64,000 bases of DNA, taken from contig NZ_JAHWXK010000001.1 in NCBI RefSeq assembly GCF_023091155.1, positions 2,418,001 through 2,482,000 on the forward strand. The letters run 5' to 3'. Under the pieces are notes generated by a model, which saw nothing but the letters and a program-made list of their open reading frames with translations, did no database searches and had not been told where the DNA came from. The stretch comes from Microbacterium sufflavum (GTDB taxonomy: Bacteria; Actinomycetota; Actinomycetes; Actinomycetales; Microbacteriaceae). This document shows positions 1 to 64,000 of this stretch, piece by piece (within the stretch, counting starts at the first letter, position 1; every line of letters begins with the position of its first letter). Both the position numbers and the translations under genes were made by a program.

Positions 1-1239
1 AGACGCAGGCGCGGGTGCCGGCGGGTACGCGGGGGAGGGCGCGTCGCCGAACCCCGGGGCCGTCCCGGCCGGCGGTGGACCGTAGGGATACGGCTGCGGC
101 GCGGCCTGGGGGTACCCGTACCCCTGTGTCATCATCACGTGCTCCGGAACCTGACGCGGCGGCGGGGCGGAGGTGACGGCGCGGGCGGTGTCCACCACGA
201 ACGGGTCGCCGAGCTGGTCCTCACTCGCACCGAGGTCGAGGCGCTCCACATAGGAGAGGAGCGTCTGGTCCAGGCCCTCGTAGCGCATGCGGCAGTCGAG
301 GTAGACCAGCACACCGCCCGTGCTCTGCACCACGATCGTGATCGCCTGCAGGATCAGCAGGAGCACCTGCGGGGCGAGGAGGGCGAAGACGTAGCCGATC
401 ACCGCACTCGGCTCGCTGGCGCCGGTCGGCGCGATCACGGTTCCGAGGAACGACGACACCAGCGCCGTGGGGATGCTCACCACCTGCATCGCCAGCCCCA
501 TGATGAGGCTGATCAGGAACGTCACTCCGAACGCGACCCAGAACCGGCCGCGCGTCAGACGCCACGACCGCACGAACGCGTCGCGGAAGCGCGCGCGCTC
601 CAGCACCAGGATCGACGGGACGAGAAGCAGCTTGGTGGTCAGCCAGATGGTCAGGGGGATCGCGGCGATCGCCAGCAGGACCACCACGATGATCACGATG
701 CCGATCAGCTCCGGCGTGCCGCCCAGACCGCCGGCGGTGAGTGCGCCGATGATGGCGACGACGATCGCGATGCCGCCGAACATCGCGAGCACCGAGAGCG
801 ATGCGAAGCCGGCGAGCCGCCAGAACGCGGGGAGCATGCGGCGCCAGAGCATGCGCAGCGAGGCCTTCCGCCCGACGGCGGCGTACCCGATGTCGGCGGC
901 CACCACGCCCTGCATCATCGCGGTGAAGGCGATCGACGCGAGCCCGACGATCAGCCCGGCGATCACGTTGATGGCGATCGTGCCGGCGAGCACGGCCTCG
1001 AAGTCGGGCGACGAGGGAGACACCGTCTCGAGGCGGGTGAAGGTGGTGAACAGCACGACACCCATGACACCGGCGGTCGCGATGACGACGACGAACTGGA
1101 TCACGACGGCGAACCCGAACAGCACCTTCGGGTTGTGGCGGAGCGCCGCGAAGGCCTTGCCGAGCAGCATGCCGAACGTCAGCGGATGAAGGGGGATGAT
1201 CCCCTTCTTGGGGGCTGGGGTCCACGTCTGGCCGCTCAC
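1..1239 (-). CDS. GPDPase-type integral membrane protein (3' end cut by window start)
   Basis: I read 413 codons from a GTG at 1239 in the frame Val-Ser-Gly-Gln-Thr, open to the window edge. The start has a GGAGGG Shine-Dalgarno a few bases upstream. The protein has about six long hydrophobic segments between residues 30 and 320, then a Pro/Tyr/Gly-rich cytoplasmic-looking tail that runs off the window. The architecture and its position divergent from mtrA match the membrane domain of glycerophosphoryl diester phosphodiesterases (GPDPase_memb); no catalytic phosphodiesterase domain is visible in the part present. Function unknown. It shares the short upstream region with mtrA. Confidence 0.75.
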   Translation of the reverse strand, partial: MSGQTWTPAPKKGIIPLHPLTFGMLLGKAFAALRHNPKVLFGFAVVIQFVVVIATAGVMGVVLFTTFTRLETVSPSSPDFEAVLAGTIAINVIAGLIVGLASIAFTAMMQGVVAADIGYAAVGRKASLRMLWRRMLPAFWRLAGFASLSVLAMFGGIAIVVAIIGALTAGGLGGTPELIGIVIIVVVLLAIAAIPLTIWLTTKLLLVPSILVLERARFRDAFVRSWRLTRGRFWVAFGVTFLISLIMGLAMQVVSIPTALVSSFLGTVIAPTGASEPSAVIGYVFALLAPQVLLLILQAITIVVQSTGGVLVYLDCRMRYEGLDQTLLSYVERLDLGASEDQLGDPFVVDTARAVTSAPPPRQVPEHVMMTQGYGYPQAAPQPYPYGPPPAGTAPGFGDAPSPAYPPAPAPAS

Positions 1240-1321
1240 GGGCCTCCCTCCGTCGTGCGCTCCCATCGTGTCATATCCTCGCGGTGAGGCGCAGACCTGC
1301 GGAGGGCGGTACTCGGTGCCA

Positions 1322-1327
1322 TAAGGT
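1322..1327 (+). promoter_or_regulatory. -10 element of mtrA, probable leaderless start
   Basis: TAAGGT ends 7 nt before the mtrA ATG, which puts the expected transcript start at or next to the start codon. No clear -35 or Shine-Dalgarno is seen. The GTAAC that overlaps it resembles half of reported MtrA sites, so autoregulation is possible but not shown. Confidence 0.5.
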
Positions 1328-1334
1328 AACAGTT

Positions 1335-2015
1335 ATGACCTCACGCATCCTCGTGGTCGACGACGACACGGCGCTCGCCGAGATGATCGGCATCGTGCTG
1401 CGCACGGAGGGCTTCGAGCCGGTCTTCTGCGCGGACGGCGCGCGCGCGGTCGACGAGTGGCGCGCACAGCGTCCCGACCTGGTGCTGCTGGACCTCATGC
1501 TCCCCGGTATGGACGGCATCGAGATCTGCACGCGGATCCGGGCGGAGTCCGGGGTGCCGATCATCATGCTCACGGCGCGCAGCGACACCGCGGACGTGGT
1601 GCGTGGCCTCGAAGTGGGCGCAGACGACTACATGGTCAAGCCGTTCAACCCGAAGGAACTGGTCGCCCGCATCCGCACCCGGCTGCGCCCGACCCCGCAG
1701 ACCACCAGCGAACAGCTGCGCATCGGAGACCTCACGGTCGACGTCGACGCGCACGAGGTCCGCCGGGGAACCACGCCCATCGCCCTGACGCCGCTGGAGT
1801 TCCAGCTGCTCGTGGCCCTCGCCTCCAAGCCGCAGCAGGTGTTCTCGCGCGAGATGCTGCTCGAGCAGGTGTGGGGCTACCACTACAAGGCCGACACCAG
1901 ACTGGTGAACGTGCACGTGCAGCGGCTGCGCGCGAAGGTCGAGCTCGACCCGGACAACCCGAAGATCGTGATGACCGTGCGCGGTGTGGGCTACCGCGCC
2001 GGCAGCGTCGCCTAG
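1335..2015 (+). CDS. mtrA: Two-component response regulator MtrA
   Basis: OmpR/PhoB-class DNA-binding response regulator of 226 aa, partner of the MtrB kinase in the pathway linking cell division, envelope homeostasis and, in mycobacteria, replication. The receiver domain (about residues 4-115) shows the acidic pocket D9-D10-D11, phospho-acceptor D53 in LLDLMLPGMD, and the KPF lysine. A winged-helix domain (about 130-225) ends in VRGVGYRAG. I chose ATG 1335 (MTSRILVV) over an upstream in-frame ATG at 1284, because the receiver fold begins there and a -10 hexamer ends 7 nt before it. mtrB follows 7 nt downstream. Confidence 0.97.
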   Translation: MTSRILVVDDDTALAEMIGIVLRTEGFEPVFCADGARAVDEWRAQRPDLVLLDLMLPGMDGIEICTRIRAESGVPIIMLTARSDTADVVRGLEVGADDYMVKPFNPKELVARIRTRLRPTPQTTSEQLRIGDLTVDVDAHEVRRGTTPIALTPLEFQLLVALASKPQQVFSREMLLEQVWGYHYKADTRLVNVHVQRLRAKVELDPDNPKIVMTVRGVGYRAGSVA

Positions 2016-2022
2016 GCGCACG

Positions 2023-3702
2023 ATGGCCGCGACGACAGCGACCACGGCCGTCGCTGTGCTGCGCGACTGGCGTGGCTGGCCGGCCGTGATCTCGGCGCTG
2101 TGGCGGCGGTCGCTGCGGTTCCGCACCCTGGCGATCACCCTGGTCGCGACCTCGCTGGCGATCTTCATCACGTGCGTCACCATGGCGCTCGTGATCCAGA
2201 ACGACCTGTTCGTCTCCCGCAAGAACGTCGCTCTGGAGGACGCGCGCCGCGCGGTCGACCAGGCGCAGAGCATCCTCGACGTGGCCGAGGTGGGCGACGA
2301 CCCCGCGGCGCTCACCGACCTGTGGAACAGCATCCCCGACACGCTGGCGCGCACGTCCAGCGCCGATCAGCTGGCCGGGTTCAAGATCGAGGATGAGCCG
2401 GGAGGGGTGCGACTGAACGGCTTCACGGCCGGCCTCACCGCCAACCTCCTCAGCCCCGAGCTGAAGACGAGGGTGGAGGAGCTCGACTACGTCCAGGCGT
2501 GGCAGTCGGTCGCGCTGCCGGTCGAGGACGGGGGAGAGGTTCCCGGCATCATCGTGGGGCAGCAGCTCCAGGTGCCGGAGGCCGGCCCGTTCGCGATCTA
2601 CTTCGCGTACGACCTGGCCGATGCCGATCAGACGCTGGTGTTCGTGCAGCGCACGCTGTGGATCGCCGGGATCGGCCTGGTGGCGATCGTCGCCGCGATC
2701 TCGTGGATCGTGCTGCGGACGGTGTCGACGCCGATCGTGCAGGCCGCGGAGACCAGCGCGCGCCTCGCCGCGGGCGACCTCGGCGTGCGGCTGGAGGTGC
2801 ACGGCGAGGATGAGCTCGCGACCCTCGGCCGGTCGTTCAACGCCATGGCCGACAGCATCGAGGCGCAGATCAAGGAGCTCGGGGAGCTGTCGATGGTGCA
2901 GCAGCGCTTCGTGTCGGACGTCTCCCACGAGCTCCGCACGCCGCTGACGACGATCCGTCTCGCCGCCGACATGCTCAACGACCACCGTGACGAGTTCGAC
3001 GCGACCACCGCCAGGGCGACCGAACTGCTGCACGCGCAGGTGCAGCGCTTCGAGACTCTGCTGTCCGACCTGCTGGAGATCAGCCGGTACGACGCGGGGT
3101 CCGTGCAGCTGGAGCTCGAGGCGACGAGCCTCGCGCACCTCGCGGAAGACGTCATCGAGCAGATGCGGCCGCTCGCCGACGGCCGCGGCTCGGAGCTGCG
3201 GCTCGTCGCACCGGGCGGCTACTCGCCGGTGGACATGGATCCGCGCCGGGTGCGTCGAGTGCTGCGCAACCTGGTCGGCAACGCGATCGAGCACGGCGAG
3301 GGCCGGCCGATCGTGGTCACCGTCGACAGCAATCAGCACGCGGTGGCGGCGGGTGTACGCGATTTCGGCCTCGGCATGGACCCGGCCGACGCCGAGCGCG
3401 TGTTCGACCGGTTCTGGCGCGCCGATCCCTCCCGGCAGCGCACGATCGGTGGCACGGGGCTCGGACTGTCGATCGCTTTGGGCGACGCCACCCTGCACGG
3501 CGGTACGCTCGCGGTGTGGTCCGAGTTGGGCGTCGGGTCGAACTTCGTGCTGACCATCCCTCGCCACGACGGTGTTCTCGACGGGCCGAGCCCGGTCCCG
3601 GTGGAGCCTCAGGAGCCGCTGGCGGAACTGGGCGACGCGACGCAGCCGATCTCGATCGCGGAGATGTACTCGGAGCTGCTCGAGGGGAGGGAGGAACCGT
3701 GA
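2023..3702 (+). CDS. mtrB: Two-component sensor histidine kinase MtrB
   Basis: Membrane histidine kinase of 559 aa that phosphorylates MtrA. Order: transmembrane helix about residues 35-58, extracytoplasmic sensor about 60-205, second transmembrane helix about 210-235, HAMP with the DELATLGRSFN region, HisKA with phospho-acceptor H302 in SDVSHELRTPL, then HATPase_c with an N box (RNLVGNAIEHG) and G boxes (DFGLGMD, GGTGLGLSIA). The start at 2023 is 7 nt after the mtrA stop. Its TGA overlaps the GTG of lpqB, so mtrA-mtrB-lpqB is one transcription unit, as in other Actinobacteria. Confidence 0.97.
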   Translation: MAATTATTAVAVLRDWRGWPAVISALWRRSLRFRTLAITLVATSLAIFITCVTMALVIQNDLFVSRKNVALEDARRAVDQAQSILDVAEVGDDPAALTDLWNSIPDTLARTSSADQLAGFKIEDEPGGVRLNGFTAGLTANLLSPELKTRVEELDYVQAWQSVALPVEDGGEVPGIIVGQQLQVPEAGPFAIYFAYDLADADQTLVFVQRTLWIAGIGLVAIVAAISWIVLRTVSTPIVQAAETSARLAAGDLGVRLEVHGEDELATLGRSFNAMADSIEAQIKELGELSMVQQRFVSDVSHELRTPLTTIRLAADMLNDHRDEFDATTARATELLHAQVQRFETLLSDLLEISRYDAGSVQLELEATSLAHLAEDVIEQMRPLADGRGSELRLVAPGGYSPVDMDPRRVRRVLRNLVGNAIEHGEGRPIVVTVDSNQHAVAAGVRDFGLGMDPADAERVFDRFWRADPSRQRTIGGTGLGLSIALGDATLHGGTLAVWSELGVGSNFVLTIPRHDGVLDGPSPVPVEPQEPLAELGDATQPISIAEMYSELLEGREEP

Positions 3703-5417
3703 GTGCACGCAGGTCGCGACGTCTCGCGCTCGCCGCCGCCCTGGGCATCGTGGCGCTGCTCCTCCCCGCCTGCGCCGGTCTGCCCACGAGCGGCGATGTC
3801 GCGGTGGGTCTCAAGCTCGGCGAGTCGCCGCAGGATGTGGACGTCCTCCCCGTCGCCTCCGGTCCCATCGCCGGAGCCGGTCCGGAGGAGATCGTCGAGG
3901 GCTTCCTGGAGGCCGGGATCACGACGTCGGACAACTGGGACACGGCGCGCGAGTTCCTCGCCCCGGCGCTGCAGCGCAGCTGGGCACCGTCGGCGGGCGT
4001 GTCGATCGACGTCGGCCCCGAGGCGCGGACGCTGTCGTCCACGGTGCCGGAGGACGAGGTGGAACAGGCGGACACCGCCGAGGTGCAGGTGCAGCTCGAC
4101 CTGGTGGCGAGCGTCGACGGGGCGGGTGCCTACAGCGGCGCGCCCGGCGACTCCAGCGTCCCCTTCGCGCTGGAGCGCATGGACGACGGCGAGTGGCGCA
4201 TCACCCAGGCGCCCGACGGCATCGTGATCGATGAGGCGCGGTTCCCGAAGGTGTTCGAGGGGTATCCGCTGCAGTGGTTCGACTCCTCGTGGTCGCGCCT
4301 CGTGCCGGACATGCGGTGGTTCCCCCGACGCCAGAGCCCGGCGACGACCGTCACGCAGGCGCTCGTGAGCGGAACGCCGTCGGAGTGGCTGGACCCGGCC
4401 GTGCAGACCGCGTTCGCCGCCGACGTGCAGTTGGCGCAGGACGCGGTGCCGATCACGGGACAGGTGGCTCAGGTCGCTCTGACGCGTCCGGCGTCCGGAC
4501 TGGACCAGACCACGCTTGCCCGCATGCGCACGCAGTTGCAGTCCACGCTGAAGGCCGCCGGGGTGAACGTCACGCAGGTGCGCTTCAGCGTCGACGGCAG
4601 GTCCCTCGACGCGGGGGTGGTCGAGCTCGCAGGCACCCCGGCGGACGTCGGGACGCTCGTCCTGCGGAACGGCGAGTTCGGGCGGATCGTCGGCGACGAG
4701 ATCTCCCCGATCCCGGACATCAGCGAGCAGATCGTCGCGATCCCGCAGCCGATCCTGGCGATCGACGTCGGCATCGACGACTCCTACGCGGTCGTGCAGC
4801 TCGACGACGGTCACGTGTACCGGGTGGCGAAGTCCGGACGCGATGAGTTGGACGCGCGCGCCGGTCTGGTCGAGCCGTCTCTCGACCCCTTCGGCTACGC
4901 GTGGTCCGTCCCGGAGGGTGATCCCCAGGCGGTGCAGGCCTCGGGGAGTGATGCGGCCCCGCACGCCGTGGCGAACGCCTGGCCGAGCGCCTCCTCCATC
5001 TCCGACCTGCGCGTGTCGGCGGACGGTGCCCGGGTCGCCGCGGTGATCGTGGTCGGCGGGCAGCGGTGGGTCGTGGTGGCGGCGATCGTGCGCGACTCGG
5101 CGGGCGTGCCGACCGAGCTCGGCGACCTCGTGCAGCTGTTCCAGCTCCCGGAGCCGTCCACCGGGCTCGTGTGGCTCGGGCCCGACCGGCTCGCCGTGCT
5201 GGCCTCTCCCAGCAGTCCGCGGCTTGTGCTGCAGGCCGTGGGCGGGCCGGGGTCGTCCGAGACGGCGCCGGTCGATGCGATCTCGATCTCCGGCGCGCGC
5301 ACGCCCGCTGGTGTGCGGATCCTCGGTGCCGCCGGTCAGTTGTACGCGCACGCGGGATCGGCGTGGCGCGAGGTCACGGAGGGCATCACGGTCCTGGCGA
5401 CCCGGGCGGGGGAGTGA
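3699..5417 (+). CDS. lpqB: Lipoprotein LpqB, MtrAB accessory factor
   Basis: Exported lipoprotein of 572 aa starting at a GTG that overlaps the mtrB stop (GTGA). The arginine-rich signal peptide ends in a lipobox with C25 (LLPAC). A GerMN-type domain lies in the middle third (around the TVTQALVSG segment), and the C-terminal half looks like beta-propeller repeats. In Actinobacteria LpqB binds the extracytoplasmic part of MtrB and modulates its signalling; the fixed mtrA-mtrB-lpqB order supports the same job here. A longer in-frame ATG-less extension inside mtrB is rejected because the signal peptide begins at 3699. Confidence 0.93.
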   Translation: MSARRSRRLALAAALGIVALLLPACAGLPTSGDVAVGLKLGESPQDVDVLPVASGPIAGAGPEEIVEGFLEAGITTSDNWDTAREFLAPALQRSWAPSAGVSIDVGPEARTLSSTVPEDEVEQADTAEVQVQLDLVASVDGAGAYSGAPGDSSVPFALERMDDGEWRITQAPDGIVIDEARFPKVFEGYPLQWFDSSWSRLVPDMRWFPRRQSPATTVTQALVSGTPSEWLDPAVQTAFAADVQLAQDAVPITGQVAQVALTRPASGLDQTTLARMRTQLQSTLKAAGVNVTQVRFSVDGRSLDAGVVELAGTPADVGTLVLRNGEFGRIVGDEISPIPDISEQIVAIPQPILAIDVGIDDSYAVVQLDDGHVYRVAKSGRDELDARAGLVEPSLDPFGYAWSVPEGDPQAVQASGSDAAPHAVANAWPSASSISDLRVSADGARVAAVIVVGGQRWVVVAAIVRDSAGVPTELGDLVQLFQLPEPSTGLVWLGPDRLAVLASPSSPRLVLQAVGGPGSSETAPVDAISISGARTPAGVRILGAAGQLYAHAGSAWREVTEGITVLATRAGE

Positions 5418-5509
5418 CCTCTCCTCCACGGTGACGGATCTCGCGGTGCGGCCCGCGGGTCGTGCTCGCGACGACCGCCGCGGAGCGGGCCCGGAGACAC
5501 CATGAAGGC

Positions 5510-6157
5510 ATGCCCGTGCCCTCCGCCCTCCGTTCCGTCGTGCTCGAGGCGGCCGCGCTGCTGCTGTCGGCGGTCTGCGGCGGGTGCGGCCTGCCCGGCA
5601 CGCTGCTGTGCGACGTCTGTCGAGCCGAGCTGATCCCCGACCCGCGGGCGGTGCGCACGCCCGAGGGTCGGAACGTCCACGTGGCGCTGACCTATCAGGG
5701 CGTGGCGGCGCGATGCCTGCGCCGCCTCAAAGACGAGGGCGAGACCCTCCTCGCGCGCCCGCTGGGGTCCGCGCTGGCTGCCGTGCTCGGGCCCGCGGTG
5801 AGCCACGGAGCCCTCGTCGTGCCGGTGCCGACGTCGCGCCGTGCGTTCCGGCGCCGCGGCTTCCGGGTGCCCGATCTGCTGGTGCGGCGGGCCGGGGCGA
5901 GCCCCACGCGGGCGTTGCGCTGGACCAGGGCGGCGCACGACCAGCGCAGCCTCGGCGCGATGGAGCGGCGCGACAACGTCCGCGCCGCGATGCGTGCCGT
6001 CGCGGACGGGCGCGGCGCGGCGGTCGTCGTGGTGGACGACGTGGTCACCACCGGAGCGACCCTGGACGAGGCCGCGCGGGCGCTCGAGGAGGCCGGGTAT
6101 GAGGTGATCGCGCTGGTCGCGCTCGCCGCCACGCCGACGAACGCGGTATCCGGATGA
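5510..6157 (+). CDS. ComF-like phosphoribosyltransferase-fold protein
   Basis: 215 aa with an N-terminal four-cysteine knuckle (C23, C26, C34, C37) and a C-terminal phosphoribosyltransferase domain whose PRPP loop reads VVVVDDVVTTGAT around residues 170-185. This is the ComF/GntX family, linked to DNA uptake in competent bacteria but with no settled reaction in Actinobacteria. I prefer ATG 5510; a GTG at 5462 in the same frame adds a 16-residue basic leader unlike the family. It lies 92 nt after lpqB, with hpf next downstream, the same neighbourhood as in M. tuberculosis. Confidence 0.85.
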   Translation: MPVPSALRSVVLEAAALLLSAVCGGCGLPGTLLCDVCRAELIPDPRAVRTPEGRNVHVALTYQGVAARCLRRLKDEGETLLARPLGSALAAVLGPAVSHGALVVPVPTSRRAFRRRGFRVPDLLVRRAGASPTRALRWTRAAHDQRSLGAMERRDNVRAAMRAVADGRGAAVVVVDDVVTTGATLDEAARALEEAGYEVIALVALAATPTNAVSG

Positions 6158-6197
6158 GGTTCATCGGAGACTCACCGGGGACACAGGGCCGACACCC

Positions 6198-6226
6198 GTG
6201 ACTTCCGTCGCCGGTCGGACTACGGT
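6198..6226 (+). promoter_or_regulatory. Probable hpf promoter
   Basis: GTGACT at 6198-6203 and TACGGT at 6221-6226 are separated by 17 nt, a good housekeeping-sigma layout. The predicted transcript would start near 6233 and carry a leader of about 55 nt with an AGGAGG-type site before hpf. Confidence 0.5.
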
Positions 6227-6288
6227 GGGGTGTCACAAGGCGACCACGGTCCGCCCTTGGCCGGGAGGACCGGGACAAGGAGGCAGCA

Positions 6289-6945
6289 ATGGAAACGAGT
6301 ATCGTCGGCGTCGGGGTGGGTATCACCGATCGCTTCCGCACCGTCGTCGAAGAGAAGATCGCCAAGATCGAGACTCTCGCAGCCAAGGCGCAACGTCTGG
6401 ACGTCAAGGTCACCCACCGCGTGTATCGAAACGGGCGCGTTCCCGATGAGACGGTCGAGCTGACGCTCATCGGCAAGGGTCCCGTGGTCCGGGCCGAGGC
6501 GGTCGACGGCGACAAGTTCGTCGCGCTGGATCTCGCGGTCGACAAGATGACGGAGCAGTTGCGCCGCGCGAAGGAGAAGCGCGTCGACGGACGCCAGCAC
6601 CCGCGCGGCCCGCACTTCGAGAAGGGCAGCGGATCGCTCGAGGGCATCGACGTGCAGCCGGCCTCGGTCGAGGTCCTGCACGCCGTCGCGACCGGCAGCA
6701 TCCCCGTGCAGAACGACGAGGAAGAGGAGTACTCGCCCGTCGTCATCCGCACCAAGAGCTTCGATGCGGAGTGGATGACCGTGGAGGAGGCGGTCGACCG
6801 GATGGAGCTCGTCGGGCACGACTTCTTCCTCTTCGTCGATGCCCGCACCGACCATCCCAGCGTGGTGTATCGCCGCAAGGGCTGGGACTACGGCGTGATC
6901 GCGCTGAGCACGCAGGCACCGCCGGCGGAGGCACTCGCCTCCTGA
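6289..6945 (+). CDS. hpf: Long-form ribosome hibernation promoting factor
   Basis: Long HPF of 218 aa that binds the 30S decoding region and, through its C-terminal domain, dimerises 70S ribosomes into 100S particles during slow growth. The N-terminal S30AE/RaiA domain (about 1-100) has a basic helix (AKAQRLDVKVTHRVYRNG). An acidic linker (NDEEEEYSP) precedes the dimerisation domain (about 155-215), which has the conserved SFDAEWMTVEEAVDRMELVG region. AGGAGG precedes the ATG. It sits just upstream of a strong hairpin terminator and close to secA, as in mycobacteria. Confidence 0.96.
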   Translation: METSIVGVGVGITDRFRTVVEEKIAKIETLAAKAQRLDVKVTHRVYRNGRVPDETVELTLIGKGPVVRAEAVDGDKFVALDLAVDKMTEQLRRAKEKRVDGRQHPRGPHFEKGSGSLEGIDVQPASVEVLHAVATGSIPVQNDEEEEYSPVVIRTKSFDAEWMTVEEAVDRMELVGHDFFLFVDARTDHPSVVYRRKGWDYGVIALSTQAPPAEALAS

Positions 6946-6963
6946 GCTCGGCAGACGCACGAA

Positions 6964-6993
6964 CGGCCCGATCCATCGCGGATCGGGCCGTTT
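6964..6993. terminator. Rho-independent terminator after hpf
   Basis: Perfect 11-bp stem (6964-6974 with 6980-6990), 5-nt loop, followed by TTT. It ends hpf and also lies past the stop of the convergent gene at 7012, so it may serve both. Confidence 0.85.
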
Positions 6994-7011
6994 CGCGTGG
7001 TCAGGGGTGCG

Positions 7012-8340
7012 TCAGTCGAAGATGCCGTCGAGGATGCTGCCGATGACGAGTCCGCCGAGGATGCCGGAGGCGAGGTCGCCGCCGCCCATGCCACCACCCC
7101 GGCGCGGACCGCCGCCCCAGCCGCCGCCGCCCCAGTCCTGGTCCTGCGGGCGCGAGGAGTCGATGTCGCGCTGCGCGAGCTGCAGCGCCTCGGCGGCGAG
7201 GTGCGCGACCCGCCGCGCCTGCACGAGCGCGGCCTCTCTGGTGTCCTCCGCCGGCAGGAGGTCGCTCAGGTCGACGCGCAGGCGCTCGGCCTCGGCGAGT
7301 CGTGTGCGCGCATCCGCCCCGATCCAGCCGCGGTGTCCGGCGATCAGGCCGCGTGCCACGCCCAGCTGACGGTCCGCGTCGTCGATCGCGTGCTGTACCT
7401 GGGCGAGCGACGGCAGCGGATTCTCGGCGCGGTGCCTGGCCTTGGCGATGGCGTCGTCGAGCGCCGAGTTGGCCTCGCGCAGTCGCGACAGCTCGGCGAA
7501 CGGATCATTCGGCTGGCCGGCCGGGGTCAGCGAGGCGAGCGCGGCCTGCAGCGCCGCCACCGCCTCGGCGACCGCGGGCACCGCGGGGGCGTTGCGGGCG
7601 GCGATCAGGTCGCCGCGGGAGTCGGCGATGACCTCGGCGAGGGTGGACTCGGCGCGGAGAGCTTCGATCTCGAAGTCCTCGACCGCGTCCAGCAGTGCGG
7701 CGGCTCGCCGTGTCGCCTCGGTCGCGGTCTCGAGGGCGAGGTTGGCTTCCTCGTTCTGCTTGGCCTCGCGGCGTCGCTCGGAGATGTCGGCGCTGTGGGT
7801 GGCGAAGCGGATCAGCTGCTGCGCCTCGGCGGCGCTCGCCGTGATCTGGTGCATCGCCGAGTCGGCGTAGCGCGCGGAGAGACGGGAGACCGTCTCGTCC
7901 GTCTGGGGGATCCGCGCGGCGAGGGCCTCGGCGTCGGCGCGCACCTGGGCGATGATCTGGGGTGCGCGGCGCACCTTCGCGACCGACTCCGCGAGGACGG
8001 TCGTCTTCTCGTCCAGGAGGTCTTCGGCCCAGTCGCACAGCTGCAGGATGCGCGCGTTGCGGGTGCGCAGCTCCTCGGCGGTGTCGGGGATCTCGTCGTG
8101 GTTGAGCTGATGAAGCTGGAACGCCTCGCGCAGGTGCGTGCGCACGGAGGTCAGGGCGGCCTTGAGGTCGGCGGTCAGGGACTCGCCCAGCTCGGCCTCG
8201 GCGAACACGAGCTCATCGGCGGTGGTGCGGATGCGCTCGTCGGCTCCGACGAGGGCCTGCTCGGCGCGCCGTGCGAGGTCGGCGTCCTGAGCGGCGAGTT
8301 CTTCCTGTTCGCGTTTGCGTCTACCCCAAAATCCAGCCAT
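7012..8340 (-). CDS. Coiled-coil protein with Gly-rich tail, paralogue of the TPM protein at 62144
   Basis: 442 aa, almost entirely Ala/Glu/Arg/Leu-rich helix that should form long coiled coils, ending in a Gly/Trp-rich stretch (about 403-422) and a short hydrophobic end (GILGGLVIGSILDG). Residues about 330-395 clearly resemble the helical region of the TPM-domain protein at the other end of this window (shared ARTRLA.AE pattern), but this protein has no TPM domain, signal peptide or long membrane helix. Function unknown; a membrane-associated scaffold is one guess. A TAGGAT hexamer 6 nt before the ATG suggests a leaderless transcript. Confidence 0.85.
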   Translation of the reverse strand: MAGFWGRRKREQEELAAQDADLARRAEQALVGADERIRTTADELVFAEAELGESLTADLKAALTSVRTHLREAFQLHQLNHDEIPDTAEELRTRNARILQLCDWAEDLLDEKTTVLAESVAKVRRAPQIIAQVRADAEALAARIPQTDETVSRLSARYADSAMHQITASAAEAQQLIRFATHSADISERRREAKQNEEANLALETATEATRRAAALLDAVEDFEIEALRAESTLAEVIADSRGDLIAARNAPAVPAVAEAVAALQAALASLTPAGQPNDPFAELSRLREANSALDDAIAKARHRAENPLPSLAQVQHAIDDADRQLGVARGLIAGHRGWIGADARTRLAEAERLRVDLSDLLPAEDTREAALVQARRVAHLAAEALQLAQRDIDSSRPQDQDWGGGGWGGGPRRGGGMGGGDLASGILGGLVIGSILDGIFD

Positions 8341-8346
8341 GAGGCG

Positions 8347-8352
8347 ATCCTA
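8347..8352 (-). promoter_or_regulatory. -10 element of the coiled-coil gene, probable leaderless start
   Basis: TAGGAT on the - strand ends 6 nt before the ATG at 8340. Confidence 0.45.
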
Positions 8353-8419
8353 GTTTCCCCGGTGACCGCGCGGGCTGAGCATCCGCTCCAGGCGAACGTG
8401 CCGTACGACCGCGGCGGTC

Positions 8420-9037
8420 TCAGGCGACGGGTTCGGGCCGACGCTGCTGCGCGGCTCCGGCGGGGCGGCCGCGCTTGGGCCGCTCGGTCGCGAGACCGAG
8501 CGCGAGCTGAGGATGCGGGTGTGCGGCGAGACGGCGCTCGGTGTGCTCCAGCCACCGCACCTCGGCCTCGGCCGCGAAGATCATGGAGTCGGTCACGAGC
8601 GACCAGGCCAGAGCCTCCGCGCTGTCGGCGTCGTGACCGGTGAAGGCGGCGTCGCGCAGAGCCGCGAGTCGGCGCTCAGAGGACGCGCGCTGCGCGCGGA
8701 TGACGTCGGCGGCGTCGACCCCGGGGAGCGTCGCCGCCATCGCGACCTTGACGGCGAGCTCTTCGCGCGCCGGTTGGATCCGCTCGACGGGGTCGGACAG
8801 CCAGCGGGCCACCTCGGCCGATCCGTCCGGCGTGATCCGCCAGTACACGTGGCCGTGCTCGTCGGCGTCGCCCCGCTGCACCATGCCGTCGCGCTCGAGT
8901 CGTTCGAGCGTGTTGTAGATCTGTCCCACGTTCAGGGTCCAGGTCGACCCCGTTCGACGGGCGAACTCGTGACGGAGCTGGTACCCGTAGCAGGCGCCCT
9001 GATCGAGGATGGCGAGCAGGCTGTGGCGGACGGACAT
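8420..9037 (-). CDS. PadR-family transcriptional regulator
   Basis: 205 aa from ATG 9037 (MSVRHSLLAILDQG), preceded by an AGAGGAG site. A more upstream in-frame ATG (9097) is rejected because it would translate through the operator. The N-terminal winged helix (about 1-85) shows the PadR signatures GACYGYQL and GQIYNTLERLERDG. The C-terminal half is helical (PadR_C/Vir type) and ends in a basic, Pro-rich tail. PadR proteins are usually ligand-responsive repressors of their own gene and of transporters or detoxifying enzymes. Here no transporter is adjacent; the divergent neighbour is secA. A dyad operator lies 34 bp upstream of the start. Confidence 0.9.
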   Translation of the reverse strand: MSVRHSLLAILDQGACYGYQLRHEFARRTGSTWTLNVGQIYNTLERLERDGMVQRGDADEHGHVYWRITPDGSAEVARWLSDPVERIQPAREELAVKVAMAATLPGVDAADVIRAQRASSERRLAALRDAAFTGHDADSAEALAWSLVTDSMIFAAEAEVRWLEHTERRLAAHPHPQLALGLATERPKRGRPAGAAQQRRPEPVA

Positions 9038-9070
9038 GGCCGGACTCCTCTGCGTGACGGACGGAAGCAT

Positions 9071-9092
9071 GCCGAGTATATGCATACTCGGC
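9071..9092. promoter_or_regulatory. Candidate PadR operator
   Basis: Inverted repeat with 9-bp perfect arms (GCCGAGTAT / ATACTCGGC) around ATGC, in the padR-secA intergenic region. Its core contains the A/T-rich TAT-ATGC-ATA pattern common in PadR sites. Autoregulation of padR is the simplest reading. Confidence 0.65.
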
Positions 9093-9222
9093 AACACCGC
9101 CGCGGCGCGGCACGATATGCCGTGCAGGCGACGCGCAGGTCACAGACCGGTAACATGGCAAAGTATGCCTGGCGATCGCCTCTCGGCGGCCGGCAAGGAC
9201 CCAATGACAGGGAGAGACATCC

Positions 9223-12027
<2,805 letters not shown>

Positions 12028-12043
12028 CCCGAGCAGGGTGAGA

Positions 12044-12076
12044 GGAGGGCCAGTCCGTGCGGATTGGCCCTCCTTT
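12044..12076 (+). terminator. Rho-independent terminator after secA
   Basis: 13-bp stem with one G-T pair (12044-12056 with 12061-12073), GTGC loop, TTT tail. The alaA promoter begins directly behind it. Confidence 0.85.
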
Positions 12077-12084
12077 CGTCCCTG

Positions 12085-12090
12085 TAGGCT
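12085..12090 (+). promoter_or_regulatory. -10 element of alaA, probable leaderless start
   Basis: TAGGCT ends 6 nt before the ATG at 12097; no Shine-Dalgarno is present. Confidence 0.5.
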
Positions 12091-12096
12091 TGATCG

Positions 12097-13323
12097 ATGA
12101 CACCATCGCGCACCTTCGACCAGTCGTCGAAGCTCAAGAACGTCCTGTACGAGATTCGCGGAAACGCCCTCGTCGAGGCGGCGCGACTGGAGGCAGAGGG
12201 CCACCGGATCCTCAAGCTGAACACGGGCAACCCCGCGATCTTCGGCTTCGACGCCCCGCATCAGATCGTGCACGACATGCTGGCAGCCCTTCCCACGGCG
12301 CACGGCTACAGCGACAGCAAGGGCATCATCTCCGCGCGACGCGCCGTGGTGAGCCGGTACGAGCAGGTCGAGGGCTTCCCGCGGTTCGACCCCGACGACG
12401 TGTACCTCGGCAACGGCGTGTCCGAGCTCATCACCATGACCATGCAGGCGCTGCTCGACGAGGGCGACGAGGTGCTGATCCCGACGCCCGACTATCCGCT
12501 GTGGACCGCCATGACCAGCCTCGCGGGTGGCACGCCGGTGCACTACGTGTGCGATGAGAACGACGGCTGGCAGCCCGATCTGGAAGATCTCCGGTCCAAG
12601 ATCACGCCGCGGACCAAAGCCATGGTCATCATCAACCCGAACAACCCGACCGGTGTCGTGTACTCGCGCGCGGTGCTGGAGGGCCTGGTGCAGATCGCCA
12701 GGGAGCATCAGCTGCTCATTCTGTCGGACGAGATCTACGACCGCATCCTGTTCGACGATGCGGTGCACATCCCCACGGCGACCCTCGCGCCCGACCTGCT
12801 GTGCCTCACGTTCAACGGGCTCTCGAAGACGTATCGCGTGGCGGGCTACCGCTCGGGGTGGATGGTGATCACGGGGCCGCAGGACCATGCGAAGGGCTTC
12901 ATCGAGGGCATCACACTGCTGGCGTCGACCCGGCTGTGCCCGAACGTGCCCGCGCAGCACGCCGTGCAGGCGGCGCTCTCCGGGGTGCAGTCGATCGATG
13001 CGCTGATCGCGCCGACCGGTCGCCTGCACGAGCAGCGGGACATCGCATGGGAAGGCCTGGAGGCGATCCCGGGGGTGACGTGCGTGAAGCCCCAGGGGGC
13101 GCTGTACGCCTTCCCGCGTCTCGACCCCGAGGTGCATGAGATCCGTGACGACGCGAAGCTGGTGTACGACCTGCTGGTGTCGGAGCACATCCTGGTCGTG
13201 CAGGGCACCGGATTCAACTGGCCGAACCCCGATCACCTGCGGTTGGTGACCCTGCCAGAGCCGCGAGTGCTGAGCGAAGCCGTCGAGCGACTGGGGAACT
13301 TCCTCTCGAGCTACCGCCAGTAG
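12097..13323 (+). CDS. alaA: PLP-dependent alanine-type aminotransferase
   Basis: Class I/II fold-type I aminotransferase of 408 aa, the length of E. coli AlaA (glutamate-pyruvate transaminase). Residues fitting the family are the NPNNPTG loop, the SDEIYDRI aspartate/tyrosine that hold the cofactor, the Schiff-base lysine K244 in NGLSKTYR, and the GYRSGW arginine. The N-terminal LKLNTGNPAIFGF segment is typical of AlaA. The exact amino-donor preference cannot be read from sequence. Its last 110 bases overlap the 3' end of the convergent CpaE-like gene. Confidence 0.88.
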   Translation: MTPSRTFDQSSKLKNVLYEIRGNALVEAARLEAEGHRILKLNTGNPAIFGFDAPHQIVHDMLAALPTAHGYSDSKGIISARRAVVSRYEQVEGFPRFDPDDVYLGNGVSELITMTMQALLDEGDEVLIPTPDYPLWTAMTSLAGGTPVHYVCDENDGWQPDLEDLRSKITPRTKAMVIINPNNPTGVVYSRAVLEGLVQIAREHQLLILSDEIYDRILFDDAVHIPTATLAPDLLCLTFNGLSKTYRVAGYRSGWMVITGPQDHAKGFIEGITLLASTRLCPNVPAQHAVQAALSGVQSIDALIAPTGRLHEQRDIAWEGLEAIPGVTCVKPQGALYAFPRLDPEVHEIRDDAKLVYDLLVSEHILVVQGTGFNWPNPDHLRLVTLPEPRVLSEAVERLGNFLSSYRQ

Positions 13324-14491
13324 GCGCGGCGACGGCGGGCGCGGGGGAGAGCGACAGCGCGAGTCGACGCACCCCCGCGACGAGGGCGGAACGCGGTGTG
13401 AGGTCGGCCATGGGCCGCGCATGCAGCAGGGCCGCGTCTGCCGCGCGCTGGTCGAACGGCAGGAAGACGATGTCGGTGATCCCGGCGAACCGTTCGAGAG
13501 TCCGGCGGACCTGTCCCCGGGCATCGATGCCGAGCGGCCCGGGGCGTACGGCGTTGACCACCACCGTGATGGGCGTGGAGCCGACGAGTCGGCGGACCTC
13601 GGCGTGGTCTCGGAGGAAGCGGCTGATGCCGACCGGGTCGGCGGCCGCGACGGCCACGATCCGGTCGGCTTCGGCGAGGGTCGCCGCGGTTGCCGCGTGG
13701 CGGCGAGGGCCGACCAGATCGTAGGTCGCCTCGTCGTCGGCGTCGACCGCGGCTGCCACGTCGACCACCGTCTCCTCCGCCCACTCCCGGCAGGCCGCGA
13801 GGAGGACGTGGAGTCGATGCGCCGAGAGTTCGGGCCAGCGAGTCGGACGATTGATGCCGCACAGCACGTCGAACTCCACACCGCCCGCGCCGACGCGTGC
13901 CGCCAGCCTGGCGAGCTCGGCGCTGTCGAGTGCCCCGGTCTCCGCGCGGCGGCAGGCAGCGGCGATTCCCGGGGCGTCGTCGCCGAGCCCGAGGAGAAGC
14001 GCGAGCGAGGGAGCGACCGTGTCCGCATCCAGCAGCGCTGTGCGGCGGCCCGTGCGCGCCAGCTCCACGGCCAACTGGATCGCGACCGTCGAGCGGCCGG
14101 GAGCTCCCTGGGGCCCCCAGACCGCGATGATCCTCGGGGAGGCGCTCCGAGGCGTCTCGGCGACGGCGGGCGAGGCCTCCGCGTGGAGCGCTGCCGCCAC
14201 CTCCCAGCCGGGGGCATCCGTGCGCAGCGCCGACGGAAGGCCGAGTCGTGCCAGGAGACGACTGTCGGAATCGCCGAGCGCCACGATACGGACACCCGCC
14301 CGGTCACATGCGGCGATCAGGTCCGGAGTCAGCGCGTCGCGCGAGGCGGGAACGATCACCGCATCCACGCCGGCGTGAAGATGCTCGCGAACGCTCGACG
14401 GACCATCGATGGCGACCGCGTCCACTCCTTCCAGGAGGAGCTCGGCCGCGAGCTGGTCCGCCCGATCCTTCGGGAGCGCGACCAGGACCAT
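13214..14491 (-). CDS. CpaE/MinD-like ATPase, orphan
   Basis: 425 aa from ATG 14491, whose A overlaps the stop of the upstream SAF gene (TGATG). A receiver-like N-terminal domain (about 1-110) precedes a deviant-Walker P-loop domain: GPQGAPGRST (about 123-133), TALLDAD (A' motif), and later segments typical of ParA/MinD folds. CpaE proteins localise Tad/Flp pilus machinery, but no CpaF, TadB/C or pilin is in this window. The reading frame stays open through the 3' end of the convergent alaA, giving a 110-nt antisense overlap; the Ala/Ser-rich C-terminus comes from there. Function unknown. Confidence 0.8.
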   Translation of the reverse strand: MVLVALPKDRADQLAAELLLEGVDAVAIDGPSSVREHLHAGVDAVIVPASRDALTPDLIAACDRAGVRIVALGDSDSRLLARLGLPSALRTDAPGWEVAAALHAEASPAVAETPRSASPRIIAVWGPQGAPGRSTVAIQLAVELARTGRRTALLDADTVAPSLALLLGLGDDAPGIAAACRRAETGALDSAELARLAARVGAGGVEFDVLCGINRPTRWPELSAHRLHVLLAACREWAEETVVDVAAAVDADDEATYDLVGPRRHAATAATLAEADRIVAVAAADPVGISRFLRDHAEVRRLVGSTPITVVVNAVRPGPLGIDARGQVRRTLERFAGITDIVFLPFDQRAADAALLHARPMADLTPRSALVAGVRRLALSLSPAPAVAAPTGGSSRGSSPVARRLRSALAALAGSPTAGDRGSAS

Positions 14492-15111
14492 CACGATCCG
14501 GCACCGACAGGGATCACGGAGAGCGCGGCGCCCCCGGTGGCGGCCGCGAGCACGTCGGCGACGTCGGTCCGGTCGACGACGATCTCCACCTTCGTGCCGC
14601 TCTCCGCCAGCATGCCGTCGTCTTCGAGGACCGTCCGCACCACCGCGTCGCCGACGAGGACGCGCGGGGCGTCGAACGTCCTGCCGTCGTCTCTCGCGGG
14701 TGCCTGCCACACCTCGACGTCGGCGCCGGGGCCGATCGAATCGGGGATCGCGGTCGTGGTCTCGATCACGACGGTGGTGGTGCGGTCGTCCTTCTCGTCG
14801 GCCACCGCGGACCGGGGGAGCAGCTCGCCCTTCGTGAGGGTGCGCCGCGCGATCTGCCCCGGCTCGAGCCGACCTGGACCCACGTACCGATCCGTGAGTG
14901 CGCCGATGCTGACCTGGGCCACCTCGAAGTCGTCAGCGGTGAGAACCTCGCCGCGCGCGATGGTCCGCCGCGCCTGCAGGAGCGGTTCGGTCCGGTCGGA
15001 TGCCGCGACGAGCAGCCATACCCCGGCGATCGAGATGACGACGAGGGCGATGCCGACCAGGAAGCGCAGGTCGGCGCGGAAAGCCGGGCGCGGACGCGAG
15101 TGGGAAGCCAT
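14491..15111 (-). CDS. SAF-domain (CpaB/RcpC-like) membrane-anchored protein
   Basis: 206 aa: basic N-terminus, one transmembrane helix (about 17-40, LVGIALVVISIAGVWLLVA), then a SAF domain (about 45-110) with the ARRTIARGEVLTADDF start that is characteristic of the family, and a C-terminal beta-rich part. CpaB/RcpC proteins are periplasmic parts of Tad pili, and SAF domains may bind carbohydrate or the sugar chain of the wall. It is [15 protein letters not shown] coupled to the CpaE-like ATPase. The pair stands alone, so a pilus role is unproven. A DnaA-box-like element lies 37 bp upstream of the start. Confidence 0.82.
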   Translation of the reverse strand: MASHSRPRPAFRADLRFLVGIALVVISIAGVWLLVAASDRTEPLLQARRTIARGEVLTADDFEVAQVSIGALTDRYVGPGRLEPGQIARRTLTKGELLPRSAVADEKDDRTTTVVIETTTAIPDSIGPGADVEVWQAPARDDGRTFDAPRVLVGDAVVRTVLEDDGMLAESGTKVEIVVDRTDVADVLAAATGGAALSVIPVGAGS

Positions 15112-15147
15112 GGCGATATCGTCACAGAACCGCGGAGAGGGCTCGCG

Positions 15148-15161
15148 GAGTTATCCACATA
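15148..15161. promoter_or_regulatory. DnaA-box-like element upstream of the SAF gene
   Basis: GAGTTATCCACATA contains a perfect TTATCCACA. The same 14 bases recur at 16123-16136, each time exactly 37 bp before the start of a - strand gene. Confidence 0.6.
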
Positions 15162-15196
15162 CGCGGGACACCCGCCTCCGTCGGTGGCCCCTCGAC

Positions 15197-15202
15197 CAGA
15201 AT
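15197..15202 (+). promoter_or_regulatory. -10-like element of the small HTH gene
   Basis: CAGAAT (one mismatch to TANNNT) ends 6 nt before ATG 15209, the spacing seen at other leaderless starts in the window. Confidence 0.35.
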
Positions 15203-15208
15203 GTGGGT

Positions 15209-15487
15209 ATGACACCCGCTCCGACCCCCGCACCGCAGTTCCTCGCTCCCGCGCAGGTCGCGGAGCTCCTGAGTATCGACGTGGCCGAGGTGATCGGCCT
15301 CATCCACGAGGGGCGACTGCGCGGCGCGCAACTGGGTTCGCCCGCGCGCTGGCGCGTGGAGGAGGCCAGCATCGAGGGGTACCTCGCCGAGCAGTCGGAA
15401 GAGGCACGCAGGATGGCGCTGTGGCGTCAGTCGCAGACCGCGAGCTTCCCCGAGGTGTGGGGAACGTCCGCGGCTCACACGCGCTGA
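15209..15487 (+). CDS. Small excisionase/MerR-like helix-turn-helix protein
   Basis: 92 aa. Residues about 12-55 form a winged helix of the HTH_17/excisionase type (FLAPAQVAELLSIDVAEVIGLIHEGRLRGAQLG, then ARWRVEEASIEGYL). A hydrophilic tail follows. Such domains bind DNA as small architectural or regulatory proteins; no recombinase or phage gene is nearby, so an excision role is unlikely. It is divergent from the SAF-CpaE pair and could regulate it. Its last 13 bases overlap the convergent gene at 15475. Confidence 0.8.
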   Translation: MTPAPTPAPQFLAPAQVAELLSIDVAEVIGLIHEGRLRGAQLGSPARWRVEEASIEGYLAEQSEEARRMALWRQSQTASFPEVWGTSAAHTR

Positions 15488-16086
15488 TCGCCGGAGAAGC
15501 GCACGACGACGAGCGCCGCGTACGGGACGATGCGGAACCCGCGCACCGCAGCGGCTCGCCGCGACTCCCCGGTGTCGTGCAGCGCCAGATCGAGGTGATC
15601 GGCGGCGGCGCGATCGATCGTGCCGTGCACGTCGTCTCCGTGTCGTGTGGTCAGGTGGACGGGTACGCGTCGTCGCGCGAGGTCGCGCAGCACGAAGCCG
15701 ATCGGCATACGCTCGCGGAGGGTGCGCTCGGCGGGCCGATGCTCGTCGAGGCTGGAGAGCATGGCGCCGTGGTCGACGGCGAGACCCGTGATCGCGGGGA
15801 GGGGAATCAGCAGGGCCGACGCGGCAGCCCTCGCCTCCTGCGGTACCCGCGAGACCGCTGCGATCCAGTCGACGCCGAGGGATCGGAGCGTCACCGGAAG
15901 CCGGTGGCCGTCCGCCAGGTCGACGACCGCGTCGGCGTCGGCGGCGCAGAGCTGCCGGAGACGCGAGTGCAGGTCGAGTCGGGAGATGCGGAGCCGCTCG
16001 GACTCCGCATCCAGCGCGGCGCGCTCCGCCTCCCACTCCGAGGCGAGCTGGCTCTCGAGGTCGTCGAAGAGGCGGTCCCAGTGCAC
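15475..16086 (-). CDS. Hypothetical protein with N-terminal coiled coil
   Basis: 203 aa from a GTG at 16086. Residues 5-45 are a charged helix (DLESQLASEWEAERAALDAESERL) likely to coil, followed by a mixed alpha/beta domain with no motif I recognise. A TACGCT hexamer ends 7 nt before the GTG and a DnaA-box-like element lies 37 bp upstream, exactly as for the SAF gene, which suggests shared control. No signal peptide or membrane segment. Function unknown. Confidence 0.72.
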   Translation of the reverse strand: MHWDRLFDDLESQLASEWEAERAALDAESERLRISRLDLHSRLRQLCAADADAVVDLADGHRLPVTLRSLGVDWIAAVSRVPQEARAAASALLIPLPAITGLAVDHGAMLSSLDEHRPAERTLRERMPIGFVLRDLARRRVPVHLTTRHGDDVHGTIDRAAADHLDLALHDTGESRRAAAVRGFRIVPYAALVVVRFSGDQRV

Positions 16087-16093
16087 CCGACAG

Positions 16094-16099
16094 AGCGTA
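16094..16099 (-). promoter_or_regulatory. -10 element of the gene at 16086
   Basis: TACGCT on the - strand ends 7 nt before the GTG start; the DnaA-box-like element sits just upstream of where the -35 would be. Confidence 0.4.
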
Positions 16100-16122
16100 G
16101 GGGGAGCGCGGGTCGGATGTAC

Positions 16123-16136
16123 GAGTTATCCACATA
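16123..16136. promoter_or_regulatory. DnaA-box-like element upstream of the gene at 16086
   Basis: Second exact copy of GAGTTATCCACATA, 975 bp from the first. Confidence 0.6.
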
Positions 16137-16213
16137 GTTCCGCTGATCGCCCCCGCGCGGGTGCTCGCGCGTGCTCGACTGTCGCCGTTCGTCCGCCGAC
16201 CGGAGAGTTCGCC

Positions 16214-16600
16214 ATGATGCTTCACGAGTACTTCGCCCCGCAGCCGACGCCCACGCGTCAGCTTCCCGATCCCGCACCGCTGCTGCGCCGTCTCACGCAC
16301 GGCGTCCTGGAAGTGCTCGCCGGTGTGCGGGAGATCGATCAGCTCGCGCGATGGTTCAGCGAGGACGCGTACCGGAGTCTGGTCGTGCGTTCGAACCTGG
16401 CGGCACGGGCGAGGAGCGCGCGGGGTGTGCCGCCGGCGCGACCGACGTTCGTGATCCGTTCGCTCCGGGTCACGGAGCCGGTCGACGGCGTGATCGAAGC
16501 GGTCGTCGTCGTGGCAGGTCCCGGGCGGACCAGGGCGGTCGCGGTGCGACTCGAAGGGCTCGATCGACGATGGCGGGCGACGTCGCTGGCCATCCTCTGA
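16214..16600 (+). CDS. Rv3235-family protein
   Basis: 128 aa from ATG 16214 (a second in-frame ATG follows at once). The central part (LRRLTHGVLEVLAGVREIDQLARWFSEDAYRSL) and the beta-rich end match the Rv3235 family of Actinobacteria, whose members lie near secA and whose function is not known. The fold resembles a small NTF2-like or SnoaL-like scaffold, which is a guess. It is followed by pdtaS after 25 nt, which has its own promoter. Confidence 0.8.
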   Translation: MMLHEYFAPQPTPTRQLPDPAPLLRRLTHGVLEVLAGVREIDQLARWFSEDAYRSLVVRSNLAARARSARGVPPARPTFVIRSLRVTEPVDGVIEAVVVVAGPGRTRAVAVRLEGLDRRWRATSLAIL

Positions 16601-16613
16601 GGCGGTGCGGCCC

Positions 16614-16619
16614 TAGGCT
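16614..16619 (+). promoter_or_regulatory. -10 element of pdtaS, probable leaderless start
   Basis: TAGGCT ends 6 nt before the GTG at 16626. Confidence 0.5.
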
Positions 16620-16625
16620 GGGTAG

Positions 16626-18110
16626 GTGTCAACCCTCAGCGACCTCGCCCAGACCCAGGGCCTTCTGACCGACGACGACATCGAGTGGCTGCACCGTCTT
16701 GCCGGTGACGGTCAGCTTCTCGCCGACCTGGCCTCCGCGGACATCGTGCTGTGGATCCAGACGGAGGACGGGTCCTTCATCGCCGTCGCCCACGCCCGTC
16801 CGAGCGGCGCGGCGACGCTGTTCTACCGGGACATCGTCGGCGAGCGTGTTCGTCCGCAGTGGCGCACGCAGGTCCAGGGCGCTTTCGAGTCGGCGGAGAT
16901 CGTGGACTCCTCCTCGCCGGATTGGTTCGAGGAGACGCCCACGCGCGTGCGGGCGGTTCCGATCGTGATCACCCGCCGCGGCGACGACGTGGCGCCCTCC
17001 GTCATCGGGGTCGTGACCCGCCACACCAACCTCGGCGAGGTCCGCACGCCGTCGCGGCAGCAGATCACGTTCGACGAGTGCGCGAACGACCTGTTCCGCA
17101 TGATCGCGGACGGCAGCTTCCCCGACCCGGCCGCACCGACCTCACCCCGTCGCGGAGCGCCGCGTGCGTCCGACGGCCTGATCCGCATCGACGTCGACGG
17201 GATCACCACCTTCGCGAGCCCGAACGCGCTCTCGGCGTTCAACCGCATGGGATTCGACGACGAGCTCGAGGGGGAATCGCTCGCGGAGGTCACGACCCGG
17301 CTGGTACCGCCCTCGCGGCAGGTCGACGAGTCGCTGCCGGTCGTCGTCACCGGCCGCGCACCGTGGCGCACCGACATCGAGGCGCGCGGTGTGACCGTCT
17401 CGTTGCGCGCGATCCCGCTGAAGGACCACGGCACCCGCATCGGCGCGATCGTGCTCTGCCGCGATGTCTCGGAACTGCGGCATCAGGAGCAGGAGCTGAT
17501 CACGAAGGACGCGACCATCCGGGAGATCCACCACCGGGTGAAGAACAACCTGCAGACCGTGGCGTCGCTGCTACGGATCCAGGCGCGTCGCACGCACTCC
17601 GACGAGGCCCGAGACGCGCTCACGCAGGCCATGCGCCGGGTCGACGCGATCGCCGTCGTGCACGACACGCTGGCCCAGGGACTCACCCAGAAGGTGGACT
17701 TCGACGAGGTGTTCGATCGGGTCCTCAAGCTGGTCGCAGAGGTGGCGTCCGCGCCGAACACCCGGGCTCGTACGCAGTCGACGGGGCGCTTCGGGGTGCT
17801 GCCGAGCGAGTACGCCACGCCGCTCGCCCTCGCGCTGACGGAGGTCGTCACGAACGCAGTGGAGCACGGGCTCGCGGGTCAGGAGGGCTCGGTGACCATC
17901 GACGCCCAGCGCACCGAGGACAACCTCCGCGTCACCGTGCGCGACACCGGCCACGGGTTGCCGGAGGGGCGCGTCGGTCAGGGCCTCGGCACGCAGATCA
18001 TCCGCACGCTCATCCAGGGGGAGCTCGGCGGGTCGATCGAGTGGCGTGGCAGCGAGGGTGAGGGCACCGAGGTGGTCATCGACATCCCGCTGCGATGGCT
18101 GGAGCGCTGA
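16626..18110 (+). CDS. pdtaS: Cytosolic sensor histidine kinase PdtaS
   Basis: 494 aa, no membrane helix: an N-terminal GAF-like domain (about 10-150), a PAS domain (about 180-285), then a HisKA_2/HWE-type kinase core with EIHHRVKNNLQ (H302/H303) and a HATPase with EVVTNAVEHGL and DTGHGLPEG. PdtaS phosphorylates the ANTAR-domain RNA-binding regulator PdtaR, which acts by transcription antitermination; the pdtaR gene is not in this window. Start GTG 16626 follows a TAGGCT hexamer. It is next to whiB1, the same pairing as in M. tuberculosis. Confidence 0.92.
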   Translation: MSTLSDLAQTQGLLTDDDIEWLHRLAGDGQLLADLASADIVLWIQTEDGSFIAVAHARPSGAATLFYRDIVGERVRPQWRTQVQGAFESAEIVDSSSPDWFEETPTRVRAVPIVITRRGDDVAPSVIGVVTRHTNLGEVRTPSRQQITFDECANDLFRMIADGSFPDPAAPTSPRRGAPRASDGLIRIDVDGITTFASPNALSAFNRMGFDDELEGESLAEVTTRLVPPSRQVDESLPVVVTGRAPWRTDIEARGVTVSLRAIPLKDHGTRIGAIVLCRDVSELRHQEQELITKDATIREIHHRVKNNLQTVASLLRIQARRTHSDEARDALTQAMRRVDAIAVVHDTLAQGLTQKVDFDEVFDRVLKLVAEVASAPNTRARTQSTGRFGVLPSEYATPLALALTEVVTNAVEHGLAGQEGSVTIDAQRTEDNLRVTVRDTGHGLPEGRVGQGLGTQIIRTLIQGELGGSIEWRGSEGEGTEVVIDIPLRWLER

Positions 18111-18130
18111 ACGCGGACACCGGACAGACG

Positions 18131-18163
18131 GAAGCGGCCTGAGATCTGATCTCAGGCCGCTTC
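18131..18163. terminator. Bidirectional terminator between pdtaS and whiB1
   Basis: Perfect 15-bp stem (18131-18145 with 18149-18163) with a 3-nt loop, lying between convergent stops. Confidence 0.85.
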
Positions 18164-18170
18164 GAAGTCG

Positions 18171-18419
18171 TCAGGAGGCGCGGCGGGCGCGGGCGGCGCG
18201 GCGCTTGAGTGCGCGGCGCTCGTCCTCGGACAGGCCGCCCCAGACGCCCGAGTCCTGGCTGGTCTCCAGGGCGTACTGCAGGCAGATCTCGGTGACGGTG
18301 CACGTGGCGCAGACCGTCTTGGCCTTCTCGATCTGGTCGACGGCCGGTCCGGTGTTGCCGACGGGAAAGAAAAGCTCGGGGTCGACGGTCAGGCAGGCGG
18401 CCTTATCGCGCCAGTCCAT
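18171..18419 (-). CDS. whiB1: Iron-sulfur regulator WhiB1
   Basis: 82 aa WhiB-like protein. The four [4Fe-4S] ligands are C9, C37, C40 and C46, followed by the beta-turn GVWGG (58-62) and a basic C-terminal tail (residues 68-81) for DNA contact. WhiB1 is the essential, NO-sensitive member that binds domain 4 of the primary sigma factor. Length, spacing of cysteines and pairing with pdtaS support WhiB1 rather than another paralogue. The upstream region (18420-18648) contains two small dyads that may regulate it. Confidence 0.93.
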   Translation of the reverse strand: MDWRDKAACLTVDPELFFPVGNTGPAVDQIEKAKTVCATCTVTEICLQYALETSQDSGVWGGLSEDERRALKRRAARARRAS

Positions 18420-18507
18420 GGGGGCTCCTCGGTGTGGATTTCATGAGATGTCGCGATGCGACTTCTCGATTCGGGCGGCGGTTCGGGTTCCGCTACCCTG
18501 TTGAGAT

Positions 18508-18551
18508 GCGGGCGGATGCCCGCCGATTGTGATGCGAACGCGAACGTTCGC
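18508..18551. promoter_or_regulatory. Two dyads in the whiB1 upstream region
   Basis: A GCGGGC-GGAT-GCCCGC hairpin (18508-18523) is followed by the perfect 12-bp palindrome GCGAACGTTCGC (18540-18551), itself preceded by another GCGAAC. Spacing does not fit a LexA box. The regulator is unknown. Confidence 0.35.
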
Positions 18552-18648
18552 CCCACGCCGCTGTGGGAGCACATGACTTTCTCTATTCTGTTACATGGAT
18601 ACCCTGAAATCAAGGGTTTTCTCTGCTTTGCACCCCCAGGAGGACCCC

Positions 18649-19035
18649 GTGCGCGCACCGGGAATCGCCCTCGCCGCGTCCGCGGTGCTCGCTCTGGAAG
18701 CCGCCGCGCTCGTCGTGTTCGCGGCGATCGAGGTGGCCGGTCTCGGTGCGGGGGACGCGGCGTCGTCGACGACGGCGATCGCGCTCATCGTGCTGACCCT
18801 GATCGGCGCAGCGGCCCTCGTCGCGTTCGCCGTGGGGACGCGTTCCGGGCGGTCGTGGGCGCGCTCCGGCGGGGTGGTGGCTCAGGTGCTCGCGGTCGCC
18901 CTGGCGCTGGGATCGCTCACGGTGCAGCCGGTGCCGTGGGCGTTCGTGCTGGGACTCGCGGTTCCGGGAGTCGTCGGCTTCGCGCTGCTCATCTCCAGCG
19001 CGCGACGCGAAGGCGAGCGCCGCGGGGCGGAGTGA
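18649..19035 (+). CDS. Small four-helix membrane protein
   Basis: 128 aa from GTG 18649, which has AGGAGG 5 nt upstream. An in-frame ATG at 18595 lacks such a site, so I prefer the shorter form, in which the first transmembrane helix starts almost at once (APGIALAASAVLALEAAALVVF). Four hydrophobic helices fill about residues 3-120, and the end is charged. It is a generic actinobacterial inner-membrane protein with no recognisable catalytic motif; function unknown. Divergent from whiB1, convergent with bcp. Confidence 0.75.
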   Translation: MRAPGIALAASAVLALEAAALVVFAAIEVAGLGAGDAASSTTAIALIVLTLIGAAALVAFAVGTRSGRSWARSGGVVAQVLAVALALGSLTVQPVPWAFVLGLAVPGVVGFALLISSARREGERRGAE

Positions 19036-19053
19036 CGCCCCACGGCGCCACGC

Positions 19054-19527
19054 TCACGCGTCGATGCCGAGCTGCTTGCGCAGTCGCGCCACGTGGCCCG
19101 TGGCCTTCACGTTGTACTGCGCGAGCGTGATCACGCCCTCCTCGTCGAGCACGAAGGTCGAACGGATCACGCCCTCGACCACCTTGCCGTAGTTCATCTT
19201 CTCGCCCCAGGCGCCGTACGCCTCGTGGACCGCGTGGTCGGGGTCGCTGAGCAGCGGGAACGTGAGAGCGTCGCGTTCGCGGAAGGTGGTCAGGGTGGCG
19301 GGGTCGTCGCGAGAGACCCCGACGACCTGGTAGCCGGCACCCTGCAGCGACGAGATGCTGTCGCGGAAGTCGCAGGCCTCGGTCGTGCACCCGGGGGTCA
19401 TCGCAGCGGGGTAGAAGTAGAGCACGGTCTTGCGGCCGCGCAGGTCGGCCAGGGAGACGGGGTTCCCGTCCTGGTCGAGGAGGGAGAAGTCAGGGGCGGC
19501 AGTACCGGGTTCCAGGCGCTCAGTCAC
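19054..19527 (-). CDS. bcp: Thioredoxin-dependent peroxiredoxin (BCP type)
   Basis: 157 aa atypical 2-Cys peroxiredoxin that reduces hydroperoxides using thioredoxin. Peroxidatic C47 lies in AAMTPGCTTEAC and resolving C52 five residues on, the alpha-type BCP arrangement; the PxxxTxxC motif is intact. It is the third gene of an aroA-rsgA-bcp run on the - strand, 9 nt after rsgA. Confidence 0.94.
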   Translation of the reverse strand: MTERLEPGTAAPDFSLLDQDGNPVSLADLRGRKTVLYFYPAAMTPGCTTEACDFRDSISSLQGAGYQVVGVSRDDPATLTTFRERDALTFPLLSDPDHAVHEAYGAWGEKMNYGKVVEGVIRSTFVLDEEGVITLAQYNVKATGHVARLRKQLGIDA

Positions 19528-19536
19528 CCGTCCACT

Positions 19537-20604
19537 TTATCGGCCGGGAGTCTGCTCCGCCTTGTCGGCGAACGTCTGCAGGAGGCGCTGCAGCGAGTCG
19601 AGGCGCGCGCGGCCCGTCTCGCTCAGCTCTCCGCGCTCCGCGGCCTCGATGAGGGCGCAGTCCGGCGCATCGGGCAGGTGGGTGCAGCCTCGGGGGCAGT
19701 TCTCCGCGATCACGGCGAGTTCCGTGAACGCCGCCAGGATGTTGGCGGGATCGACGTGTCCGAGGCCGAACGAGCGCACGCCGGGAGTGTCGATGACCCA
19801 GCCCGTGCCGTCCGGACCCTCGTAGCGCAGCGACACGGTCGACGAGGAGGTGTGGCGCCCACGGCCGGTGACCTGGTTGACGTGGCCGGTCGCGCGGCCG
19901 GCGGACGGGACCAGCGCGTTGACGAGCGTCGACTTCCCGACGCCGGAGTGACCGACGAAGACGGTCGAGTGGCCGACCAGCGCCTCGCCGATCTCCGCGA
20001 CGGGCATCTCGTCGCGTGCGCTGGTGAAGACGCGCAGGTCGAGGCCGTCGAAGTGGGCGAGGAACTCCGCGGGGTCGGCGAGGTCGGTCTTCGTCACGAC
20101 CAGCAGCGGGCGGATGCCCGCGTCGAGCGCCGCGACGAGGTAGCGGTCGACCAGGCGGGCCCTCGGCTCCGGGTCGGCGGCGGCGACGACCACGAGCATC
20201 TGGTCGGCGTTGGCCACGATCACGCGCTCGACCTGGTCGGTGTCGTCGGCGCTGCGGCGCAGCAGGGACGTGCGGTCGAGGATGCCCACGATCCGCCCGA
20301 GCGTGCCCTCGGCGCCCGAGGTGTCGCCCACGACGCGAGCCTGATCGCCGGTCACGATCGGCGTGCGCCGCAGTTCGCGAGCGCGCGCGGCCGTGATCGT
20401 GTGCTCCTCGGCCGTGCCCTCGTCGAGGAGGACGGAATAGCGTCCACGATCGACGCCGAGCACGCGGCCGATCTGGGCGTCCTCGTGCGCTGGTCGGCGC
20501 TTGGTGCGCGGACGGTTCGCCTTCGGGTTCGGACGCGTGCGGATCGCGCTCTCGTCGTACTCCTCGAAGTCGTCGTCGAGGTCGGTGTCGTCGAGCCAGC
20601 TCAC
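19537..20604 (-). CDS. rsgA: Ribosome small-subunit GTPase RsgA
   Basis: 355 aa circularly permuted GTPase that matures the 30S subunit. Order: an acidic N-terminal tail (DDTDLDDDFEEYDE), OB-fold, then G-motifs in permuted order with G4 TKTD, G1 GHSGVGKST and G3 DTPGV, and a C-terminal zinc finger (CPRGCTHLPDAPDC). It starts 2 nt after the aroA stop and precedes bcp. In M. tuberculosis the orthologue is also next to aroA. Confidence 0.95.
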   Translation of the reverse strand: MSWLDDTDLDDDFEEYDESAIRTRPNPKANRPRTKRRPAHEDAQIGRVLGVDRGRYSVLLDEGTAEEHTITAARARELRRTPIVTGDQARVVGDTSGAEGTLGRIVGILDRTSLLRRSADDTDQVERVIVANADQMLVVVAAADPEPRARLVDRYLVAALDAGIRPLLVVTKTDLADPAEFLAHFDGLDLRVFTSARDEMPVAEIGEALVGHSTVFVGHSGVGKSTLVNALVPSAGRATGHVNQVTGRGRHTSSSTVSLRYEGPDGTGWVIDTPGVRSFGLGHVDPANILAAFTELAVIAENCPRGCTHLPDAPDCALIEAAERGELSETGRARLDSLQRLLQTFADKAEQTPGR

Positions 20605-20606
20605 CG

Positions 20607-21923
20607 TCAGCCTCGCAGCATCCGCTCCCAGAGCATCGTGAACTCCGGGAGGGTCTTCGCGGTCGTGCCGATGTCATCGATCTCGACGCCGGGCACCCGC
20701 AGTCCGATGAGGGCCCCCGTCGTCGCCATACGGTGATCGTGGTGCGCGGGCCATTTACCCCCGCGCAGGGGGGAGGGCACGATCCGCAGGCCGTCGGGAA
20801 GCTCCTCGGCGGTGCCGCCCAGCGCGCGCAGGTTCCCCACGAGCGCCGCGATGCGGTCGGTCTCGTGCAGGCGGATGTGCCCGATGCCGCGGATCGTGGT
20901 CGGGGACTCTGCGAATGCCGCGAGACCGACCAGCGTGGGCGTGAGCTCGCTCGCCGCGGAGAGGTCGATGTCGAGGCCGCGGATGCTCGTGCCCGCGCGC
21001 ACCGTGAGGGTGCCACCGTGGCGGGACACGTGGGCGCCGGCGCTCTGCAGGATCTCCGGCAGGAGCGCGCCGGGCTGCGTCGAGTGCGCCGGCCAGCCGG
21101 TGATCGACACCGCTCCGCCGGTGACGAGCGCGGCGGCGAGGAACGGCGCGGCGTTCGACAGATCCGGCTCGATCGCGATCTCCTTCGCACGCGGCACGCC
21201 GGCCTCGACCAGCCACTCGCCGACGGCCGGTCGCTCGATGCGGATGCCGCGGCGGCTCAGCGCCTCGATCGTCATGTCGATGTGGGGCAGGCTCGGCAGC
21301 CGCTCGCCCGTGTGCACGAGGTGCAGGCCGACATCGAAGCGCGGGGCGGCGAGCAGCAGGCCCGACACGAACTGGCTGGAGGCGGAGGCGTCGATCTCGA
21401 CCCGGCCGCCGCGGATCCGGCCGTGCCCGCGGATGGTGAACGGCAGCGCCCAGGTGCCCTCGTCGTCGATGTCGACCCCGAGGTCGCGCAGGGCGCTGAT
21501 CAGGCCGCCCATCGGACGATGCAGCGCGGTCTCGTGGGCCGTGAGGTGCACGTCGTTCTCGGCGAGACCCGCGAGCGGGGAGATGAAACGCATGACCGTG
21601 CCCGCCTGACCGCAGTCGATGGTGACACCGCCGTGCAGCTTCGCCGGGGTGACGACGAGATCGGGACCGAACTCGTGACCGCCGTCGACCTCCTCCACGC
21701 CGACGCCGAGGGCGCGCAGGGCCTCGATCATGCGCTGGGAGTCGTCGCTGTGGAGCGGGGCGATCAGACGCCCCGGACCGTCGGCGATCGCCGCGATGAT
21801 GAGCTCACGGTTCGTCAGAGACTTCGATCCGGGGATCGTGAGCTCGGCGCGCACCGGCGCGTCGGTGGTGGGCGCGGGATAGGCGCCCTGCACACGGGAG
21901 GGGGAATACCTTTTGGCGCTCAT
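20607..21923 (-). CDS. aroA: 3-phosphoshikimate 1-carboxyvinyltransferase (EPSP synthase)
   Basis: 438 aa; joins phosphoenolpyruvate to shikimate 3-phosphate in the chorismate pathway. Recognised by PGSKSLTNR (about 32-40), the QAGTVMRF loop, the RPMGGL loop and the C-terminal DHRMA region. The start codon region doubles as the SigH-type promoter for the divergent sigH, so the first codons carry the -35 of that promoter. Heads the aroA-rsgA-bcp unit. Confidence 0.96.
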   Translation of the reverse strand: MSAKRYSPSRVQGAYPAPTTDAPVRAELTIPGSKSLTNRELIIAAIADGPGRLIAPLHSDDSQRMIEALRALGVGVEEVDGGHEFGPDLVVTPAKLHGGVTIDCGQAGTVMRFISPLAGLAENDVHLTAHETALHRPMGGLISALRDLGVDIDDEGTWALPFTIRGHGRIRGGRVEIDASASSQFVSGLLLAAPRFDVGLHLVHTGERLPSLPHIDMTIEALSRRGIRIERPAVGEWLVEAGVPRAKEIAIEPDLSNAAPFLAAALVTGGAVSITGWPAHSTQPGALLPEILQSAGAHVSRHGGTLTVRAGTSIRGLDIDLSAASELTPTLVGLAAFAESPTTIRGIGHIRLHETDRIAALVGNLRALGGTAEELPDGLRIVPSPLRGGKWPAHHDHRMATTGALIGLRVPGVEIDDIGTTAKTLPEFTMLWERMLRG

Positions 21924-21928
21924 CGGTT
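21902..21928 (+). promoter_or_regulatory. SigH/SigR-type promoter of sigH
   Basis: GGGAAT at 21902-21907, exactly 18 nt, then GTT at 21926-21928: the consensus recognised by SigR of Streptomyces and SigH of mycobacteria. It points at sigH, giving a leader of about 60 nt, and overlaps the aroA start. Confidence 0.75.
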
Positions 21929-21994
21929 CTCACCTTAGTAAACAGGACGCCGTCATCGTGAGAAGCGGCGCACCCGAGGCAGGAAGGGATGGGC

Positions 21995-22657
21995 ATGCCC
22001 GCGACGTTGGAGCGCGAGGTGATCGACCTCCGCGGCCTAGACTGGCCGGTGATGGATGACACCGCAACCGCAGACACCGTCGGCGACCCTCGACGCGAGT
22101 TCGAGGAGCAGGCGCTCCCCTTCATGGACCAGCTGTACGCGGCGGCCATGCGCATGACCAGGAACCCGGCGGACGCCGCCGACCTGGTGCAGGAGACCTT
22201 CGTGAAGGCGTACGGGTCGTGGTCGACCTTCTCCCAGGGCACGAACCTCAAGGCCTGGCTGTACCGCATCCTGACGAACACGTACATCAACATCTACCGC
22301 AAGCGTCAGCGCGAGCCGTTCCAGGGCACCATCGACGAGCTCGAGGACTGGCAGCTCGGCGGTGCCGAGTCGACCACCGCCTCGCACAGTCGCTCCGCCG
22401 AAGCCGAGGCGATCGACCGCATGCCGGCCTCGGTCGTGAAGGATGCGCTGCAGGCCGTCCCGGAGGACTTCCGGCTGGCGGTGTATCTGGCGGATGTCGA
22501 GGGCTTCGCGTATCAGGAGATCGCCGACATCATGAAGACCCCCATCGGCACCGTGATGAGCCGTCTGCACCGTGGCAGGCGGATGCTGCGGGAGCTGCTG
22601 GCCGACTATGCCGCCGAGCGAGGCATCGCCGCGGCTGAACCGAGGAGCACGAAATGA
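21995..22657 (+). CDS. sigH: Thiol-oxidative stress sigma factor SigH/SigR
   Basis: ECF sigma factor of 220 aa that switches on thioredoxin and related genes under disulfide stress. Region 2 carries [19 protein letters not shown] and [19 protein letters not shown]; region 4 is [25 protein letters not shown] with SRLHRGR. I prefer ATG 21995, which has AGGAAGGG 6 nt upstream; ATG 21989 is too close to that site, and ATG 22052 would give a shorter form like the alternative SigR isoform of Streptomyces. Its own promoter type lies upstream and the anti-sigma gene overlaps its stop. Confidence 0.93.
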
Positions 22658-22899
22658 GCGACTGCGGCTGCGACAAGGCCCGTCAGGATCTGGAGGAGTA
22701 CCTCCGCAACGAGGTGTGCAAGACCGAGCACGCCGAGATCCGCGAGCATCTCGAGAACTGCCCGTCCTGCCGGGACGAGGCGCTCGTGGCCACCACCCTC
22801 ACCGAGGTCGTGGCGCGCGCCTGCAAGGAGACCGCTCCCGAGGAGCTGCGCGACCAGGTGTTCGCGCGCCTGCGCGAGGTGCAGGCCGCGCAGCACTGA
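22654..22899 (+). CDS. rshA: Zinc-binding redox-sensitive anti-sigma factor RshA/RsrA
   Basis: 81 aa ZAS-family anti-sigma factor. The zinc/thiol switch is H32-x3-C36-x2-C39 plus an upstream cysteine (C4, C6 or C22). Oxidation forms a disulfide, releases zinc and frees SigH. [11 protein letters not shown] is coupled to sigH by an ATGA overlap, giving stoichiometric expression. Confidence 0.93.
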
Positions 22900-22929
22900 C
22901 TGGCCCGCTCGCGCGTCGGCGGCGGCCAA

Positions 22930-22935
22930 TAGGCT
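22930..22935 (+). promoter_or_regulatory. -10 element of the Eis-like gene, probable leaderless start
   Basis: TAGGCT ends 6 nt before ATG 22942. Confidence 0.5.
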
Positions 22936-22941
22936 GGTCGC

Positions 22942-24243
22942 ATGGCCCTCATCGATGCACGCGGGATCCCCGCCGATCAGACCTCCGTCGACCGTCTGGC
23001 AGGGGAGGGGCTCGACTACCGGGTGCTCGACCTGGATGACGCCGCGGCGGTCGAAGCGTTCCAGCGCGCGCTGGCCCGTGGCTTCCTGGGCGCGGAACCC
23101 ACCGCCGAGACTCTTGCGGACGGGCTGCCCACCGTGCGCGGCCGCCGCAACATCGGGGTCTATGAGCGCGACGTGGCGACCGCGCCGCACCCCGTCGCCA
23201 CGATCGACTCCTGGGTGACGCCCATGACGGTGCCCGGCGGCGAGATCGGCCTGTGGGCGATCAGCGGGGTCACGGTCTCCGGGACGCACCGGCGCCGCGG
23301 TATCGCCCGCGCCCTGCTGGAGGGCGAGCTGCGCGCCGCCGCAGACGCCGGGGTCGCGGTCGCCGGGCTCACGGCATCGGAGGCGACGATCTACGGCCGC
23401 TACGGATTCGGGTCTGCCGTGCCGGTCGCGCGGTTCACGGTCGATACGCGGCGCGCGGGCTGGGACGGCCCCGCACCGCAGGGGCGCATCGAGTACCTGG
23501 ATCGTGAGCAGCTCGCGCAGGAGCTCGGCGTGGTGCACGAGCGCTCGCGCGGTGCGCGGTCGGGACAGGTGCCGGGGTGGCGTGCGCGCTGGACGGGCCT
23601 CGCCGGTCTGCAGTCGTCGGACACCGACCGTGACCGCGTGCGGGGCGTGCGACACGTCGACGCCGACGGCGTGGTCCGCGGCGTGATGGCGTACGCGGTC
23701 AGCGAGAAGGGCGAGTCGTTCCGGTTCGCCCTGCACGTGCGACTGCTGGTCGCCGAGACTCCGGAGTCGATCGCGATGCTGTGGCGGTTCGCGCTGCAGC
23801 ACGACCTGGTGGACGAGGTGACCGCCGACCTGCGCCCGCTCGATGATGCGCTGCCGTGGCTGGTCGCCGACCCGCGCGGCGTCACCCAGATCGTGCACGA
23901 CCACGGCTGGCTGCGCATCCTCGATGTGCCTGCCGCCCTCACGGGGCGCCGGTACTCGTCTCCGCTCGACGTCGTGATCCGGGTGGACGACCCGCTGGGC
24001 TTCTCCGAGGGGGAGTGGCGCATGCGGGTGGACGGCGCGGGGCGTGCCGAGGTCGAGTCGGCCTCGGGCGAGGAGGCGGACGTCACGCTCTCGGTGTCGG
24101 CGCTGTCGTCGTTGTACGCGGGCAGCGTGCGCGCGGCCTCGCTGGCGGGTGCCGGCCGCATCAGCGGCTCCCCGGAGGCCGTGGGGGCGCTCGACCGGGC
24201 CCTGGCCGCATTCCCCGCCCCGTCGCTCGACATCTGGTACTGA
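22942..24243 (+). CDS. Eis-like GNAT N-acetyltransferase
   Basis: 433 aa with the three-part Eis architecture: an N-terminal GNAT domain with the acetyl-CoA loop THRRRGIARALLEGEL (about 113-128), a second degenerate GNAT-like half, and a C-terminal sterol-carrier-like domain. Eis proteins acetylate amines on small molecules (aminoglycosides in M. tuberculosis) or lysines; the substrate here cannot be told. ATYGRYGFG-type residues for the catalytic tyrosine are present (EATIYGRYGFG). Confidence 0.85.
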   Translation: MALIDARGIPADQTSVDRLAGEGLDYRVLDLDDAAAVEAFQRALARGFLGAEPTAETLADGLPTVRGRRNIGVYERDVATAPHPVATIDSWVTPMTVPGGEIGLWAISGVTVSGTHRRRGIARALLEGELRAAADAGVAVAGLTASEATIYGRYGFGSAVPVARFTVDTRRAGWDGPAPQGRIEYLDREQLAQELGVVHERSRGARSGQVPGWRARWTGLAGLQSSDTDRDRVRGVRHVDADGVVRGVMAYAVSEKGESFRFALHVRLLVAETPESIAMLWRFALQHDLVDEVTADLRPLDDALPWLVADPRGVTQIVHDHGWLRILDVPAALTGRRYSSPLDVVIRVDDPLGFSEGEWRMRVDGAGRAEVESASGEEADVTLSVSALSSLYAGSVRAASLAGAGRISGSPEAVGALDRALAAFPAPSLDIWY

Positions 24244-24266
24244 CCTCGAATCGAATAACTAGAAAC

Positions 24267-24283
24267 CTCTTTACTGGAAAGAG
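24267..24283. promoter_or_regulatory. Candidate operator for the sugar/ABC operon
   Basis: Inverted repeat CTCTTT-ACTGG-AAAGAG just upstream of a TACTAT -10-like hexamer (24288-24293). The motif CTTTACT is repeated at 24285-24291. The AT-rich dyad is a good candidate for the ROK regulator encoded in the operon. Confidence 0.45.
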
Positions 24284-24293
24284 CCTTTACTAT

Positions 24294-24362
24294 AACCTCG
24301 CCTCAGAGCGGATGCCTGTCCGCTCTGCTCGACTTCCGCAACGAAGCTCTTGAGACGAGGTT
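24294..24362 (+). promoter_or_regulatory. Structured 5' leader of the sugar/ABC operon
   Basis: A perfect 9-bp hairpin (24304-24312 with 24319-24327) is enclosed by a longer-range complement, AACCTCG (24294-24300) with CGAGGTT (24356-24362). The latter covers the CGAGG ribosome binding site 5 nt before the ATG, so folding could hide it. No poly-U tail follows the hairpin. Regulatory use is inferred only. Confidence 0.35.
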
Positions 24363-24365
24363 TCC

Positions 24366-26030
24366 ATGCACGTCAACCGCTGGAGGAAGACCCTTCCTCT
24401 CGTCGCCGGTGCCGCCGCCCTCGCGCTGGCACTGGCCGGCTGCACGCCCGGTGGCAGCGCATCCGGCACAGATCGCCCGCTGCGCATGTGGTCAGGGTCG
24501 ATGACGCCGATCACCAACAACTTCAACCCGTTCGCGGTGGACACCGCGACACACATGACGTTCGGCGCGATCTACGAGCCGCTGTTCTTCTTCAACCAGC
24601 TGTCCGCCGACCCGCCGGTCGGGATGCTCGGCGACACGTACGAGTTCAGTGACGACGGCACCGTCCTCACCATCACGATCAAGCCCGACCTGAAGTGGAG
24701 CGACGGCGAGGACCTCACCGCCGAGGATGTCGCGTTCAGCCTGGGCTACGGATCGAACCTCGACCCCGACATGGTGTCCGCCGAGGCCACGGACGACACC
24801 ACGGTCGTCGTGACGTACTCCTCCGCGAAGTTCACCGCGACCCCGCTCATCCTCGGCTCGACCTGGATCATCCCGAAGCACATCTGGTCGGACATCGACG
24901 ACTACATGACCGAGACGAACCCCGAGCCGGTCGGGTCCGGCCCCTACATGCTCAAGTCGTTCACCGACGCCGCCTACACGCTCGAGGCGAACCCGCTCTT
25001 CCGCGACGGCCCGCCCGAGATCACCGAGGTGCAGGACATCGGCATCGACTCCAACCAGTCCTCTGAGGATCTGCTCAAGACCGGCAAGCTCGACTGGGTC
25101 GGCCAGTTCATCGCCAACCCGGACGGTGTGACCTCCAACGGCCGCATCAGCACGATGAATCAGCAGCAGGACCCGACCGTGATCGTCACCTGCGCCGACG
25201 CGTCGATGGGCTGCGCGGGTGCCCAGACCGACCCGGCCGTGCGCCAGGCGCTCAACCTCGCGATCGACCGAGCGGCCATCAGCAGCAAGGCGTTCGCCGG
25301 GCTGTCCGGCGAGGCGTCGCCCAGCTTCGCCCTGCTGCCGCGCGACGAGAAGTGGCTGAGCGATCCGTCCCTGGCGGTCAGCCCCCAGGAGCCCGACGCG
25401 GCGACCGCCGAGGGCATCCTGGAAGGCGCCGGCTACACCAAGGGCTCCGACGGCTTCTACGGCAAGGACGGCACCGCGATCGAGCTCGACCTGTTCTCGC
25501 CCGACGGCTGGACCGACTACAACGACGCCGCCAAGCTCATCAGCGCACAGGCCGCGGAGGCCGGCATCCGCGTGAACGCGCGCACGGTGTCGGAGGCCGA
25601 GTACTGGACGCCGATCTCGACCGGCGACTTCCAGCTCGCCCTCTACGGCATCACGCAGTCGCTGGTCGCCGACCCGTACTCCAACTACGACCAGTACTTC
25701 ACCACGGCCGCCAGCGCCAAGGTCGGCGAGGAGCCCACCAAGGGACAGAACTACGCCCGCTACACCAACCCCGTCGTCGACGCCGCGGTGAAGCAGGCCG
25801 GCGCGACGCAGGACGAGGCGATCAAGAAGGAGGCGTACGCCGCGGTGCAGGCCGAGATCGCGCGTGACCTGCCCTACATCCCGGTCGTGCTGAACGCCTC
25901 GCAGTCGTTCTTCAACACGGCCGACTTCACGGGCTGGCCGACTGAGGACGACATGTACGCGGCACCACTGCCGTACCTGTCGACGGCCTCCGCGGTCATC
26001 CTCACGCACCTGCGCCCGGCGAAGAAGTAA
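24366..26030 (+). CDS. ABC transporter substrate-binding lipoprotein (SBP_bac_5)
   Basis: 554 aa family-5 solute-binding protein, membrane-anchored by a lipobox LAGC with C26. The mature part has the family pattern FNPF...IYEPLF, SDGEDLTAEDVAFS and VRQALNLAIDR. The family binds oligopeptides but also oligosaccharides (cellobiose, xylobiose, chitobiose) and nickel; the GH4 enzyme and sugar kinase downstream argue for a sugar. First gene of an eight-gene + strand run. Confidence 0.93.
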   Translation: MHVNRWRKTLPLVAGAAALALALAGCTPGGSASGTDRPLRMWSGSMTPITNNFNPFAVDTATHMTFGAIYEPLFFFNQLSADPPVGMLGDTYEFSDDGTVLTITIKPDLKWSDGEDLTAEDVAFSLGYGSNLDPDMVSAEATDDTTVVVTYSSAKFTATPLILGSTWIIPKHIWSDIDDYMTETNPEPVGSGPYMLKSFTDAAYTLEANPLFRDGPPEITEVQDIGIDSNQSSEDLLKTGKLDWVGQFIANPDGVTSNGRISTMNQQQDPTVIVTCADASMGCAGAQTDPAVRQALNLAIDRAAISSKAFAGLSGEASPSFALLPRDEKWLSDPSLAVSPQEPDAATAEGILEGAGYTKGSDGFYGKDGTAIELDLFSPDGWTDYNDAAKLISAQAAEAGIRVNARTVSEAEYWTPISTGDFQLALYGITQSLVADPYSNYDQYFTTAASAKVGEEPTKGQNYARYTNPVVDAAVKQAGATQDEAIKKEAYAAVQAEIARDLPYIPVVLNASQSFFNTADFTGWPTEDDMYAAPLPYLSTASAVILTHLRPAKK

Positions 26031-26071
26031 GGCACAGCACCCATGGCTCGATCCGACGAGAGGAGAGGCTC

Positions 26072-27076
26072 GTGAAGTTCTGGATGCGCCGCATCGCGTT
26101 CTACATCATCACGCTCTGGGCCGCGATCTCCCTCAACTTCCTGCTGCCGCGGCTGCTGCCCGGCGACCCCGCCGCAATCATGCTGGGCAAGCTCCGGCGC
26201 GCGAACGGTGGACGACCGCTGTCCGAGGAGACGATCGCGGCGATCACCTCCATCCTCGGCGCGGAGAAGGGATCGACGCTGTGGGATCAATACCTCGCCT
26301 ACTGGGGTCGGCTGCTGCACGGTGATCTCGGGGTCTCGTCGACCCGATACCCGGCCCCGGTAGGCGAGCTCATCGCCGCGGCTCTGCCGTGGACGGTGAC
26401 GCTCGTCGGAGCAGCCACCATCATCTCGTTCGTGCTCGGGATCCTCGCGGGCGCCTGGGTCGGATGGCTCCGCGGGACCTGGGTCGACCAGCTGGTGCCG
26501 GTGACCACGTTCCTGCAGTCCATCCCGTACTTCTGGCTCGCGCTGGTGCTCGTCGCGGTGTTCTCGGTGCAACTGGGGTTGTTGCCGATCATCGGCGGCT
26601 ACGACGTGTTCGAGTTCCCGGCGGGTCCGGAGTGGACACCCGCGTTCTTCGCGAGTGCGTTCGTGCACGCCCTGTTGCCGGCGGCCACGATCGTGATCTC
26701 CTCGGTCGGCGGCTGGCTGCTCGGGATGCGGAACATGATGGTGCAGACGATGTCGGAGGACTACGTGCTCACGGCGGAGGCGAAGGGGCTGCGGCCCTCC
26801 CGGATCCGCCGGGCCTATGCGGCCCGCAACGCGTCGATCCCGAGCCTCGCCGGCTTCGGCATCGCGCTGGGCTTCGTCGTTGCAGGCTCGATCGTGACGG
26901 AGCAGGTGTTCAGCTACCCCGGACTCGGCAAGCTCATGATCCAGTCCGTCCAGGGACTCGACTACGCCCTGATGCAGGGGGTGTTCCTCGTCATCACGCT
27001 GACCGTGCTGGCGGCCAACTTCCTGATCGACCTCCTGTACGGCTTCATCGACCCGAGGGTGCGCCGCGATGGCTGA
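26072..27076 (+). CDS. ABC transporter permease, DppB/OppB type
   Basis: 334 aa with six transmembrane helices, the GDLGVS loop after the first periplasmic segment, and the EAA-type coupling segment EAKGLRPSRIRRAYAARNASIP that contacts the ATPases. Start GTG 26072 with GAGAGG upstream. Overlaps the next permease by 8 nt. Confidence 0.94.
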   Translation: MKFWMRRIAFYIITLWAAISLNFLLPRLLPGDPAAIMLGKLRRANGGRPLSEETIAAITSILGAEKGSTLWDQYLAYWGRLLHGDLGVSSTRYPAPVGELIAAALPWTVTLVGAATIISFVLGILAGAWVGWLRGTWVDQLVPVTTFLQSIPYFWLALVLVAVFSVQLGLLPIIGGYDVFEFPAGPEWTPAFFASAFVHALLPAATIVISSVGGWLLGMRNMMVQTMSEDYVLTAEAKGLRPSRIRRAYAARNASIPSLAGFGIALGFVVAGSIVTEQVFSYPGLGKLMIQSVQGLDYALMQGVFLVITLTVLAANFLIDLLYGFIDPRVRRDG

Positions 27077-28061
27077 TCTGATCGTCTCCCCGTCCGAGTC
27101 CACGCACGCCGTGGCCGTCGCCCGGTCGGCGCGCCTGCGCCGCGGACTCCCGCGCCTGTCGGGCAAGCTCCTCGTCGGGATGATCGTGCTCGCCGCGATC
27201 GTGCTGTTCGGGCTGATCGGCCCGCTCCTGCTCGGCGATCCGCGTGACGCGAGCTTCGAGCCGCTGCTGCCGCCGAGCCCCGAGCACCCGTTCGGCACCA
27301 CCAAGCTGGGCTTCGACGTGCTCGCGCAGGTCGCGACCGGCACGCAGGGCTCGCTCTTCGTCGGTGCGGTCGCGGGCGTCGTGGCGCTGTTCCTCGCGTT
27401 GGTGTTCGGCGTGCTCGCCGGCTATTTCGGCGGAGCGCTCGACGAGACCCTGATGCTCGCGACCAACATCATGCTCGTGATCCCCGGGCTCCCGCTCGTC
27501 ATGGTGATCGCCGCCTACGTGCAGCACACGGAGGGCCTGGGCGACCTGGCCCGCAGCTCTCTGCTGGTGGCGCTGGTGCTCGGGATCACCGGCTGGGCGG
27601 GGTCGGCGGTGGTGCTCCGCGGGACGGCGCGGTCGCTGCGCACGAGGGACTACGTCGCCGCGGCGGTCGTCGCGGGCGAGCGACCGCTGCGGGTGATCTT
27701 CGTCGAGATCCTCCCGAACCTGGTGCCGCTGCTCGCCGCGCAGCTGATCTTCGGGGTGATCTTCGCGGTGCTCGGCGAAGCGGGGCTGTCGTACCTCGGC
27801 CTCGGACCGACCGGGTCGATCACCCTGGGCACGGTGCTCAACGACGCCCAGACCGGTCAGGCGGTGGGAAGCGGCGCCTGGTGGTGGTTCGTGCCGCCCG
27901 GCCTGATCATCGCGCTGATAGGCACGGCCCTGTCGCTGATCAACTTCGCGATCGACGAGATCGTGAACCCGAAGCTGCGCCTCGCGCCGGTGGCCGCGCG
28001 CCGCCAGCGCCGAGCACGTCGCGCCGGTCGTGGCGTCGGCGGGGAAGGAGCGGTCGCATGA
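27069..28061 (+). CDS. ABC transporter permease, DppC/OppC type
   Basis: 330 aa permease with an N-terminal helix, the HPFGTTKLGFDVLAQV motif typical of OppC proteins, six helices in all and an EAA-like segment (AAAVVAGERPLRVIFVEILPNLVP). A basic Arg/Ala-rich C-terminus follows. Its TGA overlaps the ATG of the first ATPase gene. Confidence 0.94.
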   Translation: MADLIVSPSESTHAVAVARSARLRRGLPRLSGKLLVGMIVLAAIVLFGLIGPLLLGDPRDASFEPLLPPSPEHPFGTTKLGFDVLAQVATGTQGSLFVGAVAGVVALFLALVFGVLAGYFGGALDETLMLATNIMLVIPGLPLVMVIAAYVQHTEGLGDLARSSLLVALVLGITGWAGSAVVLRGTARSLRTRDYVAAAVVAGERPLRVIFVEILPNLVPLLAAQLIFGVIFAVLGEAGLSYLGLGPTGSITLGTVLNDAQTGQAVGSGAWWWFVPPGLIIALIGTALSLINFAIDEIVNPKLRLAPVAARRQRRARRAGRGVGGEGAVA

Positions 28062-28909
28062 GCGACGCGGTGCTGTCGGCGAGGAACGTGTCGATCGAGT
28101 ACGAGGTGGATCCGCCGGTCAAGGCTGTCCGCGACGTGTCGTTGACGCTGAACCGTGGCGAGATCCTGGGGTTGGCGGGGGAGTCGGGGTGTGGGAAGAC
28201 GACGCTCGCGTATGGCATGAACCGGTTGTTGAAGGCTCCGGCGTTGATGACCCAGGGCGAGATCGTGTTCCATGACCGGGATGGTCACGACATCGATGTG
28301 GTGGGCCTGGATGGGGAGGGGTTGCGGGCGTTCCGGTGGGACAAGATCTCGATGGTGTTCCAGGGGGCGATGAACTCGCTCAACCCGGTGATCAGTGTGC
28401 GGGCGCAGATCTTCGACATCTTCGACACGCACCGTCCGGGGATGAGCAAGAGGGCCAAGCAGGAGCGGGCGGAGGAGTTGCTGACGCTGGTGGGGGTGGA
28501 TCCGAACCGGTTGACGAGTTTCCCGCATGAGCTGTCGGGCGGGATGCGGCAGCGGATGATGATCGCGATGGCGTTGGCGCTCGATCCGCAGGTGATGATC
28601 ATGGATGAGCCGACCACGGCGTTGGATGTGGTGGTGCAGCGGGGCATCATCCGGGAGATCATGCGGTTGCGGGAGAGGTTGGGGTTCGCGGTGATCTTCA
28701 TCACGCATGACCTGCCGATGCTGATCGAGATCAGCGACCGGATCGCGGTGATGCTGCAGGGGCGGATCGTGGAGCAGGGCACGGCGGAGGAGATCTACCG
28801 GACCCCGCAGCACGAGTACACGAAACGGCTGCTGTCGAGTTTCCCGTCGTTGACCGGGGAGCGGGGCGATTTCGTCCGCACGGGTATGAGCCAGGAGGTG
28901 GGGCGATGA
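28058..28909 (+). CDS. ABC transporter ATP-binding protein, DppD/OppD type
   Basis: 283 aa. Walker A GESGCGKTT, Q-loop VFQGAMNSLNP, signature LSGGMRQRM, Walker [13 protein letters not shown] and switch histidine THD are intact. The signature LSGGM rather than LSGGQ is common in OppD proteins. Codon use differs from the neighbours: TTG, GGG, CGG, GAT and CAT are frequent from about 28120 on, unlike the C-ending codons of the rest of the window, hinting at a different history. Confidence 0.95.
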   Translation: MSDAVLSARNVSIEYEVDPPVKAVRDVSLTLNRGEILGLAGESGCGKTTLAYGMNRLLKAPALMTQGEIVFHDRDGHDIDVVGLDGEGLRAFRWDKISMVFQGAMNSLNPVISVRAQIFDIFDTHRPGMSKRAKQERAEELLTLVGVDPNRLTSFPHELSGGMRQRMMIAMALALDPQVMIMDEPTTALDVVVQRGIIREIMRLRERLGFAVIFITHDLPMLIEISDRIAVMLQGRIVEQGTAEEIYRTPQHEYTKRLLSSFPSLTGERGDFVRTGMSQEVGR

Positions 28910-29760
28910 GCGCGAACGATGCGGGCCGGGCCGGGACGCTGGAGGCGCGGAATCTGGTGAAGGACTTCACCCTGCGCTCCGGATTCCGCACGAGTGTGTT
29001 GCATGCGGTGAAGGACGTGTCGTTCACGATCGAGGCCGGGAAGACGGTCGCGCTGGTGGGGGAGTCGGGGTCGGGGAAGTCGACCATCGCGCGGATGCTG
29101 ATGAAGCTGGAGACGCCCACCTCCGGGTCCATCCTCCTCGACGGTGTCGAGTCCGGCACCCGGGGTCGGGGGTTGGAGGCGTACCGGTCGGATGTGCAGA
29201 TGGTGTTCCAGGACCCGTTCGCGTCGTTGAACCCGTTCCACACGATCGTGCATCACCTGGAGCGTCCGATCCGCCTGCACCACCCGAAGCTGTCCGGGAC
29301 GGCGGTACGGGCGCGGGCGATCGAGCTGCTCGAACGGGTCCGGCTGACCCCGGGGGAGAGCTTCGCCGAGCGCCGCCCGCACGAGCTGTCCGGCGGGCAG
29401 CGGCAGCGCGTCGCGATCGCCCGGGCGCTGGCCCCAGGGGCACGGTTCATCGTCGCCGACGAGCCGGTGAGCATGTTGGACGTGTCGATCCGGCTCGGGG
29501 TCCTGAACCTGCTGGCCGAGCTGCAGCGGGAAGAGAACCTGGGCGTGCTGTACATCACCCACGACCTCGCCACAGCCCGCCACTTCTCCGATGAGATCAT
29601 GGTGCTCTACAAGGGCGACGTCGTCGAACGCGGACCCGCCGACCAGGTCATCCTCCACCCGCAGCACGAGTACACCAAGACCCTCCTCGGCGCCGCCCCC
29701 GAACCCGAGAACCTCGGCCGCCTTCGCGACCACGTCCGCGCTGAACTCGGCATCGCCTGA
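28906..29760 (+). CDS. ABC transporter ATP-binding protein, DppF/OppF type
   Basis: 284 aa, coupled to the preceding ATPase by ATGA. Walker [11 protein letters not shown]-loop VFQDPFASLNPFHT, signature [10 protein letters not shown], Walker B FIVADEPVSMLD and THD histidine present. The first half shares the TTG/GGG-rich codon style of the preceding gene; the second half returns to the C-ending style, so the shift ends inside this gene. Confidence 0.95.
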   Translation: MSANDAGRAGTLEARNLVKDFTLRSGFRTSVLHAVKDVSFTIEAGKTVALVGESGSGKSTIARMLMKLETPTSGSILLDGVESGTRGRGLEAYRSDVQMVFQDPFASLNPFHTIVHHLERPIRLHHPKLSGTAVRARAIELLERVRLTPGESFAERRPHELSGGQRQRVAIARALAPGARFIVADEPVSMLDVSIRLGVLNLLAELQREENLGVLYITHDLATARHFSDEIMVLYKGDVVERGPADQVILHPQHEYTKTLLGAAPEPENLGRLRDHVRAELGIA

Positions 29761-29787
29761 GTCGGTCGCGGGGAAGGAACACACACC

Positions 29788-30918
29788 ATGGCACAGATCG
29801 ACCCAGGCACCTCGGCATGGCTGCGCACCAGGAACGATCGCGAAGCGCTGCGACTCATCCTCGAGCACGGCCCGCTGACCCGCACGCGACTCGGCGAGCT
29901 GTCCGGGATGTCGAAGCCGACCGCCACGCAGATGATCGCGCGACTCGAGCGCGCCGACCTCGTGCTGCCGGTGGGGGAGGTCGCGGGCAGTCGCGGCCCG
30001 AGCGCGGTGAGCTGGGGCGTGCGGACCGACCGGGTGGCGGGGGTCGCGGTGAGCATGCTCGACGGCAGCATCCAGGCGACGCTCGTCGACGCCACCGGCC
30101 AGGAGCATCCGGTGGTCGACCTTCCGGTGATCGGCGAGGAACGCTCGCCCGAGCAGGACATCGCGCGCGCCGTCGATGCCGCATGCGCCGCCGCCGGAGC
30201 CGACCGCGACACGATCGAGGCCGTGACGATCGGCGTGCAGGCCGCGGTGGGTCAGGGGCAGGACACCCTGTCGCTCACGGACTCGCTGCCGGGGTGGCCC
30301 GCGACGGGCGCCAGAGCCCGGATCGAGGCCGCGCTCGGTGTCGCGGTGACGCTGGAGAACGACGTCAACCTCGCCACGATGGCCGAGCGTGCGGTCGGCG
30401 TGGCCCAGGACGTCGACAGCTTCGCGTTCCTCTGGGCGGGTGTGGGCCTCGGTGTCGGCGTCGACCTGGGCGGCACCATCCACCGCGGCGCGCACGGCAG
30501 TGCCGGGGAGATCGGCTACCTGACCGTGGCCGCCGGCACCGGTCAGCCCGGAGCCGTGACCACGGATCTGCTCGGCTCGCAGGTGATCCTCGACCTCCTG
30601 CCCCCCGACGACGACGGCCTCGCCGCACTCGCGCTGCACGAGGAGGTGCTGCGGATGGTCGCCGACCGCATCGCGCTGACCATCGAGCCCGTGCTGGTCG
30701 TGCTCGACCCCGCCCTGATCGTGCTCGGCGGGCCGACCAACCTCGCGGGAGGACAGCGGCTCGCCGAGCTCGTGGCCGAGCGTGCCGCGGGAGAGGAACG
30801 GCCGACCCCGGAGGTGCGCCTGAGCGGAACGGGCGACAGCGCCGTGCTCCTCGGTGCCCGCCGGCTCCTGGTCGAGCAGATCCGCACGATCCTCGAAGAC
30901 CGCATCCCCACCGACTGA
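29788..30918 (+). CDS. ROK-family transcriptional regulator lacking the zinc motif
   Basis: 376 aa: N-terminal winged helix (about 15-70, LTRTRLGELSGMSKPTATQMIARL) and a ROK sugar-sensing domain with the VGLGVGVDLGGTIHRGAHGSAGEIGYL signature. The CxCGxxGCxE zinc cluster that normally follows the signature is missing; the segment reads TVAAGTGQPGAVTTDL without cysteine. ROK regulators such as NagC and XylR repress sugar operons and release on binding a sugar or sugar phosphate. Position inside the transporter/GH4 cluster suggests local control, probably through the dyad at 24267. Confidence 0.9.
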   Translation: MAQIDPGTSAWLRTRNDREALRLILEHGPLTRTRLGELSGMSKPTATQMIARLERADLVLPVGEVAGSRGPSAVSWGVRTDRVAGVAVSMLDGSIQATLVDATGQEHPVVDLPVIGEERSPEQDIARAVDAACAAAGADRDTIEAVTIGVQAAVGQGQDTLSLTDSLPGWPATGARARIEAALGVAVTLENDVNLATMAERAVGVAQDVDSFAFLWAGVGLGVGVDLGGTIHRGAHGSAGEIGYLTVAAGTGQPGAVTTDLLGSQVILDLLPPDDDGLAALALHEEVLRMVADRIALTIEPVLVVLDPALIVLGGPTNLAGGQRLAELVAERAAGEERPTPEVRLSGTGDSAVLLGARRLLVEQIRTILEDRIPTD

Positions 30919-30953
30919 CGCCCACCGGGCACCCGCCCGAACAAGGAGGACAG

Positions 30954-32210
30954 ATGAAACTCGCCATCGTCGGCGGAGGATCGACCTATACGCCGGAGCT
31001 GATCGACGGGTTCGTCCGGCTGCAGCGTGAACTGCCGATCGAGGAGCTCGTGCTCGTCGACACGGATCCCGACCGCCTGAGGCTCGTGGGCGGCATCTCC
31101 CGCCGCATGATGGCGCGGGGAGGGCATCCCGCGCGACTGCTCACGACCACCGACCTCGCGGCGGGTGTGAGCGACGCCGACGCCGTGCTCATCCAGCTCC
31201 GCGTGGGCGGCCAGGACGCCCGCGAGCAGGACGAGAGCTGGCCGCACGACGTCGACTGCATCGGGCAGGAGACCACGGGCCCCGGCGGACTCGCGAAGGC
31301 GCTGCGCACGGTCCCGGTGGTGCTGCGCATCGCCGACGTCGTGCGTCGCCACGCCAAGCCCGAGGCGTGGATCGTGGACTTCACCAACCCGGTCGGCATC
31401 GTCACCCGCGCCCTGCTGGAGGACGGGCACCGCGCCGTCGGACTGTGCAACGTGGCGATCGGCTTCCAGCGGCGTTTCGCCGAGGAGGCCGGAGTCGCGC
31501 CCGACCGCGTCGCCCTCGCCCACGTGGGGCTCAACCACCTCACCTGGGAGCGCGGCGTGTACATCGACGGCGTCGACCAGCTCCCCGCGGCCCTCGCGAC
31601 GCGGGGGCGAGAACTGGCCGACACGGTCGAGCTCCCGCCCGCCCTGCTCGCGCAGCTCGGCGTGCTGCCCTCGTACTACCTGCGGTACTACTACGCGCAC
31701 GACGAGGTGCTGCACGAACAGCGTCACCACGCGACCCGCGCGGTCGAGGTGCGCGCGATCGAGCACGAGCTGCTGGCGCTCTACGCCGACCCCTCCGTCG
31801 ACACCAAGCCCGAGATCCTCGAGCGGCGCGGCGGGGCGTTCTACTCCGAGGCGGCCATCGAGCTGCTGATCGCGATCCGCGGGGGCGCCGAGGTGCCGCG
31901 CGTGGTGAACCTCCGCAACGACGGGGTACTGCCGTTCCTCCCCGACGACCACGTGATCGAGGTGCCCGCCCGGTATCGCGACGGTCGCTTCCTCGCCGAG
32001 CCCGTGGCGGCACTGCCCGACGACATCCGCGGACTGATCTCCGCGGTCGCAGGCTACGAGCGGCTCGCGCTCGACGCGGCGACCGCCGGCGGGCGTGACC
32101 GCGTGCTGCGGGCGATGCGTGCGCACCCGCTCGTCCTGCAGCACGAGCGCGCCGAGAAGCTGACCGATCTGCTGCTCGCCGCCAACGCGCGATACCTGGA
32201 GTGGGCGTGA
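30954..32210 (+). CDS. Glycoside hydrolase family 4 (6-phospho-glycosidase type)
   Basis: 418 aa NAD+- and Mn2+-dependent GH4 enzyme that cleaves glycosides by an oxidation-elimination mechanism. NAD loop GGGSTYTPEL (7-16), metal ligands C165 (LCNVAIG) and H195 (GLNHLTW), and the CIGQETTGPGGLAKALRT segment typical of 6-phospho-beta-glucosidases and 6-phospho-chitobiase. Start ATG 30954 follows AAGGAGG. Substrates of this subgroup are normally phosphorylated by a PTS; here the adjacent kinase may do it. Stop overlaps the kinase start. Confidence 0.9.
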   Translation: MKLAIVGGGSTYTPELIDGFVRLQRELPIEELVLVDTDPDRLRLVGGISRRMMARGGHPARLLTTTDLAAGVSDADAVLIQLRVGGQDAREQDESWPHDVDCIGQETTGPGGLAKALRTVPVVLRIADVVRRHAKPEAWIVDFTNPVGIVTRALLEDGHRAVGLCNVAIGFQRRFAEEAGVAPDRVALAHVGLNHLTWERGVYIDGVDQLPAALATRGRELADTVELPPALLAQLGVLPSYYLRYYYAHDEVLHEQRHHATRAVEVRAIEHELLALYADPSVDTKPEILERRGGAFYSEAAIELLIAIRGGAEVPRVVNLRNDGVLPFLPDDHVIEVPARYRDGRFLAEPVAALPDDIRGLISAVAGYERLALDAATAGGRDRVLRAMRAHPLVLQHERAEKLTDLLLAANARYLEWA

Positions 32211-33223
32211 CCCGCCGCGACCGGAACCGGCTCGTCCTCGCGGCGGACGGCGGCGGCTCCAAGACCGACGTGGTGCTGCTCAACACCGCGGGAGAGGTGC
32301 TCGCGTGGGAGCGCGGGACCGGGTCGAGCCCGCAGATCGACGGACTCGCCCCGTCGGTCCGCGTGATCGACGGGCTCGTGCGGCGCGCCCTCGGCGACCG
32401 CGACCCGCGTGACCTCGACGTCGTGGGGCTGTACCTGTCCGGACTAGACCTCGCGGAGGAGATCGCGGCGTTCCGTGCGGCCATCGCGCCGCTGCCCTGG
32501 TCGCCGGGCGCGATCGTGGAGAACGACCTGCACGCACTCCTGCGCGCCGGAACCGACGCGCAGGACGCCGTCGCCGTGATCTGCGGCACGGGCATGAACG
32601 CCATCGGGGTGCGGGCGGATGGGGCGCAGGTGCGCTTCCCCGCGTTGGGCCCGCTCTCGGGCGACTGGGGCGGGGGCGCCGAACTGGGCGACGCGGTCGT
32701 ATGGCACGCCGCACGGGCTGAGGACGGCCGGGGACCGCACACCCTGCTGGTCGAGCGGCTTCTCGCCGCGGTCGACGCCTCCTCGGTCGCCGCGCTCATC
32801 GAGGACGTGCACCTCGGACGACGGCCGGCTCAGGCCTTCGCGGCTCTCGCACCGCTGCTGTTCGAGGCGGCGGCCGCGGGGGACGAGGTCGCACGGCAGG
32901 TGGTGCGGCGTCAGGCGGACGAGGTCGTGGCGTTCGTGCGCGCCTGCGTCGACCGGCTCGGGCTGCGCGCGGTCGAGCTGCCGGTGCTGTTCGGCGGCGG
33001 AGTCGCACGAGGCCGAGACCCGCTGCTGCTCGCGAGCATCCACGCGGGGCTTGCGCAGCACGCGCCCTCAGCGCGGCTGGAGATCGTGGACGCGCCGCCT
33101 GTGCTGGGGGCGGCGCTCCTCGTGCTCGACGCCGCGGGGGCGGAGGCGACCGCGAAGGTACGCGCCCGCGACCACCTCAGCTCGGATCTTCGGCACGCGG
33201 CCGAACCCGTCGTGGCGCGCTGA
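32207..33223 (+). CDS. BadF/NAGK-type sugar kinase
   Basis: 338 aa ASKHA-fold kinase of the N-acetylglucosamine kinase/BadF family. ATP-binding DGGGSKTDVVL (about 15-25), the ENDLHALL helix, the second phosphate loop ICGTGMNAIG, LSGDWGGGAELG and the VLFGGGVARG adenosine segment are all visible. Start GTG 32207 overlaps the GH4 stop (GTGA); GTG 32201 is also possible. It probably phosphorylates the imported sugar or the hydrolysis product. GlcNAc, glucosamine or a glucoside are all open. Confidence 0.85.
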   Translation: MTRRDRNRLVLAADGGGSKTDVVLLNTAGEVLAWERGTGSSPQIDGLAPSVRVIDGLVRRALGDRDPRDLDVVGLYLSGLDLAEEIAAFRAAIAPLPWSPGAIVENDLHALLRAGTDAQDAVAVICGTGMNAIGVRADGAQVRFPALGPLSGDWGGGAELGDAVVWHAARAEDGRGPHTLLVERLLAAVDASSVAALIEDVHLGRRPAQAFAALAPLLFEAAAAGDEVARQVVRRQADEVVAFVRACVDRLGLRAVELPVLFGGGVARGRDPLLLASIHAGLAQHAPSARLEIVDAPPVLGAALLVLDAAGAEATAKVRARDHLSSDLRHAAEPVVAR

Positions 33224-33244
33224 GACCGCCCTCGCCGCAACGGG

Positions 33245-33280
33245 AACGGGCGCCGCGACCGAGTGGTCGCGGCGCCCGTT
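33245..33280. terminator. Bidirectional hairpin between sugar kinase and kgd
   Basis: Perfect 16-bp stem (33245-33260 with 33265-33280), GAGT loop, between convergent stops. No T-run, but very stable. Confidence 0.75.
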
Positions 33281-33292
33281 GCGGTCGAACGA

Positions 33293-36200
33293 TCAGCCGA
33301 GGGTGACGGCCGAGCGCAGCAGCGTCGCCTGCTCCGCGGCGTGCACCTTCGACGATCCGGTCGCGGGCGAAGCGGACGCCGGGCGCGAGATCGGACGGAA
33401 CGTGCGGTCGCCGGGGACATCCGCGAATGCGAGCGCGAGGAACGGCCAGGCGCCCTGGTTCTCCGGCTCCTCCTGCACCCACACGAGCTCGGCGTTCGGG
33501 TAGGAGTCGGTGATGGCCTTGAGCTCGTCGATCGGCGTCGGGTACAGCTGCTCCAGGCGCACCAGGGCCACCTCGGGGTTCGGGTTCTTCTCCAGCTCGG
33601 CGCGCAGATCCCAGTGCACCTTGCCCGAGTGCACGAGCACGCGCTTGACGGCGGAACGGTCGAGACCGCGGTCGTCGTCGATGACCGGCTCGAAACGGCC
33701 CTGCGTGAAGGCCTCGACCGGGCTCGTCGCACCGCGCAGGCGCAGCATCGCCTTCGGGGTGAACACGATCAAAGGCTTGCGCGGCCGGGCGTAGGCCTGG
33801 CGGCGCAGCAGGTGGAAGTGCGAGGCGGGGGTCGACGGACGCGCGACGATCATGTTCTCCTGAGCGCACAGCTGCAGGAACCGCTCGATGCGGGCGGAGG
33901 AGTGATCCGGTCCCTGGCCCTCGTAGCCGTGGGGGAGCAGGAGCGTGACGCTGGACTGCTGACCCCACTTCTGCTCGGCGGCGGAGATGTACTCGTCGAT
34001 GACCGACTGGGCGCCGTTGACGAAGTCGCCGAACTGCGCCTCCCACAGCACGAGCGCTTCGGGCGCCTCGACCGAGTAGCCGTACTCGAACCCGAGCGCG
34101 GCGTACTCGCTGAGCAGCGAGTCGTAGACGAAGAAGCGGCCCTGCGCGTCGGACAGGTTCGACAGCGGCAGCCACTCCTGGCCGTTCGCCCGGTCGTGCA
34201 GTGCGGCGTGGCGCTGGACGAACGTGCCGCGGCGCGAGTCCTGTCCGGCGAGCCGCACCGGGGTGCCCTCGACCAGCAGCGACCCGAAGGCGAGGAGCTC
34301 GCCGAAGCCCCAGTCGATGTTGCCGTTGCGGCTCATGTCGAGGCGCTTCTCCAGCAGCTGCTGGATCTTCGGGTGCACCGTGAAGCCCTCGGGCTTGTTC
34401 ACGAACGCGTCACCGATTAGCTGGATGACCTCGGCGGGGACGCCGGTGACCTCGGGCGCGCCCACCTGGTCCTCGACCGGCGGGAGCTCGGGCGCGATCG
34501 GCGTGGCACCCGTCTCGGCGGCGTGCGTCTCGGCGAAAGCGATCTCCAGGCGGTTCTGGAAGTCGGCCTTGGCCTCGTCGTACTCCTCCTCGGTGATGTC
34601 ACCGCGACCGACCAGCGACTCCGTGTACAGGCGGCGCACCGACCGCTTGGCCTGGATGAGGTCGGTCATGAGCGGCTGCGTCATCGACGGGTCGTCGCCC
34701 TCGTTGTGACCGCGACGGCGGTAGCAGACCAGGTCGATCACGACGTCGCGGTGGAAGCGCTCGCGGTACTCGAACGCCAGCTGCGCGACGTGGATGACGG
34801 CCTCGGGGTCGTCGCCGTTCACGTGGAAGATGGGCGCCTGGATCGTCTTGGCCACGTCGGTCGCGTACACCGAGGTGCGGGCGTCGCTCGGGGTGGTCGT
34901 GAAGCCCACCTGGTTGTTGACCACGACGTGGATGGTGCCGCCCGTGCGGTAGCCGCGCAGCTGCGACATCTGCAGGGTCTCCACGACGACGCCCTGACCG
35001 GCGAAGGCCGCGTCGCCGTGCACGAGGATGGGCAGCCAGGCGAACGTGCCGATCGGCTTACGGTCCTGCTTGGCGCGGACGATGCCCTCCAGCACGCCGT
35101 CGACGGTCTCGAGGTGCGAGGGGTTGGCGGCGAGGTACACCGGGAGCGAGGAGCCGTCGTCGGCGACGAACGTGCCCTCCGTGCCGAGGTGGTACTTCAC
35201 GTCGCCGGAGCCGCGCTGGTTGCCGGGCATCTGCGTGCCCTCGAACTCCCGGAACACCTGGCCGTAGGTCTTGCCGGCGATGTTGGTCAGCACGTTGAGG
35301 CGGCCGCGGTGGGCCATGCCGATCGCCGCGCCCTCGAGGCCCGCGGTCGCCGCGCCCTGGAGGATCTCGTCGAGCAGCGGGATGAGCGACTCGCCGCCCT
35401 CCAGCGAGAACCGCTTCTGGCCGACGAACTTCGTCTGCAGGAAGGTCTCGAACGCCTCGGCCTCGTTCAGCTTGCGGAGCACCCGCAGCTGCTCGTCGTG
35501 GCCGGGCTTCTGGTACTTGACCTCGACCTTCTCCTGGAACCAGCGGCGCTGCTCCGGGTCCTGGATGTGCATGTACTCGATGCCGAGTGTGCGGCAGTAC
35601 GAGTCGCGCAGCACGCCGAGGATGTCGCGCAGCTTCGCCACGCGGCGCCCGCCGAAGCCGCCCGTGACGAACTCGCGGTCGAGGTCCCAGAAGGTCAGCC
35701 CGTGGCTCTCGATCTCCAGGTCGGGGTGCGAGCGCTGCACGTACTCGAGCGGGTCGATGTCGGCCATCAGGTGGCCGCGCACGCGGAAGGAGTTGATCAG
35801 CTCCTGCACGCGGGACTGCTTGTCGACGCGCTCGGCCAGGTCGACCGCGATGTCGGGGTTCCAGCGGATCGGCGCGTACGGGATGCGCAGCGCGGCGAAG
35901 ATGTCGTCGTAGAACCCGCGCTGCCCGATCAGCAGCTCGTGCACCTTCTTCAGGAACTCGCCGGACCCTGCGCCCTGGATGACACGGTGGTCGTAGGTGC
36001 TGGTGAGCGTGATGGTCTTGCCGATCGCGAGCTCGTTGAGCGTCTTCTCGCTCGCGCCCTGGAACTCGGCCGGGTACTCGAGGGCGCCGGCGCCGATGAT
36101 GCAGCCCTGGCCCTTCATGAGACGCGGCACCGAGTGCACCGTGCCGATGCCGCCCGGGTTGGTGAGCGACACCGTGGTGCCCTGGAAGTCGGTGGCGGTG

Positions 36201-36985
36201 AGCTTGTTGCCGCGGGCGCGGGTGACCAGGTCCTCGTACGCGGCGAGGTACTCGGTGAAGGTCATGGTGTCGGCGCGCTTGATGCTCGGCACCATGAGGG
36301 CGCGCGTGCCGTCGGGCTTGGGCAGGTCGATCGCGATGCCGAGGTTGACGTGCGCGGGGGCGACGACGGAGGGCTTGCCGTCGACCTCGGCGTAGAACAC
36401 GTTCTGGCTGCGGAACTCGTCGAGCGTGCGGATGAGCGCCCAGCCGATGAGGTGCGTGAAGCTGACCTTGCCGCCGCGCGTGCGGGCCATGTGGTTGTTG
36501 ATGACGATGCGGTTGTCGATCATCAGCTTGGCGGGGACGGTGCGGACGCTGGTCGCGGTGGGGACGGTGAGCGACTCGTCCATGTTCGCGGCGAGGGTCT
36601 TGGGCAGACCGCGCAGCGGCGTGACCTTGTCCTCTTCGGAGGACTCGACCGGCTCCTTCGACTCGGGCTTGGGCTTCGGCGCCTGCGCGGGGATCGGGGC
36701 GGCCGCGGCGGGCTTGGCCGTCGTGCGGGCGACGGGCTGCGCACCGATCACGGGGATGGGCGCGGTGACCGGATGCGCGGGTGCGGCTGCGGTGTCAGCC
36801 GGAGCGGATCCCGTCGCGCTCGTCCCGGCGGCCGTGGCCTCGGAGTGGTACTGCTCCAGGATGGGCCACCACTCCTTGTCGACCGAGTCGCGGTTCTCCT
36901 TGAACTGCTCGTAGAGCTCTTCGACGAGCCAGGAATTGGCTCCGAACCCCCCGTCGCCACCGACGCCGGTCACCTGGTTCGACAC
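33293..36985 (-). CDS. kgd: Multifunctional 2-oxoglutarate decarboxylase/dehydrogenase (Kgd/OdhA)
   Basis: 1230 aa fused enzyme of the TCA cycle, combining succinyltransferase (E2-like) and thiamine-diphosphate E1 activities. An N-terminal helix (LVEELYEQFKENRDSVDKEWW) and Pro/Ala linker lead to an acyltransferase domain (about 110-345) with catalytic H333 in STYDHRVIQGAG; no lipoyl domain is present. The E1 part follows with HRGRLNVL, the GDAAFAGQG cofactor motif and the PHGYEGQGPDHSSARIERFL region. This layout is specific to Actinobacteria. Start GTG 36985, divergent from guaB1. Confidence 0.96.
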   Translation of the reverse strand: MSNQVTGVGGDGGFGANSWLVEELYEQFKENRDSVDKEWWPILEQYHSEATAAGTSATGSAPADTAAAPAHPVTAPIPVIGAQPVARTTAKPAAAAPIPAQAPKPKPESKEPVESSEEDKVTPLRGLPKTLAANMDESLTVPTATSVRTVPAKLMIDNRIVINNHMARTRGGKVSFTHLIGWALIRTLDEFRSQNVFYAEVDGKPSVVAPAHVNLGIAIDLPKPDGTRALMVPSIKRADTMTFTEYLAAYEDLVTRARGNKLTATDFQGTTVSLTNPGGIGTVHSVPRLMKGQGCIIGAGALEYPAEFQGASEKTLNELAIGKTITLTSTYDHRVIQGAGSGEFLKKVHELLIGQRGFYDDIFAALRIPYAPIRWNPDIAVDLAERVDKQSRVQELINSFRVRGHLMADIDPLEYVQRSHPDLEIESHGLTFWDLDREFVTGGFGGRRVAKLRDILGVLRDSYCRTLGIEYMHIQDPEQRRWFQEKVEVKYQKPGHDEQLRVLRKLNEAEAFETFLQTKFVGQKRFSLEGGESLIPLLDEILQGAATAGLEGAAIGMAHRGRLNVLTNIAGKTYGQVFREFEGTQMPGNQRGSGDVKYHLGTEGTFVADDGSSLPVYLAANPSHLETVDGVLEGIVRAKQDRKPIGTFAWLPILVHGDAAFAGQGVVVETLQMSQLRGYRTGGTIHVVVNNQVGFTTTPSDARTSVYATDVAKTIQAPIFHVNGDDPEAVIHVAQLAFEYRERFHRDVVIDLVCYRRRGHNEGDDPSMTQPLMTDLIQAKRSVRRLYTESLVGRGDITEEEYDEAKADFQNRLEIAFAETHAAETGATPIAPELPPVEDQVGAPEVTGVPAEVIQLIGDAFVNKPEGFTVHPKIQQLLEKRLDMSRNGNIDWGFGELLAFGSLLVEGTPVRLAGQDSRRGTFVQRHAALHDRANGQEWLPLSNLSDAQGRFFVYDSLLSEYAALGFEYGYSVEAPEALVLWEAQFGDFVNGAQSVIDEYISAAEQKWGQQSSVTLLLPHGYEGQGPDHSSARIERFLQLCAQENMIVARPSTPASHFHLLRRQAYARPRKPLIVFTPKAMLRLRGATSPVEAFTQGRFEPVIDDDRGLDRSAVKRVLVHSGKVHWDLRAELEKNPNPEVALVRLEQLYPTPIDELKAITDSYPNAELVWVQEEPENQGAWPFLALAFADVPGDRTFRPISRPASASPATGSSKVHAAEQATLLRSAVTLG

Positions 36986-37135
36986 GCTCTATCGCCCTCT
37001 TTCATCGCTGAAGATCTTCGGTGCGGAGGCACGACGCAGGAATGCGTTCGGGCGCGCACACTCTCGACCACCAAGCCTAACCTGTTTCGCCCGGGTAATC
37101 GTCGAAGCCACCCGCCCGCGCCGTCCCGATCTCGG

Positions 37136-37141
37136 TACCGT
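37136..37141 (+). promoter_or_regulatory. -10 element of guaB1, probable leaderless start
   Basis: TACCGT ends 6 nt before ATG 37148; the GGAGG in the gap is too close to act as a normal ribosome binding site. Confidence 0.45.
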
Positions 37142-37147
37142 GGAGGC

Positions 37148-38602
37148 ATGGAGTTCTCAGGCGCGCAGCCCACCGTCGATCTGACCTATTCGGACGTCTT
37201 CCTGGTGCCGCGCCGGTCGGGCGTCACCAGTCGGCTCCAGGTGGATCTGGCCCCGCACGACGGCACCCCGGCGACCCTGCCGCTGGTGGCCGCGAACATG
37301 AACTCGGTCACCGGGCCCAGCCTCGCCGCGGTGCTCGCCCGGCGCGGTGCGCTCGGCGTGCTGCCGCAGGACCTCCCGCTGCAGGAGCTCGACGCGGCGA
37401 TCCGCGATGTGAAGAGCCAGCCCGTGCTGTGGGACACGCCGATCGTGCTGCCCCCGCACGCCACGGTCGCCGAGGCGCTGCGACTGCTGCCGGCCACCAG
37501 CGGTCACGGGATCGTGGTCGCCCAGGGGTCCGGCCCGATCGACGTGGAGCGGATCCTCGGCATCCTGCCGGCGACCCGCCTCGCGACCGCCCTCCCCGAC
37601 GCGCAGCTGGGCGACCTGGTCCACCGCGGCAGCCCGTCGATCGACGCCGACGACATCGGCTCGGAGCGGCACGCGTTCGACGTGATCACCGAGGCGGACG
37701 TCGACATGGTCACCGTGGTCCACCACGGGCACCTCGTCGGCACGCTGAGCGCCCGCAGCGCCCTTCGCGCCACGCTGTACCGCCCCGCCGTCGACGCGGA
37801 CGGACGACTCGCGGTGGCCGCGGCGGTCGGCATCAACGGCGACGTCGCCGCGAAGGCCCGCGCGCTCGCCGGTGCCGGGGTGGACGTGCTGGTGCTCGAC
37901 ACCGCCCACGGCCACCAGGAGGGCATGCTCCGCGCACTGCGCACGGTGGCCGAGCTCGGCCTCGGCCTCCCGATCGTCGCGGGCAACATCGTCACGGCCG
38001 ACGGCGTGCGCGACCTCGTCGATGCGGGGGCCACGATCCTCAAGGTCGGCGTCGGCCCCGGCGCGATGTGCACGACGCGCATGATGACCGCCGTGGGGCG
38101 CCCGCAGTTCTCGGCAGTGCTGGAGACGGCGCAGGCCGCCCGCGAGGCCGGAGCGCACGTGTGGGCGGACGGGGGAGTGCGCTACCCGCGCGACGTCGCT
38201 CTCGCACTGGCAGCCGGCGCGGCCTCGGTGATGATCGGCTCGTGGTTCGCCGGCACGATCGAGGCGCCGGGCGAGCTGCAGCGCGACGCGGAGGGCCGCC
38301 TGTTCAAGGAGTCGTGGGGGATGGCGTCGACCAAGGCCGTGCAGGCGCGGTTCGAGCGCCTCGACGCATACGAGCGCGCCCGCAAGGAGCTGTTCGCCGA
38401 GGGCATCTCCTCCTCGAAGATCTACCTCGACCCGCTGCGGCCGGGTGTGGAGGACCTGCTCGACATGATCACGTCCGGCGTGCGGTCGTCGTTCACGTAC
38501 GCGGGTGCCGCGACCGTGCCGGAGTTCCACGAGCGCGCGCTGGTCGGCCTGCAGTCCGCGGCCGGCTACGAGGAGGGCAAGGCGCTGCCGGTGAGCTGGT
38601 AG
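37148..38602 (+). CDS. guaB1: GuaB1, IMPDH-like purine nucleotide reductase
   Basis: 484 aa IMPDH/GMPR-fold protein with a TIM barrel interrupted by a CBS-domain pair (about 95-210). The catalytic loop is [13 protein letters not shown] with C308. GuaB1 of mycobacteria has been shown to act as a GMP reductase (GMP to IMP) although annotated as IMPDH-related; the flap and C-terminus here are of that subgroup ([14 protein letters not shown]). A longer in-frame reading into kgd antisense is not real. Confidence 0.92.
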
Positions 38603-38629
38603 CACGGGCGCGGTCATGGCGGCGTTCTG

Positions 38630-38635
38630 TAGAAT
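38630..38635 (+). promoter_or_regulatory. -10 element of the CNNM/CBS operon
   Basis: TAGAAT, 78 nt before ATG 38714, in the 111-nt gap after guaB1. It predicts a leader of about 70 nt with an AGAGGAAT ribosome binding site. Confidence 0.45.
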
Positions 38636-38713
38636 CGAGCGCACTATGGACGACCCCCCCAGTTGCCGAACATCGCCCCACCGTCCCGAACTCTCCGCGG
38701 AGAGGAATAGCTG

Positions 38714-40033
38714 ATGGATTTCATCATGTTGGGCGTGGGGCTCCTGCTCACGGTCGGCACCGGCCTCTTCGTCGCGAGCGAGTTCGCCCTGGTCAATCTC
38801 GACCGGGCCGAACTGGAGGCGCGACAGGCCCGGGGCGAATCCCGGCTCTCGCTCACGATCAGCGCTCTCAAGCACACCTCGACGCACCTGTCGTCCGCGC
38901 AGCTCGGCATCACGCTGACCACGCTGCTCACCGGTTACACGATGGAGCCGGCGCTGTCGAACCTCCTGCGCCCGACGCTCGTCGCCTGGAGCATCCCCGA
39001 GGCCGCGGTCGCCCCGATCGCGACCGTCGTGGCGATGTTCGTGGCCACGGTGCTGTCGATGATCCTGGGTGAGCTGGTCCCGAAGAACTTCGCGCTCGCG
39101 CTGCCCCTGGCGACCGCGAAGCTCGTGATCCCGTTCCAGACCGCGTTCACGGCCGTGTTCAAGCCCGCGATCGTGGTGCTCAACGGCAGCGCGAACGGCG
39201 TGCTGCGCGGCATGGGCATCGAGCCCAAGGAGGAGCTGTCCGGCGCCAGGAGCGCGGAGGAGCTGTCGTCTCTGGTACGCCGCTCCGCGAGCGCCGGGCT
39301 GCTGGAGGCCGACACGGCGACGCTGCTCGACCGCACCCTGACGTTCTCACGCCTCACGGCCGCCGACGTGATGACGGCCCGTCCGAGCATGCACGCGATC
39401 GCCGCGGGCGACTCGGTCGACGACGTGATCCAGCTCGCGCGCCGCACGGGCCACAGCCGCTTCCCGGTGTTCGACGAGGACCTCGACGACATCACCGGCG
39501 TCGTGCACCTGAAGGCCGCGATCGCCGTGCCGCGGGAGCGGCGGGCCGAGGTGCCCGTCGGCGCCCTGGCGACCGAGCCGCTGCGCGTGCCGGAGACCGC
39601 CCACGTCGACGCGCTGATCTCCGACCTCCGCGGCCGCGGCTACCAGCTGGCCGTCGTGGTCGACGAGTACGGCGGCACGGCGGGCATCGTGACCCTGGAG
39701 GACCTGGTGGAGGAGCTCGTGGGCGAGGTGTCCGACGAGCACGACCGCACGCGGGCCGGCATCATCCGCAACCGCGACGGCATCACGTTCCCCGGCGAGC
39801 TGCGCCCCGATGAGCTGCGCAGCCGTGCGGGCGTCGACGTGCCGGAGGGCGACGTGTACGACACCGTGGGCGGCTACGTCATGAGCGTGCTGGAGCGCGT
39901 GCCGGTCGTCGGCGACGAGGTGCCGCTGGAGAGCGGCACGCTGCACGTCGTCCGGATGGACGGCCGCCGGGTGGACCGGGTGCGCTACGTGCCCAGACCG
40001 GACTCCCTCGAGGCCGAGGAGGTGTCGCGATGA
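38714..40033 (+). CDS. CNNM/CorC-type membrane protein with CBS domains
   Basis: 439 aa: DUF21/CNNM transmembrane domain (three to four helices, about 1-180) with [22 protein letters not shown], a CBS pair (about 210-335) with [24 protein letters not shown], and a C-terminal CorC_HlyC domain (about 350-430). Annotated as hemolysin-like, but the family (CorB/CNNM, PaeA) is now linked to Mg2+ or Co2+ export and to cation homeostasis. It overlaps its paralogue at 40030 by ATGA. Confidence 0.92.
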
Positions 40034-41091
40034 GCGATTGGGTCGGCCTCGCCTGGCTGGTCGTGCTGCTGGCGGCGAACGCGTTCTTCGTCGGCGCGGA
40101 GTTCGCGGTGATCTCCGCGCGGCGCTCGCAGATCGAGCCGCGCGCCGAGCGCGGGTCCCGGGCCGCGAAGACGGCGCTGTACGCGATGGAGCACGCCACG
40201 CTCATGCTCGCGACCTCGCAGCTGGGCATCACGATCTGCTCCCTGCTGATCCTGAACGTGTCGGAGCCGGCGATCCACCACCTGCTCGCGGTGCCGATGC
40301 ACGCGCTGGGCTGGGCCGACGGCGCGGTCGACGTGGTCTCGTTCGTGATCGCGCTGCTCGTCGTCTCGTTCCTGCACGTGGTGTTCGGCGAGATGGTGCC
40401 GAAGAACCTGGCGTTCTCGGTGCCCGACCGCGCGGTGCTGATCCTCGCGTCGCCGCTGGTGTGGATCTCGAAGGTGTTCATGCCGGTGATCTGGTTGCTC
40501 AACGCGGCAGCCAACGGCGTGCTGCGGCTGTTCCGCGTCGAGCCGAAGAACGAGGCGGCCTCGACCTTCACGCTCGACGAGGTGGCCACGATCGTGAGCC
40601 AGTCCCGTCGCGAGGGCGTGCTGATGGACACCGCGGGCACCGTGACCGCCGCCGTCGAGTTCACCGACAAGAAGGCGCGCGACGTGGCGGTGCCGCTGGG
40701 CGACCTCGTGACGCTGCCGCAGACCACGACGCCGGACGACATCGAGAAGGCCGTGGCCCGCTACGGGTTCTCGCGCTACGTGATCGTCGACGACGAGGAC
40801 ACCCCGATCGGGTACGTGCACCTGAAGGACATCCTGCGCGCCTCGGAGGGGCCGGACGCGGACACGAAGGTGCACGAGCCGATCCCGGGCAAGCGGATCC
40901 ACCACATGGTCCCCGTGCAGGAGGACACCGACCTGGAGGACGCGCTCGCCGTGATGCGACGCGCCGGCCGTCATCTGGCGAAGGTGCGCGACTCGGCGGG
41001 CGAGACGACGGCGGTGCTGTTCCTGGAGGACATCCTGGAGGAGCTCGTCGGTGAGGTGCAGGACGCGACGCGGCGCGTGCGCGGGCACTGA
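40030..41091 (+). CDS. Second CNNM/CBS membrane protein
   Basis: 353 aa paralogue of the preceding protein with the same CNNM membrane domain (VGAEFAVISARRSQIEPRAERG) and CBS pair (about 200-340) but no CorC_HlyC domain at the end. The tandem pair of long and short forms is common in Actinobacteria and probably forms a heteromeric transporter; that is inference. Confidence 0.92.
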   Translation: MSDWVGLAWLVVLLAANAFFVGAEFAVISARRSQIEPRAERGSRAAKTALYAMEHATLMLATSQLGITICSLLILNVSEPAIHHLLAVPMHALGWADGAVDVVSFVIALLVVSFLHVVFGEMVPKNLAFSVPDRAVLILASPLVWISKVFMPVIWLLNAAANGVLRLFRVEPKNEAASTFTLDEVATIVSQSRREGVLMDTAGTVTAAVEFTDKKARDVAVPLGDLVTLPQTTTPDDIEKAVARYGFSRYVIVDDEDTPIGYVHLKDILRASEGPDADTKVHEPIPGKRIHHMVPVQEDTDLEDALAVMRRAGRHLAKVRDSAGETTAVLFLEDILEELVGEVQDATRRVRGH

Positions 41092-41110
41092 CACCACAGC
41101 CGTCCAGCGC

Positions 41111-41144
41111 GAAGGCCGCCGTTCCCGATGGGGCGGCGGCCTTC
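41111..41144. terminator. Bidirectional hairpin terminator
   Basis: 11-bp stem GAAGGCCGCCG/CGGCGGCCTTC (41111-41121 with 41134-41144) whose 12-nt loop can form three more pairs; between convergent stops. Confidence 0.75.
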
Positions 41145-41160
41145 GTCGTCGAGAGGCGGT

Positions 41161-42228
41161 TCAGCGCCAGCGGGCGCGCTCGTACTGCGGCGGCCACGCG
41201 ACCTCGGCACCGAGCTCGTGCGCCGCACGCAGCGCGAAGTGCGGGTCGCGCAGCCACTCCCGACCGGCGAAGATCGCATCCGCCGCGCCGTCGGCCAGCA
41301 CCTGCTCGGCCTGTGCGGCGGCGGTGATGAGGCCGACCGCCGACACCGGGATGCGGCCGCCCTGGCGCACGGTCTCCGCGAGCGGCACCTGGTAGCCGGG
41401 CGACACGGCGATGCGCTGGTGCGCGACGAGCCCGCCGCTGGACACATCGATCAGGTCGGCGCCGTGCTCGGTCGCCCACGCCCCGACCACTGCGGCCTCG
41501 TCGGGCGTGAACCCGCCCTCGGCGTGGTCGGTCGCCGAGATCCGCACGAACACCGGGACGTCGTCGCCGGCGGTCGCGCGCACGGCGTCGAGCACCCGCA
41601 GCAGCAGCCGGGCACGGTTGTGGAGCGAGCCGCCGTACTCGTCGTCGCGGTGGTTCGACAGCGGTGACAGGAACTGGTGCAGCAGGTAGCCGTGCGCGCC
41701 GTGCAGCTCCAGCACGTCGAAGCCGGCGTCGAGCGCGCGCCGCGCCGACGTGGCGAACGCCTCGACCACGCGGTCGATGCCCGCCGCGTCGAGGGCGACC
41801 GGATCCGCGAACCCGTCGAAGGCCACGGCGGACGGAGCCACGGTGGTCCAGCCGCCCTCGGTCGCGGGCACGGAGCCGCGCTCGGGCGCCCACGGCCACC
41901 ATGTCGACGCCTTGCGACCCGCGTGCGCGAGCTGGATGCCGGCGAGCGAGCCCCGGTCGTGGATCGCCCGGACGACGGGGGCGAGGGCGTCGCGCTGCTC
42001 GTCGGTCCACAGCCCGAGGTCGCGCGGCGAGATGCGACCCTCCGGCACCACGGCGGTGGCCTCGGCGACGATCAGCCCGGCGCCGCCCGAGGCGAACTGC
42101 GCCAGGTGGGCGTGGTGCCACTCCTGCGCGACGCCGTCGAGGGCGCTGTACATGCACATCGGGGAGACCCACAGGCGGTTGCGGAACGTGGTCGAGCGGA
42201 TGGTCAACGGGGAGAAGAGGAGGCTCAC
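41161..42228 (-). CDS. Old yellow enzyme family NAD(P)H:flavin oxidoreductase
   Basis: 355 aa FMN-dependent ene-reductase of the YqjM (thermophilic-like) class. C25 and Y27 in SPMCMYSA are the flavin-tuning residues of that class; the substrate-binding pair is HGAHGYLLHQFLSP, and phosphate binding is seen in the C-terminal AIFAGREWLRDP. It reduces activated C=C bonds; the physiological substrate is unknown. Divergent from nnrD. Confidence 0.93.
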   Translation of the reverse strand: MSLLFSPLTIRSTTFRNRLWVSPMCMYSALDGVAQEWHHAHLAQFASGGAGLIVAEATAVVPEGRISPRDLGLWTDEQRDALAPVVRAIHDRGSLAGIQLAHAGRKASTWWPWAPERGSVPATEGGWTTVAPSAVAFDGFADPVALDAAGIDRVVEAFATSARRALDAGFDVLELHGAHGYLLHQFLSPLSNHRDDEYGGSLHNRARLLLRVLDAVRATAGDDVPVFVRISATDHAEGGFTPDEAAVVGAWATEHGADLIDVSSGGLVAHQRIAVSPGYQVPLAETVRQGGRIPVSAVGLITAAAQAEQVLADGAADAIFAGREWLRDPHFALRAAHELGAEVAWPPQYERARWR

Positions 42229-42271
42229 GGTTCGACGCTACCGGGGCTCGGGAGGCGGCGGGGCCGCCCGC

Positions 42272-42277
42272 TAACGT
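42272..42277 (+). promoter_or_regulatory. -10 element of nnrD, probable leaderless start
   Basis: TAACGT ends 6 nt before ATG 42284. Confidence 0.45.
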
Positions 42278-42283
42278 GGAGGC

Positions 42284-43117
42284 ATGAGCGAAGCGCGCGA
42301 GTGGTCACGCGTCGACACGGCCCGGTTCGTCCGCGCCGCGACGCGCGACGACGACAAGTACTCGCGCGGCGTGGTGGCCCTGCGCACCGGTTCGCCCGCG
42401 TACCCCGGGGCCGCGGTGCTCGGTGTCGAGGCCGCATGGCGCGCCGGCGCGGGCTTCGTGCGGTATGCGGGAGAGCAGCGCGTGATCGACGCCGTGCTCG
42501 CCCGCCGCCCGGAGACCGTGGGCGGGCCCGACACCGGGCGCACCCGGGTCGGAGCGTGGGTCATCGGCTCCGGCACCGACCCCGAGGAGCGGACGGACGC
42601 CGAGGCGCGGGCGCTGCGCGAGATCGTGTCGGGCACGGCCCCGGTCGTGATCGACGCCGGCGCACTCGACCTGGCGTCCGGCGCGACCGCGCCGTTCGTG
42701 GTGACCCCGCACGCGGGGGAGTTCGCCCGGCTTCGGGAGCGCCTCGGTCTGGTCGACGCGGATCAGGACACGGCGGCCGAGGTACGACGGATGGCCGCGG
42801 AGCTGCACGGCGTCGTGCTGCGCAAGGGGGCCCGCACGCTGATCGCGGGACCCGACGGCCCGGTGATCGCCGTGGACGCGGGCACCGGGTGGCTCGCGAC
42901 CGCGGGCACGGGCGATGTGCTGGCCGGCGTGCTCGGGGCCGTGATCGCGGCCAACCCCGGTGCTCCGCTCGCCGAGGTGGCCGCGGCCGGCACCTGGCTG
43001 CACGGGCACGCCGCGCGCATCGCCGCGGGGGTGGGTGGGGGCGGCACGGGCCACCCGATCGTCGCGCTGGACGTGGCGGAGGCGCTGCCCCTCGCGATCG
43101 CGGACGTCCTGTCGTGA
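42284..43117 (+). CDS. nnrD: ADP-dependent NAD(P)H-hydrate dehydratase
   Basis: 277 aa ribokinase-like repair enzyme that converts hydrated NAD(P)H back to NAD(P)H. GSPAYPGAAVLGVEAAWRAGAG in the N-terminal half and the phosphate loop DAGTGWLATAGTGDVLAGVLGA with the catalytic aspartate in TGD identify it. The epimerase domain (NnrE/YjeF_N) fused in E. coli is absent here and not adjacent. Its stop overlaps the next start. Confidence 0.93.
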   Translation: MSEAREWSRVDTARFVRAATRDDDKYSRGVVALRTGSPAYPGAAVLGVEAAWRAGAGFVRYAGEQRVIDAVLARRPETVGGPDTGRTRVGAWVIGSGTDPEERTDAEARALREIVSGTAPVVIDAGALDLASGATAPFVVTPHAGEFARLRERLGLVDADQDTAAEVRRMAAELHGVVLRKGARTLIAGPDGPVIAVDAGTGWLATAGTGDVLAGVLGAVIAANPGAPLAEVAAAGTWLHGHAARIAAGVGGGGTGHPIVALDVAEALPLAIADVLS

Positions 43118-44352
43118 CCCGGCGCGTGCCCGCCCGGACGATCGCGCTGTGGGCCGCGTTCCTCCTGGTGCATCTGCTCACCGCGCTCGCGGGGTGGATC
43201 TACCCGAGCCAGCCGATGGGCGACGTCGTGCTGGTGTACGAGCCCTGGTCGTCGGCGGCGCTCGGCGGCGGCCCGGTCGTGGGCGTCACCGAACCGTGGG
43301 TGTACCCCCAGCTCGCGCTGCTGCCGATGCTGCTCACCGGGCTCCTGGCCACCCCGCTCGTGCCCCTGCTCGGCGTCTCGTCCGCGTACCTCGTGGCCTG
43401 GGCGGTGCTGGTGGGCGTGCTCGACGCTGTCGCGTTCGCCGTGCTGGTCGGGCGTCGTCCGGGCCGGGCGCGCACGGCCGCGGCGTGGTTCTGGTGCGCC
43501 GCGCTCCTGCTGCTCGGACCCATCGCGCTGTACCGGATCGACGCGGTCACCGTGCCGATCGCGGTCGTCGCCGGCCTGTGGCTGCTGTCGCGGCCCGCGC
43601 TCGCCGCTGCCCTCCTGACGGTCGGCGCGTGGATCAAGATCTGGCCGGGCGCGCTGCTGCTCGCGGCGGTGGTGGCCGGGCGCCGGCGGTGGCGGCAGCT
43701 CGTGGCGGCGCTGGTGGTCACGGCCGTCGTGCTCGGGGTGCTCGTGCTGCTCGGTCCCCGGTCGGAGATCCTCGGGTTCCTCACCGCGCAGACCGGTCGC
43801 GGCCTGCAGATCGAGGCGGTCGCGGCGACGCCGTTCCTGTGGCTCGCGGTGGCCGGTGCCGCCCGCATCGAGTACAGCTTCGACATCCTCACGTTCCAGA
43901 TCACCGCGCCGGGCGTCGATGCGGTCGCCGCGGTCCTCACGCCGCTGATGGCCGTGGCGGTCGTCGCGGTCACCGCCCTCGGGGCGGTCAAGGCCACGCG
44001 CGGTGCGGTGTTCGGCCGGTTGTTCCCGCCGCTCGCGCTCGCGCTCGTGACGGTGCTGATCGTCGGCAACAAGGTGGGGTCGCCGCAGTTCCAGACCTGG
44101 CTTCTCGCGCCCGTGATCCTCTGGATCGTGTGGGACAGGGCGCGCGCGACGGTGCCCGCCGTGCTGGTGCTGGCGCTGTGCCTGGTCACCTGCCTGATCT
44201 ACCCGCTCACCTACGACGCGCTGCTGCGGGCCGAGCCCGTGCCCGTGCTGCTGCTCACGCTGCGCAACGTGCTGCTCATCGTCCTGACCGTCGTGAGCTT
44301 GCGCGCCGTCCTGCGTGTTCCCGCCGTCCGTCCCCCTCGAATCAAGGAGTGA
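43114..44352 (+). CDS. Polytopic membrane protein, GT87/DUF2029-like
   Basis: 412 aa with about ten transmembrane helices. The layout of short polar loops (EPWSSAAL, YRIDAVTVPIAV, WIKIWPGALLLAAVV, NKVGSPQFQTWLLAP) resembles family-87 polyprenyl-phosphate mannosyltransferases such as PimE, which use the WIK.WP and QF.TWL-type loops. No acidic DxD-like motif stands out in the first loop beyond a Glu. It starts by GTGA overlap with nnrD and is followed closely by the small gene at 44357. The substrate is unknown. Confidence 0.75.
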   Translation: MTRRVPARTIALWAAFLLVHLLTALAGWIYPSQPMGDVVLVYEPWSSAALGGGPVVGVTEPWVYPQLALLPMLLTGLLATPLVPLLGVSSAYLVAWAVLVGVLDAVAFAVLVGRRPGRARTAAAWFWCAALLLLGPIALYRIDAVTVPIAVVAGLWLLSRPALAAALLTVGAWIKIWPGALLLAAVVAGRRRWRQLVAALVVTAVVLGVLVLLGPRSEILGFLTAQTGRGLQIEAVAATPFLWLAVAGAARIEYSFDILTFQITAPGVDAVAAVLTPLMAVAVVAVTALGAVKATRGAVFGRLFPPLALALVTVLIVGNKVGSPQFQTWLLAPVILWIVWDRARATVPAVLVLALCLVTCLIYPLTYDALLRAEPVPVLLLTLRNVLLIVLTVVSLRAVLRVPAVRPPRIKE

Positions 44353-44356
44353 ACCC

Positions 44357-44692
44357 ATGCTGATCGCCTTCTCCGTCGCCCCCAGCGGCACACCGGCCGA
44401 CGGTGCCGTCGACCGCTCCGACGCCTCCGTCCACGACGCGGTGGCCGCCGCCGTGCGCGTGGTGCGGGCCTCCGGACTCCCGCACCGCACGACGAGCATG
44501 TTCACCGAGATCGAGGGCCCCGACTGGGACAGCGTGATGGACGTGGTCAAGCGTGCGACCGAGGCGGTCATGCCGTTCGGCTCCCGCGTGTCCCTCGTGC
44601 TCAAGGCCGACATCCGTCCGGGGTACTCGGGCGAGCTCGACGCGAAGGTCGAGCGCCTGGAGGCGGCGATCGACGAGGCCGACGCCCGCTAA
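44357..44692 (+). CDS. Thiamine-binding-type protein (MTH1187/YkoF-like)
   Basis: 111 aa ferredoxin-like fold protein of the DUF77/thiamine-binding family (MLIAFSVAPSG, then ASVHDAVAAAVRVVRASGLPHRTTSMFTEIEG). ATG 44357 has AAGGAG 9 nt upstream within the end of the previous gene. Family members bind thiamine or its precursors, or remain uncharacterised. Confidence 0.85.
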   Translation: MLIAFSVAPSGTPADGAVDRSDASVHDAVAAAVRVVRASGLPHRTTSMFTEIEGPDWDSVMDVVKRATEAVMPFGSRVSLVLKADIRPGYSGELDAKVERLEAAIDEADAR

Positions 44693-44695
44693 GCT
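44690..44695 (+). promoter_or_regulatory. -10 element of the MFS gene, probable leaderless start
   Basis: TAAGCT overlaps the stop of the upstream gene and ends 6 nt before GTG 44702. Confidence 0.45.
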
Positions 44696-44701
44696 GAACC
44701 G

Positions 44702-45931
44702 GTGAATCCCTCGACCGCATCGAGGGGTGCGGCGAAGAGGGCGCTCCTCTCTCTCGCCATCGGCAGCTTCGGCATCGGCATGACCGAATTCGTCGTGATG
44801 GGGCTGCTCCCGAACATCGCCGCCGACCTGCTGCCGTCCGTCTGGGCGACCAGCCAGGAGGAGGCGCTGAGCCAGGCCGGCTGGCTGATCTCGCTCTACG
44901 CGCTCGGCGTGGTGATCGGCGCGCCGACGATCGCGGGTTTCGTCGCCCGGTTCCCGCGCCACCGCGTGATGATCGTGCTGGCGCTCGCGCTCGCCGTGTT
45001 CAACGCGCTGACCGTCGTGCTGCCCACGTTCGAGCTGGTCGGTGCATCGCGGTTCCTGGCGGGCCTGCCGCACGGCGCCTACTTCGGGATCGGCGCGCTC
45101 GTGGCCGCCGAGGTGATGGGGCCGGGCAACCGCGCGAAGGGCGTCGCCTTCATCCTCACCGGGCTCACGGTGGCGAACGTCGTGGGGGTGCCGCTGGGCA
45201 CGTTCCTCGGGCAGCAGTGGGGCTGGCGTGCCGCGTTCGCCGTCGTCGCGCTGGTGTTCGCCCTCGCCACGCTCTGCATCGCCCTGTTCGTGCCGGCGCA
45301 CCCGGGCGACCCCGGTCGCACGATGCGCGCGGAGCTCGGGGTGTTCCGCATCGGACAGGTGTGGTTCACGCTCGGCGTCGGCGCGATCGGCTTCGGCGGC
45401 TTCTTCGCCGTCTACAGCTACATCGCGCCGCTGGTCACCGAGGTCGCGGGGTCACCCGAGTGGGCGGTGCCGATCGTGCTGGTGCTGATGGGGCTGGGTA
45501 TGACCGCGGGCAACCTGGTCGGCGGGCACCTCGCCGACATCGACCTCCGGCGCACGCTGCTGGGTGGCCTGGCCGCGATGGGCGTCGTGTTCGCGCTGCT
45601 GGCGGTGCTGTCGTTCTGGATCGTGAGCCTCGGCCTGCTGGTGGTGCTGGTCGGCTTTGTCTCGTCCGTGCTCAGCCCCACCATCCAGACGCGGCTCATG
45701 GACGTCGCGGGCGACAACCAGTCGATCGCCGCGGCCATGAACCACTCCGCGCTGAACGTCGGCAACAGCCTCGGCGCGTTCCTGGGCGGCGTCGTGATCG
45801 CACTCGGCTGGGGCTTCACCGCTCCCGCGTGGACCGGCGCCGCGCTCGCGGTCGCCGGACTGCTCATCGCGCTGCTGTCGTACGGGGTGGAGGCGCGTCG
45901 CGCCCCAGCGGTCGTCGTACTCGCGTCGTAG
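44702..45931 (+). CDS. MFS efflux transporter (AraJ/DHA1 type)
   Basis: 409 aa, twelve transmembrane helices in two halves. The first loop carries the GMTEFVVMGLLPNIAADL start typical of AraJ/sugar-efflux and multidrug DHA1 pumps, and the loop between helices 2 and 3 is IAGFVARFPRHRV. Substrate unknown. A NUDIX gene follows 9 nt later. Confidence 0.9.
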   Translation: MNPSTASRGAAKRALLSLAIGSFGIGMTEFVVMGLLPNIAADLLPSVWATSQEEALSQAGWLISLYALGVVIGAPTIAGFVARFPRHRVMIVLALALAVFNALTVVLPTFELVGASRFLAGLPHGAYFGIGALVAAEVMGPGNRAKGVAFILTGLTVANVVGVPLGTFLGQQWGWRAAFAVVALVFALATLCIALFVPAHPGDPGRTMRAELGVFRIGQVWFTLGVGAIGFGGFFAVYSYIAPLVTEVAGSPEWAVPIVLVLMGLGMTAGNLVGGHLADIDLRRTLLGGLAAMGVVFALLAVLSFWIVSLGLLVVLVGFVSSVLSPTIQTRLMDVAGDNQSIAAAMNHSALNVGNSLGAFLGGVVIALGWGFTAPAWTGAALAVAGLLIALLSYGVEARRAPAVVVLAS

Positions 45932-45934
45932 AGT
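45929..45934 (+). promoter_or_regulatory. -10-like element of the NUDIX gene
   Basis: TAGAGT overlaps the MFS stop codon and ends 6 nt before GTG 45941. Confidence 0.4.
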
Positions 45935-45940
45935 GACGGG

Positions 45941-46546
45941 GTGACGATCCCCGACGACGAGCTGCCGCTGGCGGGGACGGCCGTGCTGCTGCGACCCGCC
46001 GACGAGGGCTTCCGCGTGCTGCTGCTGCGGCGACCGGAGCGCGGCTCGTTCGCCGGAGCCTGGGTGTTCCCCGGCGGCAAGGTCGAGCAGGGCGACCGCC
46101 GCGACGGCGCCGAGCGCGTGGACGATGCGCGGCGGGCGGCGGTGCGCGAGACCGCGGAGGAGGTGGGCCTCGCGATCGACGGGCTCGTGCCCCTGTCGGA
46201 GTGGCGGCCGCCCGCGGAGGCTCCCGTCCGCATCCGCACCTGGTTCTTCCTCGCCGAGGCCCCGCGGGCCGAGGCCGTGCCGTCCGAGGCGGAGGTCGCG
46301 GAGCTCGCCTGGGTCACCCCGGCGGAGGCCCTCGGCCGACACGCGTCGGGGGAGTGGACGCTGTTCCCGCCCACCTGGGTCACGCTGCACCGGCTGTCGA
46401 TGCACGACCGGGCCTCCGCGGCGCTCGCGTCGGCCGGGGCGGCGGAGCTGTTCCAGACGCGTGTGCTCGACGGCGGGCGGGCCTTCGCGTGGGAGCAGGG
46501 CACGCTGCACGCCGCGGCACGTCCGTGGAGCTTCGCCCCGGCGTGA
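45941..46546 (+). CDS. NUDIX hydrolase with expanded Nudix box
   Basis: 201 aa. The Nudix motif is recognisable as FPGGKVEQGD...AAVRETAEEVGL, with about twelve extra residues (RRDGAERVDDAR) between its two halves, as in NUDT19/CoA-pyrophosphatase-like proteins. It probably hydrolyses a nucleoside diphosphate linked to a larger group; CoA derivatives are one option. Ends 2 nt before the convergent metX stop. Confidence 0.88.
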   Translation: MTIPDDELPLAGTAVLLRPADEGFRVLLLRRPERGSFAGAWVFPGGKVEQGDRRDGAERVDDARRAAVRETAEEVGLAIDGLVPLSEWRPPAEAPVRIRTWFFLAEAPRAEAVPSEAEVAELAWVTPAEALGRHASGEWTLFPPTWVTLHRLSMHDRASAALASAGAAELFQTRVLDGGRAFAWEQGTLHAAARPWSFAPA

Positions 46547-46548
46547 GC

Positions 46549-47754
46549 TCAGGCGTCGAGGAGGCGTCGCAGCTGCGTGCCGACCGCGTCGGTCTCGATC
46601 AGGAAGCCGTCGTGGCCGAAGTCGCTCGCCAGCACCACCGCGTCGTCGTCGAGCACGGTGGGGATGCTGCGGGCGATACGCTGCTGGCCGTCGACGGGGA
46701 ACAGCCGGTCGCTGTCGATGCCGAGCACGAGGGTCGTGGCCGTCACCGCGCGCAGCGCCTCCTCCACACCACCGCGACCGCGCCCCACGTCGTGAGAGTT
46801 CATGGCCTCGACCAGGGTGATGTAGCTGTTGGCGTCGAACCGGCGCGTGAACTTGTTGCCGTGGAAGTCGAGGTACGACTCCACCGCGAAGCGTCCGCCG
46901 TGCCCGAGCGGTGACACGTCGGACTGCCACGACCGCTGGAACCGCTGGTTGAGCTCGATCGGGCTGCGGTAGTTCAGCAGGGCCATGCGCCGGGCGAGGG
47001 CGAGGCCGCGGTGGGGGCCGTCGCCGTCGGAGAGGTCGTAGTACTCGCCGCCCTGGAAGCGCGGATCCATGCGGATGGTCTCGAGCTGCACCGTGTTCAG
47101 GGCGATCTGGTCGGCCGTCGTCACCGGTGGCGAGGACAGCACGGCGAGCCGCTCGACGCGGGCGGGATGGGTGACCGCCCACTCCAGCGCGTGCATGCCG
47201 CCCATCGAGCCGCCGATCACCGCCGCCCAGGTGTCGATGCCGAGCGCGTCGGCCAGGCGCACCTGCGCGGCCACCTGATCGCGGATCGTGAGGTAGGGGA
47301 AGCGCGACGCCCACTCGTAGCCGTCGGGGGCGATGCTTGCCGGTCCGGTCGAGCCCTGGCAGCCGCCGAGCATGTTCGGCGCGATCACGAACCACCGGTC
47401 GGTGTCGAGCGCCGCGCCCGGCCCGACGATGTCCTCCCACCAGCCGGCCGTGGGGTGTCCGGCCCCTGCCTCGCCGCGCACGTGGCTGTCGCCGGTGAGC
47501 GCGTGGAGCACGAGCACGGCGTTGTCCCGTGCGGCGTTCAGCTCGCCCCAGGTCTCGTACGCCAGCCGGATGCCGGGGAGCTCGGCCCCGCTCTCGGTGC
47601 GGAACGACCCGAAGGCGGCGAAGCGGCGCCCGCCCACGGGGTCTCCGTCGCGCCACGCGCCGGTCGCGGGCGGTCGGGCACGGAGCAGACGGACGTCGGC
47701 CTCCGTCACGGGTGCCGACGGCACCGTGTCCTCGGAGGTCGTCTGCCAGTCCAT
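46549..47754 (-). CDS. metX: Homoserine O-acetyltransferase
   Basis: 401 aa alpha/beta-hydrolase-fold enzyme that activates homoserine with acetyl-CoA for methionine synthesis. Nucleophile serine in IGGSMGGM, the NMLGGCQGSTGP loop, and the distal aspartate and histidine in LGIDSDRLFP and DFGHDGFL. It lies downstream of metY on the same strand but behind a strong hairpin, so it may have its own promoter (GAGAAT ends 6 nt before the ATG). Confidence 0.95.
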   Translation of the reverse strand: MDWQTTSEDTVPSAPVTEADVRLLRARPPATGAWRDGDPVGGRRFAAFGSFRTESGAELPGIRLAYETWGELNAARDNAVLVLHALTGDSHVRGEAGAGHPTAGWWEDIVGPGAALDTDRWFVIAPNMLGGCQGSTGPASIAPDGYEWASRFPYLTIRDQVAAQVRLADALGIDTWAAVIGGSMGGMHALEWAVTHPARVERLAVLSSPPVTTADQIALNTVQLETIRMDPRFQGGEYYDLSDGDGPHRGLALARRMALLNYRSPIELNQRFQRSWQSDVSPLGHGGRFAVESYLDFHGNKFTRRFDANSYITLVEAMNSHDVGRGRGGVEEALRAVTATTLVLGIDSDRLFPVDGQQRIARSIPTVLDDDAVVLASDFGHDGFLIETDAVGTQLRRLLDA

Positions 47755-47810
47755 CCCCCCATTCTCGCCTGGCGGGCGGCGCTCCGGCGGCAGGTTACGC
47801 GGCGGGGACG

Positions 47811-47846
47811 ACGGATGCCCCGGACCGCGTGGTCCGGGGCATCCGT
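47811..47846 (-). terminator. Hairpin between metY and metX
   Basis: Perfect 16-bp stem (47811-47826 with 47831-47846), GCGT loop, immediately past the metY stop. Contains the same GATGCCCCGG arm as the hairpin at 61297. Confidence 0.75.
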
Positions 47847-47860
47847 GCGAGACGGTCCGC

Positions 47861-49183
47861 TCAGGCGCGGGCGGCCTCCGAGACGGCGCGCGCGGCGGCG
47901 AGGGCCTGGTCGAGGTCGGCCTTCAGATCGTCGATGTTCTCGAGCCCCACCGACAGACGCACGAGGCCCGGCGTGACACCCGCCGTGAGCTGCTGCTCGG
48001 GCGTGAGCTGCGCGTGCGTCGTGGAGGCGGGGTGGATGACGAGCGAGCGCACGTCGCCGATGTTGGCGAGGTGGCTGAACAGCGACAGGCTGTTGACGAA
48101 CTCGCGACCGGCCTCCACGCCGCCCTTGAGCTCGAACGACAGGACCGCGCCGACGCCCTTCGGCGCGTACTCGTTCGCCTTGGCGTACCACGGCGAGGAG
48201 GGCAGACCCGAGTAGTTGACCGACGCGACGTCGTCGCGGCCGTCCAGCCACTCGGCGATCTCCTGGGCGTTCTGCACGTGGCGCTCGATGCGCAGCGACA
48301 GGGTCTCCACGCCCTGGATGAGGTTCCACGCGCTCTGCGGCGCGATGGAGGAGCCGAGGTCGCGCAGCAGCTGCACGCGGGCCTTGATGATGTAGGCGAG
48401 CGCGTCGCCGACCGCGGCCGTGTAGCTCGCGCCGTGGTACGAGGGGTCGGGCTCGGTGAGGCCGGGGAACTTCTCGACGTTCTCCGACCACGCGAAGCGG
48501 CCGCCGTCGATCACGACGCCGCCGATGGTCGTGCCGTGGCCGCCGAGGAACTTGGTGATCGAGTGGACGACGATGTCGGCGCCGTGCTCGAACGGGCGGA
48601 TGAGGTAGGGCGTCGCGATCGTGTTGTCGACGATCAGGGGGACCCCGTTCTCGTGCGCGATGTCGGCGACCGTGCGGATGTCGAGCACGTTGATCTGCGG
48701 GTTGCCGATCGTCTCGGCGAAGAACAGCTTGGTGTTCGGACGGACGGCGCGGCGCCACTCCTCGGGGTCGTCCTGGTTCTCGACGAACGTGACCTCGATG
48801 CCGAGCTTGGCGAGCGTGTACTTGAAGAGGTTGTAGGTGCCGCCGTAGATCGAGCTGGAGGCGACGAAGTGGTCGCCGGCCTGGGCGATGTTGAGGATCG
48901 CGAAGGTCGAGGCGGCCTGGCCGCTGGACAGGACGAGGGCGCCGGTGCCCCCTTCGAGGGCCGCGAGGCGCTGCTCGAGCACGTCCTGGGTCGGGTTCTG
49001 GATGCGGGTGTAGATGTTGCCGAACTCGGCCAGCGCGAACAGGTTCGCGGCGTGGTCGGCGTTGTCGAACACGTACGACGTGGTCTGGTAGATCGGCGTC
49101 GCACGCGCCTTCGTGACCGGGTCGGGTGCGGCGCCCGAGTGGATCTGCTTGGTCTCGAAACGCCAGGTCTCGGGTGCGGACAT
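47861..49183 (-). CDS. metY: O-acetylhomoserine sulfhydrylase
   Basis: 440 aa PLP enzyme (Cys/Met metabolism family) that makes homocysteine from O-acetylhomoserine and sulfide. Family signs: ETKQIHSG start, [11 protein letters not shown], the aldimine lysine in [14 protein letters not shown], and the C-terminal [12 protein letters not shown]. metX downstream supplies its substrate. The promoter region carries a palindrome over the -35 and a small hairpin over the ribosome binding site. Confidence 0.96.
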
Positions 49184-49185
49184 GT

Positions 49186-49199
49186 GTTCCCCCTGGAAC
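49186..49199 (-). promoter_or_regulatory. Small hairpin over the metY ribosome binding site
   Basis: GTTCC-AGGG-GGAAC on the - strand, 3-16 nt before the ATG, includes the purine-rich ribosome binding site in its loop and 3' arm. Could modulate [11 protein letters not shown]. Confidence 0.35.
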
Positions 49200-49233
49200 G
49201 GTCGGAAGTCGGATGGCTGGTGCCCTTGCAGCG

Positions 49234-49266
49234 AGAGTACGGAACTTCCCCCGCTGTCAACAGCGG
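49234..49266 (-). promoter_or_regulatory. metY promoter with overlapping palindromes
   Basis: On the - strand TTGACA (49260-49255) and TACTCT (49239-49234) are 15 nt apart, a slightly short spacer. The perfect palindrome CCGCTGT-CA-ACAGCGG (49251-49266) covers the -35, and GGAACTTCC (49241-49249) fills the spacer. Either could be a repressor site for sulfur-metabolism control. Confidence 0.5.
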
Positions 49267-49392
49267 CCGGGAAATGTGACGTAACACAGCGCTCCTCACC
49301 TCGAGCGGAGGACGCAGGTCTTCCGCTCGGCCGCCGTGCCGGTTACCGTACCTGCCAGGCGCGGCCGACGGGCCGGCGGACAGGAGACCCCC

Positions 49393-49995
49393 ATGACTGT
49401 CGACCACCTCGGTGCGGGCGCACACGATGACGAACCCCGGGGCCTGCCCCGCCGGACCGTGCTGGCGGGCGCGGTCTGGTCCGTGCCGGTGATCGCGCTG
49501 GTGACCGCCGCGCCGGCCGCGGCGGCGTCGGCCGAAGGGCTGGGCCGATTCGTGATCGAGACCATGCAGGGCGGCACCTGGGTGGACCCGCAGTACTACG
49601 GCGCATCGATCCAGCTGCGCAACGACGACACGCAGGCGGCCACGATCCCGGTGGCGGACATCACCAGCGGCACGGTCACCGTCACCATGAATCGAGCCGA
49701 CGTCGGCGCGCTGCAACCGGTCGTCATCGCGAACGCCGGCGGGTCGAGCCCGTCCGTTCCCGCGCTCCCGGCGACCGACCCGACCTGGACCGCGGGGGGC
49801 GTGACCGACAACGGCGACGGCACCGTGACGTACACACTGGCGTACGTGGGCAGCGTCGCGGGGCAGGGGGTCACGCACGTCACGTTCGGCATCCTCGGTC
49901 CGACGCCGCTGAACTCGGGTATCCCCGTGACGGTCACCTCGACGGGGAGCCCCAGCGACGGCACCGTGCACACGCGCACCGCCACGCTGTTCTGA
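49393..49995 (+). CDS. Tat-exported beta-rich protein of unknown function
   Basis: 200 aa. A twin-arginine signal ([29 protein letters not shown]) with R20-R21 predicts export folded and cleavage near AAAAS. The mature part is rich in Thr, Val and Gly and looks like an immunoglobulin-like or DUF11-like beta sandwich. No sorting signal or catalytic motif. ATG 49393 has AGGAGA upstream, and TACCGT at 49344-49349 could be its -10. Divergent from metY. Confidence 0.8.
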
Positions 49996-50045
49996 CGTTC
50001 GCGGCACCACGGCGATCGTCGCTCGGGAATCGGGTGAGGACATCG

Positions 50046-50051
50046 TACGGT
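50046..50051 (+). promoter_or_regulatory. -10 element of the SDR gene, probable leaderless start
   Basis: TACGGT ends 7 nt before ATG 50059. Confidence 0.4.
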
Positions 50052-50058
50052 GGAGGGC

Positions 50059-50841
50059 ATGGCGAACAGACGTGCAGTGGTGACAGGGGCGAGTTCCGGG
50101 ATCGGCGCGGCGACGGTGCGCGCGCTGCGGGGGCGGGGATGGGACGTGGTCGGCGTCGCCCGCCGGGAGGACCGCCTGCGGGCCCTGGCGGCGGAGACCG
50201 GGGCCTCGGTGATCGCGTGCGACCTGACCGACGGTGCCGCCGTGTCGGCCCTGGTCGGAGAGCTCGAGCGTTCGGGTCCGCTGCACGCGCTGGTGCAGGT
50301 CGCCGGGGGCGCGCGCGGGACGGACCGCGTGGAGGATGCCGCGATCGACGACTGGCAGTGGATGTTCGACGCGAACGTGCTGGCCACGCAGCGCCTGGTC
50401 GCGGGCCTCCTGCCCCTCCTGCGGGCGACGGCCGAGGTGGACGGGCACGCCGACACGGTGTTCGTGACCTCGACCGCCGCGCAGACGGCGTATCCGGGCG
50501 GGGCGGGGTACAACGCGGCGAAGGCGGCCGAGGCGATGCTGGTGCGGGCCCTGCGCCAGGAGCTCAACGGCGAGCCCATCCGGGTCGTGGAGGTCGCGCC
50601 GGGGATGGTGCACACGGAGGAGTTCACGCTCAACCGTCTCGGCGGCGACGCGGTCGCGGCGGAGGCGGTGTACGCCGGGGTGGAGGCGCCCCTCCTGGCC
50701 GACGACGTCGCCGATGTGATCGCCTACGCGCTGGGGGCTCCCGCACACGTCAATCTCGACCTGATCACGATGCGCCCGGTGGCGCAGTCCGCCCAGCACC
50801 TGCTCGCGCGGGGTCCGCTGCGCGTGCGGACCGCGGAGTGA
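50059..50841 (+). CDS. Short-chain dehydrogenase/reductase
   Basis: 260 aa classical SDR. NAD(P)-binding [11 protein letters not shown] (about 10-20), the basic VARRED segment favouring NADP, and the catalytic YNAAK (Y with K four residues on) preceded by the serine-threonine segment [12 protein letters not shown]. In typical members the catalytic Ser is in this stretch. Close to YdfG/serine-3-dehydrogenase types by its C-terminus ([31 protein letters not shown]). Substrate unknown. GTG 50050 is an alternative start. Stop overlaps ung. Confidence 0.9.
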
Positions 50842-51557
50842 TGGCGGGCCGCGGCCTCGCCGAGCTCGCGCGCGACGGACTGATCGATCCGGGCTGGGCG
50901 GAGGCTCTGGCTCCCGCGCAGGAGCGGATCACCGCGCTCGGCGAGCGGCTCTGTGCGGAACAGGCGGCCGGTCGCGGCTACCTTCCCGCGGGCGAGAACG
51001 TGCTGCGGGCGTTCCAGCGGCCGCTGTCGGAGGTGCGGGTGCTCATCACGGGGCAGGACCCGTACCCCACGCCGGGGCATCCGATCGGGCTGTCGTTCGC
51101 GGTGGACCGCCACGTGCGACCGCTGCCGCGGAGTCTGACGAACATCTACAAGGAGCGCGAGAGCGACCTCGGTCTCCCGCCCGCGCCGCACGGCGACCTC
51201 ACGGCGTGGAGCGACCAGGGCGTGCTGCTGCTCAACCGGGTGCTCACCGTGCAGCCGGGCGCGGCGGGCTCGCACCGCCGCTGGGGCTGGGAGGAGGTGA
51301 CAGAGCTCGCGATCCGTGCGCTCGTCGCCCGGGACCAGCCGCTCGTCGCCGTGCTGTGGGGCAGGGACGCCGCGAACCTCCGTCCGCTGCTCGGCGACAC
51401 GCCGGTGATCGAATCCGCGCACCCGTCGCCGCTCTCGGCGAGCCGCGGCTTCTTCGGTTCGCGGCCCTTCTCCCGCGCCAACGCGCTGCTGGCGGAGGCG
51501 GGCGGCGACCCGGTGGACTGGCGGGTGGAGGGCGAGGCGGAGGCGTCCCTAAGCTGA
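50841..51557 (+). CDS. ung: Uracil-DNA glycosylase (family 1)
   Basis: 238 aa; removes uracil from DNA. Water-activating motif [10 protein letters not shown] with catalytic D73, the [10 protein letters not shown] uracil-binding segment, and the [18 protein letters not shown] minor-groove loop with the catalytic histidine. Start ATG 50841 overlaps the SDR stop by one base. Confidence 0.96.
51550..51555 (+). promoter_or_regulatory. -10 element of the GNAT gene, probable leaderless start
   Basis: TAAGCT overlaps the end of ung (its TAAGCTGA contains the ung stop) and ends 6 nt before ATG 51562. Confidence 0.45.
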
Positions 51558-51561
51558 GCGC

Positions 51562-52179
51562 ATGCAGTTCGAGCCGGGGGACCGTCGCCGGGTGCTGCCG
51601 CGCCATCTGCGACCGGCACCGGCTCCCGAGGTCTTCGCGTACGCCATCCGGCCCGCGCGTCCCGCCGACCTCCCTCACGTGCGCGAGATCTACAACCACT
51701 TCGTGAGCAACTCGGCGGTCACGCTCGACGAGCGCCGCAGCACGATCCCGTCCTGGCGGGAGAAGTATGCGCTGCTCGACCGTCTCGGGCTCCCGTTCCT
51801 GGTGGCGGTGTCGCCATCGGGGGCCGTGCTGGGCTACGCGGTGGCGCAGCCGTGGGCGGGCAAGAACGCGTACCGCTACACGGTCGAGGACTCGATCTAC
51901 CTCGGCCCGGGGGCGGGCGGGAAGGGGCTGGGGTCGGCGCTCCTGCAGGCGCTCATCGAGGCGTGCGAGCAGCGCGGCATCCGCGAGATGGTCGCGGTGA
52001 TCAGCGACCGCGGGGCCGAGGCGTCGATCCGGTTGCACGAGAAGCTCGGCTTCGTCGAGGCGGGGCGGATGGGACGTGTCGGACACAAGTTCGGCCGCGA
52101 CCTCGGCACCGTGTATCTGCGCCGGGCGCTGCGCCCGTCCCGTCCGCGTCGCGGCGCGCTGTTCGGCCGCTCCCGCTGA
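51562..52179 (+). CDS. GNAT acetyltransferase, phosphinothricin-acetyltransferase-like
   Basis: 205 aa. After about 25 residues the GNAT fold starts (YAIRPARPADLPHVREIYNHFV...AVTLDE) in the pattern of PAT/Bar and MddA methionine-sulfoximine acetyltransferases; the acetyl-CoA loop is GAGGKGLGSALLQALI and the C-terminal SIRLHEKLGFVEAGRMGRVGHKFGR is typical. Many such enzymes acetylate amino-acid analogues or unknown amines. Ends 3 nt before the convergent ABC operon. Confidence 0.9.
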   Translation: MQFEPGDRRRVLPRHLRPAPAPEVFAYAIRPARPADLPHVREIYNHFVSNSAVTLDERRSTIPSWREKYALLDRLGLPFLVAVSPSGAVLGYAVAQPWAGKNAYRYTVEDSIYLGPGAGGKGLGSALLQALIEACEQRGIREMVAVISDRGAEASIRLHEKLGFVEAGRMGRVGHKFGRDLGTVYLRRALRPSRPRRGALFGRSR

Positions 52180-52182
52180 GCC

Positions 52183-52980
52183 TCAGCCCTCCGCAGGGCC
52201 GGGGATGACCGGGATCGCCGCCAGCAGCGCCCGCGTGTAGTCGTGCGCGGGGTGCAGCAGCACGTCCGCCGTCGCACCGCGCTCGACGATGCGGCCGTCC
52301 TTCATCACCACGACCGTGTCGCACAGGTTCTGCACCACGCCGATGTCGTGCGAGACGAGCAGCAGCGTCAGCTCGGAGGTCGCCTTGAGCTCGCGCAGCA
52401 GGTCGAGGATCTGCGCGCGCACCGTGACGTCGAGGGCGGACAGCGGCTCGTCGCCCACGAGGATGCGCGGACGATGCACGATCGCGCGGGCGAGGGCGAT
52501 GCGCTGCCGCTGCCCGCCGGAGAACTCGTGCGGGTAGCGGTCGCCCATGTCCGGCTCGAGCCCGACCTGGGCGAGCACTTCCCGTACGCGTGCCCGGTGG
52601 TCGCCCTCGATGCCCAGGGCCCACAGGGGCTCCCGCACGATCTGGCCCGCGGTCATGCGGGGGTCGAGCGAGGCGTACGGGTCCTGGAACACGAGCCCGG
52701 TCTGCCGTCGCAGCCAGTGCAGCGCCCGGGCGGAGGCCGCGGCGTCGACCGCACGACCGTCCACCGCGACCGTTCCGGCGGTCGGGCGGTCGAGCCCGAG
52801 GAGCAGCCGCACCAGGGTGGACTTGCCCGACCCCGACTCGCCGATGATACCGACCGACGACCCCTCGACCACGTCGAGGTCGGTGGGCTCCAGCGCGGTC
52901 TGCCGCCGCGTTCGCTCGAAGGTCGTGCGCTTCGGTACCACGAAGTCCCGCCGCAGGCCGCGTGCCTCGATCAGGCTCAT
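52183..52980 (-). CDS. ABC transporter ATP-binding protein, DppF/OppF type (second operon)
   Basis: 265 aa from ATG 52980, which overlaps the preceding stop. Walker [11 protein letters not shown]-loop [12 protein letters not shown], signature [10 protein letters not shown] (first residue Phe rather than Leu), Walker [13 protein letters not shown], switch SHD. Last gene of the - strand transporter operon. Confidence 0.95.
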
Positions 52981-53768
52981 GCCGCACCGCCTTCCGGCCG
53001 CCACAGGGTCGCGGTCGCATCGCGCAGCAGCCCCTGCGTCACGGGGGAGGCGGGGGTGCTCAGCAGGGTCGACACGGGTGCGGCCTCGACGACCCTGCCG
53101 TGTTCGAGCACCACGCCGGCGGTCGCCACCTGGGCCAGCACCGCGAGGTCGTGCGTGATGAACACGAGCGACATGCCCTCGTCTTCCACGAGCCCCAGCA
53201 GCAGGGACAGGATCTCCGCCTGGATCGTCACGTCGAGCGCCGTGGTGGGTTCGTCGGCGATGAGCAGCCGAGGGCGGCAGGCGAGGGCCATCGCGATCGC
53301 CACCCGCTGCCGCTGCCCGCCCGAGAGCTGGTGCGGGTAGCGGTCGACGGTGGTCTCGGGGTCGGGGAGCCGCACGCGTGCCGCCTGGGCGATCGCGCGC
53401 TCCCTGGCCTCGCGCTTCCCGAGACCCTGGTGGATACGGATCGACTCGGCGATCTGCCGCCCCACGGTACGGATCGGGTTCAGGGCGGTGCGTGGCTCCT
53501 GGAACACGATGCCGATGTCGTCGCCGCGCAGCCGCGCGAGCTCCCGGTCGGGAAGGCCGATCAGCTCGGTGCCGTCCCAGCGGATGCTGCCGTGCGCGGT
53601 CGCCCCGTCCGGGAGCAGCCCGAGCACTGCAAGCGCCGTGAGCGACTTTCCGGAGCCGGATTCGCCGATCAGCCCGACCCTGGCGCCATCGGGCACCTCG
53701 AACGACACGCCGTCGACCAGGCGTCGCCCGTCGAGCTCGACGACCAGGTCCTCCACCACCAGGCTCAC
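52977..53768 (-). CDS. ABC transporter ATP-binding protein, DppD/OppD type (second operon)
   Basis: 263 aa with Walker [11 protein letters not shown]-loop [14 protein letters not shown], signature [10 protein letters not shown], Walker [13 protein letters not shown] and THD. Overlaps both neighbours by 4 nt. Confidence 0.95.
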
Positions 53769-54634
53769 GCGACCACCGCCGGGGTGTGCGTCTCAGCGGC
53801 GCGGTGCCGCAGGGTCGGGTCGGTCGCCTCGCGCAGTCCGTCGCCCAGCAGGTTGAGCGCCAGCACGGTGAGGGTGATGGTCAGTCCCGGCCAGATGACC
53901 GTGAGCGGGTGCACGCCGATGTAGCGCTGCAGGTCGGCGAGCAGCAGACCCCAGCTCGGCTCGACCACCGAGGCGCCGAAGCCGAGGTAGGACAGGCCGG
54001 CCTCGGCGAGCACGGCCACCGCCATCGACCACGACAGCTGCACGATGAACACCGGGGCCACGTTCGGCAGCAGGTGGCGCACGAGCGTCTGCGCCGGTGT
54101 CAGCCCCGAGGCGCGGGCGGCGAGGATGAAGTCGCTCTGCTGCACGCGGCGCAGCTCGGGGCGCGTGACCCGGGCGATGTTCACGCCGAACCCGATGCCG
54201 ACCGCCCAGATGACGACCCACAGCGACCCGCCCCAGACCGACGAGATCATCATGGCGATGAGCAGCACCGGGAACGCGATCAGGATGTCGACGAGCACGG
54301 CCACGGTCTCGCGCACGAGCCGCGTGGTGAGCGCTCCGAGGGCCGCGAGCGCGATGCCGACGAGCGTGGCGATGAGGCCGGCGCCGACACTGACGAACAC
54401 GGTCGTGCGGGCGCCGGCCATCAGCAGACTGAGGATGTCGCGCCCGGTGTCGTCGGTGCCCAGCAGGTGGGGGAGGCCCGGCGGCAGCCAACGGTCGCCG
54501 ATGTCGGAGGCGCGCGGGTCGAACGGCGTCCAGAACAGCGATACGAGGGCCGCGAGCGCGATGACGGCGACCACGATCAGGCCGAAGCGTCCGGTCGCGG
54601 TCTGCCACAGCCGGTGCAGCCAGCGGGGGGTCAT
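53765..54634 (-). CDS. ABC transporter permease, DppC/OppC type (second operon)
   Basis: 289 aa from ATG 54634, overlapping the stop of the other permease gene. N-terminal helix, LPHLLGTDDTGRDILSLLMAGARTT motif of OppC proteins, six helices, coupling segment AARASGLTPAQTLVRHLLPNVAP. The longer open frame reaching into the upstream gene is an artefact. Confidence 0.94.
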   Translation of the reverse strand: MTPRWLHRLWQTATGRFGLIVVAVIALAALVSLFWTPFDPRASDIGDRWLPPGLPHLLGTDDTGRDILSLLMAGARTTVFVSVGAGLIATLVGIALAALGALTTRLVRETVAVLVDILIAFPVLLIAMMISSVWGGSLWVVIWAVGIGFGVNIARVTRPELRRVQQSDFILAARASGLTPAQTLVRHLLPNVAPVFIVQLSWSMAVAVLAEAGLSYLGFGASVVEPSWGLLLADLQRYIGVHPLTVIWPGLTITLTVLALNLLGDGLREATDPTLRHRAAETHTPAVVA

Positions 54635-55581
54635 GCGGCCTCCCGCTGTCTGGGGTCGATCGCGCGATGCAGCAGGTCGACCACGAAGCCCACGACCAGG
54701 ACGAACCCGGTGAGCACGAGCAGCTCGCTCTGCACCTTGATCAGGTCGCGCGTGCCCACGTCGGCCACCAGCATCCGGCCGATACCGGGCAGGGTGAACA
54801 GCTGCTCGATCACGACGGAGCCGACGATGATCCCGGCGACCTGGAGCCCGAGCACCGTCACGATCGACAGCCCGACCGCCGGGATGCCGTGCTGGATCAG
54901 GGCGCGCGTGCGGGTGAGCCCTTTGGCCGCGGCCGTGCGCACGAAATCCTGACCGGCGGCCTGGAGCGTGGCGCTGCGCACGAACCGCATGAGCATCGCG
55001 CCCTCCACGATCCCGATGGTCAGCGCGGGAAGCAGCAGCGCCTCGATGGCTCGGCCCGGGGTCGACCAGCCGGTGCGCGGAAAGCCCTGCGGCGGGAGCC
55101 AGCCGAGCCACACGGAGAACACCACGATCAGCATCATGCCCGCCCAGACCACCGGAACGGCCGCGAGCGCCTGCGCACCGACGCTGAGCGCCGTCCCGCC
55201 GCGCCGGCCGCGCAGAAGGGCCGCGAGGATCCCGAACGGCACGGCGATGAGCACCGCGATCAGCAGCGACAGCAGGCCGAGCGGCACCGTGACCTGCGCC
55301 TTGAGCAGCAGCTCCTCGCCGACGGACGCGCCGGAGAGGAGGGAGGTGCCGAGGTCGCCGCGGAAGATGCCGCCGATCCAGTCGGTGTACTGCGCGAGCA
55401 GGGGACGGTTCAGGCCGAGCGACTCCCGGAGGGCTTCGACCTCGGAGGGCGAGGCCTGGGTCCCGGCGATGAGCTGGGCGACGTCACCGGGGAACACCCG
55501 GAGGGTCAGGAAGATGAGCGCGCTCGACACGAGGAGCCCTGCGATGAGCAGGGCCCCTCGGACGAGCGCGTAGCGCAGCAC
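54631..55581 (-). CDS. ABC transporter permease, DppB/OppB type (second operon)
   Basis: 316 aa, six helices, GDLGTSLLSG loop and EAA-like TAAAKGLTRTRALIQHGIPA. Starts 18 nt after the binding-protein gene. Confidence 0.94.
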   Translation of the reverse strand: MLRYALVRGALLIAGLLVSSALIFLTLRVFPGDVAQLIAGTQASPSEVEALRESLGLNRPLLAQYTDWIGGIFRGDLGTSLLSGASVGEELLLKAQVTVPLGLLSLLIAVLIAVPFGILAALLRGRRGGTALSVGAQALAAVPVVWAGMMLIVVFSVWLGWLPPQGFPRTGWSTPGRAIEALLLPALTIGIVEGAMLMRFVRSATLQAAGQDFVRTAAAKGLTRTRALIQHGIPAVGLSIVTVLGLQVAGIIVGSVVIEQLFTLPGIGRMLVADVGTRDLIKVQSELLVLTGFVLVVGFVVDLLHRAIDPRQREAA

Positions 55582-55599
55582 GGGGTCGGAACCGGGCGC

Positions 55600-57120
55600 T
55601 CAGTCGGCGCTGCTGACGGTGACGTCCGCCAGGTTGATGCGCGAGTTGATCGAGTCCTCCGGGAAGCCCGAGACGATCGGGCTGACCGCGGTGATGGTCT
55701 CGCCGTTGTACAGCCAGTCGGCCGCGTGGTCCTCCGACACGATGCGGGCGGCCTGGGCGAGCAGCTTCGCCGACGCGTCGGGGTCGACCTCGGCCAGCGC
55801 CTGGGCGTACAGGTCCTGCACCTCGGCGTTGTCGTAGCCGAAGTAGTAGTCCGGGTTGGCGAAGTTGCCGAAGTCGCGCGGCTCGACGTGCAGCACGAAG
55901 CTGAGGTCGTAGTCCTTGTTGGTGTAGACGTCTTCGAGCCAGGTCGGGAACTCCACCGAGTCGACCTCGAGGTTCACGCCGACCTTGTCGAAGTCGGAGA
56001 TGAGCACCTTCGGGACGGTCGTGCCGTAGAACGAGGGGATCGTGAGCGTGAGGTCGAGGTCCTCCTGCCCCGCCTCGGCCAGCAGCTCCTTCGCGCGCTC
56101 CGGGTCGTAGGAGATCACGTCGGAGAGGTCCTCGTAGCCCGGGTCGAGCTCGGGGATCGGCCCGTACAGCGGGGTGCCGGCTCCGACGGCCTCGATCAGC
56201 GCGTCGTGGTCGATCGCCAGGCGCAGCGCCTCACGCACGCGCACGTCGTCGAGCGGCGCCTTCTTGTTGTTGAACGCGAGCGTGGCTTTGTCGGTCGTGC
56301 GGCCCTTCGTGAGGGTGAAGTCGCCGGAGTCCTCCAGCTGTGATGCGAGGTTCGGGTCGACGGCGGTGAGCACGTCGACGTCGCCGGCGAGCGCCGCGTT
56401 CACGCCGGCGGTGAAGTCGGGGATGTACTGGAACTCGACCTCGGCGACGCTCACCGGGTCGCCCCAGTACTCGTCGTTGCGCGCGAACGTGATGGTGCTG
56501 CCCTTGTTCCAGCGCGAGAGCGTGAACGGGCCGGTGCCGTTCTCCGCGGTCTTCAGATCGGTCGTGTCGCCGGTCTTGAACACGAGTCCGGCCGGGCCCG
56601 TGAGCGCGAACAGGAAGTTCTGGTTCGGCGCAGACAGCACGATCTGCACGGTGGTCGGGTCGGGGGCGGTGATCGAGGCGACCGACGCGAACTCGGCGTT
56701 GCCCTGCACGGTGGCGTCGGTGCGCACGGTCTCGTACGACGAGACGACGTCGGCGGAGGTCAGGGGAGTGCCGTCGTGGAAGACGACCCCGTCGTTCAGC
56801 GTGAACGTGTAGGTCAGCCCGTCGTCCGACACCTCGTAGTCCGAGGCCAGACGCCCCTCGATCTCGTTCTCCTGCGTGCGGCTGACGAGGCCCTCGTAGA
56901 TGTTGTCGATGAGGATCTGCTCGAGGGCGGCGCCGCTCGTGTGGCGGATGTCGAGGTTGGTGGGCTCGAGCACGAGCCCCACGTGCAGCGTCGCGTTCGA
57001 ATCGGGCTCGCCGGTCCCGGTGGAGGGTCCGGGCTCTGCGGAGCCGGAGCAGGCGCTGAGCACGACGGCGGTGGCCGCGAGTGCGGAGATCAGCGCGAGG
57101 CGTCGGTGACGAAAGAACAT
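55600..57120 (-). CDS. ABC transporter substrate-binding lipoprotein (second operon)
   Basis: 506 aa family-5 solute-binding protein, lipobox LSAC with C24. Mature part shows NLDIRHTSGAALEQILIDNIYEGLV, VVFHDGTPLTSADVV and VREALRLAIDHDAL. Binds peptides, opines, nickel complexes or sugars in different organisms; nothing nearby decides between them. AGAGGAAA precedes the ATG; TAGGCT on the - strand near 57168-57173 may be the -10. First gene of a five-gene operon in the same order as the one at 24 kb. Confidence 0.93.
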   Translation of the reverse strand: MFFRHRRLALISALAATAVVLSACSGSAEPGPSTGTGEPDSNATLHVGLVLEPTNLDIRHTSGAALEQILIDNIYEGLVSRTQENEIEGRLASDYEVSDDGLTYTFTLNDGVVFHDGTPLTSADVVSSYETVRTDATVQGNAEFASVASITAPDPTTVQIVLSAPNQNFLFALTGPAGLVFKTGDTTDLKTAENGTGPFTLSRWNKGSTITFARNDEYWGDPVSVAEVEFQYIPDFTAGVNAALAGDVDVLTAVDPNLASQLEDSGDFTLTKGRTTDKATLAFNNKKAPLDDVRVREALRLAIDHDALIEAVGAGTPLYGPIPELDPGYEDLSDVISYDPERAKELLAEAGQEDLDLTLTIPSFYGTTVPKVLISDFDKVGVNLEVDSVEFPTWLEDVYTNKDYDLSFVLHVEPRDFGNFANPDYYFGYDNAEVQDLYAQALAEVDPDASAKLLAQAARIVSEDHAADWLYNGETITAVSPIVSGFPEDSINSRINLADVTVSSAD

Positions 57121-57193
57121 GGGTGTTTCCTCTCGGTGCGGCAGGTGCTGTGTGCCGGTGGGACGAGCCTAGGGTTGCGGGGAGGTGCGGGGG

Positions 57194-57233
57194 TCGGCGA
57201 CGGAACGGAACGTCATATTCCGCCGGTCGCCGA
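57194..57233 (-). terminator. Hairpin overlapping the stop codon of the alpha/beta hydrolase gene
   Basis: Outer arms TCGGCGAC/GTCGCCGA (57194-57201 with 57226-57233) and inner arms CGGAA/TTCCG (57206-57210 with 57218-57222) enclose the hydrolase stop at 57213-57215. Probably terminates that gene before the transporter operon. Confidence 0.5.
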
Positions 57234-58139
57234 CGTGGTGCGCGAGGTCAGGAGCGCAGCCAGCTCGGCGGGCGCGGTCTCCTGCACGTTGTGGGTGGCG
57301 TCGAGCACCACCACGCGGGCGGCGGGGAGGCGGCGCTGCAGCTCGGCGGCGTCCTCGGCGCTCACGAAGCCCCGCTCCGCCCGGACCAGCGTCAGCGGGG
57401 AGCGCACGCCGGCGAGGTCGTCCCAGCCGGTCTCGTGCAGGACGGACGGGGCGGCGGGGGTGCCGGGGTCGTGCGCCGACAGCGCCTGCGCCGCGAGGTG
57501 GGCGAAGTGGTGCTTCCACTCGATCCGGCCGTCGTCGCGCACACGCGTGTTGAGGAAGACGCCGCGCTCGGTCTCGGGGCGGGTGCCGCCGAAGCCGAGC
57601 GCCATGGCCTTGTCGACCAGCTCGTCGCGGGTGGCGAAGTCGGTCGGGCCCTCGTAGAACGCCCGCAGCGCCGCGGGGCCGGCGGTCACGTCCACTCCCG
57701 GCGTGATGTCGACGACCACGAGTTCGGCCACGAGGTCGGGGCGGGCCGCGGCGAGGGCGGCGCCGGTGAGCCCGCCGAGGGACTGGCCGACGACCACCTG
57801 CGGCTGGGTCGTCCAGGCGTCGAGCGCGGCGGCCACGTCGGCGGCGAGCACGCGCGGGGTGTAGTCGGCGTCGTCGCGCCACGAGGAGTCGCCGTGACCG
57901 GCGAGGTCGATCGCGAGCACCGGCTGCTGCAGGGCCAGCGCGGTCGTGTCCCACGTGTGCGCGTTGAGCCCGGCCCCGTGCAGGAGCGTGATCCGGGGCT
58001 CGCCCGTGCCGAACCGGAGGGCGCTGAGGGTGCGGCCGTCCGCGAGCGGTAGTGTCAGGCGCTGCACCTCCGGGAGGGGGACGCCGAGCGCTTCGGCCTG
58101 TGCGGGAAGATAGGTGAACTCGCTGGTGTCGATCGCCAC
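57213..58139 (-). CDS. Alpha/beta hydrolase
   Basis: 308 aa from GTG 58139. Oxyanion LLHGAGLNAHTW, nucleophile elbow VVGQSLGGLTG with the catalytic serine, acid in the RSPLTLVRAERGFVSAEDA region and histidine in DATHNVQETAP fit a lipase/esterase or haloalkane-dehalogenase-like fold. The start is chosen because CAGAAT ends 6 nt upstream; ATG 58187 in frame would add 16 residues. Substrate unknown; its downstream neighbours on this strand are the Dpp transporter genes. Confidence 0.87.
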   Translation of the reverse strand: MAIDTSEFTYLPAQAEALGVPLPEVQRLTLPLADGRTLSALRFGTGEPRITLLHGAGLNAHTWDTTALALQQPVLAIDLAGHGDSSWRDDADYTPRVLAADVAAALDAWTTQPQVVVGQSLGGLTGAALAAARPDLVAELVVVDITPGVDVTAGPAALRAFYEGPTDFATRDELVDKAMALGFGGTRPETERGVFLNTRVRDDGRIEWKHHFAHLAAQALSAHDPGTPAAPSVLHETGWDDLAGVRSPLTLVRAERGFVSAEDAAELQRRLPAARVVVLDATHNVQETAPAELAALLTSRTTSATGGI

Positions 58140-58223
58140 GGGGCTATTCTGCGCCCCTGCCACGCCGACGCGGAAATGCGAGAGCATTGTGACAAAAAGC
58201 TGCGGTCGATTACTTCTCGTTTC

Positions 58224-58238
58224 GATGTACATCATCGC
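58224..58238. promoter_or_regulatory. Palindrome in the hydrolase-AhpD divergent region
   Basis: GATGTACATC (58224-58233) is a perfect 10-bp palindrome, and CGATG-TACAT-CATCG (58223-58237) gives a second overlapping dyad. The 177-nt region around it is markedly AT-richer than the rest of the window. Regulator unknown. Confidence 0.35.
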
Positions 58239-58304
58239 GAGTAGCTTGACCTTCTGCATTTCCGGGTGTGCGCGCTCGCCGGTCGCTGCGCCTCGACCGC
58301 GCCA

Positions 58305-58310
58305 TATCAT
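58305..58310 (+). promoter_or_regulatory. -10 element of the AhpD-like gene, probable leaderless start
   Basis: TATCAT ends 6 nt before ATG 58317. Confidence 0.45.
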
Positions 58311-58316
58311 GGAGGC

Positions 58317-58793
58317 ATGACCGAACAGCGCGTGCATCTCTCCAAGACCGAGCCGGCTGCGTATCAGGCCCTCGACGCGTTCTCCAAGACGGTCGGCTCC
58401 ATCTGTGCGGCGAACGGGATCGATGACCGGCTCAAGGAGCTCGTCATGATCCACTGCTCGCAGTTGAACGGGTGCAGCTATTGCACGCGCATCCATGTCG
58501 ATCGCGCGGCCGCCGCCGGGATCGACGCCGACACGCTCACGCAGATCCCCGTGTGGCGCGAGAGCGGGGTCTTCAGCGACCGGGAGCGGGCAGCGCTCGA
58601 GCTCGCCGAGGCGTTCACGTTCATCGCGGAGGACGGCATCTCCGACGAGGTGTACGACCTGGTCGGCAGCGTCTTCACCGAGAAGGAGTACGCCGCGCTG
58701 AGCTGGGCCTGCGTATCGATCAACGCATTCAACCGCATCGTCATCGCCGGTCGCTACCCGGTGCCGCCGCGCACCGCACCGGCCGCGTCATGA
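58317..58793 (+). CDS. AhpD-like carboxymuconolactone decarboxylase family protein
   Basis: 158 aa helical protein with the redox motif C53-x2-C56-x3-H60 (NGCSYCTRIH) and the ELVMIHCSQLN helix, as in AhpD and related alkylhydroperoxidase-like reductases. It likely reduces peroxides or acts as a thiol-disulfide partner. [15 protein letters not shown] coupled to the phosphatase gene by ATGA. Divergent from the hydrolase. Confidence 0.9.
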   Translation: MTEQRVHLSKTEPAAYQALDAFSKTVGSICAANGIDDRLKELVMIHCSQLNGCSYCTRIHVDRAAAAGIDADTLTQIPVWRESGVFSDRERAALELAEAFTFIAEDGISDEVYDLVGSVFTEKEYAALSWACVSINAFNRIVIAGRYPVPPRTAPAAS

Positions 58794-59503
58794 CCGTTCT
58801 CGACGTCGAGGGCGTCTCGAACGTCCGAGACGTGGGCGGGATGCAGGCGGAAGGTGGGCGCATCCGCTCGGGTGTGCTGCTGCGGTCCGGTCAGCTCTCC
58901 ACCGCGACGCCCGCCGGGGCCGCTGTCCTGCGGGACGCCGTGGCGCGCATCGTGGATCTGCGCGACGGGGAGGAGGTCGCCGCGGAGCCGAGCGAGATCG
59001 ACGGGCCGGAGACGACGCACCTGCCGCTCTTCCTCGGGTCCGTCCGCTCCTTCTTCGAGTCGGACGTGAGCCTCGACGACCTGTACCTGCACCTGCTGGA
59101 GGAGAGCGGCGACCGGCTGGTGGAGGCCGTCCGCATCATCGCCGCCGGCGACCCGACCCTGGTGCACTGCACGGTGGGCAAGGACCGCACCGGGGTGACC
59201 GTCGCGCTCGCCCTGTCGGCCGTCGGCGCCGATCGGGAGGCGGTGATCGCGGATTACGCGCTCACCGAGTCGCAGCTGCCGCCGGAGCGCTCGCGGCGCA
59301 TCGCGGAGTACCTGCGCTCACAGCACCCGGAGGCGGTGCACGCGGTGGCCCTTGCCACGCAGTCGCCCGCCGACGTCATGCGACGGCTGCTCGCGCAGGT
59401 CGATGAGCGCTGGGGCTCGGCGGCGGGATACCTGCGCGCCAACGGCATGACCGAGGGCGAGCTCGACGCCCTGCGTGCCGCCCTGGTCGAGCCCATCGAC
59501 TGA
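58790..59503 (+). CDS. Protein-tyrosine/phosphoinositide phosphatase (PtpB-like)
   Basis: 237 aa. P-loop HCTVGKDRTG with nucleophile C127; the K-D-R variant is that of M. tuberculosis PtpB and the bacterial family acting on phosphotyrosine and phosphoinositides. The N-terminal NVRDVGGM...IRSGVLLRSGQLS is also typical. No signal peptide is seen. Coupled to the AhpD-like gene. Confidence 0.92.
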   Translation: MTVLDVEGVSNVRDVGGMQAEGGRIRSGVLLRSGQLSTATPAGAAVLRDAVARIVDLRDGEEVAAEPSEIDGPETTHLPLFLGSVRSFFESDVSLDDLYLHLLEESGDRLVEAVRIIAAGDPTLVHCTVGKDRTGVTVALALSAVGADREAVIADYALTESQLPPERSRRIAEYLRSQHPEAVHAVALATQSPADVMRRLLAQVDERWGSAAGYLRANGMTEGELDALRAALVEPID

Positions 59504-59513
59504 GGTCGACGGG

Positions 59514-59546
59514 GAAGGTTAGGCAAGCCTTCACTTGGTGTAGCAT
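59514..59546 (+). promoter_or_regulatory. Iron-box (DtxR/IdeR-type) promoter of the SIP gene
   Basis: The 19-mer at 59514-59532 contains AGGTTAGGC intact and matches the DtxR/IdeR consensus TTAGGTTAGGCTAACCTAA at 13 of 19 positions. TAGCAT (59541-59546) is the probable -10, 9 nt before ATG 59556, so repressor binding would cover the -35 region. Confidence 0.7.
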
Positions 59547-59555
59547 GGAGCCATC

Positions 59556-60026
59556 ATGACCACCTCGCTCGAGATCCGCGGAGCCCGCGCTGCACGTCGT
59601 GCCGCGCGTCGCCGCGCCCACCACCTGGTGACGGCCGATGAGCACTCCCTCGCGGAGCTCGAGGCCTTCCTGGCCACGCTGCCCCTGTGTGCCTCCGGTC
59701 GCATCTTCATCGAGGTGCCCGAGGTGTCCGACATCGGCGTGATCGAGGCACCCGGTCGCATGACGGTCACCTGGCTCGCGCGTGGACAGCGCTCGGGAAC
59801 CCCGGGCAGCGGTCGCGCCTGCGCCGCGGGACAGGCGCTCGCCCGTGCCACCTGCGCCTGGGCCGACGAGATGATGTGCGACGACGAGGTGGAGACCCAC
59901 GTCACGCTGCTGGGCGGCTACCTCGGCACGGCCGACATCGTCGAGCACCTCACCGGCGCCCTCGGCATCGCCCCCGGTCTGATCCACGCACCGGAGCGCT
60001 TCGGCCTCCTGCCGATCGCGCGCTGA
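59556..60026 (+). CDS. Stand-alone SIP-domain protein (siderophore-interaction type)
   Basis: 156 aa matching only the C-terminal NAD(P)H-binding/SIP half of siderophore-interacting reductases: HHLVTADEHSLAELEAFLATLPLCASGRIFIEVPE and TVTWLARG. The FAD-binding half is absent. It probably takes part in iron release from siderophores or binds NADPH; catalysis alone is doubtful. An iron box in its promoter supports iron-dependent control. Ends 1 nt before the convergent gene. Confidence 0.82.
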   Translation: MTTSLEIRGARAARRAARRRAHHLVTADEHSLAELEAFLATLPLCASGRIFIEVPEVSDIGVIEAPGRMTVTWLARGQRSGTPGSGRACAAGQALARATCAWADEMMCDDEVETHVTLLGGYLGTADIVEHLTGALGIAPGLIHAPERFGLLPIAR

Positions 60027-60027
60027 C

Positions 60028-60471
60028 TCAGCGCGGACGACGGACGTAGTTGCCGTCTTCCAGCCCCGCCTCGATTTCGAAGCGGTTGCGCAGCGGGTCG
60101 CGCCCCGCGAACAGGTACAGCACCGGCATCAGGAACCCGTAGCGCAGCCACTGCTCCTTGTGCACCGCCTCGTGTCGCAGGACCGCGTCGCTCGGCGGTT
60201 CGTCACCGGTGAGGAAGCAGCCACCGACGCACACACCGCCGCGGTTGAACGTCCACGAGGGCATGCCGCGGAAGATCCACAGGCCGTTGCGTCGCTCGAC
60301 CCGCCCCGTGCTCCACAGGGAGCCCCAGAGCCAGCCGACGGCTGTGCCCCAGGCGTAGCCCAGGCGGCTGATGGGGGAGCGCAGCAAGAACGCGGGGATG
60401 CGACGATCCGCACGCCGCCCGCGGCGCAGCCGTTCGGCGGCCTCGTCCTGCCAGCCCTCCGGCGGCGTCAC
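60028..60471 (-). CDS. Small protein with HExxH motif
   Basis: 147 aa from GTG 60471, which overlaps the arginase-family stop. A Trp/Gly-rich segment (about 36-55, GYAWGTAVGWLWGSLW) may sit at the membrane. H100-E101-A-V-H104 followed by KEQW gives a zincin-like motif, with a possible third ligand E in EIEAG. A short hydrophobic stretch (FLMPVLYLFAG) follows. The function is unknown; many actinobacterial homologues are labelled Fe-S oxidoreductase without support in this sequence. Confidence 0.75.
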   Translation of the reverse strand: MTPPEGWQDEAAERLRRGRRADRRIPAFLLRSPISRLGYAWGTAVGWLWGSLWSTGRVERRNGLWIFRGMPSWTFNRGGVCVGGCFLTGDEPPSDAVLRHEAVHKEQWLRYGFLMPVLYLFAGRDPLRNRFEIEAGLEDGNYVRRPR

Positions 60472-61271
60472 GCGACCGCTCCGACCAGGCGCAGCAGCGC
60501 GCCCAGATCGTCGACCGCGTCGGCAGGGGACCGCGGCGCGAAGCCGGCGATCGTCGCCCCGGCCAGCGGGATGCTCTCCCGCAGGCGGCGGATGGCGGCG
60601 CTCAGGGCGGCGGGAGACACCCCGAACGGCACCGCGGAGGACACTCCGGCGAAGGCGGCGGGGTCGAGCACGTCGACGTCGATGTGGACCCACACGCGGC
60701 GGGCGCCCGTGGCCCGCACCGCGGCGGCCAGTGCGTCCGGATCGTCGAGATCGGCGACCGACAGACCGGTGAGCGCGGCGAGCGGATCGACCTCGGCGTC
60801 GTCGACGTTGCGGACACCGACGGTCACCACGCGCTCCCGCGGCACACCGGGGGACAGCGCGAGCTGCTCCTCGCCCTCGCCGAGCACCGCGCGCAGCGCC
60901 ATGCCCGAGAAGGCACCGGACGGGGAGGTCTCCGGCGTGTGCAGGTCGGCATGCGCGTCGCACCACACGACCGCCACATCGTCCGTCCCCCCGGGGAGCG
61001 CGTCGAGTGCCGCGACCGTGATGCTGCAGTCGCCGCCGATCAGCACCGTGTCGGCCGTGAGGTGCTCGCGCACCAGCTCGCGCGTCCGCTGCAGGGCGCT
61101 GAGGCGTCGCACCCCCGTCCCGAGGGACTCGCCCGCCTCGACGGGCACCTCCAGCACGGTGGTCGCCGCGCGCGGGAGATCGCCGGCGATCGCCGACGCC
61201 CCGTCGACCAGGAGCATCGCCCGCGCGGCGGGCGAACCCTGCCACTGCGGCACGACGAGGAAGCGGACCAT
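60468..61271 (-). CDS. Arginase/agmatinase-family protein with altered metal motif
   Basis: 267 aa from ATG 61271, with AGAGG upstream. Metal-binding segments WCDAHADLHTP (D105, H107, D109) and HIDVDVLDPA are intact, but the first ligand motif GGDH is GGDC (C82). Ureohydrolases need that histidine for the Mn pair, so substrate or activity may differ. A strong hairpin separates it from pspA upstream. It is coupled to the small HExxH gene. Confidence 0.88.
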   Translation of the reverse strand: MVRFLVVPQWQGSPAARAMLLVDGASAIAGDLPRAATTVLEVPVEAGESLGTGVRRLSALQRTRELVREHLTADTVLIGGDCSITVAALDALPGGTDDVAVVWCDAHADLHTPETSPSGAFSGMALRAVLGEGEEQLALSPGVPRERVVTVGVRNVDDAEVDPLAALTGLSVADLDDPDALAAAVRATGARRVWVHIDVDVLDPAAFAGVSSAVPFGVSPAALSAAIRRLRESIPLAGATIAGFAPRSPADAVDDLGALLRLVGAVA

Positions 61272-61296
61272 GGGAAGACCTCTCGACAGCGGAAGT

Positions 61297-61331
61297 GCTG
61301 ATGCCCCGGGCACGCGGCCCGGGGCATCAGC
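61297..61331 (-). terminator. Hairpin terminator after pspA
   Basis: 14-bp perfect stem (61297-61310 with 61318-61331), possibly one more pair, 5-7 nt loop; shares the GATGCCCCGG arm with the metY hairpin. Confidence 0.75.
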
Positions 61332-61337
61332 GAGGGA

Positions 61338-62084
61338 TCAGGAACCTTCGAGTGCCTGACGGGGAGCAGCGCCCCCGGCCTTGAGCTCGGCCAGGCGCGC
61401 CTCGACCTCGGTCAGCTCGCCGAGGTCCTCCAGGCTCTCGAACTGCGCATCGAGGCTCGACGCGGCCAGCTCGGCCTTGCCCTGCGCGATGGCCTCCTGG
61501 CGGCGGACCTTGTCCTCGAAGCGGCCCAGCTCGCTGGTCGGGTCGAGCACGTTGATCGAGCTCACCGCGTCCTGCACCTTGGTCTGCGCCTCGGCGACCT
61601 TGGCGCGGGCGAGCAGCTCGCTGCGCTTGTTCTTGAGTTCGTTGAGCTTGTCCTTCATGCCGTTGAGGCCGGTCTTGAGCTTGTCGACGATCTCCGTCTG
61701 CGCGGCGATCTGCGGCTCGGCGCCGGTCGCCTCACGCTCGGCGCTGATCTGGCGCTGCAGGGCGATCTTGGCGAGGTTGTCGAACTTGTCGGCGTCGGCG
61801 GTGTTGCCGGCACCGCGCATCTCATCGGCCTTGCGGCTCGCGGCGAGGGCCTTGTTGCCCCACTCGGTGGCGGCCTGCACGTCTTCCTCGTGATCGCGCT
61901 CGAGCAGACGCAGGTTGCCGATGGTCTCCGCGATGGCGGACTCGGCGTCGGCGATGCTGTTGGTGTAGTCGCGGACGAGCTGGTCGAGCATCTTCTGCGG
62001 GTCTTCCGCAGAATCCAGGAGGGCGTTGATGTTCGCGCGGACGAGGGTGGAGATCCGTCCGAAGATGGACTGCTTGGCGGTCAT
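61338..62084 (-). CDS. pspA: PspA/IM30 (Vipp1-like) membrane-stress protein
   Basis: 248 aa, nearly all helical. The N-terminal amphipathic helix (IFGRISTLVRANINALLDSAEDPQKMLDQLVRDY) and the long central coiled coil (about 25-190) are those of the ESCRT-III-like PspA family, which polymerises on damaged membranes. It is 59 nt downstream of the TPM gene on the same strand, a frequent actinobacterial pairing. Confidence 0.95.
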   Translation of the reverse strand: MTAKQSIFGRISTLVRANINALLDSAEDPQKMLDQLVRDYTNSIADAESAIAETIGNLRLLERDHEEDVQAATEWGNKALAASRKADEMRGAGNTADADKFDNLAKIALQRQISAEREATGAEPQIAAQTEIVDKLKTGLNGMKDKLNELKNKRSELLARAKVAEAQTKVQDAVSSINVLDPTSELGRFEDKVRRQEAIAQGKAELAASSLDAQFESLEDLGELTEVEARLAELKAGGAAPRQALEGS

Positions 62085-62143
62085 GCGTGGTTCCTTTCAG
62101 AGGGTCGTCGTAAAGAGCGTGTCGTACGTGTCTGTGCGGGGGA

Positions 62144-64000
62144 TCAGAAGCGTCGCCCCCCGGAGCGTCCGCGGCTGCCTCCGCCTCCGAAGCCGGAGCT
62201 GCGGAAACCGCCGCCGCCGGAGGAGCGCCAGCCGCTGCTGCTGCGACGCGAGGACCCGCCCCCGCCGCCCGCCAGCAGTCCGCCGATGATCCCGCCGAGG
62301 ATGTCGCCGCCGATGCCGGAGCCGCCCGAGCCGGTCGAGCCGCCGAAGAGCCCGCCCCAGCTGTCGTCGGCGGCCACGGCCGGGCCGTACGAGCGCACGT
62401 CGGACTCGGCCGCCGCGGTCGCCTGTCTGGCGAGGTCGAGCGCCCTGGTCGCCTCGGCGAGTGCCCGCTCGACGTCGGTCGTGCGCAGGCTCAGCGCCTG
62501 CGTGAGTGCGGCCTCGGCGCTCGCGAGGCGCGTCCGCGCGGCGGAGCCGACCGTGCCGCGGCGGGTCTCGATGAACTCCCTCGTCGCGCGGATCTCGGAG
62601 TTCGCCTGGGCCAGCGTGGGCTCGAGCAGCTGTTGCGCACGGCGCGCGCGGTCGACGGCCTCTCGCCCCTGCGCGAGCGCGGCGTCGATCTGCGTGTTCG
62701 CGGCCGTGAGCGCGTCGAGTGCGCGCTGCGGATTCTTCGCCGTGCCGGTCAGATCGGCCTGTGCGACCTGCAGCTGCTGGGCGGTGGCGGAGGCCGCGGC
62801 GGCGATCGCGCCGGACGGGTCGGGCAGCTGCGCGGCGGCGGCGAGGTCGGACTGCAGCTCCGCGACCAGGGCGGTGGCGGCCCGCTGCGTGGCGGACAGC
62901 TCCGTGCCGAGCGCCACGATCGCCCGCACCAGTTGGCCGGCCTGCGCCACGGACTGCTCCGCGGTGCGGATCGCGAACGCCGCCTCGCCCGATCGCCCGG
63001 CGGCGATCGCCTGCTCGGCAGCCTGGATCGAGCGGTCGGCGAGGGCTGCACGCTCCTGCGCCTGCGTCGGGTTGTCGGCCACCGTGGCGAACGCGGCCGG
63101 ATCGTACGCGGCCGAGAGCGCGGCGAGCGACGAGGCGGCGGTCGGCAGCAGCGGGGTCAGTGCGGCGCGCTCTCCGCGCACGCGCTCGAGCTCCTGCGGC
63201 GCGTTCTGCTCCAGCTGGCGCAGTGCGTCGAACGCCTCGGTGTTCTCGTCGAGCACGCGGTCGATCTCGTCGGCGAGCTGGATGATGCGGATGTGCCACG
63301 CCCGGCGGTCATGGACGGAGTCCTCGATCTCGTCGTCGAGCTTCTGCCGCAGGTCGAACGCCTCCGCGATCTTCGCCTTGGCCTCGTCGACCGCGCGCGT
63401 GAACTCGGCCGTCGCCCCGTCGCCGAACTGCGCCACCGCGAAGCCGAGCTCCTCGCGGCTGGACGTGATGGCGTCGTCGGCCTGCACGAGCGCGGCACCG
63501 GCCTGCTGCTCGACCTGCGCGTCGGTGAGCGTGGAGAACGGGTCGGCGGGGTCGGGGGTCTCGGGCATCGCGCCGCGCTCGCGGATGGCGGCGTTGCGCC
63601 GCGCACGGCGGACGAGCGAGACCACGAGCCAGATCAGCAGCAACACGACGACGACCGCGACCACGATGAGCGTCACCCGCAGGGCACCCGCGCCGCCGTC
63701 GCCCTGGATCCGGTCGGCCGCGAGGGTGATCGCGCCCGCCCAGTCCCCGGCTCCCGCGAGCGGTGCGATGTCGTTCTCGATGCCGTCGAGCTGGCTGTTG
63801 CTCAGCGGACCGGAGGAGTCGGCGGAGATGTAGAGGCTGCGGCCGTCGACCGCGATCGCGAGCAGGTACTGCGACGGGCCGAGGTTGTTCGCCGACGCCA
63901 CCGCGTCGGCCCAGTCCGCGCTGTCGGAGGGGTTGGTGAAGTCGTCGACGAGGACGACGAAGAGGTCGGCCGAGGAGTTGGCCGAGAGCTCCTGCAAGCG
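62144..64000 (-). CDS. TPM-domain membrane protein with coiled-coil region (5' end cut by window end)
   Basis: At least 619 codons; the start lies beyond the window. The visible part opens in a TPM (TLP18.3/Psb32/MOLO-1) domain (LFVVLVDDFTNP...YLLAIAVDGRSLYIS), then one transmembrane helix (LIVVAVVVVLLLIWLVVSLV), a long Ala-rich coiled coil, and a Gly/Ser/Arg-rich tail. Part of the helix resembles the protein at 7012. TPM proteins are membrane-repair or phosphatase-like factors in plastids and bacteria. Probably one transcript with pspA. Confidence 0.9.
   Translation of the reverse strand, partial: RLQELSANSSADLFVVLVDDFTNPSDSADWADAVASANNLGPSQYLLAIAVDGRSLYISADSSGPLSNSQLDGIENDIAPLAGAGDWAGAITLAADRIQGDGGAGALRVTLIVVAVVVVLLLIWLVVSLVRRARRNAAIRERGAMPETPDPADPFSTLTDAQVEQQAGAALVQADDAITSSREELGFAVAQFGDGATAEFTRAVDEAKAKIAEAFDLRQKLDDEIEDSVHDRRAWHIRIIQLADEIDRVLDENTEAFDALRQLEQNAPQELERVRGERAALTPLLPTAASSLAALSAAYDPAAFATVADNPTQAQERAALADRSIQAAEQAIAAGRSGEAAFAIRTAEQSVAQAGQLVRAIVALGTELSATQRAATALVAELQSDLAAAAQLPDPSGAIAAAASATAQQLQVAQADLTGTAKNPQRALDALTAANTQIDAALAQGREAVDRARRAQQLLEPTLAQANSEIRATREFIETRRGTVGSAARTRLASAEAALTQALSLRTTDVERALAEATRALDLARQATAAAESDVRSYGPAVAADDSWGGLFGGSTGSGGSGIGGDILGGIIGGLLAGGGGGSSRRSSSGWRSSGGGGFRSSGFGGGGSRGRSGGRRF

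Follow-up and report, generated by a model that had tools for sequence, protein, structure and literature searches.

The paired elements and their genes

Why do two neighboring genes of Microbacterium sufflavum carry the same short sequence at the same distance from their start codons, and what is likely to read it? In the window (the whole 64-kb stretch of DNA that was analysed), the 14-mer GAGTTATCCACATA occurs at 15148-15161 and 16123-16136, in the same orientation and 975 bp apart, just as a sequence-only reading had reported. These are its only two copies in the 3.63-Mb genome (reversed control: 0), and the chance expectation in the window is 0.00 (100 shuffles). Each copy starts 37 positions upstream of a minus-strand start codon (ATG at 15111 for the SAF gene, GTG at 16086 for the coiled-coil gene), leaving 36 bp between, which bears out the identical offset noted in the same reading. 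Both are placed between divergent genes, the plus-strand partners being an HTH_17 gene at 15209 and a DUF6459 gene at 16214. The features are:

13214..14491, minus strand: CpaE/TadZ-like P-loop ATPase of the SAF operon (PF10609 and PF01656; TIGR03815 sub-threshold)
14491..15111, minus strand: SAF-domain protein, CpaB/RcpC-like Flp pilus assembly factor (PF08666; TIGR03177 sub-threshold; synteny)
15118..15123, minus strand: -10-like hexamer GACGAT before the SAF gene, putative leaderless promoter
15148..15161, minus strand: DnaA-box-like promoter element 1 (TATGTGGATAACTC in the direction of the SAF/CpaB gene)
15209..15487, plus strand: HTH_17 small DNA-binding protein, divergent from SAF (PF12728)
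15475..16086, minus strand: coiled-coil protein, no assigned family (PF07317 below cut-off only)
16094..16099, minus strand: -10-like hexamer TACGCT before the coiled-coil gene, putative leaderless promoter
16123..16136, minus strand: DnaA-box-like promoter element 2 (TATGTGGATAACTC in the direction of the coiled-coil gene)
16214..16600, plus strand: DUF6459 protein, divergent neighbor of element 2 (PF20060, E 1.1e-32)

Actinobacterial DnaA-box variants follow the pattern YYNTCCACA, and TTATCCACA matches the DnaA 9-mer at all nine bases. Element 1, in which TGTGGATAACTC occupies -48 to -37 from the SAF start codon, is the sole such box in the HTH_17/SAF intergenic region of the window. No third TTATCCACA was found in the 64 kb at up to one mismatch; looser YYNTCCACA matches number two, at 38446 and 46760. 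A search for RNA families within 12000-18500 found none.

The SAF protein and the ATPase that follows it resemble the Flp/Tad pilus proteins CpaB/RcpC and CpaE/TadZ, and by synteny the SAF and HTH_17 genes are orthologues of Mlut_14650 and Mlut_14660 of Micrococcus luteus, whose Mlut_14660/14650/14640 locus is the same HTH_17 - SAF/CpaB - TadZ/CpaE block; conservation of the block in other genera of Actinobacteria has already been stated (PMC8467076). The labels “orphan genes” and “unknown membrane-associated system” given in the sequence-only reading are therefore wrong: the genes appear to be part of a Flp/Tad pilus block. The HTH_17 protein shares 92% identity with a Microbacterium paraoxydans protein, and the coiled-coil gene is conserved in the block in 25 of 30 loci. 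Among the results, no relevance was found for the adjacent MtrAB block.

Copies elsewhere in the genome

TTATCCACA is present 13 times in the 3.63-Mb genome, the reversed word twice. As placed by eye from the open reading frames, five copies are in the dnaA/oriC region, two upstream of a dnaB-like ORF, two in the window elements and two at flp and tadA operons, with one inside an ORF and one intergenic about 12 kb from oriC. The pilus copies, on contig C3, precede a TadA ATPase in one case and, in the other, a 59-residue Flp-type pilin with TadE-like ORFs behind it; in both operons the 12-bp stretch ends 36 bp before the start codon, as in the window. The flp, tadE-type and TadA names were read by eye; the TadA of a genus relative matches T2SSE. 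The dnaB-like ORF, judged by eye to encode the replicative helicase DnaB, has its two boxes at C1:941440 and 941497.

Spacing and promoter geometry in the genus

The 12-mer GAGTTATCCACA is present in all 29 same-genus genomes surveyed, at 110 places (reversed control: 0). The set is silent on weaker sites, because it was chosen by the exact 12-mer; 103 of the 110 places were examined, seven being left out (one in genome G007, two in G010, three in G019, one in G023). ORFs were counted by their distance from these 103 sites if they had 120 codons or more or ran off the end of the stretch: 25 start at a gap of 36 bp and 34 at gaps of 35-37, whereas other gaps average 0.94 and reach 8 at most. 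A scan of related genomes for the distance to gene starts, which the sequence-only reading had proposed, thus gives a clear peak.

The genes lying 35-38 bp beyond 35 of the 103 sites encode eight coiled-coil proteins, eight SAF proteins, six TadA, seven lipoproteins, three DUF222(-HNH) proteins and three others, two of which have sub-threshold DUF559 matches. These classes were assigned by eye; the script had put one coiled-coil protein under lipoproteins and one lipoprotein under others. The SAF and coiled-coil genes thus recur with the same spacing in relatives (eight sites each, the window's own counted).

In 31 of 31 sites a hexamer of the form NANNNT stops 6-9 nt short of the start codon, compared with 18 of 372 shifted windows; these 31 are drawn from the 35 promoter-class sites, four (L027, L031, L052, L082) having stayed in the “other” bin. 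A start codon about 7 nt after the -10 hexamer suggests a leaderless transcript, and this would put the box at -48 to -37, centered at about -42, the place of a class II activator. A second TGTGGA/TCCACA within 60-70 bp is found at none of the 35 promoter sites, as against 51 of the 68 remaining sites.

The less expected members of the set deserve a brief description. In some Microbacterium genomes, DUF222(-HNH) genes (L030, L036, L072) and DUF559-like genes (L031, L082; sub-threshold) have a box promoter at 35-36 bp; sharing this promoter, these nuclease-like genes may be part of the pilus regulon. The lipoprotein, of about 180 residues (..ASEEEAFAAAEETYRAY..), has a box promoter at L024, L052, L061, L067, L080, L089 and L093; the three proteins tested had no Pfam match. 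It is followed by an overlapping ORF in four of the four loci inspected downstream, read by eye as a secreted protein, a membrane protein or a second lipoprotein copy.

Conservation across the order

An HTH_17 protein matching at 1e-6 was found in 105 of 149 genomes of the order, and a divergent, adjacent SAF gene in 64 of 70 inspected loci (the 30 first returned plus 40 more HTH_17 matches). These 64 were scored for the box from the aligned start of one protein to that of the other, a stretch that may include some SAF coding sequence. YYNTCCACA is present in 52 (mean of 300 shuffles 1.6, maximum 6; reversed control 0) and the strict form TTRTCCACA in 30 (shuffle mean 0.1). The 52 boxed regions span 15 families, and 13 of them hold two boxes. 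In a named sample of 80 records (Arthrobacter, Cellulomonas, Frankia, Demequina and others), which partly overlaps the first, 69 loci have a divergent SAF gene and 11 do not, and the box is present in 53 of the 69.

The tadA genes behave similarly: among the 30 loci obtained for the 48 genomes, out of 59, that have TadA, the box is upstream of tadA in 27 (shuffle mean 1.0, maximum 5; reversed control 0), in its strict form in 17. It is absent from 12 of the 64 SAF/HTH regions and 3 of the 30 tadA regions. The distance from box to start codon is variable beyond Microbacterium and its closest relatives, and in several families, Arthrobacter-type genomes included, the box is on the HTH_17 side. 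A record titled Vibrio cholerae strain 35D (L213) carries an Arthrobacter-like HTH_17/SAF locus, and is probably a mislabelled or contaminated assembly.

The proposal that the two elements belong to one regulon is strongly supported by the 36-bp spacing peak together with this conservation. The outcomes named in advance as counting against it, absence of the element from orthologues or a frequency no higher than at random places, were not what the survey returned. A box of the TTATCCACA type very probably serves as one control element for the Flp-pilus regulon of actinobacteria.

Micrococcus luteus and the competence genes

The M. luteus counterpart of this locus has a genetic history. The 550-bp Mlut_14660/14650 region is a hot spot of mutations raising com expression, and nearly every derepressed com mutant is altered in the SAF gene, in the HTH gene or in the 5' region of the latter; loss of the SAF gene lowers transformation 10^4-fold, deletion of the HTH gene was not achievable, and the tad-1 cluster is described as essential for transformation (PMC8467076). 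The authors propose transcriptional interference and an HTH repressor, and do not settle whether the comEA/EC promoter is a binding site of the HTH product (PMC8467076).

Genome G290 was taken to be M. luteus, because its HTH residues S27, S46 and R64, its SAF residues G27 and V31 and its 224-bp intergenic region match those deduced from the published mutations (PMC8467076). It has TGTGGACAACTC before TadA1 of tad-1: a facing pair of TTGTCCACA boxes, with starts about 36 bp apart, precedes a TadA that is 52% identical to that of the window genome and is, by position, TadA1. The G290 pair lies in L357 near 811923-811968, the divergent neighbor being the FtsK-like gene Mlut_07490 (PMC8467076). 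Such facing TTRTCCACA pairs (33-37 bp start to start) stand upstream of TadA in three Micrococcus-genus genomes, G290 among them (the others L367 and L368). Between the HTH and SAF genes, M. luteus carries just a weak variant, TGTGGAAAAG, and the two published intergenic mutations fall outside it. The idea that a published mutation at -44 hits the box was rejected: the position belongs to the 5' UTR.

Do the competence genes themselves carry the box? No YYNTCCACA was found between a point 400 bp ahead of the first start and the ComEA motif in five of five Micrococcus-genus genomes (in one of which the frame is uncertain) or in one Microbacterium. Of another 14 Microbacterium stretches, in which the ComEA motif was not located, five hold a loose YYN match somewhere; the strict TTRTCCACA was found in none of the 20 upstream stretches, these 14 included. 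Among 34 comEC loci (up to 3.8 kb) a loose match occurs in 10, the reversed control in 9 and the strict form in one; an initial look had covered 29 loci, most of them not reaching comEA. A strict box in the comEA/EC promoters was accordingly rejected for the 20 genomes followed further upstream, so that, where testable, the element marks the pilus and not the whole competence set. An TCCTGCACA-like stretch, one base off YYNTCCACA, precedes comEA in three Micrococcus-genus genomes (L451, L452, L454); it may be a weak box or due to chance.

What binds the box?

A pair of identical 14-mers could in principle be a chance repeat without function, and two copies by themselves would be thin evidence of anything else. 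This is scarcely credible given conservation and spacing far above the controls in the genome, the genus, the order and at tadA; it was rejected on the empty reversed control in the genome and on SAF/HTH and tadA upstream regions that beat their shuffles. The question is then which protein is bound, and the sequence-only reading had pointed to DnaA, a link that is plausible and indeed favored on the 9-mer and the oriC-like flanks, against which stand the solitary boxes of the genus and the dedicated HTH_17 regulator next door. Promoter and oriC boxes alike are mostly cTGTGGATAAC followed by T (13 oriC-locus boxes of three genomes and the genome's 13 sites), and in that set no flank specificity of the promoter boxes beyond that of the oriC boxes was seen. 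The two may also vary together: box and oriC have a triplet in common in 17 of 24 genomes (9.2 expected, p 0.001), a signal that is weaker within GC quartiles (14.5 expected, p 0.057; by another measure, p 0.031), the sample being 30 genomes less four without a recognised dnaA end and two without oriC boxes. DHTTV in DnaA domain IV is present in 28 of 30 genomes and was not found in the other two, in a search by another motif; an earlier comparison had covered 26 of 30 loci and located the domain by DHTTV itself. The clustering typical of DnaA boxes is absent at the Microbacterium promoters (0 of 35) and mixed elsewhere, with the 13 of 52 two-box regions and the tad-1 pair.

The box might instead be the operator of the HTH_17 protein itself (15209-15487, of the Mlut_14660 type), which would regulate the Flp pilus operons and its own divergent promoter, with the likeness to DnaA boxes due to convergence or to a borrowed site. 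We judge this rather unlikely, yet there is a case for it: the box is in the regulator's own intergenic region in those 52 of 64 loci as well as at regulated pilus operons, promoter boxes are solitary in the genus, and the com mutants and undeletable gene of M. luteus point to the HTH protein (PMC8467076). The HTH_17 gene also roughly tracks TadA, with exceptions both ways (of 11 genomes lacking TadA at 1e-60, four have no HTH match, four weak ones only and three a match). Against it, nine bases and flanks match oriC boxes, and comEA/EC, derepressed by the M. luteus mutations, showed no box where testable. An indirect test points the same way: between Microbacteriaceae genera that keep the SAF-side box, the HTH protein is only 33-36% identical, DnaA domain IV of the sister genus being 90% identical. 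Boxed genomes lacking HTH_17 were considered as a further test and dropped: it does not discriminate, because a better query gave strong matches in 6 of 19 retested (including G030, G032, G045 and G078). Improbable, and more so, is a binder that is neither DnaA nor HTH_17, TGTGGATAAC being read by some other activator or as an alternative sigma-factor element; the fixed 36-bp spacing would fit any class II activator, and the set includes DUF222, DUF559-like and lipoprotein genes without assigned role, but no candidate came up in an unsystematic look and the -10 hexamers follow the general NANNNT pattern, which speaks against a special sigma factor. As the binder, DnaA is judged somewhat more likely than HTH_17, and both could act on the same promoters.

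The explanation towards which we lean, by a little, is that the elements are DnaA boxes serving as a common Flp/Tad pilus operator at leaderless promoters. They would be boxes of high-affinity type, solitary in the genus and about -42 from a leaderless transcription start, shared by the coiled-coil gene, SAF/CpaB-TadZ, tadA and flp-tadE, and in some relatives also by the lipoprotein and DUF222/DUF559-type genes. The bound protein would touch RNA polymerase near -35, in class II geometry, and so set the expression of the pilus operons together; if it is DnaA, building of the DNA-uptake/adhesion pilus would be tied to replication state or growth rate, and the HTH_17 neighbor would regulate these promoters too, as a second and dedicated factor. 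The data establish the element, its spacing within the genus, the genes that carry it and their conservation; leaderless starts, activation over repression and DnaA as the bound protein are what we infer. It is possible, at somewhat less than an even chance, that DnaA directly switches Flp/Tad pilus operons in most sampled families of the order, through solitary fixed class II boxes at leaderless promoters in Microbacterium, coupling pilus building and transformability to replication initiation or growth rate.

How Actinomycetota control competence and its pilus is described as an open question (PMC12849477). One conserved operator before the pilus operons would offer a direct handle, either ten bases or whatever binds them. 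If DnaA is the binder, a machine for gene transfer would come under the control of the replication cycle. No such link was found in the literature searched: among titles and abstract openings, with subscription literature mostly outside coverage, no report connects DnaA boxes with Flp/Tad pili or with competence in actinobacteria.

Comparison with known systems

One of the closest known systems is the Flp/Tad pilus of M. luteus, which is required for natural transformation (PMC4322843). Its tadA, flp and tadE-type genes are among the box-carrying genes here, the difference being that the available text of that paper describes no promoter element. Likewise, “DnaA” does not occur in PMC8467076, and in the part of it available no common promoter motif is reported.

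On the DnaA side, the protein acts as activator or repressor at promoters, and DnaA boxes or DnaA control have been described at those of nrdAB and dnaA in E. coli, dnaB, ftsZ and gcrA in C. crescentus and sda in B. subtilis (PMC8203912); in the portion of that review available, neither “competence” nor “pilus” occurs. Unlike these promoters, those considered here would serve a pilus regulon and, in this genus, have a solitary box at one fixed distance from putative leaderless starts. One point of contact is dnaB: it is among the C. crescentus genes of the review (PMC8203912), and boxes also stand upstream of the dnaB-like ORF of this genome.
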